Part shown: positions 1 through 59,899 of the stretch, piece by piece
Numbering within the stretch: the first letter of the stretch is position 1
Layout: the number at the start of each line of letters is the position of its first letter
DNA from: Methanosphaera stadtmanae
GTDB taxonomy: Archaea > Methanobacteriota > Methanobacteria > Methanobacteriales > Methanobacteriaceae
Assembly (NCBI GenBank): GCA_015062825.1
Contig: SUTR01000009.1
Span: 1 to 59,899 of the forward strand
Direction: 5' to 3'
Length of the DNA stretch: 59,899 bases
The notes under the pieces: model-generated
What the model was told of the DNA's origin: nothing
The model's input: only the letters and a program-made list of their open reading frames with translations
The model's database searches: none
Translations under genes and position numbers: made by a program

Positions 1-108
1 AGTACTAGTAATGTAAAATGTAACAATAATTGGTGGGGAACTTACTCAAAACCAACAAATAGAGTTTACAAATGTACAATAAATTCATATCATAAAGGAT
101 TAAAATAA
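1..108 (+). CDS. Adhesin-like surface protein, C-terminal fragment (5' end outside window)
   Basis: The window opens inside a reading frame that runs 35 codons to a TAA stop. The fragment contains Asn-Asn-Asn-Trp-Trp-Gly followed by a Lys-Pro-Thr-Asn stretch. The same kind of N-x-W-G...P motif closes the beta-helix of the adhesin-like proteins at 34708-38049 (NYWGSSKPDW) and 53227-55749 (NNWWATNNPTRS). This is therefore most likely the end of a right-handed beta-helix adhesin-like protein. The start, signal peptide and total length cannot be seen. Nothing after the beta-helix suggests a membrane anchor. Confidence 0.65.
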   Translation, partial: STSNVKCNNNWWGTYSKPTNRVYKCTINSYHKGLK

Positions 109-502
109 TTATTTTTCCTCATCATATTTTTTTGTAACAATTAGTTAATGTTATGAAATTATTTACTAATTAGAGTAGATAATAATCTTTTTTATTATAG
201 GAAATTATTTCTTTGGCAGCTTAATTAAGTTAAATGATATTCTCATAAATAATATTATAAAACCTATTTTTGTTTTTTAAACTGAATATCGTAAAGTTTT
301 TTTAATAAAACATATAAATACTAATATATTTAATTAAAAATTGAATAATAAAAATATTATTTCGTTGATATTTATCGTTCAAAGGATTATTTTGATTAAG
401 TATTATTAAAAACATTATAATAGTTATACATAGAATTTAACATGCTTTTTTTTAATGAATAAATGAACGAAAATATAAAATATATAATGGAGAAATACGA
501 TT
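109..502. other. Intergenic region, 394 bases, no gene
   Basis: Extremely A+T-rich sequence with stops in all frames and no recognisable RNA gene. A TATA-like element (acatataaata, 310-320) lies in it, and a GGAG ribosome binding site at 488-491 serves the next gene. It separates the end of the adhesin-like gene from ugd and probably contains the ugd promoter. Confidence 0.6.
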
Positions 503-1726
503 ATGAAAATTACAGTTGCGGGTGTGGGATATGTTGGACTTTCTTTAGCTGTTCTTCTTGCACAAAAAAATGATGTGACTGCTATAACAACAACTGAATC
601 AAAGGCAGAAAAATTAAACCATTTTATTAGTCCTATACAAGATGATGAAATAGAACGATTTTTTAAAGAAACTCGTCAAGGAAAACGTAAATTGAATCTT
701 CACACTACTACAGATAAAGAATATGCATATAAGAATGCAGAGCTTGTTATCATAGCAACTCCAACTAACTATGATGATGTAAATCATTTCTTTGACACAT
801 CTGTAGTTGAAGATGCAATAGAATGGACTCTTAAAGTCAATCCAAATGTTCTCATAGTAATTAAATCAACAATTCCTGTAGGTTACACAGAATCTCTTCG
901 TGAAAAATATGGTGTGGATAATATTATTTTTAGTCCAGAATTCCTTCGTGAGTCAAAAGCACTTTATGATAATCTTCATCCAAGTCGTATAGTTGTGGGG
1001 TGTGATGAAAATCAGAAAGAAGAAGGAAAAATGTTTGCAGATTTACTATTAGAAGGTGCAAGAGAAGAAGAAATTAGATCTACTTCTTCTAAACAAGATA
1101 TTCCTATTTTACTTGCAAATTTAACGGAAGCTGAAGCAATAAAACTCTTTGCAAATACATACCTTGCAGTTAGAGTTAGCTATTTTAATGAACTTGATAC
1201 TTATGCTCAGATTAAAGGTCTTGATACACAGATGATTATAGATGGTGTATGTATGGATCCTAGAATTGGTGGGCATTATAATAATCCATCATTTGGTTAC
1301 GGAGGATATTGTTTGCCTAAAGATACAAAACAATTATTAGCAAATTACAAAGATGTTCCACAAACAATGATAGAAGCAGTAGTAAATTCTAATTCAGTAC
1401 GTAAAGAATTTATTGCAGATAGAATTATTTCAAAAAATCCTAAAGTAGTAGGAGTTTATAGACTTACCATGAAAAGTAATAGTGATAACTTCCGTGCATC
1501 AGCTATACAAGATGTTATGAAACATATCCACGAAGAAAATATTCCAATAATTATTTATGAACCAACATTAGAAGATGGAAGTAAATTCTTTGAATCAACA
1601 GTAATTAATGATATTGATCGTTTCAAGAATGAAAGTGATGTGATTATTGCAAATAGGTTTGACCAAGATATCTTAGGTGATGTTGAGGATAAGGTATATA
1701 CTAGAGATCTATTTAGAAGAGATTGA
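503..1726 (+). CDS. ugd: UDP-glucose 6-dehydrogenase (nucleotide-sugar dehydrogenase)
   Basis: Predicted to oxidise UDP-glucose to UDP-glucuronate with NAD in the cytoplasm, supplying uronic acid for surface polysaccharide. The 407 residues show the whole family pattern: an N-terminal Rossmann motif GVGYVGLS (residues 7-14), the [10 protein letters not shown] segment with its conserved Lys and Thr, SPEFLRE, and the catalytic Cys in [12 protein letters not shown] (about residue 257-268). A C-terminal UDP-binding domain follows. The length matches the short bacterial and archaeal Ugd form. The ATG start has a GGAG site 11 bases upstream. It is followed convergently by the glf operon, and its neighbours are glycosyltransferases. 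A related dehydrogenase acting on another UDP-sugar cannot be excluded. Confidence 0.9.
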
Positions 1727-1979
1727 GTGTATTGTTCTATGTTTTAAAGATGGATTTTTTATAACAAAAAAAAAGAAAATTATTTAAACAATCAATAATA
1801 AGTAAAAAATAAATATTAATAGAGTAATTGTTTAAAATTATCCTCATTATTTTTTTTATATTTATTATGGTAACTTTTCATATTATTTACAAACTCTTTT
1901 ATAAATATTTTTATGTTCTACTTCTTTTTTAATAAAATACATTTATCCTTGAATTTTGATTGAAGAGTTCTGTTAATAT

Positions 1980-3089
1980 CTAAATTATTTTCAATTCTTC
2001 TTGGACAACATTTAAAGCTTCATAAATAACCTTCCACATATCATAATACTGATATTGTCCAAGTCTTCCACCGAAGATAATATTCTCTTCATTATCTGCC
2101 TTCTTTTTATATTCCTGGAATAACTTGGTATTTTTCTCATCATTAACTGGATAATATGCTTCTTCACCTTTAACCCATGTCTTAGGATATTCTCTGGTAA
2201 TAACTGTCTTATCACTTTGTGCATTATCGAAGTGTTTATGTTCAATTATACGTGTGAATGGTGTTTTGCTATCAGTATAATTTATCACAGCATTTCCCTG
2301 GTAATTTTCCATATCTAAAGTTTCTTCCTCAAATTCAAGTCCACGATATTCAAGTTCACCAAAACAATAATCATAAAATTCATCAATCATACCAGTAAAT
2401 ACTATCTTATCAGCAATATTTAACCATTTCTCTTTATCATCAAAGAAATCTACTTCAAGTTTAACTTCAATGCCATCTAATAATTTTTCAGCAATTTGTG
2501 TATATCCACCAATAGGAATACCTTGATATAAATCATTGAAATAATTATTGTCAAATGTAAATCTTACAGGAAGTCTTTTAATAATAAATGATGGAAGTTC
2601 AGAACATTTTTTACCCCATTGTTTCTCGGTATATCCTTCAACTAATTTTTCATAGATATCTCTTCCAACAAGGGATATTGCCTGTTCTTCAAGGTTTTTA
2701 GGATTTTGTATATTTGCCTCTTTTTTCTGTTTTTCAATAATTTCCTTTGCTTCTTCTGGAGTTTTAGTACCCCACATCTGATAGAATGTATTCATGTTAA
2801 ATGGGAGGTTGTACAGTTGTCCATTAAAGTTTGCAACGGGACTATTGGTATAACGGTTAAAATCAGCAAATTCATTAATATATTCCCAAATTTTTTTATT
2901 ATCAGTATGGAATATATGAGCACCATACTTATGAACATTAATGCCAAACATTTCAAGTGTAAAAATGTTTCCACCAATATGATTTCGTCTTTCAATAACA
3001 AGACATTTCTTACCAACTTTGTTCATCTCATGTGCAAATACACATCCAAATAAACCTGCACCAACAATTAAATAATCATAATCTGCCAT
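1980..3089 (-). CDS. glf: UDP-galactopyranose mutase
   Basis: An FAD enzyme that converts UDP-galactopyranose to UDP-galactofuranose, the donor for galactofuranosyl residues in surface glycans. Visible features are the dinucleotide-binding motif VGAGLFGCVFAHE near the N-terminus, ERRNHIGGN, HKYGAHIFHT, VEGYTEKQWG in the middle, and a C-terminal GGRLGQYQYYDM segment, all typical of Glf. The predicted 369 residues fit the family length. I chose the ATG at 3089 over the GTG at 3098 because the purine-rich GAGTGAT lies just before it and homologues begin near MADYDYLIVG. It is the last gene of a four-gene minus-strand operon (8084 to 1980) with gaps of 10-13 bases, so at least one upstream glycosyltransferase may use UDP-Galf. 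Confidence 0.93.
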   Translation of the reverse strand: MADYDYLIVGAGLFGCVFAHEMNKVGKKCLVIERRNHIGGNIFTLEMFGINVHKYGAHIFHTDNKKIWEYINEFADFNRYTNSPVANFNGQLYNLPFNMNTFYQMWGTKTPEEAKEIIEKQKKEANIQNPKNLEEQAISLVGRDIYEKLVEGYTEKQWGKKCSELPSFIIKRLPVRFTFDNNYFNDLYQGIPIGGYTQIAEKLLDGIEVKLEVDFFDDKEKWLNIADKIVFTGMIDEFYDYCFGELEYRGLEFEEETLDMENYQGNAVINYTDSKTPFTRIIEHKHFDNAQSDKTVITREYPKTWVKGEEAYYPVNDEKNTKLFQEYKKKADNEENIIFGGRLGQYQYYDMWKVIYEALNVVQEELKII

Positions 3090-3099
3090 AATAATCACT

Positions 3100-5136
3100 C
3101 TATTTTATAATTTTATTTTTTATTTTTCGTAAAGGTGATGTTAATTTCCAACTTCTAGATGAAATAAGTTTATCATAGTTTTCTTCACAATCTGAAATTT
3201 TATCAATTAAATGTTTATTTTCATTTTTTAAAGTTTCATTTTCTATTTTTAATTGATTAATTATCAAGTTTATCTCATCAAGATTATTTTTATCTTCATA
3301 AATAACTGGAGCATTCTTGAATACTCTATATTCTTCATATGTATTACTTGATAAAACATAATTATATTCATCAATAATTTCAGAGGATATTTTATCTTTA
3401 AATGTTTCTATTTTATCAAATTCTTTGCATGTCATAATATAATAAACAACTGAATTTGATGATATTAAATAATATAAAATTTGATAAATCTTAAAATTGA
3501 TAAACTCACTTTCAAATTCATCATAAAATTCATTTTCTCTAAGAAAAACTTCTACAATATCACAAATCCAAAATATATCTTGTGCATTAGTTGATTTCTT
3601 ATTTACTGAATTAGGATTTGAAATACGATATTTATAAAGAACTTCTGGTACAAAAGATAACTTATTTGATCTTAACATAGTTTTCACATGAAAAACAACA
3701 TCATCAAATGCAAGATTTTCTGGAAAATTAAAATCATCAAATAGTTCTAAGAAATTTCTACTATAAAATTTACACCATGGTGCAAATGATGAATTTAATA
3801 TATAATGTTTAATTGCTGAATACTTAAAACTGAAATCATTGAAGTCAACATTCTTAAATATTTTCTCAATATTATAATTAGAAGACTCTTCAATAGAATC
3901 ATCAACTAATAAGGAATATTTAAAAAGAACAATATCTGAGTTATTACTTTTAGCATTAGCATATAATTTCTCTAAAGCATTTTCTTTTAATATATCATCA
4001 GGGTCAAAAAAATAAACATATTCTCCAGATGCATTTTTTAATCCAATATTACGAGCACTACCACAACCTCTATTTTCCTGATCAATAATTTTTATATTGT
4101 TATTTTTTTTACTGAATTTTTCTAAAATATCTCGAGATGAATCAGTAGAACCATCATTTACACAAATGACTTCAAAATTTGAAAATGATTGGTTAAAAAT
4201 ACTATTTAATGAATCTTCCAAATATTCTTCAACATTGTATACTGGAACAATGATGCTTATTGAAGGAATATCAAAGAAACTATCACATTTTGTTAAAATG
4301 TTATATTTATTATCACTAAAAATATCATATATGATGTTATATAATTGAATATTCTTTTTATTGTCCTCAAAAAAATTCAAATACTTAAAAAAAGTTTCTT
4401 TATACATGTTTAATGTTTTATTAAAATTACTGTTACTTAAAATATCAAAACATTTTCTAAAATGAAGAATGTAATCATATTGTTTTTTATATGAATCAAT
4501 TTTATCTAAACTATAATTAGAAGAGTATCTATAACCATAAAAGTCAACGGGAACATCAATAATTTCAGAAACAGTTGTTAATATTTTTGAAAAGAATACT
4601 GGATCTTGACCGCGTTTAAGATTTGGGAATTCTATTTTATTATCTAATAAAAATTCACGTTTAAATAAATTTTTATAATATGAATAGGGGATTCCATATT
4701 CTTCGGGTAAAATAATTTTTTCTTCAGTAATATATGGTAAATTGTAAGTTCTAACTATATTATCGTTAAAATCAATACCCATGATATTAGCTGAGACAAC
4801 ATCAGCATTATATTTTATTCCTGCTTTAATCATTATTTTTAATGATTCTGAATCTAAAAATTCATCATCACAATCGAGAAAAGCAATATATTCGCCTGAA
4901 GCTTCTTGAATACCTCTGTTGCGTGCTAAACCAGATCCTCTATTTTCTTGATTAAGAATTTTTAATGAGGGATATTTTATTTTTAAATCTTTTAAGATAT
5001 TTAATGAATTATCTGTAGAGCCATCATTAATACATATTACCTCTATGTCATTAAATGATTGATTATAAATGCTATTTATTGAAGATTCAATATATTTTTC
5101 TCCATTATAAATAGGCATGATAACAGATATTTTCAT
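3100..5136 (-). CDS. Tandem family 2 glycosyltransferase (two GT2 domains) with SWKLT tail
   Basis: A 678-residue cytoplasmic glycosyltransferase with two GT-A (GT2) domains. Domain 1 (about 1-230) has ISVIMPIYNGE, ICINDGSTDNS and the acidic motif FLDCDDEF. Domain 2 (about 295-520) has ISIIVPVYNVE, ICVNDGSTDSS and FFDPDDIL. A short coiled coil (about 620-655) then leads to SSRSWKLTSPLRKIKNK, a tail found in several proteins of this window. Domain 1 closely resembles the enzyme at 6825-8084 (shared FPNLKRGQDP), while domain 2 resembles the enzyme at 5150-6811, so the gene looks like a fusion of its two upstream neighbours' types. A GGAG site precedes the ATG, and it lies 13 bases after the upstream gene. 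Donor and acceptor sugars cannot be told from sequence. Confidence 0.88.
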   Translation of the reverse strand: MKISVIMPIYNGEKYIESSINSIYNQSFNDIEVICINDGSTDNSLNILKDLKIKYPSLKILNQENRGSGLARNRGIQEASGEYIAFLDCDDEFLDSESLKIMIKAGIKYNADVVSANIMGIDFNDNIVRTYNLPYITEEKIILPEEYGIPYSYYKNLFKREFLLDNKIEFPNLKRGQDPVFFSKILTTVSEIIDVPVDFYGYRYSSNYSLDKIDSYKKQYDYILHFRKCFDILSNSNFNKTLNMYKETFFKYLNFFEDNKKNIQLYNIIYDIFSDNKYNILTKCDSFFDIPSISIIVPVYNVEEYLEDSLNSIFNQSFSNFEVICVNDGSTDSSRDILEKFSKKNNNIKIIDQENRGCGSARNIGLKNASGEYVYFFDPDDILKENALEKLYANAKSNNSDIVLFKYSLLVDDSIEESSNYNIEKIFKNVDFNDFSFKYSAIKHYILNSSFAPWCKFYSRNFLELFDDFNFPENLAFDDVVFHVKTMLRSNKLSFVPEVLYKYRISNPNSVNKKSTNAQDIFWICDIVEVFLRENEFYDEFESEFINFKIYQILYYLISSNSVVYYIMTCKEFDKIETFKDKISSEIIDEYNYVLSSNTYEEYRVFKNAPVIYEDKNNLDEINLIINQLKIENETLKNENKHLIDKISDCEENYDKLISSRSWKLTSPLRKIKNKIIK

Positions 5137-5149
5137 TAAATATTCTCCA

Positions 5150-6811
5150 TTAAATTTTTCTAAATATTTTTGTTAATTTCCAACTGTTAGAATTAATTAA
5201 TTGATTATTAAAATCTTTTACTTTTTCATAATTTTCTGTTTTATTTTTTAATGTTGATTTATATGATTTCATATTCATTTTACTATCATAAATTTTTCTT
5301 AATAATGTATATTCTTCTTTATTTTCAGAGATAATAATTTGATTAAATATTTTTTGATTACTATAGTTTATTATATTAAAGAAAAATTCATATGCTGAAT
5401 CATCACTTACAACTTCTGTTAAAAAGTTCTTACAATCATCAAATAACTCTTTTTGGTTACTTTTATTAGCATAAGTTAATCGGTAATCTAATAGAGAAAC
5501 AATTGGATTTGTAATATCATTCATCAAATCATAATTATTCATTTGAATGTTATATATTTCTCTCAATTCTTCAAATTCTATATAATTCTCAGATATAATT
5601 ACTTGTTCAAATAATTTTTGATATTTATAAGATGTATTTCTCATTATTTCTTCATAAAAACCTTCTTTAGAAATTATTTCAATAAAATTCTCTTTCATTG
5701 AATTAAAATAATGTTCCTTGTTTTTGTCATTTAATTTTAAATAATTATCAATACTAGTTTTAATATAATCTTTAAAAAGATGTTTTGAATTAAATAAATG
5801 ATAATTCTTCATTTGTTTATCATATATATTTCGTAATAAATCTAATTCAACACAATTTTCGCTTATAATAACATGTTCAAAGATTTTTTTATTTCGGTAA
5901 TCTAAAACTTCCGTTAAATCTTCATATAACTCATTATCTTCTATAATTGCTAAAAAATCATTCTTCATTGCTTTAAAATATGTTTCTTTAAATTCTTTTT
6001 TAATCTTGGTATATCTCATATAATTTAAATTTATTTTATTATTTAAAAGATTACTTTTAAAATTATCAAATTCGCCTTTTTCTTTGAATACTTCATTAAT
6101 TAAATTAGTTACAGAAATTGAATCTAAAAAACGTAAATCTCCATTTGTTGTGGAAGAAGTAGCATACCAACGTCTGATGAATAGAAATTCATTTAAAAAA
6201 CATATTCTTTTTGCTGTAAGAAGTGCATTATAATAAAATACATTATCTTCAAAAATTAATCCTTCAGGATAATGGATATTATTTTCAATAATAAATTCGC
6301 GTTTATATAGTTTATTCCATGGAGTTACACAGGATTCAAACATTAATTCACCAATATCATGGTAATTAAATACTTCATCACCCACTTTAGCATAAATCTT
6401 ATTCATAGAATATACTTCACTTTCATAATAAACATCATTAGTATCATTATAATTAATTGCTTTAAACATTACAAAGTCAACATCTTTTTCTTTAAGTCTA
6501 TTATAACTTAATTCAAGAGCATTTAATTCTAATATATCATCTGAATCCATTGAAAATAAACATTCACCAGTTGCAAGTTTTAATCCTCTGTTGGTTGCAA
6601 CAGCATGACCACCATTTTCTTGATCTATCACAGTAATTCTATTATCTTTAGCTTCATATTCTCTTAATATTTCTAATGAATTATCAGGTGAACCATCATT
6701 TATACAAATTATTTCTATATCTTTTAATGTTTGGTTTACAATACTGTCTAAACAGTCTCTTAGATAATTTTCAACATTGTAAACAGGAAGAACAACAGAT
6801 ACTTTAACCAT
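5150..6811 (-). CDS. Family 2 glycosyltransferase with C-terminal helical repeats
   Basis: 553 residues. The N-terminal GT2 domain (about 1-225) shows VSVVLPVYNVE, ICINDGSPDNS and the DxD-like FSMDSDDILEL, followed by the acceptor-side pattern WNKLYKREF...FEDNVFYYN. From about residue 290 to 522 there are three copies of a 60-65 residue Lys/Glu/Asn-rich unit ending IFEHVIISEN, LFEQVIISEN or IFNQIIISEN plus (L/E)LR(N/E/K)IY, probably helical. The protein ends SNSWKLTKIFRKI. The ATG start has GGTGA about 9 bases upstream and lies 13 bases after the preceding gene of the operon. It probably adds a sugar to a lipid-linked or nascent glycan at the inner membrane face. The repeat may bind a partner or membrane (inference). 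Confidence 0.85.
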   Translation of the reverse strand: MVKVSVVLPVYNVENYLRDCLDSIVNQTLKDIEIICINDGSPDNSLEILREYEAKDNRITVIDQENGGHAVATNRGLKLATGECLFSMDSDDILELNALELSYNRLKEKDVDFVMFKAINYNDTNDVYYESEVYSMNKIYAKVGDEVFNYHDIGELMFESCVTPWNKLYKREFIIENNIHYPEGLIFEDNVFYYNALLTAKRICFLNEFLFIRRWYATSSTTNGDLRFLDSISVTNLINEVFKEKGEFDNFKSNLLNNKINLNYMRYTKIKKEFKETYFKAMKNDFLAIIEDNELYEDLTEVLDYRNKKIFEHVIISENCVELDLLRNIYDKQMKNYHLFNSKHLFKDYIKTSIDNYLKLNDKNKEHYFNSMKENFIEIISKEGFYEEIMRNTSYKYQKLFEQVIISENYIEFEELREIYNIQMNNYDLMNDITNPIVSLLDYRLTYANKSNQKELFDDCKNFLTEVVSDDSAYEFFFNIINYSNQKIFNQIIISENKEEYTLLRKIYDSKMNMKSYKSTLKNKTENYEKVKDFNNQLINSNSWKLTKIFRKI

Positions 6812-6824
6812 TATTATTCACCAT

Positions 6825-8084
6825 TTATTTTTTATAAAAATGTTTCATTGTTCTTAGGAATTCAGTAGATTTCCAACTGTTGGAAGATAGAATAGCATTA
6901 TTTGAATTATCAATTTGATTAATTTCCTCAGTAATATTGTCAATATTATCAGTTAAATATTTATTATCTTCATATACATTCTTTTCAACATTTTTTAATG
7001 CTTCAAAGGATAACACTTCTAATTCATTTTTATTTTTTTGATTATTTTTAGAAATTGATACATATTCTTGTAAATATTCAAGATCAATAAAATTATCATT
7101 TATCAATGTTTCTTCAAATAATGATTGCTTTATTAGTCTAAAATTATTTAATTCATTATTTATCTCATCAAGATTCTGATTATTATAGATTATGCTAATG
7201 TAATTATATCCATAGTCATTTTCATTGTAATATTCATTTATGTTTTCAAAAATTTCAGGAACAATTTTTCTAATGTCAGGATCTTTTAAATTATTTTCAA
7301 AGATTAAATATTTAACAAATTCTTTTTTATAACCTTCAAACGCATTATCAAATTCATTGTTTTTAAGAATATCTAAAGTATCTTTAAAATGCATTATATA
7401 ATCATATTTTTTTTCATATGTGTTGACTTTTACATTTACTCCACCAGCAACTTTGTTATTATAACCATATAAGTCACAATTTAAAACATAAATTTCATCC
7501 AAATTAGTTAATATATTAGCTAAAAATATAGGATCTTGGCCTCTTTTCAAATTGGGAAATTTAAAATTATTTTCATCAATAAATTCTTTTTTGAAAATAT
7601 TTCTATAAAATGCAAATGGGATACCATATTCTACGGGTAAAATCACATCTTTTTTATCAAAATATTTAAAATCAGTATTTTCATAATCATAATATTTATC
7701 TAAACTACCATCAAGATTAATTCTTTTTAAGTTTGATCCAACCATGTTTGCATTATTTTTATGTCCATAAAAATACATTTTCTCTAATGCATCATCATCA
7801 ATAAAGATATCATCTGCATCTAAAAAAGCAATATACTCTCCTGATGCTTCTGAAATTCCATAGTTTCTTGCCTGACCAGAACCTTGGTTTTCTTGAGTAA
7901 AAATTTTAATAAAATCATATTTTTCTTTAAGATTATTTAATAATTCTAATGAATTATCAGTAGAACCATCATTGATACAAATTAATTCAATATCTTTTAA
8001 GCTCTGATTATTTACACTTATTACTGATTGTTCAACATACTTTGATGCATTATATACTGGCATTATTATAGATACTTTCACCAT
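6825..8084 (-). CDS. Family 2 glycosyltransferase
   Basis: 419 residues and first gene of the minus-strand operon that ends with glf. The GT2 domain (about 1-220) contains VSIIMPVYNASKY, ICINDGSTDNS, GSGQARNYGISEASGEYIAF and the acidic motif LDADDIFID. The pattern YGIPFAFYRN...FPNLKRGQDPIF is shared with domain 1 of the gene at 3100-5136. The remaining residues form an acidic, Asn-rich, probably helical extension ending SSNSWKSTEFLRTMKHFYKK, a variant of the tail seen in its neighbours. The ATG has GGGAG upstream. Donor and acceptor are unknown. Confidence 0.86.
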   Translation of the reverse strand: MVKVSIIMPVYNASKYVEQSVISVNNQSLKDIELICINDGSTDNSLELLNNLKEKYDFIKIFTQENQGSGQARNYGISEASGEYIAFLDADDIFIDDDALEKMYFYGHKNNANMVGSNLKRINLDGSLDKYYDYENTDFKYFDKKDVILPVEYGIPFAFYRNIFKKEFIDENNFKFPNLKRGQDPIFLANILTNLDEIYVLNCDLYGYNNKVAGGVNVKVNTYEKKYDYIMHFKDTLDILKNNEFDNAFEGYKKEFVKYLIFENNLKDPDIRKIVPEIFENINEYYNENDYGYNYISIIYNNQNLDEINNELNNFRLIKQSLFEETLINDNFIDLEYLQEYVSISKNNQKNKNELEVLSFEALKNVEKNVYEDNKYLTDNIDNITEEINQIDNSNNAILSSNSWKSTEFLRTMKHFYKK

Positions 8085-8321
8085 TTATAATTCTCCCAAT
8101 TAATTCTTGAAATATCATATTAGTTTATTGTTGATGAATATTTGTAGTTTTAATTAAATATATAATTTACTATTTAATGATGAATTATTATAGACTTCCG
8201 AAGTGTAAAAGAATATATAAAAGAAAAGAAAAATATTAAAAATCATATGATTAAACTTTAAATAAGAATTCTATTTTTGGATAATTTTTAAAGTATTACA
8301 AAGAATAATGGAGAACAATAT
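8085..8321. promoter_or_regulatory. Divergent promoter region between two glycan operons
   Basis: 237 bases separate the minus-strand operon starting at 8084 from the plus-strand operon starting at 8322. A clear archaeal TATA box (TATATAAA, 8214-8221) with an A-rich element upstream fits the plus operon, with initiation expected about 25 bases downstream. A TATA-like stretch (aaatatataattt, about 8155-8167) could serve the minus operon. GGAG sites precede both start codons. Promoter assignments are by motif only. Confidence 0.5.
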
Positions 8322-9293
8322 ATGGAAAAACCAAAAATATCCGTAATAATGCCATCTTTAAATGTAAAACCATATATTAAAGAATGTATTGAAAGTGTAA
8401 TAAATCAAACATTAACTGATATAGAAATATTATGTGTAGATTCTGGATCTGAGGATGGGACATTTGAGGTACTTGAATACTATAATAACCAGGATAATCG
8501 TATAACTTTAATAAAATCAGATGAACAAAGTTATGGAAAACAAGTAAATATTGGTTTATCAAAAGCAAGAGGCAAATATATTAGTATTGTAGAAACTGAT
8601 GATTATATTGATAAAACTATGTTAGAATCATTATATAACTTATCAGAAAATTCAACAGTAGATATTATTAAATCAAATTTTTATCATTTTGATGATTCGG
8701 ATAAGAATAATCCAATCTTTAAAGCTGATGAAAATAAGGATTTTACAAATTACAACGGTGCTAAATTTACAATTGAAGAACAACCACAATTCTTAAATGG
8801 ACATCCCTCAATATGGGCTGGGATATATAGACGTGAATTTTTAAATAAAAATCACATAACATTTCTTGAAGAGCCTGCGGGTGGATGGGTAGACAATCCA
8901 TTCTTCTATCAAACAGCAATATGTGCAAAAAGTATAAAATATACAGACATTCCTTTTTACTATTATAGAGTTAGTAATCCAAATTCATCTTCAAACACAT
9001 TCACATCATTTACATTACCAATGAAAAGAGTATTGGATATATTTGATGTTTTAGAGGAATATAATTATGATAATGATGATGTAATAATATTATTTTATAA
9101 TAGATTATTTAGATACATAGAGATAATATTAGAAAACAATGAAATGGACGTTAATAAATTAACGGATGAAGAAAAAGAATATATTTATAAAGTTCTACAA
9201 AAAGTAGATGAAAAAATAGTGTCAAGAAACATGATACCAAATTTTCAGAAGATTTATTATAAATACAGATCCCCTCTGTTTTTAAAAAGATAA
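8322..9293 (+). CDS. Family 2 glycosyltransferase
   Basis: A compact 323-residue GT2 enzyme. It shows ISVIMPSLNVKPYIKECIES, LCVDSGSEDGTFEVL and, instead of the usual DxD, IVETDDYIDKTML. The acceptor-side segment reads WAGIYRREFLNKNHI. It lacks the coiled-coil and SWKLT tail of its neighbours, which suggests a separate subfamily. GGAG lies upstream of the ATG. It opens a plus-strand operon with the methyltransferase-LicD fusion (24 bases downstream), the GSSMGG protein and the DUF6270 protein, so it probably builds the same decorated glycan. Substrate unknown. Confidence 0.85.
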   Translation: MEKPKISVIMPSLNVKPYIKECIESVINQTLTDIEILCVDSGSEDGTFEVLEYYNNQDNRITLIKSDEQSYGKQVNIGLSKARGKYISIVETDDYIDKTMLESLYNLSENSTVDIIKSNFYHFDDSDKNNPIFKADENKDFTNYNGAKFTIEEQPQFLNGHPSIWAGIYRREFLNKNHITFLEEPAGGWVDNPFFYQTAICAKSIKYTDIPFYYYRVSNPNSSSNTFTSFTLPMKRVLDIFDVLEEYNYDNDDVIILFYNRLFRYIEIILENNEMDVNKLTDEEKEYIYKVLQKVDEKIVSRNMIPNFQKIYYKYRSPLFLKR

Positions 9294-9317
9294 TTTAATT
9301 TTTTAGGAAGTGAACAT

Positions 9318-11024
9318 ATGTTTTTAGAAGAAAATGAAAAAGTTTTAAAAAATGTGGGTGGTCTTGATTATAAATATGCATTATTATTTAAAAAGTTTTT
9401 TAAAGAAAATCATATTTCTAATTGTTTGGAATTAGGATTTGCTAATGGTAAATCTTCTTGTTATATTGCATCAATATTAAAAGATCGTGGTGATGGTCAT
9501 TTAACGACAATAGATTTACATTCTGCTAAAAATTTGACTCCTAATATATATGATTTATCAAAAGAATTAGATTTAGATGAGTATATTACACCTTATTTTG
9601 AAAGGCATTCCTACACCTGGAGATTAATGAAGTTAATAGAAGTAAATCCAGAACCAATATTTGATTTTTGTTTTATAGATGGTTCTCATAATTGGTATCA
9701 TGATGGTTTTGCATTTTTTTTAGTTGATAAACTACTTAAACCTGGTGCTTTATTAGTTTTTGAAGCTTTAAATTGGACATATAATTCAAGTCCATCGTTG
9801 AAAAATACTGATTTTGTAAAAATGATGGATGATGATGAAAAAAAAATTCCTCATATAAAGCAGATTTACGAATTATTAGTTAAAACACATCCTGATTATG
9901 AACGTTTTGATACTATTGATGATAGATTAGCTTGGGCTTTTAAAAAGCAAGATAATTTTGTAATGACTATGAAAAATCAAAGATCAATTTTTCATTCAGA
10001 TGATGAATATATTCACACATATTACTACAATAAATTAAATAATTCTATAAAAGATTTATCTTCTAAATTATCTATATATGAAGAAAAATATAATGAATTT
10101 GAAAAAAACACTCTTGAATCATTTAATTCTGAAAATATTTTATTCAATACATTATTTTTAGACTATAATTTAGAACCTAATAAACTGCTTAGAAATATTC
10201 AAACTTTATGTTCTGAATTATTACTATTTGTTGCTAATATTTGTAAAAAGTATAACTTAAAATGGTGGTTAGATTATGGTAATTTATTAGGTGCCGTACG
10301 TCATGAAAATTTTGTTCCTTGGGATGATGATATTGATATTGGAATGATGAGAGAAGATTATCATAAACTAGTTGATGTAATTCATGATGAAATAGTTCGT
10401 GTCAACTTATCTGAAATTATAGATGTTGATTATCGTTACCGAAACTTCTATGGAAATGATGTTAATTCATTTATTCAATTATTTGTAATAAATAAAGAGA
10501 TGGAAAAAAATAATGTTTTAGCAGGTGTAGATATATTTCCTTATGATTATTTACAAAAGTATAATCAAAAAACTTTTGGAACTTTTTATGAACAATCCAA
10601 ATGGAATTTTTATAACTATTTAACTAATGGAAATGATAAATCTAAACTTTATATGGGTTTGGATTATGATATTGTTATTGAAAAATATTATGAAGAATTA
10701 AACCTATCATATAATAAATCTGAATATATTATACCTGGAGTAGAGGGTTCATGTGGATATAATGGTAGTAATCTGTATGAATTAATGATTTTGGATACAG
10801 ATAAAGTATTTCCTTTAAAAAATAGAAAATTTGGTAATTATGAGTTTCCATGTCCTAATAATGCGGATTATTATTTGGAATCAATTTATGGAGATTATAT
10901 GAAAGTACCTAAATCAATACGTTCTCATGGTAGGGTCAACTTTTTTAGAAAAGATGAAAATATTAATGATTTATTTGAATTATTTATAAATAAATTTAAA
11001 GAAGTTAATAGTAATTTCTTTTAA
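9318..11024 (+). CDS. Methyltransferase-LicD fusion protein
   Basis: 568 residues joining two enzyme types. The N-terminal part (about 1-215) is a class I SAM methyltransferase: CLELGFANGKSSCYIAS is motif I, TTIDLH follows, and FDFCFIDGSHNWYHDGF is the acidic motif. A short helical linker (about 230-275) leads to a LicD domain (about 280-560) with WWLDYGNLLGAVRHENFVPW and WDDDIDIGM, the metal and nucleotide-binding acidic cluster of LicD nucleotidyltransferase-like proteins. LicD proteins transfer phosphocholine or related phospho-groups from CDP donors to glycans. The two functions occur as neighbouring separate genes at 21937-24754, which supports a joint role. It may methylate the glycan or head group and attach a phospho- or phosphonate substituent (inference). 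An AGGAAGTGA site precedes the ATG. Confidence 0.82.
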   Translation: MFLEENEKVLKNVGGLDYKYALLFKKFFKENHISNCLELGFANGKSSCYIASILKDRGDGHLTTIDLHSAKNLTPNIYDLSKELDLDEYITPYFERHSYTWRLMKLIEVNPEPIFDFCFIDGSHNWYHDGFAFFLVDKLLKPGALLVFEALNWTYNSSPSLKNTDFVKMMDDDEKKIPHIKQIYELLVKTHPDYERFDTIDDRLAWAFKKQDNFVMTMKNQRSIFHSDDEYIHTYYYNKLNNSIKDLSSKLSIYEEKYNEFEKNTLESFNSENILFNTLFLDYNLEPNKLLRNIQTLCSELLLFVANICKKYNLKWWLDYGNLLGAVRHENFVPWDDDIDIGMMREDYHKLVDVIHDEIVRVNLSEIIDVDYRYRNFYGNDVNSFIQLFVINKEMEKNNVLAGVDIFPYDYLQKYNQKTFGTFYEQSKWNFYNYLTNGNDKSKLYMGLDYDIVIEKYYEELNLSYNKSEYIIPGVEGSCGYNGSNLYELMILDTDKVFPLKNRKFGNYEFPCPNNADYYLESIYGDYMKVPKSIRSHGRVNFFRKDENINDLFELFINKFKEVNSNFF

Positions 11025-11058
11025 TTTAATTATTTTTAATATAAATTTGGTGATATAA

Positions 11059-12363
11059 ATGGGAGTTAAAGAGATTACCAACATACATATTAACTGTAAA
11101 TTTGATGAAATAAAAAATATACCTCTACATTATAATAAACGATTCGAATTAATCGTTGAATTAAATGGTGTGAAATATGAATTTTTATTAAATTTAAAAG
11201 AAAATTCCGAAAATTTATTAGTTTTGTTGACTAGTGCTTTAGCTTATGGGAAAAAAAATGATGCAGATAAACCAATATATAATCGTTGGAAATGGGATTT
11301 TGATTTTTCTACAATATGTTGTAATGATCCTACATTTTATTTAACAAATGAAATAAAAGGTGGTTTTTATATTGGAAAAAATGAAAATTGGTATTTAAAA
11401 AATATTTATTTAATACTTGTTGAATTATTTAAACGGTTAAATTTTTATAATGATAAAATTTATTTTTATGGTAGTTCAATGGGTGGTACAGCTGCATTAA
11501 TGTTAGCAGGTTTTTTTCAAGAATCTATAGCTATAGCTGATATTCCTATACTGGATATTACAAATAACTGGCATTGGAAATCAATTAAAAAATATTGTTT
11601 TAATGATGAAGATGAGGATGAAATACTTAAAAAACATGGTTATAAACTAAATATTATTGATTTTATCAATTATGTTGATTTTATACCTCATTCTTATTTG
11701 TTGATGGATTTAAGTGTGGGAGAAGATTATTTAGTTCAATATAAACCTTTTTTTAATTCTTTAAATGAAATTCAACATAATTCTTATGGTTCTAATATGA
11801 AAATACGTTTTGATCGAAAAAATAAAGGACATATGCCTCTCACAGAATTTGAATTTAAAAGTTTATTGAATAATATAATTCATCGTTCTAATAATTTTAA
11901 TATATCAGTTAATCCATCATATTTGGACTCTTTATTAAAATATTTAAAGGCTAGGGTTGATATCAAAAATGAGGGCATATCTACTAATGATATAGAGATT
12001 ATAAATGTATCTGATTCTAAAACTCAAATATCTAAACCTTCTTGGTCAAAAGATGAAAAAGGTATTGGAACTTCAATTGTAAGTTATGCATGTTCATTAA
12101 ACATAAAATTTAGATGTATAAATAATGGTTTATTAAATATACGTTTAAGGACTATAGATTATAGAGATAAAAATAGGGAAAGATTTCCTATATACTTATG
12201 TTATGAAAAGTTAACTCTTAATAATAAAATCATTTTTGATGAAGATAAAACTGTAACTCATGATAAACCATTTTTATTTAAAAAAAATGTAAAAAATAAT
12301 GAAATAATTGAAATTAGTATTAATTGGCGGTCTTTTGATGGAAAATGTGAATATATTCCATGA
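11059..12363 (+). CDS. Alpha/beta-hydrolase-like protein (Asp2/XcbB-like) with C-terminal RVDI domain
   Basis: 434 residues. The central part contains FYGSSMGGTAALMLAG (near residue 135), a nucleophile elbow with Ser as in alpha/beta hydrolases, and a later KGHMPL that could give the catalytic His. This layout is seen in the accessory Sec protein Asp2 and in capsule proteins of the XcbB/CpsF type, which act on glycans, some as acetyltransferases. Residues 292-434 form a separate, probably beta-rich domain (LLKYLKARVDI...RDKNRERFPIY...HDKPF) also found at the end of the next protein. GGTGATATAA precedes the ATG. The stop overlaps the next start (ATGA), so the two are translationally coupled. 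A glycan O-acyltransferase role is an inference. Confidence 0.6.
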   Translation: MGVKEITNIHINCKFDEIKNIPLHYNKRFELIVELNGVKYEFLLNLKENSENLLVLLTSALAYGKKNDADKPIYNRWKWDFDFSTICCNDPTFYLTNEIKGGFYIGKNENWYLKNIYLILVELFKRLNFYNDKIYFYGSSMGGTAALMLAGFFQESIAIADIPILDITNNWHWKSIKKYCFNDEDEDEILKKHGYKLNIIDFINYVDFIPHSYLLMDLSVGEDYLVQYKPFFNSLNEIQHNSYGSNMKIRFDRKNKGHMPLTEFEFKSLLNNIIHRSNNFNISVNPSYLDSLLKYLKARVDIKNEGISTNDIEIINVSDSKTQISKPSWSKDEKGIGTSIVSYACSLNIKFRCINNGLLNIRLRTIDYRDKNRERFPIYLCYEKLTLNNKIIFDEDKTVTHDKPFLFKKNVKNNEIIEISINWRSFDGKCEYIP

Positions 12364-13748
12364 AATATTGTGTTGTGTTTAAAATGAAAAGTATTAAAAA
12401 TATAGCTATCTATGGTTCTTGCATTTCCAAAGATCCATTTACAACTGCATTTAATTCGAACTATAAAGAGAAATATAATTGTATAATAAATGATCAAAGA
12501 CATTCCTTTATTTCTACTTTGCAAGAAGAAGAAGATTTTGATGAGGGTGATTTGGTAATTTATCCAGAAAATAGAAATAATAAATTTATCTCTAAATGTA
12601 TTAAAGAAGATTTACAAAAAACATTTAAATATTCTATTAAAAGTAATAAAATAGATTATTTGGTTTTTGATATCAATTTTGAAGTTGAAACAGGAGTCCT
12701 GTTTTTTGATGATGGTAAAGTCATGACAAATATAACTCATATGGATAAAACGAAGTTTTATAATAAATTAAAAAACAAAAAAGTATTAAATATTTTTAAT
12801 AATCCTAAAAAATTTTTTAATTTATGGAAATCTTATTGTGATGATTTTTTTAAATTTATGGAAGAAGAAAGTCCACATACAAAAATAATATTAGCTGAAG
12901 TTAGAGCATTAAATAAAGTTCAAAAACCTGATGGAACAGTATATACGGAAAAATATTTCACGCCCCAAGTTGAACTCAAAAATGTTTTTTTTAAAAAATT
13001 TGAGAATTATATCATAAAAAATCATAATGTTTATGTGATTAAATTTGATAATAACACAGTTTTAAAGGAAAATCATCGTTGGGGAAAACATTATGTACAT
13101 TATTATGATCAGTATTATTCTAACTTTTTAAATCAAGTAAATAAAATAGTGGAATATGATGAATTAAAAACGGAGATATATTCATCTGAAAATACTAATC
13201 AGTATAATTCAAATTTTTCAGAAAATGATTTTTATAATAATTTAACTGATAAAAATACGGAATTAGAAGAAAAATTAGATCAAACTTTGATTGAATTATA
13301 TGATTTAAAAAAAGATTTGTTAAAATATTTAACAGCACGTGTGGATATTTTGAATTATGGTACTGGAAAAGGAATTACTATTTTGGATATTTCTGATAAA
13401 AATGTATTTAAATACAGTCCAACATGGTTAGATAGTCAAGTTGCTTCTGGAATTATTGTTGAAAGTACTAAAAAAAGTATGAAGATTAAATTTAAATCTA
13501 ATGAAGAGGGAGTTTTAAAAATATTTCTTCGAAGCAAAGATGTACGTGATAGAAATAGAAAACGTTTTCCAATATATATTGATTATACTAAATTTATAGT
13601 CAATGATGATGTTATCTTTGATACTAATAAGTTAATCAATCATGATAAATGTTTTATTTATGAAAAACCTGTTAATTTAGATGAAATTTTGACAATTGAA
13701 TTTTCATGGTTACCTTTTAATGTTGAAAGTGATTTTTCTGGATTTTAA
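12360..13748 (+). CDS. DUF6270-like (GSC motif) protein with coiled coil and C-terminal RVDI domain
   Basis: 462 residues. The N-terminal domain has IAIYGSCISKDPF and, near its end, NHRWGKHYVHYYDQYY, matching the two other DUF6270-type proteins at 55774-56688 and 56895-57857 (GSCV...HIWGK..VHYN). The Ser in GSC and the late His are arranged as in SGNH-type hydrolases or acyltransferases, but that activity is an inference. A short coiled coil (about 290-318) precedes residues 320-462, which align with the C-terminal domain of the preceding protein. The ATG at 12360 overlaps the upstream stop (ATGA). The paralogues would fit a start at 12384 (MKSIKNIAIYGSC) equally well, and neither start has a clear ribosome binding site. 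Confidence 0.65.
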   Translation: MKYCVVFKMKSIKNIAIYGSCISKDPFTTAFNSNYKEKYNCIINDQRHSFISTLQEEEDFDEGDLVIYPENRNNKFISKCIKEDLQKTFKYSIKSNKIDYLVFDINFEVETGVLFFDDGKVMTNITHMDKTKFYNKLKNKKVLNIFNNPKKFFNLWKSYCDDFFKFMEEESPHTKIILAEVRALNKVQKPDGTVYTEKYFTPQVELKNVFFKKFENYIIKNHNVYVIKFDNNTVLKENHRWGKHYVHYYDQYYSNFLNQVNKIVEYDELKTEIYSSENTNQYNSNFSENDFYNNLTDKNTELEEKLDQTLIELYDLKKDLLKYLTARVDILNYGTGKGITILDISDKNVFKYSPTWLDSQVASGIIVESTKKSMKIKFKSNEEGVLKIFLRSKDVRDRNRKRFPIYIDYTKFIVNDDVIFDTNKLINHDKCFIYEKPVNLDEILTIEFSWLPFNVESDFSGF

Positions 13749-13837
13749 TGTTTTATTGAATTCATATTAAGATTATGTTTTTTTTCTGATTATTTTTTCA
13801 TTAATATTTTTAAAAAAACATTTTTTTTTAAACATAA

Positions 13838-13901
13838 ATGAACTTTTACATAACTTAATGTCCTAAAACTATATAAATGTCAATAACCTAAATAAGTTCA
13901 T
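13838..13901 (+). promoter_or_regulatory. TATA box flanked by an inverted repeat, upstream of the small membrane protein gene
   Basis: A good archaeal TATA box (TATATAAA, 13870-13877) preceded by CTAAAAC lies about 50 bases before the ATG at 13925. It is flanked by the exact inverted repeat ATGAACTT (13838-13845) and AAGTTCAT (13894-13901). The arms are far apart, so a regulator-binding pair is more likely than an RNA hairpin. The 8-base arms could still be chance in such A+T-rich DNA. Confidence 0.45.
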
Positions 13902-13924
13902 CTAATTATAAGGGGGAAATACTG

Positions 13925-14386
13925 ATGAATAAGAAGGTCGTTTATTCAATTATTGTACTAATTATTATAATTATCTTAGTTATTGTTAGTTATGGTTATT
14001 TAAATAGTAATTCTGGTAATCTAACATTTGGTAATCATTCTCAAGTTTCCGCAATAAACGGTTTCAAACATCAGACCAATAATGAAGGTAGAATAATATT
14101 TAAAAATAATGTTACAATAATAAATGTTGATGAACTCAATCCTAATGAAAATTTAGATGAGTGGTTAGATAAATTTATTAAAAGATGGGGTGAAGAGTAT
14201 AAAATTGAAAATTCTTCTTTTGTATATAAGGATAATTTTACAGTAAGAAACACAACTTCATTTAAAGATGATAAATTTTATTCAGCTCATTATTTATTTA
14301 AAAAGAATAATAAAACATTTCACATATACTTAAAAGGTAATCAAAATGAAACGGCTGTAATGTCATTGATTGATTCTATTCATTAA
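13925..14386 (+). CDS. Small membrane-anchored extracytoplasmic protein
   Basis: 153 residues of unknown function. MNKKVVYSII leads into a single very hydrophobic segment (about 5-25, rich in Ile/Val/Leu), then a soluble, charged domain of about 125 residues expected outside the cell. It resembles the protein at 24850-25302 in length, single N-terminal anchor and layout (acidic D-E-x-N-x-N segment, then Y/F-x-F-K-K/N-N-x-T-K-x-x-I, then a final S-x-I/N-S-x/F helix), so the two are probable paralogues. Each follows a LicD-containing operon. A GGGGG site precedes the ATG, and the gene has its own likely promoter. It may be a surface sensor or an accessory to glycan assembly (inference only). 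Confidence 0.6.
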   Translation: MNKKVVYSIIVLIIIIILVIVSYGYLNSNSGNLTFGNHSQVSAINGFKHQTNNEGRIIFKNNVTIINVDELNPNENLDEWLDKFIKRWGEEYKIENSSFVYKDNFTVRNTTSFKDDKFYSAHYLFKKNNKTFHIYLKGNQNETAVMSLIDSIH

Positions 14387-14431
14387 TATTAATATTTTTA
14401 TATGGAGAAAATATTCTTAATCTTTTTTAGA

Positions 14432-14456
14432 GGTCATGAAAACGAGTTTCTTGACC
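14432..14456 (+). terminator. Hairpin with T-rich tail
   Basis: GGTCATGAAA (14432-14441) and TTTCTTGACC (14447-14456) pair in a 10-base stem with one mismatch around ACGAG. A run of T follows a few bases later. It lies 46 bases after the stop of the small membrane protein gene, so it may end that transcript. Archaeal termination depends mainly on the T tract. Confidence 0.4.
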
Positions 14457-14793
14457 ATATAATATTATTTTTTTATTCTAGTTTTTTACCAAAAGTATTT
14501 TATGAACATATATTTCTATGAAAAACTGTCTTTCAGAGATTTTTATGGTATAAATTTTTAGATAAGAAACTATATTTGACTGTGAGTTAATCTTGTTTAA
14601 ATAATATTTTTTTTTTAACACGATGTTTATGCTATTTTATAATATAATGGTAAATATATAACAGTCAATTATATTATTTTTATAGTTTTAATTTTTAGTA
14701 ATAACTATACTTAAAAAAAGTAAATATAATTAAAACTAGATTTACAGTAGTTATATATTCAAATGTTGATAACTCTATAAAAAAAAGAAAAAT

Positions 14794-14830
14794 AGGGTTT
14801 AAACCTAAAAATTAAAATCTTAAAAAGATT
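14794..14830 (-). terminator. Probable terminator of the rfbA-rfbB operon
   Basis: AATCTT (14816-14821) and AAGATT (14825-14830) form a short hairpin 6 bases beyond the rfbB stop. Next in the minus direction come a T-rich stretch and the palindrome GGTTTAAACC (14796-14805), then TATTTTTC. Position and T-rich context suggest termination. Confidence 0.4.
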
Positions 14831-14836
14831 AAATTT

Positions 14837-15781
14837 TTATTGTACTGATTTGTATAGTCGTTCTGAGTTTGCCTTGTACCACTGAACTGTTTTTTCCATT
14901 GCATCTTCGAATTTCCATTGTGGTGTCCATCCGAGTTTTTTGGTTTTTGATGCATCCAGTGAGTATCTGCGGTCGTGTCCTAGTCTGTCATCTACGTGTT
15001 GTATTAGGCTTTCTGGTTTTCCTAGTTTTTCAAGTATTAGTTTGGTGATTTCCATGTTGTTTTTTTCGTTTCCTCCACCAATGTTGTATACTTCTCCTAG
15101 TTTTCCCTTATGTAGTACTGTGTCTACTCCTGCACAGTTGTCTTCGACGTATATCCAGTCTCTGACGTTTTGTCCATCACCATATACTGGTAGTTTTTCA
15201 TCGTGTAATGCTTTTAGGATAAATAATGGTATGAGTTTTTCTGGAAATTGTCTTGGTCCGAAGTTGTTGCTGCTTCTTGTAATTATAACGGGTATATCGT
15301 ATGTCTTGTAATATGCATTGACTAGTAGGTCGCCACCTGCCTTACTTGCAGAATATGGACTTGATGGGTCTATGTTGTCGGTTTCCTTGAATGATCCTTC
15401 CATTATGCTGCCGTATACTTCATCTGTAGATATTTGAATATATCGTTCGATATCATATTTACGTACTAATTCAAGTAGATTCTGCGTTCCAAGCACATCT
15501 GATTTGACAAATGATGCAGGATCAGTTATTGATTTGTCAACGTGTGTTTCAGCAGCAAAGTTAACTACCATATCTGCATCCTTCATGGCAAGTGATGCAT
15601 CGTCAACACTAGCAATGTCTCCTTTTATAAAGTTTATATCTAATCCTTCTAAATTAGTCATATCTCCTGCATAAGTAAGTTTATCAAGTACTGTTATTTC
15701 ATAATCCGGATATTTCTGTGCTATGTAATGAACAAAGTTTGATCCTATAAAACCTGCTCCACCAGTTATCATTAATTTCAT
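14837..15781 (-). CDS. rfbB: dTDP-glucose 4,6-dehydratase
   Basis: Short-chain dehydrogenase-type enzyme that converts dTDP-glucose to dTDP-4-keto-6-deoxyglucose, the branch point for rhamnose and other deoxysugars. The 314 residues show the Rossmann motif ITGGAGFIGSN, the catalytic STDEVYG (Thr-Asp-Glu) and PYSASK (Tyr-x-x-x-Lys), and RSSNNFGPRQFPEKLIP. I use the ATG at 15781 because GAGGT lies 8 bases upstream and homologues begin MKLMITGGAGF. A longer frame reaching 15820 would add 13 unlikely residues and run into rfbA. It lies 10 bases after rfbA in one operon. No RmlC/RmlD epimerase or reductase is visible in the window, so the final sugar is unknown. Confidence 0.94.
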   Translation of the reverse strand: MKLMITGGAGFIGSNFVHYIAQKYPDYEITVLDKLTYAGDMTNLEGLDINFIKGDIASVDDASLAMKDADMVVNFAAETHVDKSITDPASFVKSDVLGTQNLLELVRKYDIERYIQISTDEVYGSIMEGSFKETDNIDPSSPYSASKAGGDLLVNAYYKTYDIPVIITRSSNNFGPRQFPEKLIPLFILKALHDEKLPVYGDGQNVRDWIYVEDNCAGVDTVLHKGKLGEVYNIGGGNEKNNMEITKLILEKLGKPESLIQHVDDRLGHDRRYSLDASKTKKLGWTPQWKFEDAMEKTVQWYKANSERLYKSVQ

Positions 15782-15791
15782 TTTTTTACCT

Positions 15792-16859
15792 CTATAATTT
15801 AATCTGAGAATTTTCTCCAATTACAAAACTTCTTCCTTTTGGATAAGTGTTTTCATCTGATAATATTTTTGAATTTTGTCCTAGTAAACTTTCAGTTATT
15901 CTTTTGTCTGATCTTATTATGGAGTTTCCTATAACTATTGATGAATCTATTTCTGATTCAATTAGTTTTGTTTCATCTCCTATGGATGTGTATGGTCCTA
16001 CATATCCTTTGATTTCACAGTTTTGGCCTATTATTGCAGGTCCTTTGATTACTGATCCTGATTTGACTATGGTGTTTTTACCGATTTGTACTTTTCCCTT
16101 GATTTTAACGTTTTCTTCAATTAATCCTTCAATTTTTGTTGTAAGTGTTTCAAGGATTAATTGATTTGCATCAAGTACATCTTCTGGTTTTCCCGTGTCT
16201 TTCCACCAGCCTTCCACTACAAATGAGTCAACATTTAAGTCTTCATCTATTAATTGTTGGATTGCATCGGTTATTTCTAATTCTCCTCGCCATGAAGGTT
16301 TTATCTTACTTATTGCATCAAATATGTTGTTTTTGAATAAGTATATTCCCACTAGTGCAAGATTACTTTTTGGATGTTCTGGTTTTTCAACGAGATTTAT
16401 TACTTCATCATTATCATTTAATTCAGCAACACCAAATTGACGTGGATCTTCTACAGGCTGTAATAGTATTCTTGCAGAAAAGTCTGATTCATCAAATTCA
16501 CTTACAAATTCTTCAATACCTGATTTAAGAATATTATCTCCAAGATACATTACAAATGATTCTTTGCCAACAAAATCCTGGGCAGTGGCTGCTGCATGAG
16601 CTAAACCTTTAGGCTCTCCCTGCATGATATATGTTATATTCACACCTAAATCTGAACCATCACCTAATGCATCCTTAATCTTGTTTGGCATATTAGTTCC
16701 AAGAATAATTCCTATTTCAGTTATTCCGGCATCTCTTAAATCTTCAATAGCATATTCAATGACTGGCTTGTTAGCTATTGGAATCAACTGTTTAGGTCCT
16801 GTATGTGTCAATGGCCTTAACCTTGTTCCATGTCCACCAGATAAAATTATACCTTTCAT
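15792..16859 (-). CDS. rfbA: Glucose-1-phosphate thymidylyltransferase, long form
   Basis: Makes dTDP-glucose from dTTP and glucose-1-phosphate. The N-terminal nucleotidyltransferase domain (about 1-235) carries GGHGTRLRPLTHTGPKQLIP, then YLGDNI, VEKPEHPKS and the EGWWKDTGKPEDVL segment. The extra C-terminal part (about 245-355) has hexapeptide-like Ile/Val-Gly spacing (IKGKVQIGKN, IGQNCEIKG), a left-handed beta-helix, as in the archaeal and actinobacterial long RmlA form. The length of 355 fits. GGAG precedes the ATG, and TATA-like sequence lies near 16908-16930 on the minus strand. It starts a two-gene operon with rfbB. Confidence 0.93.
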   Translation of the reverse strand: MKGIILSGGHGTRLRPLTHTGPKQLIPIANKPVIEYAIEDLRDAGITEIGIILGTNMPNKIKDALGDGSDLGVNITYIMQGEPKGLAHAAATAQDFVGKESFVMYLGDNILKSGIEEFVSEFDESDFSARILLQPVEDPRQFGVAELNDNDEVINLVEKPEHPKSNLALVGIYLFKNNIFDAISKIKPSWRGELEITDAIQQLIDEDLNVDSFVVEGWWKDTGKPEDVLDANQLILETLTTKIEGLIEENVKIKGKVQIGKNTIVKSGSVIKGPAIIGQNCEIKGYVGPYTSIGDETKLIESEIDSSIVIGNSIIRSDKRITESLLGQNSKILSDENTYPKGRSFVIGENSQIKL

Positions 16860-17319
16860 ATTGAAAGTCTCCTTACATTTAGTTTTTGAAGTTCCTGTAT
16901 TTATTCACTTATAAAAAATTATATAATATGAATATCTTTATGTTAATATTATTATAGTTTACTTAAACATTTTTTTTAATACATTTTAATTATTCATTTT
17001 TATTTTTATTTATTTTAATTATTAGACAATAAAAATAGTTAATACATAGAATTTTGTAAAAAAACTTTTTTTTAAAGCTACTAATTTGTATAATCTCTGA
17101 AATTTATTGATGTTTAAATAACTACTCGTTAAATATTATTTATTTATTCTATTTAAAGATGGTTTTTCCAAAGAGTTAAACTTATATTATATAAAAATAA
17201 GATTATTAAATAATTAAAATATTTTAAAAAAAACATCAAGGTGAAGTATTGTCAATTACATTATAAATAATATTTTTTTTACTTCATTTTAATATTTATA
17301 TTATTTTTTTGGTGGTTGT
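16860..17319. promoter_or_regulatory. Divergent intergenic region, 460 bases, promoters but no gene
   Basis: A+T-rich DNA between rfbA (minus) and the 1121-residue glycosyltransferase gene (plus). Minus-strand TATA-like elements lie at about 16908-16930, about 50 bases before the rfbA start. A plus-strand TATA box (TTATATAAA, 17187-17195) lies about 125 bases before the GTG at 17320. I see no RNA gene or open frame with a ribosome binding site. Confidence 0.5.
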
Positions 17320-20300
17320 GTGAGTAATAAAGATTATAATGTTATCCTTAATTCAAATGAATTTGATTATGATTATTATATTAATAATTATAACATTACA
17401 GAAGAAGATCCAATTTTACACTATATTAATGAAGGCGTTAAATTAGGATACAATCCGTCTGAAAATTTTGATACATTATTTTATTTAGATAATAATGCAG
17501 ATGTTAAAAGATCTAATATAAATCCATTTGTCCATTACATATTATATGGAAAAGAAGAAAAAAGATTACCATCTAAAATGGATTTGAATTTAATAAGTGA
17601 AGATGATATGGAGTATTTGCAAGGATTGAAAAAATATTATTTTCCATTAGGTGATGAAAATCATGAATTAAGACAACATTATGATTATACCTATAAAAAT
17701 ATATTTAATTATAATATTTTTAATAATGATTATGAATCCAAAAAAGATTTTTTTGATAAACAGGATATTTTTTATAATTTTTTTATAATCCCTGATAAAA
17801 GTATTATATGTAAAGAAACACTTCCTTTTAATATTACATTTTGTAAAAGAAATATTGATTTAACCAAGATTATAGATTTTTCTAGATTTTTAAATAAAGA
17901 TCATTATTATAAAAAAGATACTCGATTAAATATGGAAGGAAATAAAATATTTGCATATCAATTAATTAAACAATTCAATAGTAATTTTGATTTTGCTGAT
18001 TATGAAACTTTATTAAGTACTCATATCATAGACAAAATTTCTTGGAAAGATAATATTCAGGTAAATGAATTTAATTCAACTGAGGATAATCAAGTTGAAA
18101 AATCTGTAGTATTTGAAAAACCAATACATTTATTAAGTACTCAATTAAATGATTCTGTGGAATATTTGAATAATAAAAGTAGTTATTCTAATTTAAAATT
18201 AATAATATTTTGTGATGATGAATGCGAATATATAAAATATTATTTATCCTTTTATTTTAGAGATATTTTAATTTGTAATGATTCAATAAAATTCAATTAT
18301 CTTGATATAATTAATTCTTTTGATACTGATTATTTAATAGAAATACGGTCAGAAAAAAGTTTAGAAAATTATCATAAAAATTTATTTAATAAAAGTTTTG
18401 AAGATATTAATTTTAAATTAACATCATGTGAATTATTATTTAATGACTTAGAAAATATTGAAAAAGTAGAAAAAACTAAAATCTCAGTTATAATTCCAGT
18501 ATATAATTCTTCTAAGTATCTTAAGACATGTTTAGATTCAGTTTTTAATCAAACTTTGGATGAATTTGAAGTTATTTGTGTAAATGATGGTTCTACAGAT
18601 GATTCATTGAATATTTTAAAATCTTATAAAAAAGATCATGACAATATTGAAATTATTTCTACTGAAAACAAAGGGCAGGGATTTGCACGTAACAAAGCTT
18701 TAAAAATAGCTAAAGGGGATTATATATATTTTTTAGATTCTGATGACTGGATAAATGTTAATACTTTAAAAAGATTGTATTACAAATCTTTTAATGAAGA
18801 TTTGGATTTATTATTTTATCAATCAATTAATTATATAGAAAACAGTAAACAATATCATGAAACGGATTTAGATAATTTCAAATGTTTAGATGATCATTTT
18901 GGTGAAAATATATCTTTTAATCATAAGGATACTAAAGATTTTATTTTTGAAATACCTGTTAATCCTGTAGCTAAATTATATAAAAAATCTTTTTTAGTTA
19001 AAAATGATATTCAATTTCCAGAAGGACACTATTTTGAAGATAATGCATTTTTTTACAAAGTATATTTCAAATGTGAAAAAGCAGGATTTTTAAAAGAGCA
19101 ACTTTATTATAGAAGAGTTAGAGAAAATTCTGTTACAACTATGTTGAACAAATCTTCTTTTGATATTATTGAAGCTAATAATAAAATTATTGAAACATTT
19201 ATTGATGAAGGACAATATGAAAATTATAAAAAACAAGTCATAAATCATACTTTTGAAAATATAATGTATTTCTTCAATAAATTTCCTTTAGAATTAAAAT
19301 ATGAATTTTATCAAAAAATGAGGGCTGAATTTATAGGATTCCATGAAAAAAGGGATGATTTTGAAGAATGTCTTAATAAAGAACATTTATTGATACATGA
19401 TATTATCGTTAAAAATAAATATTATATAGATTATTTATCGGAGTATAAACTAAAAACTGCAGATTATATGATTTTTGATGGTAATGATTATTATTTGAAA
19501 GATTCTGAAGAATATTTAGAAAATAATAAAAAATATGAAATTTCAATAATAATACCTGTGTATAATAACGAAAAAATTATCCATAGAACTTTAAAATCTA
19601 TTATTAACCAAAGTATAGGATTAGACTATCTGGAAGTATTATTAATAAATGATTGTTCTAAAGATAATACAGCATTAGTTCTCGATGATTATGCTAGAAA
19701 ATATGATAATTTCAAAGTAATTCACATAAATGAAAGTACAGGAGCTGCAGGTACTCCACGTAATATAGGAATTAAAGAATCAAATGCAAACTATCTGATT
19801 TTTTTAGATCATGATGATTTCTTTGAATTAAATGCTATAGAAAAATTATATGATTTAATTATTAAAAATGAAGTTGATGTTGTATATGGTGTTTGGGCAG
19901 AAATTATTGAAGGAAAGTTATACAATAGGTATTACCCAGAATTAGAAGATGGTTACTTTAATAATCTAAATGAATATGATAAGTTAATTGCACATCCGGC
20001 ACCTTCTATTTGGACAAAATTATTTAAAAAAGATTTTTTAGTTGAAAATAATATTCTATTTCCAACTATATTGGGTGAAGATGCCATTTTTTTATCCAAA
20101 GCATTGATAAAAGCTAATGGGATATTGTTTTTAAATGATGAAATTATATGTTATCATGATTTATCTGATGAATCTACTACTAATAATGTAACGCTTAAAT
20201 ATTTAACAGAAGGATTTGTATCTGAAATTTATATGTTTGATTATTATAAAGATTTGGGTAAAGAACAGTATTATAAATATCGTACTGAAGGAATTATCGA

Positions 20301-20685
20301 TTTTTTCATCTATCAATTTTTAAATAGTAATTTAAATGATCAAGAGATTGAATCATTATTTGACTTATTCCATTCTTTTTGTAAAATAATTGATTATTAT
20401 GATGCAAAACCTAAACAAATACAAAATAGGTTTATTTATAATTTTATATTAGGAGAAGATTTAATTTCTACTATTGAATTTAAAAAATCTATTTCTTCTA
20501 ATAATGTACAGGGGTCTGTATTTAATAAAACAGATAATACAAAGTTAACTAATTTATCCCAAGAAAATAAAATGTTAATTCAAAAAAATAAAGAATTAAC
20601 TACATTCAAAGAAAATGTTTTAAATTCAAGAAGTTGGAAATTAACAGGAATATTTAGAAAAGCTAGAAATAAAATTCGCATGTAA
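17320..20685 (+). CDS. Large multidomain glycosyltransferase, two GT2 domains plus AlgX/DHHW-like segment
   Basis: 1121 residues. Residues 1-90 hold two copies of the motif YxxxN...DPILHYINEGVKLGYNPS / NPFVHYILYGKEEKR, known from large glycan-assembly glycosyltransferases. Residues about 150-235 contain IPDKSIICKETLPF and DTRLNMEGNKIFAYQLI, resembling AlgX/DHHW-type SGNH domains but with Arg where His is expected. GT2 domain 1 starts near 386 (ISVIIPVYNSSKY, CVNDGSTDDS, FLDSDDWI). GT2 domain 2 starts near 740 (ISIIIPVYNNEK, LINDCSKDNT, FLDHDDFFEL). The C-terminus is a coiled coil plus SRSWKLTGIFRKARNK. The start is GTG with GGTGG just upstream. It opens a plus-strand operon with a GT-B enzyme, a methyltransferase and LicD. 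Probably a polymerising or bifunctional transferase (inference). Confidence 0.85.
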   Translation: MSNKDYNVILNSNEFDYDYYINNYNITEEDPILHYINEGVKLGYNPSENFDTLFYLDNNADVKRSNINPFVHYILYGKEEKRLPSKMDLNLISEDDMEYLQGLKKYYFPLGDENHELRQHYDYTYKNIFNYNIFNNDYESKKDFFDKQDIFYNFFIIPDKSIICKETLPFNITFCKRNIDLTKIIDFSRFLNKDHYYKKDTRLNMEGNKIFAYQLIKQFNSNFDFADYETLLSTHIIDKISWKDNIQVNEFNSTEDNQVEKSVVFEKPIHLLSTQLNDSVEYLNNKSSYSNLKLIIFCDDECEYIKYYLSFYFRDILICNDSIKFNYLDIINSFDTDYLIEIRSEKSLENYHKNLFNKSFEDINFKLTSCELLFNDLENIEKVEKTKISVIIPVYNSSKYLKTCLDSVFNQTLDEFEVICVNDGSTDDSLNILKSYKKDHDNIEIISTENKGQGFARNKALKIAKGDYIYFLDSDDWINVNTLKRLYYKSFNEDLDLLFYQSINYIENSKQYHETDLDNFKCLDDHFGENISFNHKDTKDFIFEIPVNPVAKLYKKSFLVKNDIQFPEGHYFEDNAFFYKVYFKCEKAGFLKEQLYYRRVRENSVTTMLNKSSFDIIEANNKIIETFIDEGQYENYKKQVINHTFENIMYFFNKFPLELKYEFYQKMRAEFIGFHEKRDDFEECLNKEHLLIHDIIVKNKYYIDYLSEYKLKTADYMIFDGNDYYLKDSEEYLENNKKYEISIIIPVYNNEKIIHRTLKSIINQSIGLDYLEVLLINDCSKDNTALVLDDYARKYDNFKVIHINESTGAAGTPRNIGIKESNANYLIFLDHDDFFELNAIEKLYDLIIKNEVDVVYGVWAEIIEGKLYNRYYPELEDGYFNNLNEYDKLIAHPAPSIWTKLFKKDFLVENNILFPTILGEDAIFLSKALIKANGILFLNDEIICYHDLSDESTTNNVTLKYLTEGFVSEIYMFDYYKDLGKEQYYKYRTEGIIDFFIYQFLNSNLNDQEIESLFDLFHSFCKIIDYYDAKPKQIQNRFIYNFILGEDLISTIEFKKSISSNNVQGSVFNKTDNTKLTNLSQENKMLIQKNKELTTFKENVLNSRSWKLTGIFRKARNKIRM

Positions 20686-20725
20686 TATAAATATGCTTAT
20701 TATGAATTTTTACGAGGGAAATATT

Positions 20726-21916
20726 ATGAAACGAATATTATATGTTTTACACAGTGGAAAAGCCGGTGGAGTTTATTTAAATGTTATGGATATAATTAAA
20801 AATTTAGATTCTGATAAATTTGAAACATATTTATTATTTTCTGAAACTCAAGAGTTATTACTTTATAAATATGACAATAACTTAAAATTAATAAGAAGTT
20901 ATTCTAAAAGTCAATGGGATATCACAGAGTTTAATAATAGTTGGTTAAGTTATGTTTATTTTGATATTTTAATGAAACAAAAAATTGATATTGTACATAT
21001 AAATCATTTTATTAATCATAGTTTCGATATGCCTTCAATTGCAAAAAGTTTAGGTATTAAAGTAATGATTACTTTTCATGATTATTATTTATTATGTCCT
21101 TTTTATACATTAATAGATGAAAATTATGAATATTGTGGGGGAAATTGTAAAAATAATAATTTAAATTGTTATAAACCAAGTATAATACATAATATTAATT
21201 CTAAACAGATTATAAATACTTGGCGTGAAAAAGTTAAGGAAATGTTTTCATATGTGGATTATTTTATAGCACCCTCAAGATTTACAAAAAATATTTTTTT
21301 ATCATTTTATGAGGATAAAACAATTATTAATGAAGAAAATATTGTAGTTATAGAGCATGGGGGTGATTATCCTAATATTAAATCATTATATGAACTTCCT
21401 TCAAAAAATAAACCTATAAAAATCTTATTCCCTGCAAATTATTTAAATTTATTAAAGGGATCAAATTTAATTAAAGAAATTAAAGAATGTGATGTGGATA
21501 ATAAACTTGAATTTTATTTTATGGGTCATATTGATGAAGATTTAGAGAAATATGGAACTTCTTACGGTGTTTATGAACGACAGGATTTCCAAAAGATTGT
21601 TGGTAAAATCAAACCCTCTTTTATAGGAATATTTTCTATATGTCCAGAAACATTTTGTTATACTTTAAGTGAATCTTGGTCATGTGGAATTCCTATTCTT
21701 GGAACAAATATTGGTGTCATTAATGAAAGAATAACTAATAATGATGGTGGTTGGATTATTGATTATAAAAATCCAAAAAAAAGTTATAATATGATTTTAG
21801 AAATAGCTAATGATAAAAAAGAGTATAAAAATAAACTACGAAATGTCAAAAAAATAAATTTAAAAAATACTAAAGATATGGCTTATAGATATTATCAACT
21901 TTATAATATGCTATGA
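20726..21916 (+). CDS. GT-B glycosyltransferase (family 4 type)
   Basis: 396 residues with the two-Rossmann GT-B layout. The N-terminus is MKRILYVLHSGKAGGVYLNV. The motif ITFHDYYLLCPFYTL followed by a Cys-rich YCGGNCKNNNLNCYK loop is typical of GT4 enzymes. The C-terminal donor-binding domain contains ESWSCGIPILGTNIGVINERI, the EX7E-like nucleotide-sugar site, with PETFCYTLSES just before it. I chose the ATG at 20726 because CGAGGGAAA lies 10 bases upstream. An in-frame ATG at 20693 would add 11 residues without a good site. It lies 40 bases after the large glycosyltransferase gene in the same operon. Sugar specificity unknown. Confidence 0.83.
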   Translation: MKRILYVLHSGKAGGVYLNVMDIIKNLDSDKFETYLLFSETQELLLYKYDNNLKLIRSYSKSQWDITEFNNSWLSYVYFDILMKQKIDIVHINHFINHSFDMPSIAKSLGIKVMITFHDYYLLCPFYTLIDENYEYCGGNCKNNNLNCYKPSIIHNINSKQIINTWREKVKEMFSYVDYFIAPSRFTKNIFLSFYEDKTIINEENIVVIEHGGDYPNIKSLYELPSKNKPIKILFPANYLNLLKGSNLIKEIKECDVDNKLEFYFMGHIDEDLEKYGTSYGVYERQDFQKIVGKIKPSFIGIFSICPETFCYTLSESWSCGIPILGTNIGVINERITNNDGGWIIDYKNPKKSYNMILEIANDKKEYKNKLRNVKKINLKNTKDMAYRYYQLYNML

Positions 21917-21936
21917 AATCTGAATGAGGTGAAAAA

Positions 21937-23682
21937 ATGCATAGGTTATGGGATATTATAATCAAACCTGTTTTTGATGAAGTAAAACCAAAAAATATTG
22001 TTGAAATAGGTTCGGATAAAGGAATTAATACTATTAATATATTAAAATATTGTAAAGAGAATAATGCAAAATTAACTTCAATTGATCCTTCTCATAAATT
22101 AAATCTTAAAAAAATTAATGAAGAATATGCAAATCATTTTGAATTAATTGAAGATTTTAGTTTAAATGTTTTACCTTCTTTAAAAAATTATGATATGATT
22201 TTGATAGATGGTGATCATAATTGGTATACCGTTTTTAATGAGCTTAAAACTATTGAAAAACAATTCGAAAATCAACATTTTCCTTTTATAATATTGCATG
22301 ATGTTAGTTGGCCCTATGGAAGAAGAGATATGTATTATAATCCTGATTCTATACCTAAAAAGTTCAAACATGAATATAAAAAATTAGGTATTTATCCAGA
22401 TTCTAATAAATTATTAGAACATGGTGGGTTGAATGCTGATTTATATAATGCTATTGAAGAAGATTTGCCACGAAATGGTGTCAGAACAGCTATAGAAGAT
22501 TTCATTAAAGAATCTAATTTAAGATTAACTTTACATATTATTAACGCATTTCATGGTTTAGGATTGTTATATTATTCAAATAATCATTTAGATAAAAAAA
22601 TATTATCTATAATTAATAATTCAAATATAGAAGAATATCTTGAAATAGATTTTTTTAAAAAATTATTAAATGTTCAAAATGCATTAGAAATTAATAATAT
22701 AGAAAAACAAAAATTATCTAATCAAATAAATGAATTAAATAATAATATAAATTCTTATGAAAAACAAGTTGAAAATTTATCTAAAAATTTAAAAGAACAA
22801 GAAAATATTAATAATTCTTTAAATCAAGAAATAAATGATATTACTTCTGATAAAAACAAGTTTATCAAAAATATTATTGCAAATGATGAAGTAATAGCTA
22901 CTCAACAAAAAGTTATCTCAGAACAAAGTAAAATTATTACTGATCTACAAAAACAAATTGATGAAATATCGTCTGAAAACACAAATTTGAAAAATATTAA
23001 TAAAACTGCCAATGATAAAATTCAAAAGAATAAAGAAGAGATAGAAAATTTAAATGAAGAAATTAACAGTTTGTCTTCAAAAATTAACAGTTTAAATAAA
23101 GAATTAGATTCAGTAAATGAAGAATATCAAAATGATATTAAAAATTATTCAATGATTAATCAGGATATGTCACTAGAAATAAATGAAATAAAACGTATCT
23201 TGGAGGAAAAAAAATTATTTATAAATAAACAAGATGAAAAACTAGTTAAAATTGATGGAAAACTAGCAGATTTAGAAGAAACTTATGATATTTTGGATGC
23301 GGAAAATAAAAAACTTTCCTTTATTAATAATACTCTTAGTAAAACAAATGATGTTCATTTAAATATTATAGATAATCAAACTAAAAAAATTAATAATTAT
23401 GAAAAATTATTAAACAAAACATATGACTTATTTGAATTAATAAAATTATATAATAAAAATGATGAAAATATTAACATTAAAAGTTTGATGGACGATTATC
23501 AAGAATATTATGATAATTATGAAACAGATTCTTCAACGGTAGAAGAAAGTATTTATTATAAGATTAAAAAAGAAAATGAATTACTTAAAAATGAGAATGA
23601 TAAACTTAAAACATTTAAAAATGATGTTTTAACTTCTAATAGTTGGAAAATAACAGGTCTTTTAAGAAATTTTAGATCTTAA
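21937..23682 (+). CDS. SAM methyltransferase with long coiled coil and SWKIT tail
   Basis: 581 residues. The first 240 form a class I methyltransferase: NIVEIGSDKGINTINIL is motif I, LTSIDPSH follows, YDMILIDGDHNWYTVFNEL is the acidic motif, and ILHDVSWPYGRRDMYYN is typical of CmcI/Methyltransf_24 enzymes acting on sugars. Residues about 245-480 are an almost unbroken coiled coil rich in Asn, Lys, Glu and Ile. The protein ends TSNSWKITGLLRNFRS, the tail also seen on glycosyltransferases here, which suggests the tail and coil target proteins to a common complex rather than taking part in sugar transfer. GAGGTG precedes the ATG. LicD follows at 23708. Possible role: glycan methylation or chain-length control (inference). 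Confidence 0.78.
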   Translation: MHRLWDIIIKPVFDEVKPKNIVEIGSDKGINTINILKYCKENNAKLTSIDPSHKLNLKKINEEYANHFELIEDFSLNVLPSLKNYDMILIDGDHNWYTVFNELKTIEKQFENQHFPFIILHDVSWPYGRRDMYYNPDSIPKKFKHEYKKLGIYPDSNKLLEHGGLNADLYNAIEEDLPRNGVRTAIEDFIKESNLRLTLHIINAFHGLGLLYYSNNHLDKKILSIINNSNIEEYLEIDFFKKLLNVQNALEINNIEKQKLSNQINELNNNINSYEKQVENLSKNLKEQENINNSLNQEINDITSDKNKFIKNIIANDEVIATQQKVISEQSKIITDLQKQIDEISSENTNLKNINKTANDKIQKNKEEIENLNEEINSLSSKINSLNKELDSVNEEYQNDIKNYSMINQDMSLEINEIKRILEEKKLFINKQDEKLVKIDGKLADLEETYDILDAENKKLSFINNTLSKTNDVHLNIIDNQTKKINNYEKLLNKTYDLFELIKLYNKNDENINIKSLMDDYQEYYDNYETDSSTVEESIYYKIKKENELLKNENDKLKTFKNDVLTSNSWKITGLLRNFRS

Positions 23683-23707
23683 TTTAATGGTATTTGGGAG
23701 AATATTT

Positions 23708-24754
23708 ATGTTTAGTGCTTTTAAAAATAATCATAATTTATCAGATGATAACTATAAAAAGTTAAATCATGAATTGGACGAATTAAAAAATAAAAATGAT
23801 GAATTGTATAAAAGTTTAAATAAAATTAATGAACTTGAAACTAGTATTAAAGAGTTAAAAGAGGAAAAGGAGAATCTCATTACAAAATATGATAAAATAT
23901 TAGATTCATATTATAATCAGTTCACAACTATATTTTTATATTGTGATTTAAAAACCAAAGGTCCTTTAAGAAATTTTCAAATTTTTAATCAAGAATTGTT
24001 AAATTTCGTAGTAAATGTTTGTAAAAAACATAAATTAGATTATTGGATAGATTTTGGTACTCTTTTAGGGGCAGTTCGACATGGGGGATATGTTCCTTGG
24101 GATGATGATATTGATATTGGAATGATGAGAAAGGATTATAATAAATTCATATCTGTTTTCCAAAGTGAAATTGTAACACATGGTTTAGAAGAAGACATTG
24201 TATTTCAGGTCAATGAGAGAAGAACAAATGCTGGTTGGAAAATATCTTTTCTACAAATAATGTTTTTATCACATAGAAAACATATGTTGGCTGGAATGGA
24301 TATTTTTCCTTATGATTACATTAATAATCCTCCAGAAAACCTTGAAGAAAAATATAATTTAGAACAAAGGAATTTTGTTCAAAAAATGAAAGATGATATG
24401 AATATAATGCAATATTTGGAGGAGTATTATCAAGAATTTAATATATCTATGGAAAAATCTGATCATATAATTCCCGGTATAGATAATAATTCTAGGGGTG
24501 AAATTCATGGTTATCCATTTGTTTTAATGAATAGTGATTTAATTTTTCCTTTAGATAAAATTTCATTTAATGCTAGGGAATATTGTTGTCCTAGAAACAA
24601 TGATGAATATTTAAAATTAATTTATGGTGATTATTCTTCTATTCCTCAAATAATAGCCACTCATGATCGAGCAAAATTATTACAAAAGGAATATGATGAT
24701 GATTACTATGAAAAATATATAAACAAACTTAAAAATATAAATGAAAATTTTTAA
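23708..24754 (+). CDS. LicD family phospho-group transferase
   Basis: 348 residues. A short N-terminal coiled coil (about 15-65) precedes a LicD domain with YWIDFGTLLGAVRHGGYVPW and WDDDIDIGMMRKDYNKF, then YGDY...HDRAK near the end. LicD proteins transfer phosphocholine or similar groups from CDP-activated donors to surface glycans. The domain is closely similar to the LicD half of the fusion at 9318-11024. I chose the ATG at 23708 because GGGAG lies just upstream. The in-frame ATG at 23687 lacks one. It follows the coiled-coil methyltransferase by 25 bases, and the phosphonate operon starts 840 bases downstream, so a CMP-phosphonate donor is an attractive possibility (inference). Confidence 0.85.
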   Translation: MFSAFKNNHNLSDDNYKKLNHELDELKNKNDELYKSLNKINELETSIKELKEEKENLITKYDKILDSYYNQFTTIFLYCDLKTKGPLRNFQIFNQELLNFVVNVCKKHKLDYWIDFGTLLGAVRHGGYVPWDDDIDIGMMRKDYNKFISVFQSEIVTHGLEEDIVFQVNERRTNAGWKISFLQIMFLSHRKHMLAGMDIFPYDYINNPPENLEEKYNLEQRNFVQKMKDDMNIMQYLEEYYQEFNISMEKSDHIIPGIDNNSRGEIHGYPFVLMNSDLIFPLDKISFNAREYCCPRNNDEYLKLIYGDYSSIPQIIATHDRAKLLQKEYDDDYYEKYINKLKNINENF

Positions 24755-24849
24755 TAATTATTTAAATTTTATAATTGGAGGTCATTGAAATGTCCTAGAT
24801 TAAATTAATACTATGAAATATTTTAAACATAAAGTTATGGAGGATTATT

Positions 24850-25302
24850 ATGAATTATAAATATATAATACCAATAATTATAATTATTATAGCAGTATTT
24901 TCGGCATATTATGTAACTGAAAATAACGTATTTAAAAAAAATAACACAGAAAAAGTAAATGGAACATTATCTTTTGATTTACCTGAAGGTTATAAAGTAG
25001 TTAAACAGGCTGATAATCAAGTAGATATAAGTAATGGGGATAATATTGTTAATATTTATAAACTCAATAGCAATGATTCAGTTGATGTTTATAAACAGAA
25101 ATATTCTGAACAATTTACGATAAATGATGAACCATTTTCTATTGAAGGAGTAAATAAGACTGTTGCAAAAAGTGCAAATGATTCTATAATAAAATATTGG
25201 TTTGTAAAAAATGATACTAAACTACAAATTCAAATGATTTCTAATGAAGCAAATTCAGATAAAATAGCTGAAAAGATTATTAATTCATTTAATGTTAATT
25301 AA
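24850..25302 (+). CDS. Small membrane-anchored extracytoplasmic protein
   Basis: 150 residues of unknown function. MNYKYIIPIIIIIIAVFSAYYV is one N-terminal membrane segment. The remaining 125 residues are soluble and presumably outside the cell. The pattern SFDLPEGYKVVKQ...ISNGDNIVNIYKL...VKNDTKLQIQMI...INSFNV suggests a small alpha/beta domain. It shares layout and length with the protein at 13925-14386. GGAGG lies 6 bases before the ATG. It comes 95 bases after LicD and may be the last gene of that operon. The 292 bases after it hold no gene, only A+T-rich DNA before the phosphonate operon. Confidence 0.6.
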   Translation: MNYKYIIPIIIIIIAVFSAYYVTENNVFKKNNTEKVNGTLSFDLPEGYKVVKQADNQVDISNGDNIVNIYKLNSNDSVDVYKQKYSEQFTINDEPFSIEGVNKTVAKSANDSIIKYWFVKNDTKLQIQMISNEANSDKIAEKIINSFNVN

Positions 25303-25594
25303 TATTTTTTCAATTCTTTTTTTTTATGAAAAACAAATAATTATTGATGATTATATTAATGTACAGGAGTTAATGTTTTTTTAAATATTTTTAGTAAATC
25401 TATTTAAGTATTATTATTATTTAAAATTGTTACTTTAATGATTTCTATGTATTAATTACATTATCTGACTATCTTAATAATATAATTAATTGATATTTTT
25501 TTTATTAATATTAAAGAATAAATTGGTTTCATATGAATTATTTTTTTTTTAAATAGGTATGTTAAAAAAATATTTCGAAAAAAAGGAGAATAAA

Positions 25595-26893
25595 ATGACA
25601 AAAAAAGTATATATAGCAATTAGTGCAGATATTTTACATCATGGGCATATAAATTTAATAAAGAAAGCTAGTGAATATGGTACTTTAACTGTAGGTGTAC
25701 TTACAGATGAAGCTATAGCTACATATAAAAGATTGCCTGTACTAAATTATGAAGAAAGAACATTTATTATCCGTAATATTGAAGGTGTGGATAATGTTAT
25801 ATCTCAAGATACACTAGATTATACTGAGAATTTAGAAAAAATTAAACCAGATTATGTAGTTCATGGTGACGACTGGAAAAGTAATGATCAAAGTCAAATT
25901 CGTTCAAAAGTAATTGAAACTCTTGAGAAATGGGGTGGGCAACTAATAGAAATACCATATACTCAAGGGGTAAGTGTTGATAAATTAAATGATGCTGTCA
26001 AGGATACATCATCAATGCCGGAGGTAAGACGTGCTAAACTTAAACAATTACTTAATCTTAAACCAGTTGTTAAGGTAATGGAAGCTCATAATGGACTTAG
26101 TGCACTTGTTGTAGAAAATGCTAAGGTAGTTAAAAATGATAAAATAGAAAGTTTTGATGCAATGTGGCTATCAAGTTTAACCGACAGCACAGCTAAAGGA
26201 AAACCGGATATTGAATTGGTTGATATGACTAGTCGTCTTCGCACAATTGATGAGATTATGGAAGTTACAACAAAACCAATCATATTGGATGGAGATACTG
26301 GTGGAGAAATTGAACATTTTGTATTTAATGTTAGAACTCTTGAAAGAATAGGTGTATCTGCTGTAATTATCGAAGATAAAATTGGACTTAAGAAAAATTC
26401 CCTCTTTGGTACAGATGTAGAACAAACACAAGATACGATAGAACATTTCAGTTTAAAAATATCTTCAGGTAAAAAAGCATTAACAACTGATGAATTCATG
26501 ATTATTGCCCGAATTGAATCATTAATTCTTAAACAAGGGATGGATGATGCAATAAAAAGAGCAAAGGCATATGTAAATGCGGGTGCTGATGGTATTATGA
26601 TTCACAGTAGGGAAAAAGAACCTGATGAAATATTTGAGTTTTGTGAAAAATTCAGAGAGTTTGCACCAGATTTACCATTAGTGGTAGTACCAACATCATT
26701 TAATAAGGTATATGAGGATGAATTTGCACAACGCGGAGTAAATATTGTCATATATGCAAATCATTTAATTAGAAGTGCATATCCTGCAATGATGGAAACA
26801 GCACAAACCATTCTTGAAAACAATCGTTGTTATGAAGTGGATGAAAAATGTTTATCAATTAAGGAAATATTAACATTAATACCTGATGAATAA
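25595..26893 (+). CDS. aepX: Phosphoenolpyruvate mutase fused to N-terminal cytidylyltransferase domain
   Basis: First step of phosphonate synthesis: rearranges phosphoenolpyruvate to phosphonopyruvate. The C-terminal part (about 145-432) is a PEP mutase of the isocitrate lyase superfamily, with FDAMWLSS, ILDGDTGGEIEHF and the diagnostic EDKxxxxxNS motif (EDKIGLKKNS). The N-terminal part (about 1-130) is a TagD/GCT-type nucleotidyltransferase with the HxGH motif (ADILHHGHINLI) and a C-terminal YTQGVSVDKL corresponding to the family's RTEGISTT site. It may activate the phosphonate product as a CMP derivative. I chose the ATG at 25595 because GGAG lies just upstream. The ATG at 25559 would add 12 unsupported residues. 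It opens a three-gene operon with ppd and the dehydrogenase. Confidence 0.93.
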   Translation: MTKKVYIAISADILHHGHINLIKKASEYGTLTVGVLTDEAIATYKRLPVLNYEERTFIIRNIEGVDNVISQDTLDYTENLEKIKPDYVVHGDDWKSNDQSQIRSKVIETLEKWGGQLIEIPYTQGVSVDKLNDAVKDTSSMPEVRRAKLKQLLNLKPVVKVMEAHNGLSALVVENAKVVKNDKIESFDAMWLSSLTDSTAKGKPDIELVDMTSRLRTIDEIMEVTTKPIILDGDTGGEIEHFVFNVRTLERIGVSAVIIEDKIGLKKNSLFGTDVEQTQDTIEHFSLKISSGKKALTTDEFMIIARIESLILKQGMDDAIKRAKAYVNAGADGIMIHSREKEPDEIFEFCEKFREFAPDLPLVVVPTSFNKVYEDEFAQRGVNIVIYANHLIRSAYPAMMETAQTILENNRCYEVDEKCLSIKEILTLIPDE

Positions 26894-26914
26894 TATTAAA
26901 TGGAAGTATGGTTT

Positions 26915-28051
26915 ATGATTAATGTAATTGAATTTGAAGAATTTCTCCAAGAAAATGATATAAATTTTTATACAGGTGTACCTGATTCTCAACTGAAAGC
27001 ATTATGTGATTATTTATATGATAAATATTCCATTTGTGAAAATCATATTATTGCAGCAAATGAAGGAAATGCAGTAGCTTTAGCAACTGGATATCATTTA
27101 TCAACAGGTAGATATGGGCTTGTTTATATGCAAAATTCAGGATTAGGAAATGCAGTAAATCCTATAACTTCTTTAACACATCCTGAAGTTTATAATGTGC
27201 CTATTGTTTATGTTATTGGATGGCGTGGAGAACCTGGAATACATGATGAACCACAACATGTTAAACAGGGAGCTATAACAACTCATTTGTTGGAATTACT
27301 TGATGTCGATTATCAAATTTTAACAAAGGAAACTACAATTGATGATATAAAAGAATGTTTTGAAGGAAATTTTAAAGAAAAACTAAAAAAAGGTTGTAGC
27401 ATAGCTTATGTTGTTTCTAAAGGTGCATTTGAATCATTTAAAACTAATAAATCAAATAATTATAAATTATCTAGGGAAGATGCTATTAAAATAATTATTG
27501 ATAATTTAACAATGGATGATATTGTTGTATCAACTACGGGTAAAGCATCTCGTGAGTTATTTGAATATAGAGAAGAATTAAATCAAGGACATTCAAATGA
27601 CTTTTTAACAGTGGGATCAATGGGTCATTCTTCAAGTATAGCATTAGCTATTGCTTTAAATCATAAAGAGAAACGTATATTATGTTTTGATGGAGATGGT
27701 GCATTACTTATGCATATGGGTTCAATGCCTCTTGTAGGTGTAAATAAACCTTCTAATTATTATCATATAATATTTAACAATGAAGCACATGAAACTGTAG
27801 GCGGACTTCCAACAGTTATGGGCTCCATTGATCTTGGTAGTATAGCTTTAAATTGTAAATATAATAATGTTTTTCAGGTAGATAATGAAGAATCTTTAAA
27901 AAATGTTTTATCAGACTTTTTATCTACTGAAGGACCAGTGCTTTTAATTGTAAATGTAAGTATAAGTTCAAGATCAGATCTTGGAAGACCTACAACAACC
28001 CCAATTGAAAATAAAAAAGCATTTATGGAAAAATTGCAGAATATTGAATAA
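26915..28051 (+). CDS. ppd: Phosphonopyruvate decarboxylase
   Basis: A thiamine-diphosphate enzyme that decarboxylates phosphonopyruvate to phosphonoacetaldehyde, pulling the unfavourable PEP mutase reaction forward. Visible are FYTGVPDSQLKALCDYL at the N-terminus, AANEGNAVALATGYHL with the cofactor-activating Glu, WRGEPGIHDEPQH, and the thiamine-binding motif GDGALLMHMG...NN (GDG, then NN about 26 residues on). The 378 residues fit the family. The start is taken at ATG 26915 (MINVIEFEEF), with GGAAGT upstream, as in homologues. An ATG at 26900 lacks a site. It lies 21 bases after aepX. Confidence 0.93.
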   Translation: MINVIEFEEFLQENDINFYTGVPDSQLKALCDYLYDKYSICENHIIAANEGNAVALATGYHLSTGRYGLVYMQNSGLGNAVNPITSLTHPEVYNVPIVYVIGWRGEPGIHDEPQHVKQGAITTHLLELLDVDYQILTKETTIDDIKECFEGNFKEKLKKGCSIAYVVSKGAFESFKTNKSNNYKLSREDAIKIIIDNLTMDDIVVSTTGKASRELFEYREELNQGHSNDFLTVGSMGHSSSIALAIALNHKEKRILCFDGDGALLMHMGSMPLVGVNKPSNYYHIIFNNEAHETVGGLPTVMGSIDLGSIALNCKYNNVFQVDNEESLKNVLSDFLSTEGPVLLIVNVSISSRSDLGRPTTTPIENKKAFMEKLQNIE

Positions 28052-28082
28052 ATAAAAATTAAAACTATTTAAGGTGTATTGA

Positions 28083-29213
28083 ATGGATTGGGTGTATAAT
28101 GTTCCAATTAAATTCTATGAATATGATAAAGACAAATTAACAAAAAGATTGACTGAATTAATTTCTCTCGATAATATAGTATTGATTGCTAGTAAAAGAT
28201 TAATCAACCATATGGGATGGAATAGTATTTTATCTAATGTTAATGATAATTTTGTTCTTTTTGATGAAAGTATGAAAAGTTTGGATACTCATTTAATATC
28301 AGATTATTTCAAACAAATTAAACAAAAACCTGAACTAATAATTGCTATTGGTGGTGGAACATCAATAGACTTTGCAAAAGCAATATCTGCATTATATGAA
28401 TACTCTAATAATGGTAATATGACTGTACAAGATGTAGTAAATAATATAAATAGTAAAAAATATTTAGAAAATGAGAATTTTATACCTATAATAGCAGCAT
28501 CTACAACAGCAGGAACAGGATCTGATTGTACAAAATGGGCTACAATCTGGGATTTTGACAATACTAAGAAATATTCAATTGATGCTGATTATTTATATCC
28601 TACAGAATCTTGGTTAATACCTGAGTTAACAATTACACTTCCTAAAAGCTTAACATTATCAACCGCATTGGATGCATTAGCTCATGCATGTGAAGCTTAT
28701 TGGTCAGTATCAACAAATAAAATAGTACAAATATTAGCTCGAGATGCAATATCATTAATTGTAGAATATTTGCCATTAGTTTTAGATGATATGGATAATC
28801 TATTTTATAGAAAAAAAGTTTATATGGGTGCATTTTTTGCAGGTTTAGCTTTTTCTAATACAAGAACAACTGCTTGTCACTCAATAAGTTACCCTCTAAC
28901 ATTACTATATGATATTCCACATGGATATGCAGTAGCATTAACATTATATGAAGTTTTAAGAAGAAATATTGATTATATAGTAGATATTGACTTATTTTTA
29001 CAGTCTTGGAATGTAAAATCGGTTGATGAAATAGAGAAATGGATTAATGATGTGTCTGATGATATTCAAATACTTAAACTGTCACAATTTAATGTCAAAG
29101 AGTCTGAATTGGAAGATATAATTAATTTAACATTTACTGGTGGTAGAATGGATAATAATCCCATTGTTTTTGATGAACAAGAAGTATTGGATATATTAAA
29201 GAAAATTTACTAA
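28083..29213 (+). CDS. Iron-containing alcohol dehydrogenase, probable phosphonoacetaldehyde reductase
   Basis: 376 residues of the iron-dependent alcohol dehydrogenase family: AIGGGTSIDFAKAI (nucleotide binding), STTAGTGSDCTKWA, DALAHACEAYWS (metal-ligand His) and HSISYPLTLLYDIPHGYAVAL with two further His ligands. Directly after aepX and ppd, its likely substrate is phosphonoacetaldehyde, reduced to 2-hydroxyethylphosphonate as by PhpC-type reductases. No aminoethylphosphonate transaminase is present, which favours the hydroxyethyl rather than the aminoethyl branch. AGGTG precedes the ATG, 31 bases after ppd. The family assignment is firm. The substrate rests on context. Confidence 0.85.
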   Translation: MDWVYNVPIKFYEYDKDKLTKRLTELISLDNIVLIASKRLINHMGWNSILSNVNDNFVLFDESMKSLDTHLISDYFKQIKQKPELIIAIGGGTSIDFAKAISALYEYSNNGNMTVQDVVNNINSKKYLENENFIPIIAASTTAGTGSDCTKWATIWDFDNTKKYSIDADYLYPTESWLIPELTITLPKSLTLSTALDALAHACEAYWSVSTNKIVQILARDAISLIVEYLPLVLDDMDNLFYRKKVYMGAFFAGLAFSNTRTTACHSISYPLTLLYDIPHGYAVALTLYEVLRRNIDYIVDIDLFLQSWNVKSVDEIEKWINDVSDDIQILKLSQFNVKESELEDIINLTFTGGRMDNNPIVFDEQEVLDILKKIY

Positions 29214-30170
29214 TATTTTTTTTTTAAAATGATTCTCTCTAAATACTTTTAAATAAAAAATTTATTTTAAAATTAGCGTTAAATATAATTTAAAAAGAGA
29301 TAGGTATGTATATATGAAAACTACTAACAAATCTATCTTTAATTATAGTATACATTTTATACAAACCAAATGATTGATTTGACTGATAAAAAAGAAAAGA
29401 TAATTTAAACTTATAAAACTTTACAACTTCAAAAATGATACGTGTATTATACTTGATATTGTCCTTCTTCTTATTCTATTATTAATAAAATATTATTTTT
29501 AAGTAGTTACATATATATTATTCATTATATTTTTTGATAATTATAGTGGGATATTTTAAATAATTAAATTTTAAATTAATATTTATAATATTTATATCAT
29601 TTATTGTAATTTTATTAAGTCTAAAATTGTTTATTGTTAATGCTTGTTTCTTGATGAAAATCATTAGTAATTTGTTTCTTATTTTTCTTGTCTTGTATTA
29701 TTGATGACTATTTTTAGTCATCATTTTATGAATGTTGAGTTTTTTTAGTAACTACTTAAAATCATCTTCTTCTGGAAAATTAAGTTGATTATATTTAGTT
29801 TTATTTTATACTTCATGGAAAGCTAATTTTAGTCTAATTTATTAAATTTTTATATATTGAGTTATATTTCTATATTATATACAATAATATTATTATTTTA
29901 ATAAATATAGTTTATTTTATATTTCTTTTTTGGAGGTATTTGAATCTCGTGTTTTTTGTCTATTTGTTTTTGTTTTTGTAGTGTTGATTTGGAATAGGAT
30001 TCATTTTTTGATTTTTTTCTTTTATGCCATCATTTCAAGTGTAACTCAGAGTAATTCTTATATATTTTTTCATAGGGTTCTGATGATTGTCTATACTATT
30101 TTATAAAAGTAGTTTGGGTGTTTAGTTTTCTAAAAAGAATATATGGGGAGGGATTTACTCCCTTTAATGT
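29214..30170. other. Large convergent intergenic region, 957 bases, no gene
   Basis: Between the phosphonate operon (plus) and an adhesin-like gene (minus). Very A+T-rich with frequent stops in all frames. I see no signal peptide start, tRNA or rRNA segment, or repeat array. A G-rich hairpin at its right edge is listed separately. It could be decayed coding DNA or contain an unrecognised small RNA, but nothing visible supports either. Confidence 0.55.
30145..30163 (-). terminator. Probable terminator of the adhesin-like gene
   Basis: GGGAG (30146-30150) and CTCCC (30158-30162) form a G+C stem (extended by a G-T pair at 30145/30163) with a 7-base loop, just after the stop at 30171. On the minus strand it is followed by CATATATTCTTTTTAG, a T-rich tract. 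Such a G+C cluster is rare in this intergenic DNA. Confidence 0.5.
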
Positions 30171-32591
30171 TTATTCTTTTATTTTTAGTACGGTTGTTGT
30201 TTTGGATGTTTTGTAGATTCCGTTTTCTCCACTTATTACTAGTAGTTCGTAGAGTCCTACTTTGTAGTTTGTGTCGAATGTTATGTCTACTGATCCGTTT
30301 TCGGATGTTGTGCTTGCTGCAGTTTTTCCATCTACTTTGATGGCTATTGCAGTGTTTCTTACTAGTTTTTCTCCGTTTTCATCTGTGATTGTTGCTTTTA
30401 GGGTTGTTTGTTTGTCTGCGGTTGTTACTTCATCTATGGTTATGATTGATTGTTTTTTCTCTAGTGTTACTGTTGCATTGGTTGATGTTCTGTCATAGTA
30501 TTTTGCTATGTAGTCAACGGTTAGTGTGTATGTTTTTGCTGAGTAGTTGTTTGGTATGGTGTATGTAAGCACGCTTATTCCATCGGTTACTTCACTTGTT
30601 GCGATGGTTATTCCGTTTAGTTTGTATAATAGTTTTCCACCATTTATTGTGTTGTTGAATGAGTCGGATACTTTTGCTACTACTTTTATGTTTTCTCCTG
30701 GTTTTGCTGTTATTTCTGTTTCATCAAGTGTGATTGTTGCAGTTCCTTTGGTTATGTTTAGTATGTCTGTCTGTGTTATTCTGCTGCTTTCGTGTGTTCT
30801 GTCACCTGAGTATACTGCTTCTATTGTGCTGTTTTCTTTTGCCCAGTTTGCTGGTACTGTGTATGATGCAGTTGCCGTACCTTCTGATACATATGCGTAT
30901 AATGGCTGGTTGTATTGGTCTTTTACGGTTTGGCCGTTTACTTTAAATACTACTTTTCCACCATTTACTGGCTGGTTGTCTGCTGCTGTTATTGTTGCAG
31001 TTAGGTTAATGGTCTGTCCTACCTGTGCATCTATTGGTGTGATGATTATGGTTGTATTTACTGTATCTGGATTTAGAAGTTTTTCTATTTGTTCTTCATA
31101 GTCTTTTACTACTGGTGATATTGGAGTGTTGTTTTCTACAAATGTATCGGGATAGTTTGAAGTTACTGCATAGTCTCCTATTCCAGTATCATTGTTTACT
31201 ATGTAGTTGTTGGTTATTGATGCATTTGATGTGTTTGTCACGTTAATGTTTGATCTTTGTGTTGTGATTATTGTATTGTTGTCTACAACTACATCTTCAC
31301 ATAATCCAAAGTAGATTACATCATTTTTGATTTCTCCTTCAACATTTATTTCGGAGTTTGTTAGTTTGAAGTTTGATGGTTCGTTTCCCATCCAATCTAC
31401 GTATGTTCTTGTTGCTGTTGCATTTTCTCCTTTTATGTTGAATGTGGAGTCTGTGATTGTTATGTCACTTGATCCTTCAATCAATACACCGGTTGCCTGT
31501 TTGGAGTCTACATTCATATCAGCGGTTATGTTGATATTTTTTGAGAATCCTGTACCCATTGCAGTGGAGTATACAGCATATCCTTCAACATCTGCATTTG
31601 ATGTAATGTTACCGGTTATTTCTGTGTTTTCTGCATCAAATAATTGTATTGCATTGGTATAGTATGCAGAGTTTACTTCAATGTTGTTGTCTATTACTTT
31701 GGTATTTTTTGTTCTTCCAACGTTTATACCATATACATAGTTTGAACCGTTTACAACAACTGTTGTGTTTTTAATGGTGTTGTTTTCTGCTATTGATCCA
31801 AATCCTTCTGATTGAATGTCAATTCCATCAGCACTTGGGAATGAATCTGTTGATGCTGTTGCATTATAGTATACCTGTGAGTCTTCAACATTGTTGTTTG
31901 ATGATGATATGTATAAAGCACTTGCTGCTGGATGTCCTACCCAATTTTTATCATATACTACATCAGCATCTGGTGCCTGTACTGTTAGTGTTGTGTTGAC
32001 AATGGTGTTTGAATCTCCACTTACTTCTATTGTATGTAATGGATTTTCATTTACAACATTGATAACTGAATTGTTTATAACATTGCCTTCTGATTCAAGT
32101 AGTATCACATAGTCTTCACTGTTGGTGTTGTCTATTACAAGTCCGTCAAATGTTACTTTTGCACCATTTTGTGTGGTGATTTTTGTGTTGAATAATGTGC
32201 TTGTTCCATCATTGTTTACAATTAATTCGATATTGTCGAATGTGAATGTTTTGTTGTTGATGTCACCTGAGAATGTGATGGTACTTCCATTTTCTACTAG
32301 TGTATTGTTAAGGGTACCTTCACTGTCAAAGTAGTTTGTGTATGTTGTGTCATCTATTGTATAGTTAGCTGCTTCACGTTTAATATTCTTATTTACATCT
32401 TTGGATATTTCCTTATTCGTATTATCCACACTTAAATCTGTACTTGTCTGTACATCTTTTGTTATCATGTCAGCGGTGGATTGAACATCATCAGATGATG
32501 CTGTATCAGCTGCACTTACAGCGGATAATCCTATGGCTGTTATGAAGATTAGTGTAAATAATAAGAATGTTTTTGCATTGTTCTTAAACAT
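30171..32591 (-). CDS. Adhesin-like surface protein, beta-helix plus three Ig-like domains
   Basis: 806 residues. A signal peptide (Lys-rich start, hydrophobic FLLFTLIFITAIGLSAVSA, cleavage before ADTAS) indicates secretion. Residues about 85-490 are repeats with the N-x-I/V-x-N-N spacing of a right-handed parallel beta-helix (ENNTIKNTTV, ITGNITSNAD, ITNNYIVNND). Residues about 515-806 are three Ig-like (Big_3-type) repeats, each opening like TTIIITPIDAQVGQTINLT. It lacks a C-terminal membrane segment and any pseudomurein-binding repeat I can recognise, so the attachment mode is unclear. AGGT precedes the ATG. The leader carries two inverted repeats. The family is expanded in gut Methanobacteriales and is thought to bind host or microbial surfaces. 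Confidence 0.85.
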   Translation of the reverse strand: MFKNNAKTFLLFTLIFITAIGLSAVSAADTASSDDVQSTADMITKDVQTSTDLSVDNTNKEISKDVNKNIKREAANYTIDDTTYTNYFDSEGTLNNTLVENGSTITFSGDINNKTFTFDNIELIVNNDGTSTLFNTKITTQNGAKVTFDGLVIDNTNSEDYVILLESEGNVINNSVINVVNENPLHTIEVSGDSNTIVNTTLTVQAPDADVVYDKNWVGHPAASALYISSSNNNVEDSQVYYNATASTDSFPSADGIDIQSEGFGSIAENNTIKNTTVVVNGSNYVYGINVGRTKNTKVIDNNIEVNSAYYTNAIQLFDAENTEITGNITSNADVEGYAVYSTAMGTGFSKNINITADMNVDSKQATGVLIEGSSDITITDSTFNIKGENATATRTYVDWMGNEPSNFKLTNSEINVEGEIKNDVIYFGLCEDVVVDNNTIITTQRSNINVTNTSNASITNNYIVNNDTGIGDYAVTSNYPDTFVENNTPISPVVKDYEEQIEKLLNPDTVNTTIIITPIDAQVGQTINLTATITAADNQPVNGGKVVFKVNGQTVKDQYNQPLYAYVSEGTATASYTVPANWAKENSTIEAVYSGDRTHESSRITQTDILNITKGTATITLDETEITAKPGENIKVVAKVSDSFNNTINGGKLLYKLNGITIATSEVTDGISVLTYTIPNNYSAKTYTLTVDYIAKYYDRTSTNATVTLEKKQSIITIDEVTTADKQTTLKATITDENGEKLVRNTAIAIKVDGKTAASTTSENGSVDITFDTNYKVGLYELLVISGENGIYKTSKTTTVLKIKE

Positions 32592-32602
32592 TATTATTAC
32601 CT

Positions 32603-32663
32603 AATTTTTAATTAAAAATTGTCTTTCAAAATAAATTTATTTTTTACATGTATCTTTGAAAGA
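32603..32663 (-). promoter_or_regulatory. Inverted repeats in the leader of the adhesin-like gene
   Basis: Upstream of the start at 32591 lies the perfect 18-base palindrome AATTTTTAATTAAAAATT (32603-32620). Beyond it are the exact arms TCTTTCAAA (32622-32630) and TTTGAAAGA (32655-32663), 24 bases apart. They could fold in the leader mRNA or bind a regulator. Function not known. Confidence 0.4.
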
Positions 32664-33035
32664 TGTTATTATATTTCTATAATCAAATAAATATAACTTT
32701 CCTTAATTTTTAGTAAATAATCGTATTTTCTACCATATTTTATAATATTCTCTAACTTGTTTAAGATATAAGTTAAAATTAGAACAAAGATTATCTAATT
32801 TAATTAATTAAAGGTTAATAAAATAGGTCTGATTATTTGTTTATCATTTAATGAACATGCTTTCATAGATGTAGGTATTTCTTAATATGTATGATGTTGA
32901 TGTCTTGTTAAAGATTTTCTTCTTCAATTGTTTTTCAATTTTTGAATAATTTAAATGTTATGATGTTTAGCTGTTGTTATGTGGGGGTAATGTAATTAAT
33001 TTGAATACAACAATATAGAATATTTTTTTTTGCTG

Positions 33036-33081
33036 GTGAATTTTTTCACTAATATCCATGTTTTTTAGTGAATTTTTTCAC
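33036..33081 (+). promoter_or_regulatory. Twin palindromic operator-like repeat GTGAATTTTTTCAC
   Basis: Two exact copies of GTGAATTTTTTCAC at 33036-33049 and 33068-33081. Each is an inverted repeat (GTGAA/TTCAC around TTTT). Their starts are 32 bases apart, close to three helical turns, and they lie 46-92 bases before the ATPase start at 33128. This is the classical layout for two repressor dimers on one face of DNA. The regulator is unknown. Autoregulation by the adjacent gene product or an unlinked regulator is possible. Confidence 0.6.
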
Positions 33082-33127
33082 CAAAATATTTTAACATCCA
33101 CTAACAAAGATACTATTAGGTGGTATT

Positions 33128-34570
33128 ATGGATGAATTTGAAATTAGATCATATCTATTAAATTGTATAAAAACTAATCCAAAATTAATAGAATCTAAAT
33201 TGAAATATGAATATAAATATCTAAAACCAAGAAAAGAATTTTTCGAAATGAAAGAATATGTTGATAACTTTTTAAAACAAATAAATACAGATAAATTCTT
33301 TATCATGCCGGGAATTAGAGGTGTTGGAAAAACAACTATATTATACCAATTATATGATTACCTGATAAATACTAAAAAAATAGAATCATCAAGAGTATTA
33401 TACCTCGATTTAGAAAGATTAAAAGATGAACCTAATTTAAATCTATTAGATTTTGTGGATGTTTTTATTAAATTAATTAATGAAAAATATCAATTTACAG
33501 AAGAATCATTATTTATTTTTGTAGATGAAACACAATATGCTTCAAATTGGGCATCAATAGGAAAAATAATTTTTGATGAAAATGTAAATGTATTTACAAT
33601 ATTCACGGGGTCAAATGCATTAAACTTAGAAATGAATGCAGATACTGCAAGACGTTCTATTAAAAAAGAAGTATATCCCTTAAATTTCTTGGAATATCTC
33701 AACATTAAATATAATTTGGATTTTTCATATAACATAAATGAAGCAATTTTTGAATTAATCTTTTCAGGTAATATAAATAAAATTCAGGATATAGAAAAAG
33801 ATTTTCAAATTAACTCGGCACAGAAGATACCACATGAATTGAAACAGGAATGGGAAACATTTATACAATATGGTGATTTACCATTTGGATTATATAAAAA
33901 GCATGTGGATTTAATTAAAGAAACATCCGAAATAAAAAATAGAGTTATAGAAAGAGATATGCTACTAATAGATTCATTCAATACCAATACAATAATTTCT
34001 GCACTAAGTTTAATAAATATAATAGCAAAACAAAAGCCAGGAACAATTTCAAACAATAATTTAGCAAGTAAGTTGGATATAGATAAAAATACCATAAAAA
34101 ATATATTTGAAATATTAGAAAAAACACAACTAATATTCTCTATTGATGCCTATGGCTCAACTATAAAACGAGAAAAAAAAGTCAAAGAATACTATTTTCT
34201 ATCTACACAGATAAAATCCTCTTTTTTCTTAATAATGGGAGATGTATCTAGTAATTACAAACAATACCTTGGAATACTACTAGAAAATTATGTTGCATCC
34301 ACATTTTTTAAATTAATCAAACAACATGGTAATAGTATTGAAGTGTACTATGATTCAAAAAAAGGAGGAGTTGATTTCATAATCAAAGATTTAACAAGCA
34401 AAGCAATACCTATAGAAGTGGGTATTGGTAAAAAAAATAAAAAACAAATCAAATCAGCAATAAAAAGATATCAAGCTGATTATGGAATAATAATTTCAGA
34501 TAAAACAGATCAAATATTAAAAGAAGATAATGTAATATTTATTCCATACACTACATTTTCCATAATATAA
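33128..34570 (+). CDS. AAA-type ATPase of the AAA_14/DUF4143 family
   Basis: 480 residues. The Walker A motif is in MPGIRGVGKTTILYQL (near residue 60-75). Walker B is LFIFVDETQYASNW, followed by a sensor-like FTIFTGSNALNL. A central helical region contains a probable winged-helix segment (ISNNNLASKLDIDKNTIKNI). The C-terminus (YYDSKKGGVDFII...PIEVGIGKKNKKQIKSAI) matches the nuclease-like end of DUF4143 proteins. Such ATPases are numerous in Methanobacteriales, and their biological role is unsettled (toxin-antitoxin-like, DNA-associated or signalling roles have been proposed). AGGTGG precedes the ATG, with the twin palindrome upstream. It is a single gene between two adhesin-like genes. Confidence 0.8.
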   Translation: MDEFEIRSYLLNCIKTNPKLIESKLKYEYKYLKPRKEFFEMKEYVDNFLKQINTDKFFIMPGIRGVGKTTILYQLYDYLINTKKIESSRVLYLDLERLKDEPNLNLLDFVDVFIKLINEKYQFTEESLFIFVDETQYASNWASIGKIIFDENVNVFTIFTGSNALNLEMNADTARRSIKKEVYPLNFLEYLNIKYNLDFSYNINEAIFELIFSGNINKIQDIEKDFQINSAQKIPHELKQEWETFIQYGDLPFGLYKKHVDLIKETSEIKNRVIERDMLLIDSFNTNTIISALSLINIIAKQKPGTISNNNLASKLDIDKNTIKNIFEILEKTQLIFSIDAYGSTIKREKKVKEYYFLSTQIKSSFFLIMGDVSSNYKQYLGILLENYVASTFFKLIKQHGNSIEVYYDSKKGGVDFIIKDLTSKAIPIEVGIGKKNKKQIKSAIKRYQADYGIIISDKTDQILKEDNVIFIPYTTFSII

Positions 34571-34684
34571 AATGGTTAATGGGCAAGAAAGTTCAAAAGA
34601 TTTCAATATATTCCTAACTAAATTGATAATTTCTTATAATATTCATTATCTTTGATGAAATATTTTTTTTTAAAAAAAGTAAAT

Positions 34685-34713
34685 GATTAGGAATGATTTT
34701 ATTCATCCTAATT
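34685..34713 (-). terminator. Hairpin overlapping the stop of the adhesin-like gene
   Basis: ATTAGGA...TGA (34686-34696) pairs with TCA...TCCTAAT (34703-34712), with one bulged base. The TAG stop (34710-34708 on the minus strand) lies inside the right arm. Downstream on the minus strand comes a run of seven T. Likely terminator for the minus-strand gene. Confidence 0.45.
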
Positions 34714-37700
34714 CTTTATTTTAGTAGTTGAATATTTTGATGGCTGCGTGATACTATATAATAGTTTTTTCCAGTCAGGCTTGCTTGAGCCCCAATAATT
34801 GCCATTGACAGTATTTGTTGCACTGGTGGTACTGGTTATTGCATTTCCACAGTTATATGCATAATTGTCAATGAAATTGGTATTGGTAACTTGTAGTTTG
34901 CCCATATTTGCTATTGCTCCACCACCAAGACTTGTTGCATTAATCCTATTTTTTACAAAGTTGGAATTGGATATTTTAACATCAGAATATGAGTATATTG
35001 CACCGGCAAGTGCCATATTCTTAGCATCCACCTTGTTTTTTGTAAAGTTCGTGCTTTCAACAGTCATATTTCCATTATATGCATAAATAACTCCACCGGA
35101 TGCAGCAGCTGATGCATTCATGTAGTTGGTATACATGCTGGATTTTTCAATGATAGCCATTGAATAATATCCGTATAATATTCCACCATAAGTATTTGCT
35201 GCTGACATGTTATTTGAGTACATCTTTGAATTTAGGATTTCACATGCAGCTGTCTCTACATATACTGCTCCACCACCGGCAGTATTTGTAGCCTTAATCT
35301 TCATGGTGTTAATAACTGTGTTGTTTATGTACAGTCCACTGCTAAGTGATCCTATTGCACCTCCAACAGCATAGTTGGTAGCGGTAATTGTATTGTTCTT
35401 AAATGCACATCCATCAATTACCACAGCACCATATGCACTACGGATTACACCACCGGTTACAAACTTACCTGTTGCTGTGTTGTTGACAATCGTTGTTCTG
35501 TTAAGTATCAGGTCACCGCTTTCCGAGTAGATACAACTTCCACCAGTTGAATTATTACCTGTCACCTTATTATGGTTGAAGTTACAGCTTGTAATATAGG
35601 TGGTATTGTTATAGCTACGTATTGCTCCACCCTGACTGTTTACATTGGTTACCTTATTTCCTGTAAATTCACAGTTGGTAAGATTCAATATACCATTTGA
35701 GTAGATTGCACCACCAGAGAAGTTTCCAGCTCCAGTATTATTTGCAAATCTTGTAAATATAATATTCAATTTACCGCTTGATACTATTGCACCGGCACTG
35801 TAATTGCTGTTTGACTTACCGTTTCGGATGGTTACACCCTTGATGGTAACAGCTACATTTCTCTTGGTAATATTGAATATGCATTTGCCATTGTTTAATC
35901 CATCAATAAACGTATTGTTTTTTCCTGCACCAATAATTGTAATTGAATTGTTGATTGTAATGTTTGATGCAGAGTATACACCTTCACGTATCTTTATTGT
36001 ACCAAAGAGTGTTGTATGGTTTATTGCATATGTAAGAGTCTTAAATGGATGTAGACGGTCTCCAAGATTGGAGTCACTACCACTTGTGCTTACATATACA
36101 CATTTCTGATGAGCTACAGTAATCGTATTACTGCATGTACTTGATTCATATAATGCATTCTGCTGATAGGTTGCATAGAATCTTATGATTTTTCCATCAT
36201 ACTTACTGTTTACATTATATTTTATAGTAGCTGTACCATCAGATACCTTGGCCTCTCCAATATACTCGGTGTTCACATAGAACTTTACACTACCCTGGTC
36301 AACCTTATATCTTTCCTCATCAGTAACGGTTACAGTTAAATCAGTAGATGAACCTACAACTGCATTAATGGAATTTCCCTTAACTGTTGTTTCATATCTT
36401 TTAACAGTTAATGTATTGTTACTGCTGCTTTTAAGATAAATCTTTGAACCAAGATATTCCGTGTTTATCCGGTAGTTTCCAACAGTCAAGTTCTTCAAGC
36501 TATACTTTAGGGATGCACTACCCTGTGCTACGTTAGCTGTACCAACCACCTTATTGTTAACTGTAAACCTTACCTGTCCATCCATGGCAGGATTCTGGTT
36601 CTGGTCACGTATGGTAGCTGATAATGTAACTTCACTGTTTGGCTTTGCATCCACTGCACTTGAAAGTGTTGTGGTCTTTACCCTGTTAATTCTAAGAAGT
36701 CCATTACCATTTGAATTTGCATACTTCCAGTCACCAGAGTATATGGCGGTAATTGTAGTGTTTCCAGTTTCATAATTGCTGGTATATGTCATCTGTGCAT
36801 GACCATCACTTACATTAACAGTATCAAGTACCTTTGTACCATTCTTGAACGTAACGCTACCCTTAGTTACAGGATTTTTAAATTCATCAGATACAGTGGC
36901 TGTTATTACCACAGTCTTTGATGGAATTGCAGATATGCTTGGAACACTTGTAGTGGTCTTCAATTGCTTTAATGTTAATGTTGCATTAGCGGTGCTTGCT
37001 GCAACTGTCACAGTCTTGTTTGCACGTACTGTGATGTTGTTTGTCTGTGTATATAGTGTTGATGGAATCACATAGTATAGATTCACAACACCCTTATTAT
37101 TTGTAGTGTTAGAGCCAATTAAATTGCCATTTAATCTGAATTCTACAACCATATTCTCTACTGTATCATTGTTTTCATCATTAACAGTAGCTGTAAACAG
37201 AGTAGTGTTTCCAGCTTTTGATGTGATATTCTTTGTTGTAGTTTTTGAATTTAACGGATTGATTTTTAATGTACAGTTGACGGTTGTCTTTGTATATTGG
37301 AAATCTCCATTATATGTGGCGATGATTGTCTTGTTTGATGGGACATCTACAATCTTATAGCTTGCCGTTGCAACACCTTTTGTTACTTTAACTGTTGTAA
37401 TGTTCTTGTTGTCCATACTGAATGTTACATTACCTGTTGCATTCTTATTAAGGCTAACCTTTAAGGTAGCAGTCTTTGAATACTTGGCTGTAATGTTGTT
37501 CATGGACATTGTTGCATTAACTTTTCCACCAACAGGAGTCAAGGTCAACGTAGCATTAACTGTTTTGGCATTATATTTCTCATCACCTGAATATTCTAAG
37601 TAAAGCGTATAATATTCATGATTGTATGTTGACGGGATGGTATAGGTATATAATACCTGTCCGTCTTCAATGCTTATATTCTTTGCAATGGTGGTTGTGT

Positions 37701-38049
37701 CTATCTTTAATGTTGCACTTCCTGTTGCATCAGAATCAAGCAATGCCAGAAATGTCTTATCCACTCCAGGATGTATCTCTGAATTACCAAGTCTTATATC
37801 TGGATCAGTCTTTTGCTCTGTAGCAGCCTTCAGAGTATCCTGTTTTGAATTCTTTGATATGACATTTGTTTGTTCGTTCATGTTTTGTGTAGTATTTTGG
37901 ACGTAATTTGATGATTGTGTAACATCGACTTTATTTACTAATGCTGCATCTGTATCATTATCTTCCAATGCAGATAGTGTATTTACTGTTAGAAAAATAA
38001 AAAGTACTACAATAAATGATAGTATAATTTTATTTCTTTTTGTGTGTAT
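34708..38049 (-). CDS. Adhesin-like surface protein, Ig-like repeats then beta-helix, probable AUA start
   Basis: 1113 residues from the proposed start. From the only ATG/GTG/TTG start (TTG, 37968) there would be 1086 residues and no signal peptide. The 27 codons before it encode a complete one: HTKRNK, then hydrophobic IILSFIVVLFIFLTVN and TLSA, with no standard start codon before an upstream stop. The first codon of that segment is ATA, 5 bases after GGGGAGGTG. The mature protein has about six Ig-like repeats (to about residue 640), then VYVSTSGSDSN and a parallel beta-helix (about 650-1085) with GGAI/GGAV turns, ending NYWGSSKPDW. This domain order is the reverse of the other adhesins here. 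No C-terminal anchor is visible. Confidence 0.75.
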   Translation of the reverse strand: MHTKRNKIILSFIVVLFIFLTVNTLSALEDNDTDAALVNKVDVTQSSNYVQNTTQNMNEQTNVISKNSKQDTLKAATEQKTDPDIRLGNSEIHPGVDKTFLALLDSDATGSATLKIDTTTIAKNISIEDGQVLYTYTIPSTYNHEYYTLYLEYSGDEKYNAKTVNATLTLTPVGGKVNATMSMNNITAKYSKTATLKVSLNKNATGNVTFSMDNKNITTVKVTKGVATASYKIVDVPSNKTIIATYNGDFQYTKTTVNCTLKINPLNSKTTTKNITSKAGNTTLFTATVNDENNDTVENMVVEFRLNGNLIGSNTTNNKGVVNLYYVIPSTLYTQTNNITVRANKTVTVAASTANATLTLKQLKTTTSVPSISAIPSKTVVITATVSDEFKNPVTKGSVTFKNGTKVLDTVNVSDGHAQMTYTSNYETGNTTITAIYSGDWKYANSNGNGLLRINRVKTTTLSSAVDAKPNSEVTLSATIRDQNQNPAMDGQVRFTVNNKVVGTANVAQGSASLKYSLKNLTVGNYRINTEYLGSKIYLKSSSNNTLTVKRYETTVKGNSINAVVGSSTDLTVTVTDEERYKVDQGSVKFYVNTEYIGEAKVSDGTATIKYNVNSKYDGKIIRFYATYQQNALYESSTCSNTITVAHQKCVYVSTSGSDSNLGDRLHPFKTLTYAINHTTLFGTIKIREGVYSASNITINNSITIIGAGKNNTFIDGLNNGKCIFNITKRNVAVTIKGVTIRNGKSNSNYSAGAIVSSGKLNIIFTRFANNTGAGNFSGGAIYSNGILNLTNCEFTGNKVTNVNSQGGAIRSYNNTTYITSCNFNHNKVTGNNSTGGSCIYSESGDLILNRTTIVNNTATGKFVTGGVIRSAYGAVVIDGCAFKNNTITATNYAVGGAIGSLSSGLYINNTVINTMKIKATNTAGGGAVYVETAACEILNSKMYSNNMSAANTYGGILYGYYSMAIIEKSSMYTNYMNASAAASGGVIYAYNGNMTVESTNFTKNKVDAKNMALAGAIYSYSDVKISNSNFVKNRINATSLGGGAIANMGKLQVTNTNFIDNYAYNCGNAITSTTSATNTVNGNYWGSSKPDWKKLLYSITQPSKYSTTKIKN

Positions 38050-38054
38050 TGTTA

Positions 38055-38063
38055 CACCTCCCC
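38055..38063 (-). promoter_or_regulatory. Very strong ribosome binding site before an ATA codon
   Basis: On the minus strand GGGGAGGTG is followed by TAACA and then ATA (38049-38047), which begins the signal-peptide frame of the adhesin-like gene. Spacing and strength are like those of ATG-starting neighbours, so the site decides the start despite the non-standard codon. Confidence 0.6.
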
Positions 38064-38078
38064 TTAATTCTTTTATTT

Positions 38079-38107
38079 AATTGGAATATGATTATCTGAT
38101 TCCAATT
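38079..38107 (-). promoter_or_regulatory. Inverted repeat in the leader of the adhesin-like gene
   Basis: Exact 9-base arms AATTGGAAT (38079-38087) and ATTCCAATT (38099-38107) around 11 bases, 16 bases upstream of the ribosome binding site. A TATA-like element lies further upstream on the minus strand (about 38155-38168), so the repeat would sit in the 5' leader as a hairpin or near-start operator. Confidence 0.45.
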
Positions 38108-38525
38108 GTATTCTTACCTCCATTTTGTTAATACTGAATTATATTTTCTTAAATCTATTATATAAATTCAACGGTATTTTATCTAAATACTACTTTATTT
38201 AATTTTTTTACCATTAAGAGATTGTTAATTAATTTTTAAAATAATTCTATATTTTCATAATCTTTAATAAAGATTATAAACTCCTATTTATCCTTTTTGT
38301 TTAAGTATACTATTGTTATGTATAAATTATGGAATAAGTATAGAGTTTTTATATATATTTTAATTATTTTCAATCAATTATAATAATATTAATAAATGAG
38401 TTTTAATAAAATATTATTTGTATAAATTAATAAAATTTTAATTGAGATTATATGGAATGATAATATCGATTAAAAATCAGTTAATTAATAAAATCTTAAA
38501 CAAAAATAATTAAAAAGGGATTTTC

Positions 38526-39227
38526 ATGCTAGAACAATTCTTACAATATGGGATACTTGCTGCTATACTTGTATTTGGTGTGAAAATAGGTTTAGCATTA
38601 GGTTTCTCTGGAATTAAACGTAAAACCGTAGGTTTAATTTTATTAGGATATGCAGTTGGCTTAATACTGCTTTCATATATCTGTCAGCCATACACTCAAC
38701 AAGTATATGACCTTGTATACGGATATAGTGGAGCAATATTTGCAGTAATTGCATTGATAATAGTTATAACAGGTTTTAAAACAATATATGACTGGAAAGT
38801 AACACAAAAAGATGTGGGTTCAGCTACATGTATGGCAGTAGTCGCACCATGTCCATGCTGTTTCGGAGCAATACTTGCATCAGTAATATTGGTCGCACCA
38901 GTTGCAGGAGTCTCTACAGTAACATTAGGTGCATTATCCTCAATATCACTAGTAGTAGTAATGGGACTTACATATTTACTATCATCAACAATAGTAAAAA
39001 GAATAAACAAGCCATACCCATTAGTACTGGGAAACTTCATGATATTCATTGGAATATACTTTGTATTATGCTTAATGATACTACCAAACATTTCATTACT
39101 TGTAGGTTCATCAGCAATGCAAATACAATCCTCAATGAATCTGGTGATAATGATTGGAGTACTACTCATAATGATAATAGCAGGAGCAATAATTGCCAAA
39201 AAAAGAAGTTACTTTTTACAATACTAA
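38526..39227 (+). CDS. DUF2162 family membrane protein (putative transporter) with CPCC motif
   Basis: 233 residues with about seven hydrophobic segments, so an integral membrane protein. The middle carries AVVAPCPCCFGA, an unusual Cys-Pro-Cys-Cys motif at the start of a membrane helix that could bind a metal or disulphide partner. Family and context match the DUF2162 putative transporters that sit next to ExbB-like and DUF2149 genes. In Bacteroidota the comparable set accompanies the CobN-like HmuS in haem loci (family knowledge). AAGGGA precedes the ATG. The ExbB-like gene follows after 24 bases. Substrate unknown. A metal or tetrapyrrole permease is the leading inference. Confidence 0.72.
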   Translation: MLEQFLQYGILAAILVFGVKIGLALGFSGIKRKTVGLILLGYAVGLILLSYICQPYTQQVYDLVYGYSGAIFAVIALIIVITGFKTIYDWKVTQKDVGSATCMAVVAPCPCCFGAILASVILVAPVAGVSTVTLGALSSISLVVVMGLTYLLSSTIVKRINKPYPLVLGNFMIFIGIYFVLCLMILPNISLLVGSSAMQIQSSMNLVIMIGVLLIMIIAGAIIAKKRSYFLQY

Positions 39228-39251
39228 ACAAATATTTAAGGGGGAAATAGG

Positions 39252-39917
39252 ATGGCTACAACAATACCTGGAGGAGATATTCTAACAGGAGTACTGGATG
39301 TTATAGCACAAAGTCTACTACTGCCTGTAATGATCTTGCTGATTATATTCATCATCTTTGCAGTAATAGAAATAGGTTCAATACTGGCAGAATACACAGG
39401 TAGACAGAAAATTAGTGGTGAAGAAAAAGAAGAAATGATTAAGAAAGTCTCACGTTGTAAAACACAAGCAGAAATATGTCAAGTAATAGAAAATACAAAA
39501 CTAAACGTCTATGATAAAGGCTTATTAACTGAAATAGCAAACATAAGTCCAATAGAATACGATAAAACTACACGTGAAATACTTGCAAGAAACCTACTAG
39601 AAACACATGAAGCAAAAATCGTAGGTTCACTATCAAAAGTAGATATAGTAGCAAAAGTAGGATCCGGTTTAGGATTACTTGGTACAATCATACCTATGGG
39701 TCCAGGTCTTGCAGCATTAGGTACTGGTGATATGGTAACATTAACAACCAACCTTACAACAGCATTCAACACAACAACAGCAGGACTTGCAGCAGGTACA
39801 ATCTGTTTTGTAATAGCAAAAATCAGAAGAAACTGGTATAATCAGGACATGGAACTGTTATATGACCTAGCAGAATGTATATTAGGGGTGGATGTAAATG
39901 TCCCTCAGACGCAGTAG
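39252..39917 (+). CDS. MotA/TolQ/ExbB-type proton channel protein
   Basis: 221 residues. One hydrophobic segment near the N-terminus (VMILLIIFIIFAVIEIGSIL), a cytoplasmic helical region, then two segments around GSGLGLLGTIIPMGPGLAALG and TTAFNTTTAGLAAGTICFVIA, the diagnostic ExbB/TolQ pair with its Gly-Leu-Leu-Gly-Thr and Thr-Thr-x-Ala-Gly-Leu patterns. With an ExbD-like partner it would use the ion gradient to energise a process outside the membrane. GGGGGAAATAGG precedes the ATG. The 3' end overlaps the DUF2149 gene by 20 bases, so the two are co-translated. Confidence 0.88.
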   Translation: MATTIPGGDILTGVLDVIAQSLLLPVMILLIIFIIFAVIEIGSILAEYTGRQKISGEEKEEMIKKVSRCKTQAEICQVIENTKLNVYDKGLLTEIANISPIEYDKTTREILARNLLETHEAKIVGSLSKVDIVAKVGSGLGLLGTIIPMGPGLAALGTGDMVTLTTNLTTAFNTTTAGLAAGTICFVIAKIRRNWYNQDMELLYDLAECILGVDVNVPQTQ

Positions 39918-40200
39918 AATGAGAAAAAATGAGGAAGACCTCGATCCAATGTCATCAGTTACAAACATGACAGATATAATGCTTGTACTTGCAGTAGGAT
40001 TTTTGATATTTGCAATGATGTCAACAGGAATGCAGCAAATGCAACAACAACAGCAACAACAGCAAACTGTTGAAGTAGAAGAAGGTCAGGAAGTATCTGA
40101 TGTTATGGAAAGCATCGATTCATCAAGTTCAGGATATACACAGACAGGTATAGTATATACTGATCCTAAGACAAACAAGCAATATATGGTTGCAACTTAA
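39898..40200 (+). CDS. DUF2149 protein, ExbD-like partner of the ExbB-type channel
   Basis: 100 residues. After a basic N-terminus comes NMTDIMLVLAVGFLIFAMM, a single membrane helix with an early Asp, the position of the proton-binding Asp in ExbD/TolR. A short Gln-rich stretch (QQMQQQQQQQQ) and an acidic, presumably external domain end in GIVYTDPKTNKQYMVAT. It is shorter than ExbD but matches DUF2149 proteins that accompany ExbB-like and CobN-like proteins. GGGGTGGA precedes the ATG, which lies inside the upstream gene. A T-rich tract about 20 bases after the stop probably ends the operon. Confidence 0.78.
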   Translation: MSLRRSRMRKNEEDLDPMSSVTNMTDIMLVLAVGFLIFAMMSTGMQQMQQQQQQQQTVEVEEGQEVSDVMESIDSSSSGYTQTGIVYTDPKTNKQYMVAT

Positions 40201-40513
40201 AAAACCATTATTGACTTTCTATTTTTTTTATTTTTATTTACATAATCCAATAATTTAAATCATCAGTCTATTTTTCAATAAAAGTTATTTTTTGATAATT
40301 TTAAAATTTCAACATATTATCATTTTTTTTATTAAACTTTATTTTTACATAAAGCATTTTGAATTAGTATATTGATTAAATGAACTTTATTTGAATTAAA
40401 TAAAATATAATACTTTGTATAATCATAATATAATATAGCATTAAATTCTAAAAATTTTTTTTTCTTATGAATATTAATTGTTTTGAATTAATGTAAGACA
40501 GGTGAAATATAAT
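40201..40513. other. Intergenic region, 313 bases: terminator tract and adhesin promoter
   Basis: The left side has T-rich runs (about 40220-40240) suited to archaeal termination. The right side holds the leader of the next adhesin-like gene, with a 7-base inverted repeat (ATTAATT/AATTAAT, 40473-40492) just before the GGTGA site. No gene is supported. Confidence 0.5.
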
Positions 40514-43500
40514 ATGAAGACCATAAGTAAATTCTTGTTGTTAACATTAGTTTTACTATTTGTTGGTCTTGCAACAGTATCAGCAGCAGATACAAATGAT
40601 ACAACTGCAGCTGTTATGTCTGATCATACAACAAGCAATCAAATCACAGATAAGATTGCAGAAACTAATGCACAAACAAGTAATATGGAAGAAAATACAC
40701 AAACAGATAAGATTATAAAAACAAATAACAAATCAATAAAGAATGCAAGAACTATCACAGTAAGAAGCACAACATACAATCAATTCTTTACAAATAGTTC
40801 TGGAACAATAGCAAGTACTGAATTAATACAATCAGGAGATACAGTAAACTTGCAGGGAATCTTTAACAATGTAAACTTTGCAGTGGACAAGAATATCACA
40901 TTAACAAGTACAAACAGCAATGCAACACTAAACAACTGTACAGTATATGTAACAGGAAAAAATGCATCAGGCTCCACAGTATCAAATCTTAAAATATTAA
41001 ACAGCAAAGAACAAACCACTGGTATACATATAAAGAACACTACAAAAATCACAATCCTAAACAACTATGTAAAGGTAAACGGTAAAAACTCCTTTGCATT
41101 TGCAGCAGACAAAACCAACTACAGTACAATAAGAAACAATTACTTCCAGGCAGCACTGCCAACCGGACAAAGCTATGCACATACAACACTAGTGTTAGGA
41201 TCAAGCCACTATAATAATATAATAAACAACACCATAAACTGTACAGCAAATGGAATCTATCTAAGTAGCTATGGAAACACATATGCAAACTTTGAAGGAG
41301 GAGCATCAAACTATAACAACATCACACAAAACAGAGTCACAGGAGATGACAGTGGATGGTGTTATACAATACAGGTTATGGGAGAGTCAAACAGGATAAC
41401 ATACAACAATGTATCCGGAGGATACCGTGGAATATCAACACAGGACTATAAAAACAATGTTATCTCAAACAATGACGTCCAGGCAACAAGCCTTGGAATA
41501 TATGCATGTGAATATGCAAATGTAACAAACAACTATGTACATGTAACCCAATCAGCTACCGGCATAACCATTGGTGGAGAAGGAGTAAAAATAGCAAACA
41601 ACAATATAACAACCGTTGACGGTGTTGCAATTGAGATAAGTGGAAGTAAGACAAACATAACAAACAACACAATCACATCCACAAATGGATATGGAATACA
41701 TTCAAAAGGTCAATACAATAATATCCTCATTGCAGAAAACAGGATAACAACAGGAAATGAGGGAATACTCTTTAAGAAACAATCATCCACAAAGAAAATT
41801 AACCATGTAAAAGTAGATAAAAACACAATAAAGACAACCGCTGACTATGCAATAAACTTTGAAGAAGCAGGAGCATCAACCGCATCTGCAATAAACATAA
41901 CAGTCACATCATCAAACGTACTAACATCAGCCCGTGGAACAGGAATAAACAACTGTTATCTAAAACCATCAAATGCAAATGACCAGTCAATAACAGAAGA
42001 TACAAATCAGACAATAACAATAACACAAAGTACATATGATGAATGGTTTGAAGATGGAATAGCAAGCATAAAGATAAAACAAAATGCAACAGTATACCTT
42101 AAAGGAACATTCAACAACCTAAACTTCACATTCCCTAAGAAAGTACATATAATAGGATCAAACTGTGTATTAAACAATGCAACAATAACATTAACAACAG
42201 ATGCACATTCATCAACAATAACAAATCTAAAAATAAAAAACAACGACAAGCTAGTAACAAGACATGGAATTGAAATACTTGATGTAAACAACTGTAAAAT
42301 AACCAATGTCGCAATAGAAAACCAGGCAGAATATGAAAGTCTGGGAATATTCCTTGACGGAGCAAGCGGAAATGAAATATCAAACTGTAACATAACAACA
42401 ACTGGCGACTACATAAACAATGGAATACTAGCATATTCATCAGACTCAAACGTATTTAAAAACAACAACATAAACATACAACAGTCAAGCAAAGCACAGC
42501 CTTATGATGAATCAATAATGTTCAATGAAAGATTAGGAACAATCAGAGAAGTACTCCACACCCATGGAATAATACTCCTCTATTCATCAGACAACACAAT
42601 AAATGCCAACAACATCAAAGGAACATCATCATTCAATAATTATACATTCCCAACAAATGACTGTAAAAACAGTATGGTTGGAATAGACATATACTTTGAC
42701 AGCCACAACAACAAGGTAACAAACAATAAGATTAACCTAACCAGCCTTGGTCCATTCGTATATGGAATGGGAGTGCTTGGTGGATACTGGGGCTCATCAA
42801 TAACAAGTCTCAACGCAACAACAAACCAGTTCAAGAACAATAATGTAAATGTTACCGGAGGATACTTTGCAACAGGATTTATTGCAGGAAGAAACAGTAT
42901 TTCAACAATACTGGATTCAAACAATATAACAGTAAACACAATACGTAACCAGACAACAAAAGGTGACTATGCACATGGAGTAACACTTGAAAACAGTACA
43001 AAATCAAACATCACAAACAATAAAATAAACACACAATCAACAAGTGCATATCCAATCGAGTTATTTGACTCTACATACAACAATATAAAAAACAATGTAA
43101 TAAATGCCAATGCAACACAGCCATATGGAATTGCAGGATACAGAACATCCTACAACAACATGACAGGAAACAATATAACAACCAGAAAAGGAAACTATGG
43201 AAAGACCAGTACTGCAGTACATAGTGATGTAATACCATCAGGTGATGATGGAATACTACTCATGTCTGAAAGCCGCTACAACAACATATCCTATAACAAT
43301 ATTGATACAAACTCAACAAACACTGTAAGACTAACCAACCAGACATCATACAACAATGTAACACAAAATGCATTAAAATCAAAAAGCCTAATCGGTGACA
43401 AATCAGTACTAAACCAGCAGTCAACTAACAAGGTATCAAACAACTTCCTATACTTTGTAAATGTAACAGTGCCAAATGTCACAGCAGAACTAGGAACAAC

Positions 43501-45538
43501 AGTAAACATAACTGCAAACATACAAAGCCAGGCAACAGACCTGTCAAACTTAACCGCTACATTCTATCTTGGAACAAACAATATAGGAACAGCCAAAGTA
43601 GTAAACAAGAAGGCAACACTATCATATCTGGTATCAACATTATGGAATCCAACAACATATACCATAACAACAAATGTAAACGGTACAAACTTCCAGAATG
43701 TATCAGCAAAATCACAGGCAACATTCACCAAGCCACCAGAAGAAACAGTAGTTACAGTAGCTAAAGTACTGCAGACAGTTGGAAAAACAGCAGCACTAAA
43801 GGCTAACATCACAACAAAAGACGGTGGAAAAATAGGATCAGGACAGGCAGAATTCTACATAGACAACACCAAAGTTGCAACAGTAAATGTAAACCTGGGA
43901 ACAGCTAGCTACAACTATCAGATAGCCTCAAATGCCGCAAATACTGTACATACAATAAAAGTCACATATCTGGGAACAGCAGACTATAAGAAATCAACAG
44001 GAACAAACAAACTGGGAGTACAAACACTTACCTCAATCACATCACAGAATCAAACATCAACAATTGCAAAACAGGTAACATTAAATGCTAAGATAACATC
44101 TGCATCAAAAGCCCTAACTACAGGCAAAGTCAAAATATACATAGCAAACAAACAGGTGGCAACTGCAACCATAACAAATGGAAACATAAACTACAACTAC
44201 ACCATACCAACATCAATGGACAAGGGAACATATGACCTTAAATTCGTATATGATGGAAACGACACAGTATCATCTGCAACAAAAACAGTAAAACTAACAG
44301 TAAATGCAATGACACCTGTATTCAGCTACAACAAGACAACAGTAGCAGTGGGAAAAACAGCAAACCTACTATTGAAAATAGACAATGGCCTTACCGGAAC
44401 AAACTACATGACTGCAAACAATGGAAATGTAACAGTAAAACTAAACGGTAAAGTATTGAAGGACTCCAAAGGAAATGAAATAGTTGGAACAATGAAAAAT
44501 GGTTCACTTACAATAACATTCAATGCAACAAAAGACATACTTGGAACACATAACATATCATTTGTATATGCAGGAAATTCCAAATTCAATGCAGCAACAA
44601 AAACATATACAAATTCATTATCAATAGTTGAAAAAGACAATGTAATAATAAAGATTACAACACCAACAAGTGCAGTAACAGCTAGTGACGTTCCAATAGC
44701 CCTACAAGTAACAGATAGAAGCGGCAGCCTAGTAAATTCAAAACTAATCCTAAAGGTAAATGGATTAACACAGAAGGATGCTAAAGGAAACACCCTTATC
44801 ATAAATGTAACAAATGGTAAAACAACATATTACCTTAACCTTGGAGGATACTCAGCAAGAAATCATACACTCACATTTAAATCAGTAGACAATGACCATA
44901 TACCAACAGAAAACTCAACCACACTAGTTGTAACCAAAGGTACATATGCAATGGATAAGATTACATTCAACGCTTCAAGTGAACAGACAATAACACTAAA
45001 CAGAACACTTAAAGATGTAAATGGTAAAGTAATACGTGGAGTGACAAAAGTAGCAATAAAAGTAGGAGACCGTACAGTACTAACAACAAGCGTAACTGAT
45101 GGAAAACTAAACGTGAAATTCAAAATACCATACCTGCCGCCAGGAAGCAACAAATTCCAGATAACACTTGGTGAAAACTACAGGTATAACATGCTAAGAG
45201 TAAAATCCACAATCAACATCTACAAACAGAACATGACTGCAACAATAACACCAGTTACAGCAAAACGTGGACAGCAAATAACCATCAAGGCAACAGTCAA
45301 AAACTCAGGTACCAAGACAAATGTAATAAGTGGTAAATTCTCATTCAAGATAGATGGAGCAACCATTAAAGCTGAATCCGGTTCAGCAACTGCAGTCTCA
45401 AATGGAATTGCACAGATAAAATATACAATACCATCATCCATGAAGACAGGACTGCACAACATTACATTTGTATACGGATCAAACACTCAGACAAACAGTG
45501 GAAGAATAACCCAACAAGTACTAACCGTCAAAGCATAA
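40514..45538 (+). CDS. Giant adhesin-like surface protein, two beta-helix regions and about seven Ig-like domains
   Basis: 1674 residues. Signal peptide MKTISKFLLLTLVLLFVGLA then TVSAADTND. Two beta-helix regions follow (about 90-470 and 490-980), each introduced by a similar sentence (TITVRSTTYNQFF and TITITQSTYDEWF), so the region is internally duplicated. Seven Ig-like repeats run from about 983 to the end (for example VPNVTAELGTTVNITA, ITPVTAKRGQQITIKA). Asn and Thr are very frequent, so many N-glycosylation sequons are available. No C-terminal membrane helix or sorting motif is evident. I prefer the ATG at 40514 with GGTGA upstream over the GTG at 40502. It lies between the ExbB operon and an ATPase gene. 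Confidence 0.87.
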   Translation: MKTISKFLLLTLVLLFVGLATVSAADTNDTTAAVMSDHTTSNQITDKIAETNAQTSNMEENTQTDKIIKTNNKSIKNARTITVRSTTYNQFFTNSSGTIASTELIQSGDTVNLQGIFNNVNFAVDKNITLTSTNSNATLNNCTVYVTGKNASGSTVSNLKILNSKEQTTGIHIKNTTKITILNNYVKVNGKNSFAFAADKTNYSTIRNNYFQAALPTGQSYAHTTLVLGSSHYNNIINNTINCTANGIYLSSYGNTYANFEGGASNYNNITQNRVTGDDSGWCYTIQVMGESNRITYNNVSGGYRGISTQDYKNNVISNNDVQATSLGIYACEYANVTNNYVHVTQSATGITIGGEGVKIANNNITTVDGVAIEISGSKTNITNNTITSTNGYGIHSKGQYNNILIAENRITTGNEGILFKKQSSTKKINHVKVDKNTIKTTADYAINFEEAGASTASAINITVTSSNVLTSARGTGINNCYLKPSNANDQSITEDTNQTITITQSTYDEWFEDGIASIKIKQNATVYLKGTFNNLNFTFPKKVHIIGSNCVLNNATITLTTDAHSSTITNLKIKNNDKLVTRHGIEILDVNNCKITNVAIENQAEYESLGIFLDGASGNEISNCNITTTGDYINNGILAYSSDSNVFKNNNINIQQSSKAQPYDESIMFNERLGTIREVLHTHGIILLYSSDNTINANNIKGTSSFNNYTFPTNDCKNSMVGIDIYFDSHNNKVTNNKINLTSLGPFVYGMGVLGGYWGSSITSLNATTNQFKNNNVNVTGGYFATGFIAGRNSISTILDSNNITVNTIRNQTTKGDYAHGVTLENSTKSNITNNKINTQSTSAYPIELFDSTYNNIKNNVINANATQPYGIAGYRTSYNNMTGNNITTRKGNYGKTSTAVHSDVIPSGDDGILLMSESRYNNISYNNIDTNSTNTVRLTNQTSYNNVTQNALKSKSLIGDKSVLNQQSTNKVSNNFLYFVNVTVPNVTAELGTTVNITANIQSQATDLSNLTATFYLGTNNIGTAKVVNKKATLSYLVSTLWNPTTYTITTNVNGTNFQNVSAKSQATFTKPPEETVVTVAKVLQTVGKTAALKANITTKDGGKIGSGQAEFYIDNTKVATVNVNLGTASYNYQIASNAANTVHTIKVTYLGTADYKKSTGTNKLGVQTLTSITSQNQTSTIAKQVTLNAKITSASKALTTGKVKIYIANKQVATATITNGNINYNYTIPTSMDKGTYDLKFVYDGNDTVSSATKTVKLTVNAMTPVFSYNKTTVAVGKTANLLLKIDNGLTGTNYMTANNGNVTVKLNGKVLKDSKGNEIVGTMKNGSLTITFNATKDILGTHNISFVYAGNSKFNAATKTYTNSLSIVEKDNVIIKITTPTSAVTASDVPIALQVTDRSGSLVNSKLILKVNGLTQKDAKGNTLIINVTNGKTTYYLNLGGYSARNHTLTFKSVDNDHIPTENSTTLVVTKGTYAMDKITFNASSEQTITLNRTLKDVNGKVIRGVTKVAIKVGDRTVLTTSVTDGKLNVKFKIPYLPPGSNKFQITLGENYRYNMLRVKSTINIYKQNMTATITPVTAKRGQQITIKATVKNSGTKTNVISGKFSFKIDGATIKAESGSATAVSNGIAQIKYTIPSSMKTGLHNITFVYGSNTQTNSGRITQQVLTVKA

Positions 45539-45554
45539 GAGATTAATTCTCTTA
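45536..45554 (+). terminator. Hairpin starting at the adhesin stop codon
   Basis: TAAGAGA (45536-45542) and TCTCTTA (45548-45554) form a perfect 7-base stem with a 5-base loop. The first three bases are the TAA stop. A T-rich tract follows (about 45560-45570). It resembles the stop-overlapping hairpin at 34685-34713. Confidence 0.5.
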
Positions 45555-45593
45555 TCACTATTATTTTTTTCTTAAAAATTTTCTATTATTAAA

Positions 45594-45763
45594 AACTAAT
45601 TTTATTAGTTAAATTTAATTTTATCAGTTAAATAATATATAACATTTTTATTGTTAAAAATAAATTTTAGTAGTTAAATTATATTTAACTTGTATATTTT
45701 TATTAATAAAAATTTCTTATTAAATAATTATTAACTAGTTAAATAATTCTTTAGTAGTTAATT
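45594..45763 (+). promoter_or_regulatory. Array of AGTTAAAT motifs before the ATPase gene
   Basis: Four exact AGTTAAAT copies (45607-45614, 45626-45633, 45672-45679, 45737-45744), one near-copy AGTTAAT (45756-45762) and one inverted copy ATTTAACT (45683-45690). The third and the inverted copy form the palindrome AGTTAAAT-TAT-ATTTAACT (45672-45690). Another palindrome, TTAACTAGTTAA, lies at 45731-45742. The array ends about 55 bases before the start at 45817. It looks like a multi-site operator. The bound protein is unknown. Confidence 0.55.
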
Positions 45764-45816
45764 ATATATATATTCTTCTATTAATATATTATATATAAAT
45801 CAGAGGAATAAATAAT

Positions 45817-47001
45817 ATGAATTATATGCCGATTGTCATACCTGAAGATATTGATAAATATTTTTATAATAGAAATAAAGAGTTTAAAATACTTAACACT
45901 AATTTAGAAATGTTAGAAGAGGGAATTCCTAATCAATTTTTAATTACCGGATATAGGGGTATAGGGAAAACCTCTTTATTAAAGAAATTACTGAAAAATT
46001 TACCGGACAAATTTTTAACAACATATATTGATTTATCGGACGTTTATGGTAGACAAAAAGGTAAATTATCTGAAGAAGAAGTAATAAAAGAATTTCTATG
46101 TTTGATAGAAGAAAGCATAGAATCTAATGAAAAAATAGTTAGAACTGCTAAAGAAAGATTATATGATACTTTAAATCAGTTAAAATTAAAGAGTTATAAT
46201 TTTAATAATTCTAATTTACGTGACTTACCCCTTCCAATTATAAAAGATAATTATAATAAATTAAGTAAGTATGTGATGGAATTACCACAAAAGGTTGTTG
46301 ATTCATTTGATGAAATTAAAGGTTTTATAATAGTCATTGATGAATTTCAATTATTAAAAAATCTTGAAAATCCAGAGGCATTCTTTTGGTTAATACGCAG
46401 TTACACACAAAAACAGTATAATGTAAGTTATATATTCACAGGCAGTGTTTCAAATACTGCTGAGATAAATAATATGATCAACGGTCAAACAGGTGCTTTT
46501 GGTGGGCGAATGTTCCAGTTAAACATTGATGAATTCAGTAAACAACAGACAAAAGAATATATTGATAAATACTCAAACAATATCAAATTTGATGATGAAG
46601 GTTTTGAAAGATTTTATAAATGTACTCGGGGAATTCCTGCATATATTAACAGTTTTTGTAATATTTTACCAAATAATATGATTTGTACAAGTGAAATTAT
46701 AAAAGAAGCTTTTATTATGAATATTGATAATATAGCATTATTATGGCTTAGAGTATGGGGTACGTTGACTGATAAAGAAAAAGAATTAATTATAATGTTT
46801 GTAGAAAATGGTTCATTAGACTGGACTTCACTAGTTAATAATGTTTCTTATACTCCAGTGACATTATCACATTATCTTGATTTACTTAGTAACAAGGGAA
46901 TCATTGAATATTCCTCTGATGGTAAGTATTACCTATCTGATATTATGCTAAAAAGATGGTTAAATCTAAAAAAACAAACACGGGGCAGATATCCGGAATA
47001 A
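45817..47001 (+). CDS. Archaeal ATPase (AAA/STAND type, Pfam ATPase_2-like)
   Basis: 394 residues. Walker A is TGYRGIGKTSLLKKL (about 42-56). Walker B is IIVIDEFQLLKNL, then YIFTGSVSN as sensor and RGIPAYINSF, a pattern of the archaeal ATPase family. A C-terminal winged-helix part (LTDKEKELIIMF...TPVTLSHYLDLLSNKGIIE) is expected to bind DNA or a partner, as in other STAND-type archaeal ATPases. Role unknown. It differs from the DUF4143-type ATPase at 33128 but has the same setting, a single gene between surface-protein genes behind an operator-like array. GAGGAAT precedes the ATG. Confidence 0.78.
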   Translation: MNYMPIVIPEDIDKYFYNRNKEFKILNTNLEMLEEGIPNQFLITGYRGIGKTSLLKKLLKNLPDKFLTTYIDLSDVYGRQKGKLSEEEVIKEFLCLIEESIESNEKIVRTAKERLYDTLNQLKLKSYNFNNSNLRDLPLPIIKDNYNKLSKYVMELPQKVVDSFDEIKGFIIVIDEFQLLKNLENPEAFFWLIRSYTQKQYNVSYIFTGSVSNTAEINNMINGQTGAFGGRMFQLNIDEFSKQQTKEYIDKYSNNIKFDDEGFERFYKCTRGIPAYINSFCNILPNNMICTSEIIKEAFIMNIDNIALLWLRVWGTLTDKEKELIIMFVENGSLDWTSLVNNVSYTPVTLSHYLDLLSNKGIIEYSSDGKYYLSDIMLKRWLNLKKQTRGRYPE

Positions 47002-47206
47002 GTTATTAAGTGGGTTTATAGATTATAATTCAATCTAAATCTTCATATCTTCCTATTTTTTATATTTATTTTGTCTATTTTTTAAAAAATTTGATTAACA
47101 TCAATACTAATTTTTTAAATTATATTTTATTAAACTATCAAATCAATTTTACATATATTAAAAATATACATAACTATATAATTTATAAAAAACTATATAT
47201 AATTCA

Positions 47207-47242
47207 GTGTATCTTTTTTAAAATTGAAAAATAATGATACAC
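47207..47242 (+). promoter_or_regulatory. Inverted repeat at the CobN-like gene promoter or leader
   Basis: GTGTATC (47207-47213) and GATACAC (47236-47242) are exact 7-base arms 22 bases apart. TATA-like sequences lie just upstream (47181-47202), so the repeat spans the expected transcription start or 5' leader before the GGAG at 47264. It may be an operator for metal or tetrapyrrole control (inference). Confidence 0.35.
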
Positions 47243-47275
47243 ATTTAAAAAAATTTCAAACAAGGAGCATATGTA

Positions 47276-50200
47276 ATGAATAAGAAAATTATTTCATTAT
47301 GTATGATACTCTTTATAATGATAATATGTACTACTGTAAGTGCACAGCAAAACGATACAAATACAACAATAGACAATCAAACAGATACGACAACAATCAC
47401 TACAACAGAACACATAGCACAACAGACAATTGCAAAAACAGCATCAAAGTCAAATGATGCTTCAACAAGTGCAAGCACTGCAACAAAGATTAAACAAAGT
47501 GAAAGCAATGATAACTTGCAGGATGTACAGGTAATAGATGAAGATAACAAGTTAATAATTAAGAAGAATAATTCTTCAATCAATGTTAAAACAGATACAA
47601 TCCAAACTTCAACAGTTTTGAATATTACAGGTATAGTCACATCAGCATATGATAAGACAAATGATATATATGCCGGTGGGGAAGAAGATGGATTTACAGT
47701 AAACGGAGCAACAATAAAATTATATAATGAAAGCACAGGAAAAATTATTGCAAATACTACATCAGGTACTGATGGAACATACCAATTTACAAACCTTACA
47801 GTTGGTAACTATACAATAGAATTCAATTATGGTACCTATGCTACAGGTGAAGATACAATAAGCTTAACAAATCAGTCCATAGCATATGATTACATCTTTG
47901 TGCCGGATATAACATTCATCACATTCTCTGGAGACAATAGTGGTGGAGGACAATCCGATAAGATAGCACAATTAAAGAAGATTAGTGACAGGTTCTTATT
48001 CCTGGAAAGCTATGAACTAAACAGTTCCTATGACAATTCAGGTCAATGGATGTTGGACTATTCCAACTTCATAGTAGTTGACATGTATTCAATAGGTAAC
48101 GGTTTTGGAATCGACACGGATTTAATAGCATACTCACCAGCATCAAAGAATGACATGATAGCATATGTCTTTGGAGTGTATGATCTTTCAACAATTCAAG
48201 GAACACTATCAAACTGGGGATTTTTAGGTGGAAACCCACATTCAGTTGAAAACACATACATTGGATCATATTGGCAGACATCATCAGAATCAAATTCAAC
48301 GGTATTACAAAGCAATATGCAACACTTGTATGATTATATAACCTACTTGCTTGACGAAACAGATGTAGACCCAACAAAAAATGGTAATGGTCCATTACTT
48401 GTAACAAGTTCATGGGGAGTATACTATCCAGGATTTACTGGTAATGTAAAAACACCAAGTGAAAAATTGATTAATCAATGGATTAGTCAAGACCCTGGAT
48501 ATGACTATGATGGAGCAGGAAGTTTAAACTGGATGACAGTTGAATATGCAAACTGGAACCTGGAAAACAACGATCCAAAAGTAATCCTCAGAAACTTCGA
48601 ACAATGGTATACAAAAAACAATCCAAAATACAATGGATCATTTATTGTAATATCAACATACTATGAAGGTGGAAAAGTAGTTGATGCATTAATAAAAGAA
48701 TATGAAAAACTAGGCAGAGCAGTTTTCAGTATCTATAAAACCACATCAGAAGATCCTGATATGACGGCACTTCTTGAAATTGCAGGAAACAAGACTGTAC
48801 TTACAAGAGGAGTATCAGCAGTAAGCTATATGTACTGGTGGACAACAGGATATTCACAAAGAGGTACGGATTATACCATAAATGCATATAAGAATCTGAA
48901 CGTATCCCTAATCAATGCATTGAAGGATATAAGTAAATTCAGTTATGAAAGTGAATATGGTCCGCAGAATGAATGGACAGCAGCTGTTACAATGCCTGAA
49001 TTTGAAGGAGTATTTGGTTCAATACCCGTATCCTACCTTGATGACAGTAAACAAACAGTCATCATCGAGGATGGTATAAGAAAACATGCTCAACTAACAA
49101 ATAATTGGGCAAAACTTCGAGAACTAAACAATTCTGAGAAGAAAATATCACTATTGGTATATGGTTATCCACCTGGAAAGGCAAACATTGGAGCATCATA
49201 CCTTGACGTGTTCAAAAGCATTCATGACTTACTTGAACAACTCTATGATCAAGGATATAATATAGGAATGAACAAAACAGAAATTCCAACAGTAGAAGAA
49301 ATAAACAACATAGTAACCGACTTTGGTAACAAAGGATTATGGGCTGAAGGATTAATAGATTCCTATGTTATAACACATTATGAACAATTGACCGAAAATG
49401 GACAACTGGTAAATCAGGACATATATGGCAAATGGTATGACGCACTTCCAAAACAACTTCAACAGGATTTGGATGACTATTGGGGTGAAGGATTAGGTAA
49501 TGGATCAATGATCTACCGTGAAAAAAGCCAAATAGACATTCAGGAATTTGAAGACTGGCTAAGCAGATTCTCAGAAGACTACAGAGTATTATTCAGCCAT
49601 TACTGGAATCTATCCAAGGATGATATAATCATCACACAGGATGATTCAGTCATGGTGGTAAATAAGACCAACTTCTACAAATGGGTATATGATTTACCGG
49701 TTGACATCCAAAAGATATTCAATCAATCCATAGGATTTGCATTGCTGGATGATTCAAACTATAAGAATGAAGGATACTTCCTCATACCTGGTGTTTTCTT
49801 TGGAAACGTATTCTTAAGTGTACAGCCACTAAGAGGATGGGAATCACAGATTGACTTCCACAACTCATACCTGCCACCTCCACAACAGTATATAGCATAT
49901 TACAGATACCTAAGCCGAATATTCCAAACTAATGCAATTATACACTTGGGAACCCACGGAACCCTGGAATGGTTGCCAGGACGTAACTTAGGATTACAAT
50001 CATCAGATTGGCCGTTCCAATTAATTGAAACACCAATCATATATCCTTATATCGTATCAAACCCTGGGGAAGGTATGGTTGCAAAAGAAAGAAGTTTTGC
50101 ACAAGTTATTACACACTTGACACCAGTAACTGCAACTACATCATTATATGGTGACTATGTAGAGTTAAGTGATGCTATATCAAGATATGATACAAGTAAA

Positions 50201-53119
50201 ACATCAGGTGTTCTGGATAACATAGCATACTATAAGGAATATATTCTAAACTTAACAGAAAACTTAGGTTATGATCAACCGGACTATGTAACGGTAAACA
50301 ATACATTAAGCAATTACTATATTGCAGTGGCAAATGAAGATGAAAAAGCTATTAATGATTCAAAGGAAAAACTAATTCAGAAAGCAGAAATCATAGGATA
50401 TGATGCACCGGAAGAAGGTGAATTTGACTCATGGCTTGAAGAAGTAGTAAAATACATTAATAGTGATGATGCATTTGACAAATGGCTTTCAGTAATACAT
50501 GCAAACTTAGAAGCAATGTCTGCAGATAAGATAAATACTGGAATGCATACACTCGGAGAAATATGGAATGGTACAGACTTAATAACAGGAGTCACATCAA
50601 TTGTATCCTCAAGGACAAGCGTACTTGATGATATAATGCACCTATACTATCCGGATATAACAGAAAGTTACTTTGATAAAATCAAGGACAGAGACTTTGA
50701 TGATAAAAGAAATATGATAACAAACATATTAACATCAATAGTAACAAGCCTTGCAGAAGGAAGTACAGTTGAAGATGTAGCAAACAGTTATGGTATATTT
50801 AACAATACAACAGACCTATATCAGGATCTTGTAGAAATAAACACTACCATAAATGACATTCTAAACAATCTGGAATGGTATAGTATAATCACTGCATTAA
50901 ATGGTGGATATGTGGAACCTGGACTTGCAGCAGATCCATTATACTCTGATGTACTGCCAACAGGTAGAGCAATGTATGTTGGAGATACAACCAAGATTCC
51001 AAGTAAAAGTGCATGGCAATCAGCAGTAAATTCCATTGACGACGTACTGGTCAAATACATGGTTAATTTAGGTGAAGAATCATTCCCTGAATTAATTGGT
51101 GAAGTCATATGGGGTACAGAAGCTCTTCGTACTGAAGGTATAAGTCTTGCACAGTTCATGTACCTATTGGGTGTAAAACCTGTATGGGATAAAACCGGAA
51201 CAGTTACTGGAGTAGAAGTAATACCACTTGAAAACCTTACAGTTACAATAGATTCAACAGTTTATCAAAGACCAAGAATAGATGTATTCTCAACACTTGT
51301 ATGTAACAATCCATACTGGCTAGGATTATTAACTCAATCAGTAGAACTGGTAAATTCATTAAATGAATCTACAACTGATAACTATGTTAAAAAACACTAT
51401 GCAGAAACAGGTTCACTTGAAAGACTATTCGGACTTCCAGGAGCTGTACTTGAAGGAACAGGGGTATCTGACCTTTTAAACAGTAAAGGAACTACTCTTG
51501 ATCAGGCTTCAGGTATTGCAGATGAACTGGCAAGTGTATATGAATCAAGGATAGGACATTCATGGAACGTTGACAGTGAAGGAAACATTGTAGTTAAGGA
51601 TGATGGAGAATCATTTGCATATCTCCTAGAACATGTAAACCTGGTCATACAAGACCTGGACAGTACATGGAGATATCTTGACTCAGACGATTATCTTGAC
51701 TGGTTTGGTGGTCTGGTAAATGCAGCAACAGTACATGGAACTATTGTAAACACGGTACTTCTGGATATACGTGACAAAAACACAGTAGTTACCAGTACAT
51801 TAGGTGAAGAGGTTAAAAAAGAGACAAGAACAACAATATTAAATCCACAATGGCTTGCAGATATGACTGATGAAGTCGGTGGATGGAACCAAATGTCTAC
51901 AAACTTCGAAAACCTAATGAAAACAATGCTTACAACACAAAACTACAAAGAAAACCAGGAAGGAAAAGCAATCCTTGACACAAGTGAAGGAAACAATGCA
52001 GGAATCGTAGGAGACGGACTTCTAAGAGAAACTGCAAAAACCGTAACATACAGTGAATACTTCAACATCAATGCACAGTATAAATCCTATGCATTCCAAT
52101 CCATGGCAGGATGGTTATTAACAGCAGATATGGCAGGATACTGGAAAACAAATGACAATACACTTAGAAAAGACCTGTTACAAAAATATGTAGACAATGC
52201 TAACCGTTATGGAGTGGCATGTTGTCACCACACCTGTGGAAACATAAACTTCCACGAATGGGTTATGAAAGTTGGAACAGCTCTTGGTGTAAAAGGATTA
52301 TCCGAGTATTCCGTTCAATATGCATCAGCAACCAAAAATCCAAATGCAGCATCTACTGAATATACCAGTGGAACACCAACTCCAAGTACTGATGGTACTG
52401 GAAATGTAGATATCAGTGAAGGTATTGGTGAATATGCAAATAATGGTGCAACTGGTGAAGCAAATGCAATGGCTATGGCAGCTCAAGGTGCACAGGGACT
52501 AGCTGATTCAGCAAGTAGTTCCGGTAGTTCTACTGTCATGGCAGCAGGTAGCAACTTTGGTACTGGTACAAGTGATTCAGGTTCATCTGGTGGAAATGGT
52601 GGAGGAGTAGGTACAGGTAACGGTACTGGTAACGGTGAAGGATCCGGAGATGGTAATGATACTGCAAACTCTGGAAACTCAACCGGAAACGGTAACGGTA
52701 CTTCCGATGGCCAAACCAACCAAACTGCTGAAGATGGACAAAATACTACTGAAGATGCAAATGGAAGCTCAACAAATCAACAGAATTCAACAAGTGACCA
52801 GAATTCAACAAACAGCCTAGTAAATCAGAATACTACACAATCTGATGGTAGTGATTCTATTGCTGGTGAAGAACCTGAAACTGATCCATCAAGTGTGGAT
52901 ACATCAAGTTCTGAAGTAGCAGTAGCAGGAAGTTCATCTGCCGGAGGTTCATCTGGTGAATCAGCTGGTTCTCCATCAGTATATGAACTTGTCAAGAAAA
53001 ATATTGGTACACCACCATCATCACAATCAGAAATAGCTTTCGGATATCTGTTATTTATTGTAGTGATACTTGTCATATTCTTCGTTGGATTTACAAGGCC
53101 TAATTCAAGGTATAAATAA
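47276..53119 (+). CDS. cobN: Secreted, membrane-anchored CobN-like chelatase (HmuS-like)
   Basis: 1947 residues of the CobN/BchH chelatase family. The symbol denotes family, not proven cobalt insertion. Signal peptide: MNKKIISLCMILFIMIICTT then VSAQQ. About 110-205: a Cna_B-like beta domain (VNGATIKLYNESTG...TYQFTNLTVGNYTIEF). About 220-1660: the chelatase core with the family hallmark HLGTHGTLEWLPGRNLGL near 889 and YPYIVSNPGEGMVAKERS. Near 1648: ACCHHTCGN, a likely metal-binding motif. About 1690-1910: a low-complexity Gly/Ser/Asn/Thr linker. It ends with a membrane helix (FGYLLFIVVILVIFFVGFT) and a basic tail. So it acts outside the membrane, unlike cytoplasmic CobN. With the ExbB/DUF2149/DUF2162 operon it suggests tetrapyrrole metal removal or uptake. 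AAGGAG precedes the ATG. Confidence 0.85.
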   Translation: MNKKIISLCMILFIMIICTTVSAQQNDTNTTIDNQTDTTTITTTEHIAQQTIAKTASKSNDASTSASTATKIKQSESNDNLQDVQVIDEDNKLIIKKNNSSINVKTDTIQTSTVLNITGIVTSAYDKTNDIYAGGEEDGFTVNGATIKLYNESTGKIIANTTSGTDGTYQFTNLTVGNYTIEFNYGTYATGEDTISLTNQSIAYDYIFVPDITFITFSGDNSGGGQSDKIAQLKKISDRFLFLESYELNSSYDNSGQWMLDYSNFIVVDMYSIGNGFGIDTDLIAYSPASKNDMIAYVFGVYDLSTIQGTLSNWGFLGGNPHSVENTYIGSYWQTSSESNSTVLQSNMQHLYDYITYLLDETDVDPTKNGNGPLLVTSSWGVYYPGFTGNVKTPSEKLINQWISQDPGYDYDGAGSLNWMTVEYANWNLENNDPKVILRNFEQWYTKNNPKYNGSFIVISTYYEGGKVVDALIKEYEKLGRAVFSIYKTTSEDPDMTALLEIAGNKTVLTRGVSAVSYMYWWTTGYSQRGTDYTINAYKNLNVSLINALKDISKFSYESEYGPQNEWTAAVTMPEFEGVFGSIPVSYLDDSKQTVIIEDGIRKHAQLTNNWAKLRELNNSEKKISLLVYGYPPGKANIGASYLDVFKSIHDLLEQLYDQGYNIGMNKTEIPTVEEINNIVTDFGNKGLWAEGLIDSYVITHYEQLTENGQLVNQDIYGKWYDALPKQLQQDLDDYWGEGLGNGSMIYREKSQIDIQEFEDWLSRFSEDYRVLFSHYWNLSKDDIIITQDDSVMVVNKTNFYKWVYDLPVDIQKIFNQSIGFALLDDSNYKNEGYFLIPGVFFGNVFLSVQPLRGWESQIDFHNSYLPPPQQYIAYYRYLSRIFQTNAIIHLGTHGTLEWLPGRNLGLQSSDWPFQLIETPIIYPYIVSNPGEGMVAKERSFAQVITHLTPVTATTSLYGDYVELSDAISRYDTSKTSGVLDNIAYYKEYILNLTENLGYDQPDYVTVNNTLSNYYIAVANEDEKAINDSKEKLIQKAEIIGYDAPEEGEFDSWLEEVVKYINSDDAFDKWLSVIHANLEAMSADKINTGMHTLGEIWNGTDLITGVTSIVSSRTSVLDDIMHLYYPDITESYFDKIKDRDFDDKRNMITNILTSIVTSLAEGSTVEDVANSYGIFNNTTDLYQDLVEINTTINDILNNLEWYSIITALNGGYVEPGLAADPLYSDVLPTGRAMYVGDTTKIPSKSAWQSAVNSIDDVLVKYMVNLGEESFPELIGEVIWGTEALRTEGISLAQFMYLLGVKPVWDKTGTVTGVEVIPLENLTVTIDSTVYQRPRIDVFSTLVCNNPYWLGLLTQSVELVNSLNESTTDNYVKKHYAETGSLERLFGLPGAVLEGTGVSDLLNSKGTTLDQASGIADELASVYESRIGHSWNVDSEGNIVVKDDGESFAYLLEHVNLVIQDLDSTWRYLDSDDYLDWFGGLVNAATVHGTIVNTVLLDIRDKNTVVTSTLGEEVKKETRTTILNPQWLADMTDEVGGWNQMSTNFENLMKTMLTTQNYKENQEGKAILDTSEGNNAGIVGDGLLRETAKTVTYSEYFNINAQYKSYAFQSMAGWLLTADMAGYWKTNDNTLRKDLLQKYVDNANRYGVACCHHTCGNINFHEWVMKVGTALGVKGLSEYSVQYASATKNPNAASTEYTSGTPTPSTDGTGNVDISEGIGEYANNGATGEANAMAMAAQGAQGLADSASSSGSSTVMAAGSNFGTGTSDSGSSGGNGGGVGTGNGTGNGEGSGDGNDTANSGNSTGNGNGTSDGQTNQTAEDGQNTTEDANGSSTNQQNSTSDQNSTNSLVNQNTTQSDGSDSIAGEEPETDPSSVDTSSSEVAVAGSSSAGGSSGESAGSPSVYELVKKNIGTPPSSQSEIAFGYLLFIVVILVIFFVGFTRPNSRYK

Positions 53120-53226
53120 TAGAGTATTGTACATTTAAAAAATAATAATCCACTTTTTTATTTTTTTTATATTTTTTTTAACTTAACATTCATATCTTAT
53201 TTAGAAATAAATGGAGGTGAAAATAA

Positions 53227-55749
53227 TTGAACAATAAGAAAATAATCATATTCCTTAGTTTTATAATATTAATCCTATCCATAAATTCATTATATGCAGC
53301 AGATGATAATACAACCGATAAATCATTAGTCAAACAATACAATCAATTAGCAAATACGGACATGCTAGAACAAACACAATTATCCACAAAACACACACAA
53401 CTAAAACAAGCATCAGATACTGTTTATGTAGATTCAAAATCCAACACCTCCACCGAGGATGGAAGTAAGGATGCACCCTACAAGCAGATAAATGATGAAA
53501 CCATTGCAAAAATCTCATCAGATTCAACAATCATCGTATCAAGTGGAACATACAACATAACTCCAACAACAATAGATAAGAACTTAAGCATCATTGGAGA
53601 AGATAAGGAGAATGTATTCTTCATACCAACAGATGCAGCAGTATTTACAATAGCTGAAAATACAAATGTGATGTTGGAGAATCTTACAATAACAAACCAA
53701 TCATCAACATATACCCAGGCAATAACAAACAATGGAAACCTGACAATAGAAAATGTGGATTTCTTAAATAACTTTGGAACAGCCAACAACACCAAGGGTA
53801 CATGTATCCTCAACAATGCAACACTATATGTGAACAATTCAAACTTTGAAAACATCACATCATCATATGGTGCTTCAATATACAATACAGGTGATGTTGT
53901 AGTTAACAATTCCAAGTTCAAAAGAAACAACATATCAAATGTGGGTGGAGCAATATACAGCATGAGAGGAAATCTGGAAGTATATAATTCAAACTTCCTA
54001 TATAATGCTGCAACAAGTGGAGCAGCAATATATAATGCAGCAGGATATCTCCTGGTTGATAATACTGAATTCTACAAGAATGATGCAGAACGATTCTTTG
54101 GAGGAGCAATATACTCTACAGGAATAACTATTGTAAACAATTCACAATTCTACAGCAATCATGCAAAAAAGGATGGTGGAGCAATAACAAATACAAATAA
54201 CTTCACAATAACAAACTGCTATTTTGAACAAAACATTGCAGAAGAAAATGGTGGAGCCATTGAAAATGTTCCATGGTCAACTACTCAAAACGGTAATCTG
54301 ACAATAATCAATTCAACATTTAAGGAAAACAGTGCAGGAGAAAATGGTGGAGCAATAATCAACTATGACAAGGAAGACTATCTGGGTGATGGTGCAACAG
54401 TCACAGCTAGAGCTTCTATATTTGACTCAAATTCAGCATCAAAAGCTGGAGGATTAATATATAATCAACAGTATATGGACTTCCAATACAATGTAATAAT
54501 AAACAATGATGCTGATGTAAACAAGACAATATCATCAGATGAAGAACAGATCATATCCATAGAAAACAATTGGTGGGCAACAAACAATCCAACACGATCC
54601 AAGTTGGGTGCAATGCCAAAGTCATGGGTGGTGATGGGCTTTACCAATACAACATCACTTGTTGAAAACTTCACAACAAATCTAACAGTATCTTTGAATA
54701 CATTAAACAATGGCCAATTATTGGATTCACAATTGCCAAGTAGATTTGTACGATTTACTGCTGAAAACACTACATTTACCCAAGATATTGTAAAGATACA
54801 AGGTGATGTAAGTGATAATGTAGTAGTTCTTGATGATGTATTGTATGCACAAATTGATAATCAGCTATTGTCACTTGATGTGGCAAGAATAAATCTAACA
54901 GCAACACTTGTAAATGATAACAATACACTGCAGATTAAACTGGTTGTGCCTGAAGACATCAGTGGAAAAACAACCATAAAGGTAAATTCCCTTACAATAT
55001 TTGACAAGCAAAAAGTTGAAAATGGCAGCATAACACTTGAATATGACATACCTAATCAATGGACCAAGGACAAATACAATATGACAGTCATATTTGTATC
55101 TGATGAGAATCAATCCTTGAGATTTGATGATGTTGAATTGCAGATTCCTAAAAGACAGGTAGATGCTCAATTATCAATAGTCAATGATACTCCAATTAAG
55201 GTTGGAAGTACCATTGGACTTGTTGCAACAATCACACTTAACAACCAGACGGTTAACAGTGGAAGAGTTTCATTTAAAATAAATGGCCTTACAATACAAT
55301 CCAATGTCAAGGTAACTGATGGACAGGCAACTGTAAACTATACAATTCCTACATCATTTTCAAAAAACAATTATACATTTAGCATAATATATTCAGGTGA
55401 TGGAAATAAACTATCATCATATGATGAAGAAAATGTAAAATTATCAAAACATGATGTATATTCAAATCTTACAAACAGCATTAAATTGTTAAGTGATTCA
55501 AATAATACAATTAGTGTTCGTTTATTTGATGAAGATGAACAAAACATTAATGTAGGACGTGCATGTTTTAAAGTAAATTATCTTACCATGCAGACAAACA
55601 TTACAGTTGCAGATGGTATAATATCATTCAACTATAAAAGTCCACAACTAAAAAACAGTGATGAGATTATTCAAAAACTAACCATCAAATACGATGGAAC
55701 AGCAAACTATAACAATTATGAGAAGGAAGTAGATTTAATAATCAGCTAA
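53227..55749 (+). CDS. Adhesin-like surface protein, beta-helix then Ig-like domains
   Basis: 840 residues. The start is TTG with GGAGGTGA 6 bases upstream. The signal peptide is NNKKIIIFLSFIILILSINS then LYAADD. VYVDSKSNTSTEDGSKDAP (near 62) opens a parallel beta-helix with many GGAI turns and N-S-x-F rungs, ending NNWWATNNPTRS near 445. About three Ig-like repeats follow (for example VDAQLSIVNDTPIKVGSTIG). No C-terminal anchor is visible. It lies 107 bases after the CobN-like gene and may be transcribed with it. Its stop nearly meets the convergent DUF6270 gene, separated by a T-rich tract. Confidence 0.85.
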   Translation: MNNKKIIIFLSFIILILSINSLYAADDNTTDKSLVKQYNQLANTDMLEQTQLSTKHTQLKQASDTVYVDSKSNTSTEDGSKDAPYKQINDETIAKISSDSTIIVSSGTYNITPTTIDKNLSIIGEDKENVFFIPTDAAVFTIAENTNVMLENLTITNQSSTYTQAITNNGNLTIENVDFLNNFGTANNTKGTCILNNATLYVNNSNFENITSSYGASIYNTGDVVVNNSKFKRNNISNVGGAIYSMRGNLEVYNSNFLYNAATSGAAIYNAAGYLLVDNTEFYKNDAERFFGGAIYSTGITIVNNSQFYSNHAKKDGGAITNTNNFTITNCYFEQNIAEENGGAIENVPWSTTQNGNLTIINSTFKENSAGENGGAIINYDKEDYLGDGATVTARASIFDSNSASKAGGLIYNQQYMDFQYNVIINNDADVNKTISSDEEQIISIENNWWATNNPTRSKLGAMPKSWVVMGFTNTTSLVENFTTNLTVSLNTLNNGQLLDSQLPSRFVRFTAENTTFTQDIVKIQGDVSDNVVVLDDVLYAQIDNQLLSLDVARINLTATLVNDNNTLQIKLVVPEDISGKTTIKVNSLTIFDKQKVENGSITLEYDIPNQWTKDKYNMTVIFVSDENQSLRFDDVELQIPKRQVDAQLSIVNDTPIKVGSTIGLVATITLNNQTVNSGRVSFKINGLTIQSNVKVTDGQATVNYTIPTSFSKNNYTFSIIYSGDGNKLSSYDEENVKLSKHDVYSNLTNSIKLLSDSNNTISVRLFDEDEQNINVGRACFKVNYLTMQTNITVADGIISFNYKSPQLKNSDEIIQKLTIKYDGTANYNNYEKEVDLIIS

Positions 55750-55773
55750 ACCTGCCTCATAATCCTTTTTTTC

Positions 55774-56688
55774 TTATTTTTTAAAGATTCTAATAATATT
55801 ATCAATTTTCCTATTGGAATTTCTATACTTTCTAAGCTTATACATATAATCCTTATCAACCTTTCTTCTATCACTTTCAAAGGCCAGTTTTCCATTATCA
55901 TCATAATAATACATGGCAGTATTGCCGCCAGTAATCTCAAGCATGGCCTCCTTAAACAAATGATAAAACTCCTTATTGTAATGAACCAGATTCTTTCCCC
56001 AGATATGCTCCTCATCAGTATATACATTTTCAGTCAAGTCAATAACAACAACATCATAATTAGTCTCAATATACTCCTCTAAGATATTAAGCTTAGGATT
56101 AAGATTCTCCTTGATAGGTGTAAACTCATCTTCAACATAAAACTTCTTATCCCTGCTTAGTACCTTGTCAACTATCTTAACCTTATTCAAGATTAACTTA
56201 ACATCAGGATAATTCTCCATCATAAAGCTAAAGAACTTATCACAATACTTGGTCCATAATTCATAATAATCATGTGACTGATATCTCATACATAAAATAT
56301 CCCTCTTCTTAAGATTATTATACAACGCCGTCTGCGGATAATCCCATGTATTATTGGTCAGTATTCCATAGTCACTATATATTATGCCAAAATACACATC
56401 AAAGAACACATCAATTATAAGATAATCAACCTTATCAATCTCCTTAAAGAATGACTTCTCAAGATCATCCTTTACAACCTGCATACTATACTTAGTACGG
56501 GGATTAACAGGTTCAATCTTAATATCCTCACTATTATATGTTACACTATCCTGCATAAGGCTAATAAATGAAATTCTAGCCTGTAATGATTCGATGACAA
56601 AATGCTCCTTATAATCAGCATTATAAAATGACCTGAATGCATCAGTTGAAACACATGAACCTAAGATTCCTATATGAGATAACACCAT
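55774..56688 (-). CDS. DUF6270-like GSC-motif protein
   Basis: 304 residues, cytoplasmic. The N-terminus is IGILGSCVSTDAFRSFYNAD, then SLQARISFISLMQDSV. A late motif is EEHIWGKNLVHYNKEFYHLF. The Ser of GSC and the His of this block are placed as in SGNH hydrolases or acyltransferases, but activity is unproven. It aligns along its length with the divergent neighbour at 56895 and with the N-terminal part of the protein at 12360. I use the ATG at 56688 because GGAG lies 9 bases upstream. An in-frame ATG at 56703 has no site. It lacks the RVDI domain of the 12360 paralogue. Probably acts on glycans or surface polymers (inference). Confidence 0.65.
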   Translation of the reverse strand: MVLSHIGILGSCVSTDAFRSFYNADYKEHFVIESLQARISFISLMQDSVTYNSEDIKIEPVNPRTKYSMQVVKDDLEKSFFKEIDKVDYLIIDVFFDVYFGIIYSDYGILTNNTWDYPQTALYNNLKKRDILCMRYQSHDYYELWTKYCDKFFSFMMENYPDVKLILNKVKIVDKVLSRDKKFYVEDEFTPIKENLNPKLNILEEYIETNYDVVVIDLTENVYTDEEHIWGKNLVHYNKEFYHLFKEAMLEITGGNTAMYYYDDNGKLAFESDRRKVDKDYMYKLRKYRNSNRKIDNIIRIFKK

Positions 56689-56894
56689 TATTGCAAGCTC
56701 CATTTATCTTTTTTTGAATTTCATCTATCATTGAAGATTTTCTTTACTGTTAAATCTTATATTTGTAAATCCTATTAGATATTATTATTGAAAATCAATT
56801 AGATTATTAATTTAGTTGCTAGTAAATAATTAAATATATTATTTTCTTAGAACAAAAACTATATTATATCAACAATTAAATAGGAAATTAATGT

Positions 56895-57857
56895 ATGACG
56901 GTTAATATTGCAATATTTGGTTCATGTGTCTGTAAGGATATTTTTCGTTCAGTATATAATAAGGACTACAAGAAGTTTTTCAAAGTAAACTTCATGCAGC
57001 CAAGAATATCCTACATTAGCCTAATGAATAAAAAGGTAGACTTTCAAAAGGAAGAACTAAAGATTGAACCAGACACTCCTGATAATCGTTATGCAACACA
57101 GATACTGGACAATGACCTATCAAAAAACTTTCTAGAATTACTGCCCGGGGACACAGACTATCTATTAATAGACATGTACTTTGAAGTACTCTTTGGAATC
57201 ATACCATTTGAAGATACATTCATCACAAACAATTTCTGGGATTATCCGAAAGTAGCATTCGACAAAAGAATAGATCATGACAAATACTTCCTAATAAACC
57301 ATGACTACCGTCGCTACATGAAGCAATGGACAAAATGCTTTGATAAATTCTACACACAAATGAAAACAAGGTATCCTGATACAAAGATAATACTCAACAA
57401 GATAAAAATGGTCTATGAAGTACTATCCAAGCAAGGTGAGTACTATGTTGATGAGCAATACAAGGTAAAGGCAAATAAGTTAAACCCCTACATAGATATG
57501 CTGGAGGCATATATCATCTCAAACTATGATGTAATATTTATCGACATGACCGACAACATAGTAACAGATGAAAATCACATCTGGGGAAAAAGCTTCGTAC
57601 ACTACAATAAGGAATACTATATGAAATTCTATGAAGTAATGCAGAGAATCATCAATGGAGAACAAAACAAGTACTATTATGTAAAAGATGACATGGTATG
57701 CACATCAGCAGAAATTCCAGGTTCACTTAAAAATGTAAAATATACACTTATGAAAAAGGCCAATGAAGATGTGAAAGTTGAAAAAACCATAGAAATCTCA
57801 CAAAAACTACTTGATAAAACAAGAAAATCACGATTATATAAATTAATTAAAAAATAA
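56895..57857 (+). CDS. DUF6270-like GSC-motif protein
   Basis: 320 residues, paralogue of the divergent gene at 55774-56688. Motifs: NIAIFGSCVCKDIFRSVYN at the N-terminus, MQPRISYISLM, IDMYFEVLFGII, then NHIWGKSFVHYNKEYYMKF near 238. The last 60 residues are Lys-rich and helical. An AGGA site precedes the ATG at 56895. A nearer ATG at 56891 is out of frame. The 206 bases between the two divergent genes hold both promoters and no gene. A shared role in modifying surface glycans is inferred from the glycan-cluster paralogue. Confidence 0.65.
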   Translation: MTVNIAIFGSCVCKDIFRSVYNKDYKKFFKVNFMQPRISYISLMNKKVDFQKEELKIEPDTPDNRYATQILDNDLSKNFLELLPGDTDYLLIDMYFEVLFGIIPFEDTFITNNFWDYPKVAFDKRIDHDKYFLINHDYRRYMKQWTKCFDKFYTQMKTRYPDTKIILNKIKMVYEVLSKQGEYYVDEQYKVKANKLNPYIDMLEAYIISNYDVIFIDMTDNIVTDENHIWGKSFVHYNKEYYMKFYEVMQRIINGEQNKYYYVKDDMVCTSAEIPGSLKNVKYTLMKKANEDVKVEKTIEISQKLLDKTRKSRLYKLIKK

Positions 57858-58245
57858 CTTTTGTTTAATTTAACACGGTAAATTATTAAAACTAAAACAA
57901 TAATTAATCTCCTTTTAGCATTATTTTTTTAGAATATATTATCTTCAATTCACATAAATTGAAAATAATATTTACAGGATGCCTTTCTTTTGACCGTTAT
58001 TAATTTTATTATTCTCTGAACTCTTTTGTCTGATTCTAAATCTTATTTAACCTATTGAAAAGCAATGACCATACTCACCTGTTAACTAAAATAATTCTCC
58101 TGATTTCATCCGATAAATACGAACAACAAAACTCTTATACCTAATTATAAAACATAATTTTAATAATAAATTATAAAAATTTAAGATTATCATATTATTT
58201 CTACAAATCATATTTTTTAAAAAATAAAGGGGTTGATGAAGTTAA
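57858..58245. other. Convergent intergenic region, 388 bases, no gene
   Basis: Between the DUF6270 gene (plus) and the PepSY-like gene (minus). Slightly less A+T-rich in its middle (about 57970-58140) than other gaps, but I see no supported open frame, tRNA or repeat there. Confidence 0.5.
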
Positions 58246-59379
58246 TTAATAATAATTATCTTCAGATTCTACATCATTTTGGGAAGAACTTCTTGAAGAA
58301 CTAGAATTCCGTGAAGAGCTGGATTTTTGTGTATGTGATAATGTATCCTCATAACTTGGCGTATTATCTTCAACTTCAGATGTGGTTGTAGTAGTATTTC
58401 CTGGTTCTTCAGCATCCTCTATAATCTGAGGATCATTTAACACAAAGTCTACAACTTCTTTTGTCTTAGCATCAACCGTGACATGTCCAACACTCTGTTT
58501 TCCATGACTATCAGTAAATACTATTTCAAATGTATAAAGTATCTTGTCACCATCAGTTGAATTGTTAGCACTGCCTAATGATAAGTTACTTGAATAATCT
58601 TTATTTTCCTGTTTAAGCCTTTGTTGGGCTACTTGGCGTGCAATAGATTCATAGTCAGTTTCTGTTAATGTACTTGATAATAATTCTCCAGTATTTCCAT
58701 TATATTTTAATGTATTGTTATTATCTATAGTAACTGTATATATTGGGGTATTGTTTTCATTGTTTAATTGAATATCATATTTTTCATTGCCTGTAGCATT
58801 AGGTGTATGATTTGCATACTCCTGTTTTGCAAGCTCACGTATTTGTTCCTCACTATATTTAGGTTGTGCTTGTCCATCAACCGGTTTAGGACTGTACAGA
58901 TCATATTGAGCTAATACACCATCAATTCCATTATCACCTAATTTAGGTGTAACATAAGCGCTTTGATAGAATACAAAGTATTGGGTGTAATCATCATTTT
59001 CTATAGTTACTTCAACTACATAAATGGAAGCTCCATTAGGTATTTTAATTAAATCATTAACATTCACAGTAATCTTAGCATTTCCAAGACCAAAATTACT
59101 GAATATATCTTCATATGCCTTTTTCATATCCTCTTTTGGAATTATATTGGCATTTGAGTTTGGTGGTATATTTTTAAAATGTTGTGTATAGTTTGCTGGT
59201 TGATTAATTATCAGCTGCAATTCTGCAATGTTTGTAACAGAAATCATATCTCCACTAGCATTAAGTAGGCTTACTGTTTCATTTGGACCAACACTTTGAT
59301 TGGTAAATGTTGTTGCAGCAAGAACACCAACAATAGCCACTATTGCAACAAGTGCAATGATTGGCACGGTATTTCTCAT
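58246..59379 (-). CDS. Membrane-anchored extracytoplasmic protein with PepSY-like repeats
   Basis: 377 residues. MRNTVPIIALVAIVAIVGVLAA is an N-terminal membrane anchor or signal. The domain after it (about 30-170) is not recognised. Two PepSY-like units follow (about 185-240: EQIRELAKQEY...YTVTIDNNNTLKYNGNTGELL; about 245-320: ESIARQVAQQRL...YTFEIVF...GHVTVDAKTKEVVDF). The last 55 residues are a Thr/Ser/Arg-rich, acidic low-complexity tail. PepSY modules are usually extracytoplasmic and can inhibit proteases. Here the function is unknown. GGAGGAAGT precedes the ATG. It is a single gene at the right edge of the window. Confidence 0.65.
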   Translation of the reverse strand: MRNTVPIIALVAIVAIVGVLAATTFTNQSVGPNETVSLLNASGDMISVTNIAELQLIINQPANYTQHFKNIPPNSNANIIPKEDMKKAYEDIFSNFGLGNAKITVNVNDLIKIPNGASIYVVEVTIENDDYTQYFVFYQSAYVTPKLGDNGIDGVLAQYDLYSPKPVDGQAQPKYSEEQIRELAKQEYANHTPNATGNEKYDIQLNNENNTPIYTVTIDNNNTLKYNGNTGELLSSTLTETDYESIARQVAQQRLKQENKDYSSNLSLGSANNSTDGDKILYTFEIVFTDSHGKQSVGHVTVDAKTKEVVDFVLNDPQIIEDAEEPGNTTTTTSEVEDNTPSYEDTLSHTQKSSSSRNSSSSRSSSQNDVESEDNYY

Positions 59380-59899
59380 AATACTTCCTCCATATTTATC
59401 AATTCATATATAATAGTAATTATACATTTTAATCATATTAAATGTATTTATTTTATTAGTATCATATTCTATATTAAATCAAGTAAATTTTAATAAGATG
59501 TTATTGATTTAAGTGACAATTTATGGTTATTTTCTAAAACTAATCTATTAATGTCTTTTTTTTATTTGTATAGTAATTAGAGGAGTATTTAATTATCATT
59601 GAATTTGTAAAAGAGAAGATTTAATTAATTTGTTTTATTATTTTATACAAATTTTTTTTTATGGATATGCTATGGTGATTTCACAGATTTGAGGTAATTT
59701 GTTTTTATTTTTTTTAATTAATGATTATTATCTTTTTGTGATGAATATCGTTAGCATTTATCCTATAACTTTATATTTAATGTTGTTTAAATTAATAATT
59801 ATTATGATTTAATCATATTAAAGTTGCTGTTGAAAATCAGGTTGCTTAAATCAGAAATTAAAGTGTTATCGATACTTTAATTAGAAATTATTGCATAAA
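59380..59899. other. Terminal intergenic region, 520 bases, no gene
   Basis: A+T-rich DNA upstream of the minus-strand PepSY-like gene. It contains an SD-like GAGGAG near 59580 without a following supported frame, and a 9-base inverted repeat (AATTAAAGT 59856-59864, ACTTTAATT 59874-59882) close to the window end. I see no RNA gene. Confidence 0.5.

Follow-up and report, generated by a model that had tools for sequence, protein, structure and literature searches.

A probable metal-capture set of exported CobN-superfamily protein, DUF2162, ExbB and DUF2149 in Methanosphaera and other Methanobacteriales

The window, that is, the whole stretch of 59,899 nucleotides of Methanosphaera stadtmanae DNA that was analyzed, encodes three neighboring membrane proteins (DUF2162, ExbB and DUF2149; the trio) and an exported protein of the CobN superfamily. 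On balance, we favor the view that the trio and the exported CobN form a metal-acquisition device, driven by the ion-motive force, at the external surface of an archaeal cell with one membrane. The set is probably a nickel-capture machine rather than a means of using haem; the metal is probably nickel for the sister clade of CobN proteins, and nickel or cobalt for the clade of the window.

Gene content and conservation of the set

The features concerned are listed below.

38526..39227, + strand: DUF2162 membrane protein (PF09930, 4.3e-61), with an APCPCCFG motif and seven helices in the AF2 model
39252..39917, + strand: ExbB/TolQ-type channel subunit (PF01618, 8.6e-8)
39898..40200, + strand: DUF2149 protein, ExbD/TolR-like, one transmembrane (TM) segment, 100 aa (PF09919, 1.4e-12)
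40502..45538, + strand: adhesin-like surface protein (beta-helix, Big_3_5), between the trio and CobN
45817..47001, + strand: archaeal ATPase_2-family gene (PF01637, 7e-16)
47206..47243, + strand: inverted repeat AGTGTATC-N22-GATACACA, upstream of CobN
47276..53119, + strand: exported CobN-superfamily protein, 1947 aa (PF02514, 8.7e-176)

A sequence-only reading of this DNA had described the trio and a CobN-like protein with a signal peptide and a C-terminal anchor, and Pfam and hydropathy located all four genes where it had placed them. The four genes do not make up one tight operon in the window, where the adhesin-like gene and the archaeal ATPase gene intervene. The ATPase gene was dropped as a member of the system, to which it probably does not belong: at the other Methanosphaera loci that were examined, no such gene was found in the stretch from the trio to CobN.

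The proposal that the four genes are conserved as a unit was borne out. The order trio, surface proteins, CobN, all on one strand, was found in eight Methanosphaera genomes, including that of the window, with 7–25 kb between the trio and CobN; in another Methanosphaera genome, CobN comes first and lies 3.1 kb from the trio. Across the Methanobacteriales, the fixed order CobN-DUF2162-ExbB-DUF2149 recurs in 31 further genomes, where CobN precedes DUF2149 by 2.0–3.5 kb and both genes share a strand, and a phylum-wide search gained just two genomes beyond this taxonomic order. When 150 genomes were scored for the co-occurrence of CobN and DUF2149, the counts were 113/4/21/12 (Fisher p 2e-6, kinship ignored). 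The association of the trio with CobN exceeds chance. The genome of the window also carries a second, contiguous set, DUF2162-ExbB-DUF2149-CobN, on contig C58, in which DUF2149 and CobN are separated by 15 bp, and a third trio in the same operon as CbiM and an FmdE-type surface protein.

Upstream operators, the CobN-like protein and the probable metal

The evidence for nickel comes from the sister operons. An operator, AGTATTAC-N24-26-GTAATACT, was found upstream of 25 of the 32 CobN operons, compared with 0.05 expected from dinucleotide shuffles (≤2 mismatches allowed). Perfect copies (0.005 expected) occur in the window's own genome upstream of the C58 set and of the NikM/CbiM-PDGLE-CbiQ operon, the CbiM of which is labeled “cobalt” by NCBIfam, and one-mismatch copies occur upstream of two NikA-type ABC operons (C19 and C56), whose NikA-type matches fall under the curated cut-offs. 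The operator is absent from the cobalt-equivalog CbiMNQO of this genome (C118) and from the Methanosphaera FmdE/CbiM operons. Its GTATTAC half-site is similar to that of NikR, GTGTTAC (PMC545781), although its spacing (25) is about double that of known NikR sites (13/14); the genome has a single NikR. The system is similar to the archaeal NikMNQO/CbiMNQO and NikR regulon in that a sister trio operon contains CbiM and the operator is common to NikM/CbiM- and NikA-type operons, whereas CobN, DUF2162, ExbB and DUF2149 are not listed as members of the NikR regulon in the papers found.

In genome G019, which we tentatively take to be Methanothermobacter marburgensis, the CobN of the operon is broken into three ORFs. 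Because split CobN ORFs would correspond to MTBMA_c10550-10570 (PMC3087415), MTBMA_c10530 is, given this identity of G019, predicted by gene order to be the ExbB of the CobN operon. “Transporter MTBMA_c10530” is raised in nickel-limited M. marburgensis, and CobN1 and NikR1 are high only under Ni limitation (PMC12350162). No operator site at ≤2 mismatches occurs in the window, none lies upstream of the orthologues of its trio, and the window CobN falls in a clade separate from the nickel-operator (C58-type) CobN (support 100), so the assignment of nickel to the window copy is transferred by paralogy.

The window clade might instead supply or remove cobalt in corrinoid salvage, with the C58 clade serving nickel; we consider this unlikely, but it is the alternative to be weighed first. 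It draws on a private, separate repeat upstream of window-type CobN: in five Methanosphaera genomes, the inverted repeat takes the form AGTGTATTC-N40-47-GAATACACT and occurs once per genome, upstream of the orthologous CobN, and a control pattern gave 0 matches. It also draws on the fold and active site of the CobN-superfamily protein. This protein consists of a signal peptide, a carboxypeptidase-regulatory-like domain, a chelatase core (about residues 560–1640), a low-complexity linker and a C-terminal TM anchor; by hydropathy, the only hydrophobic stretches are residues 1–26 (signal peptide) and 1915–1944 (TM). The AF2 model of the core (pTM 0.76) had as its top PDB matches in Foldseek CobN 7c6o (1.7e-42), ChlH 4zhj (1.2e-37) and HmuS 9d26 (3.7e-37). 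The active-site pattern DSDDYxDWFGG, with Asp where HmuS has His1209, is nearest to that of cobaltochelatase CobN, but the same Asp occurs in the nickel-clade proteins, and there is no cob or cbi gene near the trio in the window.

The likeness to cobaltochelatase CobN and Mg-chelatase ChlH lies in the fold, the superfamily His and a CobN-like DDYxxxxGG motif, whereas the window CobN is exported and anchored and true CobN is cytoplasmic. The window protein scores far under the NCBIfam equivalog cut-offs (368 vs 1619, 340 vs 822), and no AAA+ CobST/ChlID gene adjoins it. A search of Methanosphaera for the ChlI family (PF01078) was noisy, with matches that resemble Lon, MCM and RFC, as judged by length only. 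The two kinds of archaeal CobN differ in their motors: exported CobN is found with ExbB-DUF2149, whereas cytoplasmic CobN adjoins an AAA+/VWA ChlID gene, which matches TIGR02442 at 6e-210, together with an ECF module. The best tree places every exported CobN on one side with a support of 86, and the alternative also passes the AU test (p-AU 0.24); the clustering with cytoplasmic cobaltochelatases that would have spoken against the sequence-only reading is absent from the best tree, but not decisively so. Placing the window clade beside HmuS (p-AU 0.21) or beside bacterial (Brucella) CobN, as the cobalt reading would have it (p-AU 0.48), is in neither case rejected.

The membrane trio as a probable motor

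The window ExbB contains a MotA/TolQ/ExbB channel domain (PF01618) that exceeds the cut-off, and its profile reaches MotA and TolQ chains with an E of about 1e-3. In DUF2149, the TM Asp D26 is invariant across archaeal and HmuV sequences, and the TM segment aligns, weakly (E 0.7–7), with those of TolR and ExbD. The resemblance to the ExbB-ExbD and TolQ-TolR motors rests on the channel-family match and the invariant TM Asp; unlike in those motors, the DUF2149 tail is short and unrelated, and the archaeal system has neither TonB nor an outer membrane. The AF2 model of DUF2162 (pLDDT 79) has no significant fold match in the PDB. Alignment showed that its CPCC motif is retained in the CobN-associated copies and missing from the CbiM/FmdE-associated copy of the same genome, and DUF2162 may be a transporter or a metal or thiol membrane partner of the motor.

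The trio could also be a general energizer of surface proteins, TonB-like without TonB, whose main client in the window is the adhesin-like neighbor and for which CobN is one client among many or a bystander. A homologue of the adhesin follows the trio in most of the Methanosphaera loci examined, and ExbB-DUF2149 pairs at four other loci adjoin unrelated large surface proteins, so the adhesin-like protein is a possible alternative client. The fixed gene order in the 31 other genomes and the co-occurrence of CobN with DUF2149 argue against this broader role, which we regard as improbable.

Comparison with HmuSTUV and the proposed mechanism

The sequence-only reading had called the set HmuSTUV-like, and this holds for two of the membrane proteins. 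The archaeal ExbB is homologous to HmuU (phmmer E 1e-30), with which it has GLLGTIIPMGPGLA and TT-type motifs in common, and DUF2149 is homologous to HmuV (phmmer 1e-8), which itself matches PF09919 (E 8e-35). These matches support the claim that an extracytoplasmic CobN-superfamily protein belongs with an ExbB/ExbD-like pair. As in HmuS-HmuT-HmuU-HmuV of Bacteroidota (PMC12583661, PMC10434189), the CobN-fold protein is exported and membrane-anchored, and the order CobN-X-ExbB-DUF2149 is alike.

The likeness fails for HmuT and for the haem residues of HmuS. DUF2162 takes the place of HmuT and was ruled out as its counterpart (hhalign probability 0.5%; HmuT has no DUF2162 match), and neither HmuY nor the TonB receptor HmuR was found among the ORFs around the archaeal loci; the archaeal system has no outer membrane or TonB receptor that needs energy. 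The superfamily His538 in HxG(T)HG is present (IHLGTHGTLEW at residue 889 of the window protein; column invariant in 33 sequences). The HmuS motif LSLDHxxEFMGG (His1209, Glu1212), however, is LDSDDYLDWFGG in the window, with Asp at both positions, and the haem ligands Met79 and His254 align with other residues in a weak N-terminal alignment. CobN-like BtuS proteins of Methanosarcina shift with the iron/sulfur source (PMC10846266), but given these substitutions, the unrelated HmuT and a sister-operon operator that also serves Ni/Co transporters, it is least probable that CobN strips Fe or Co from external haem or cobamide with power from ExbB-DUF2149, as in Bacteroidota. Of the tetrapyrroles originally suggested, haem and cobamide are displaced by the nickel evidence, and F430 debris is still a possible substrate.

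In the nickel-capture reading, CobN would bind a metal tetrapyrrole or another organic metal complex, with F430 or its debris the likeliest candidate in methanogens. ExbB-DUF2149 would conduct protons or sodium ions, and this flow would pull on the C-terminal anchor of CobN and open or reset the protein, replacing outside the cell the ATP-driven AAA+ ChlID/CobST motor used inside. The released ion would enter via NikM/CbiM- or NikA-type transporters. A bolder extension, which we consider possible but doubtful, is that archaeal exported CobN and Bacteroidota HmuS are both chelatases reversed by an ion gradient, with ExbB-DUF2149 in place of the AAA+ motor, and that methanogens strip nickel from external F430-type tetrapyrroles. 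In that case archaea, which have no outer membrane, would show that this ExbB pair works for the chelatase itself and not for a TonB receptor.

Methanogen growth and hydrogenase choice hinge on nickel. No role has been assigned to the many “CobN” proteins of archaea, as PMC12583661 states; the present analysis links such proteins to an operon, a proposed ion-driven motor, an operator and a probable metal. The question can be tested in Methanothermobacter. If the proposal is true, a nickel-salvage route in methanogens would be named, and HmuU and HmuV of gut Bacteroidota would be read differently.

The CobN-like protein and its membrane partners

The window corresponds to contig C92, part of a genome of 2.61 Mb. 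The four genes proposed from the sequence alone were found by Pfam at the places claimed for them, and an inverted repeat lies ahead of the last:

38526–39227, DUF2162
39252–39917, ExbB
39898–40200, DUF2149
47206–47243, private inverted repeat
47276–53119, CobN-like protein

Hydropathy analysis agreed with the proposed topology of the CobN-like protein, with a single hydrophobic stretch at each terminus and none between, and gave DUF2149 a single transmembrane (TM) segment. In the alignment, the Asp at the start of this segment is invariant across archaeal and HmuV sequences and aligns with the TolR/ExbD TM motif DVMLVL, with weak E-values but the right family. The long-armed repeat, AGTGTATTC-N40-47-GAATACACT, has a single copy in each of five Methanosphaera genomes, in every case ahead of a window-type CobN (L180–L184 and the window).

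The trio (DUF2162, ExbB and DUF2149) and CobN form a unit, as the sequence-only reading had expected, both in recurrent operon order and in co-occurrence. CobN was present in 117 of 150 Methanobacteriales genomes and DUF2149 in 134; both occurred in 113, CobN only in 4, DUF2149 only in 21 and neither in 12 (Fisher p = 2e-6, kinship ignored). Among the matches listed, 31 genomes had CobN on the DUF2149 strand, 2.0–3.5 kb upstream, and the fetched loci read CobN-DUF2162-ExbB-DUF2149. In eight Methanosphaera genomes, surface proteins separate the window-type CobN from a window-type trio, at a distance of 7 to 25 kb; in another, G051, CobN precedes the trio with a gap of 3.1 kb. Three trios occur in the window's own genome, and that on contig C58 is followed 15 bp downstream by a second exported CobN (2477 aa).

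Relation to HmuSTUV and to the CobN family

The proposed likeness to HmuSTUV holds in part. The fetched Bacteroidota loci have the order HmuS, HmuT, HmuU, HmuV; HmuU matches the ExbB of the archaea at E 1e-30, and HmuV clearly belongs to the DUF2149 family (8e-35), whereas profile comparison found no homology between HmuT and DUF2162. Of the residues described for HmuS (PMC12583661), His538 is His in all 33 aligned sequences, the window protein has Asp in place of both His1209 and Glu1212, and Met79 and His254 show no conservation in this alignment. Asp at position 1209 is common to all exported archaeal CobN and Brucella CobN; the HmuS-like His is found instead in cytoplasmic archaeal CobN (TDLDHYYEFLGG).

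The AF core model of the window CobN has a fold like those of CobN, ChlH and HmuS, CobN being marginally the best match in the structure search. The tree resolved four well-supported clades: window-type exported CobN, nickel-operon-type exported CobN, cytoplasmic archaeal CobN, and HmuS. The cytoplasmic clade groups with ChlH (support 96); its grouping with bacterial CobN is less firm (86), and the AU test did not reject alternative deep orders of the clades.

Nickel as the candidate metal

Three lines of evidence point to nickel as the metal. Two operons, the CobN operon on C58 and one of NikM/CbiM-PDGLE-CbiQ, have a perfect copy of the palindrome AGTATTAC-N25-GTAATACT upstream. With ≤ 1 mismatch, the window's genome has these two perfect sites, two at NikA-type ABC operons and one lone site (0.22 expected from base composition); its cobalt-equivalog CbiMNQO lacks the operator. 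With ≤ 2 mismatches, the operator occurs upstream of 25 of 32 CobN operons (other genera, Methanothermobacter included, and C58), against 0.05 in shuffles. The half-site differs by one base from that published for NikR, but the spacing is roughly twice as wide (PMC545781), so NikR is the likely, not proven, regulator. The lone copy (L090:3226–3266), where a genus mate (L171) has an ExbB-DUF2149-surface protein set, is likely the remnant of a lost locus. A pseudomurein-binding-repeat protein (L077:6147–6890) lies behind NikM/PDGLE/CbiQ under the operator. The window copy lacks this operator, and the metal of its CobN may be nickel or cobalt.

The third trio of the window's genome shares an operon with two exported proteins, one FmdE-type and one His-rich, with CbiM (the Ni/Co ECF S-component; PF01891, 3e-37) and with another small exported protein. 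This operon recurs in other Methanosphaera: L013:4736–11225, L049:4399–10888, L173 and L179 carry FmdE-type, His-rich, CbiM, a 160-aa exported protein (mature start HGVDVT), DUF2162, ExbB and DUF2149. The S-component lacks its ATPase there and adjoins an ExbB motor.

In G019, which we take to be M. marburgensis, three ORFs make up the broken CobN of the operon; DUF2162, ExbB and DUF2149 come after them, and synteny sets the numbering direction of c10530–c10570. Under nickel limitation, CobN1, NikR1 and "Transporter MTBMA_c10530" of M. marburgensis rise (PMC12350162), and c10550–10570 is a CobN-like chelatase (PMC3087415). From gene order and numbering direction, and not from annotation, c10530 is therefore ExbB. 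Two Methanothermobacter-like genomes (L117, L034) have an intact trio but an operon CobN split into several ORFs; an FmdE-type exported gene nearby may be taking over as partner.

A proposed motor for the exported CobN

Class I chelatases require an AAA+ motor. The cytoplasmic archaeal CobN in the loci read, with an HmuS-like LDHYYEF motif, adjoins an AAA+/VWA ChlID protein (TIGR02442, 6e-210), an ECF S-like protein, CbiQ and an ECF ATPase (L189:4438–12458; also L190 and L192), and may be a cytoplasmic chelatase linked to the import of a tetrapyrrole or metal. The exported CobN loci read have no AAA+ ChlID-type neighbour and have ExbB-DUF2149 instead. Tandem duplicated ExbB-DUF2149 pairs also adjoin a very large surface protein (L042:5106–9522).

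Adhesin-like proteins next to the trio may likewise be its clients. To our knowledge, archaea have no outer membrane or TonB receptor for ExbB-DUF2149 to energise, so the simplest reading is that the pair acts on CobN (or FmdE). It would do so through the membrane anchor of its partner, and the system would remove nickel from F430-like compounds.
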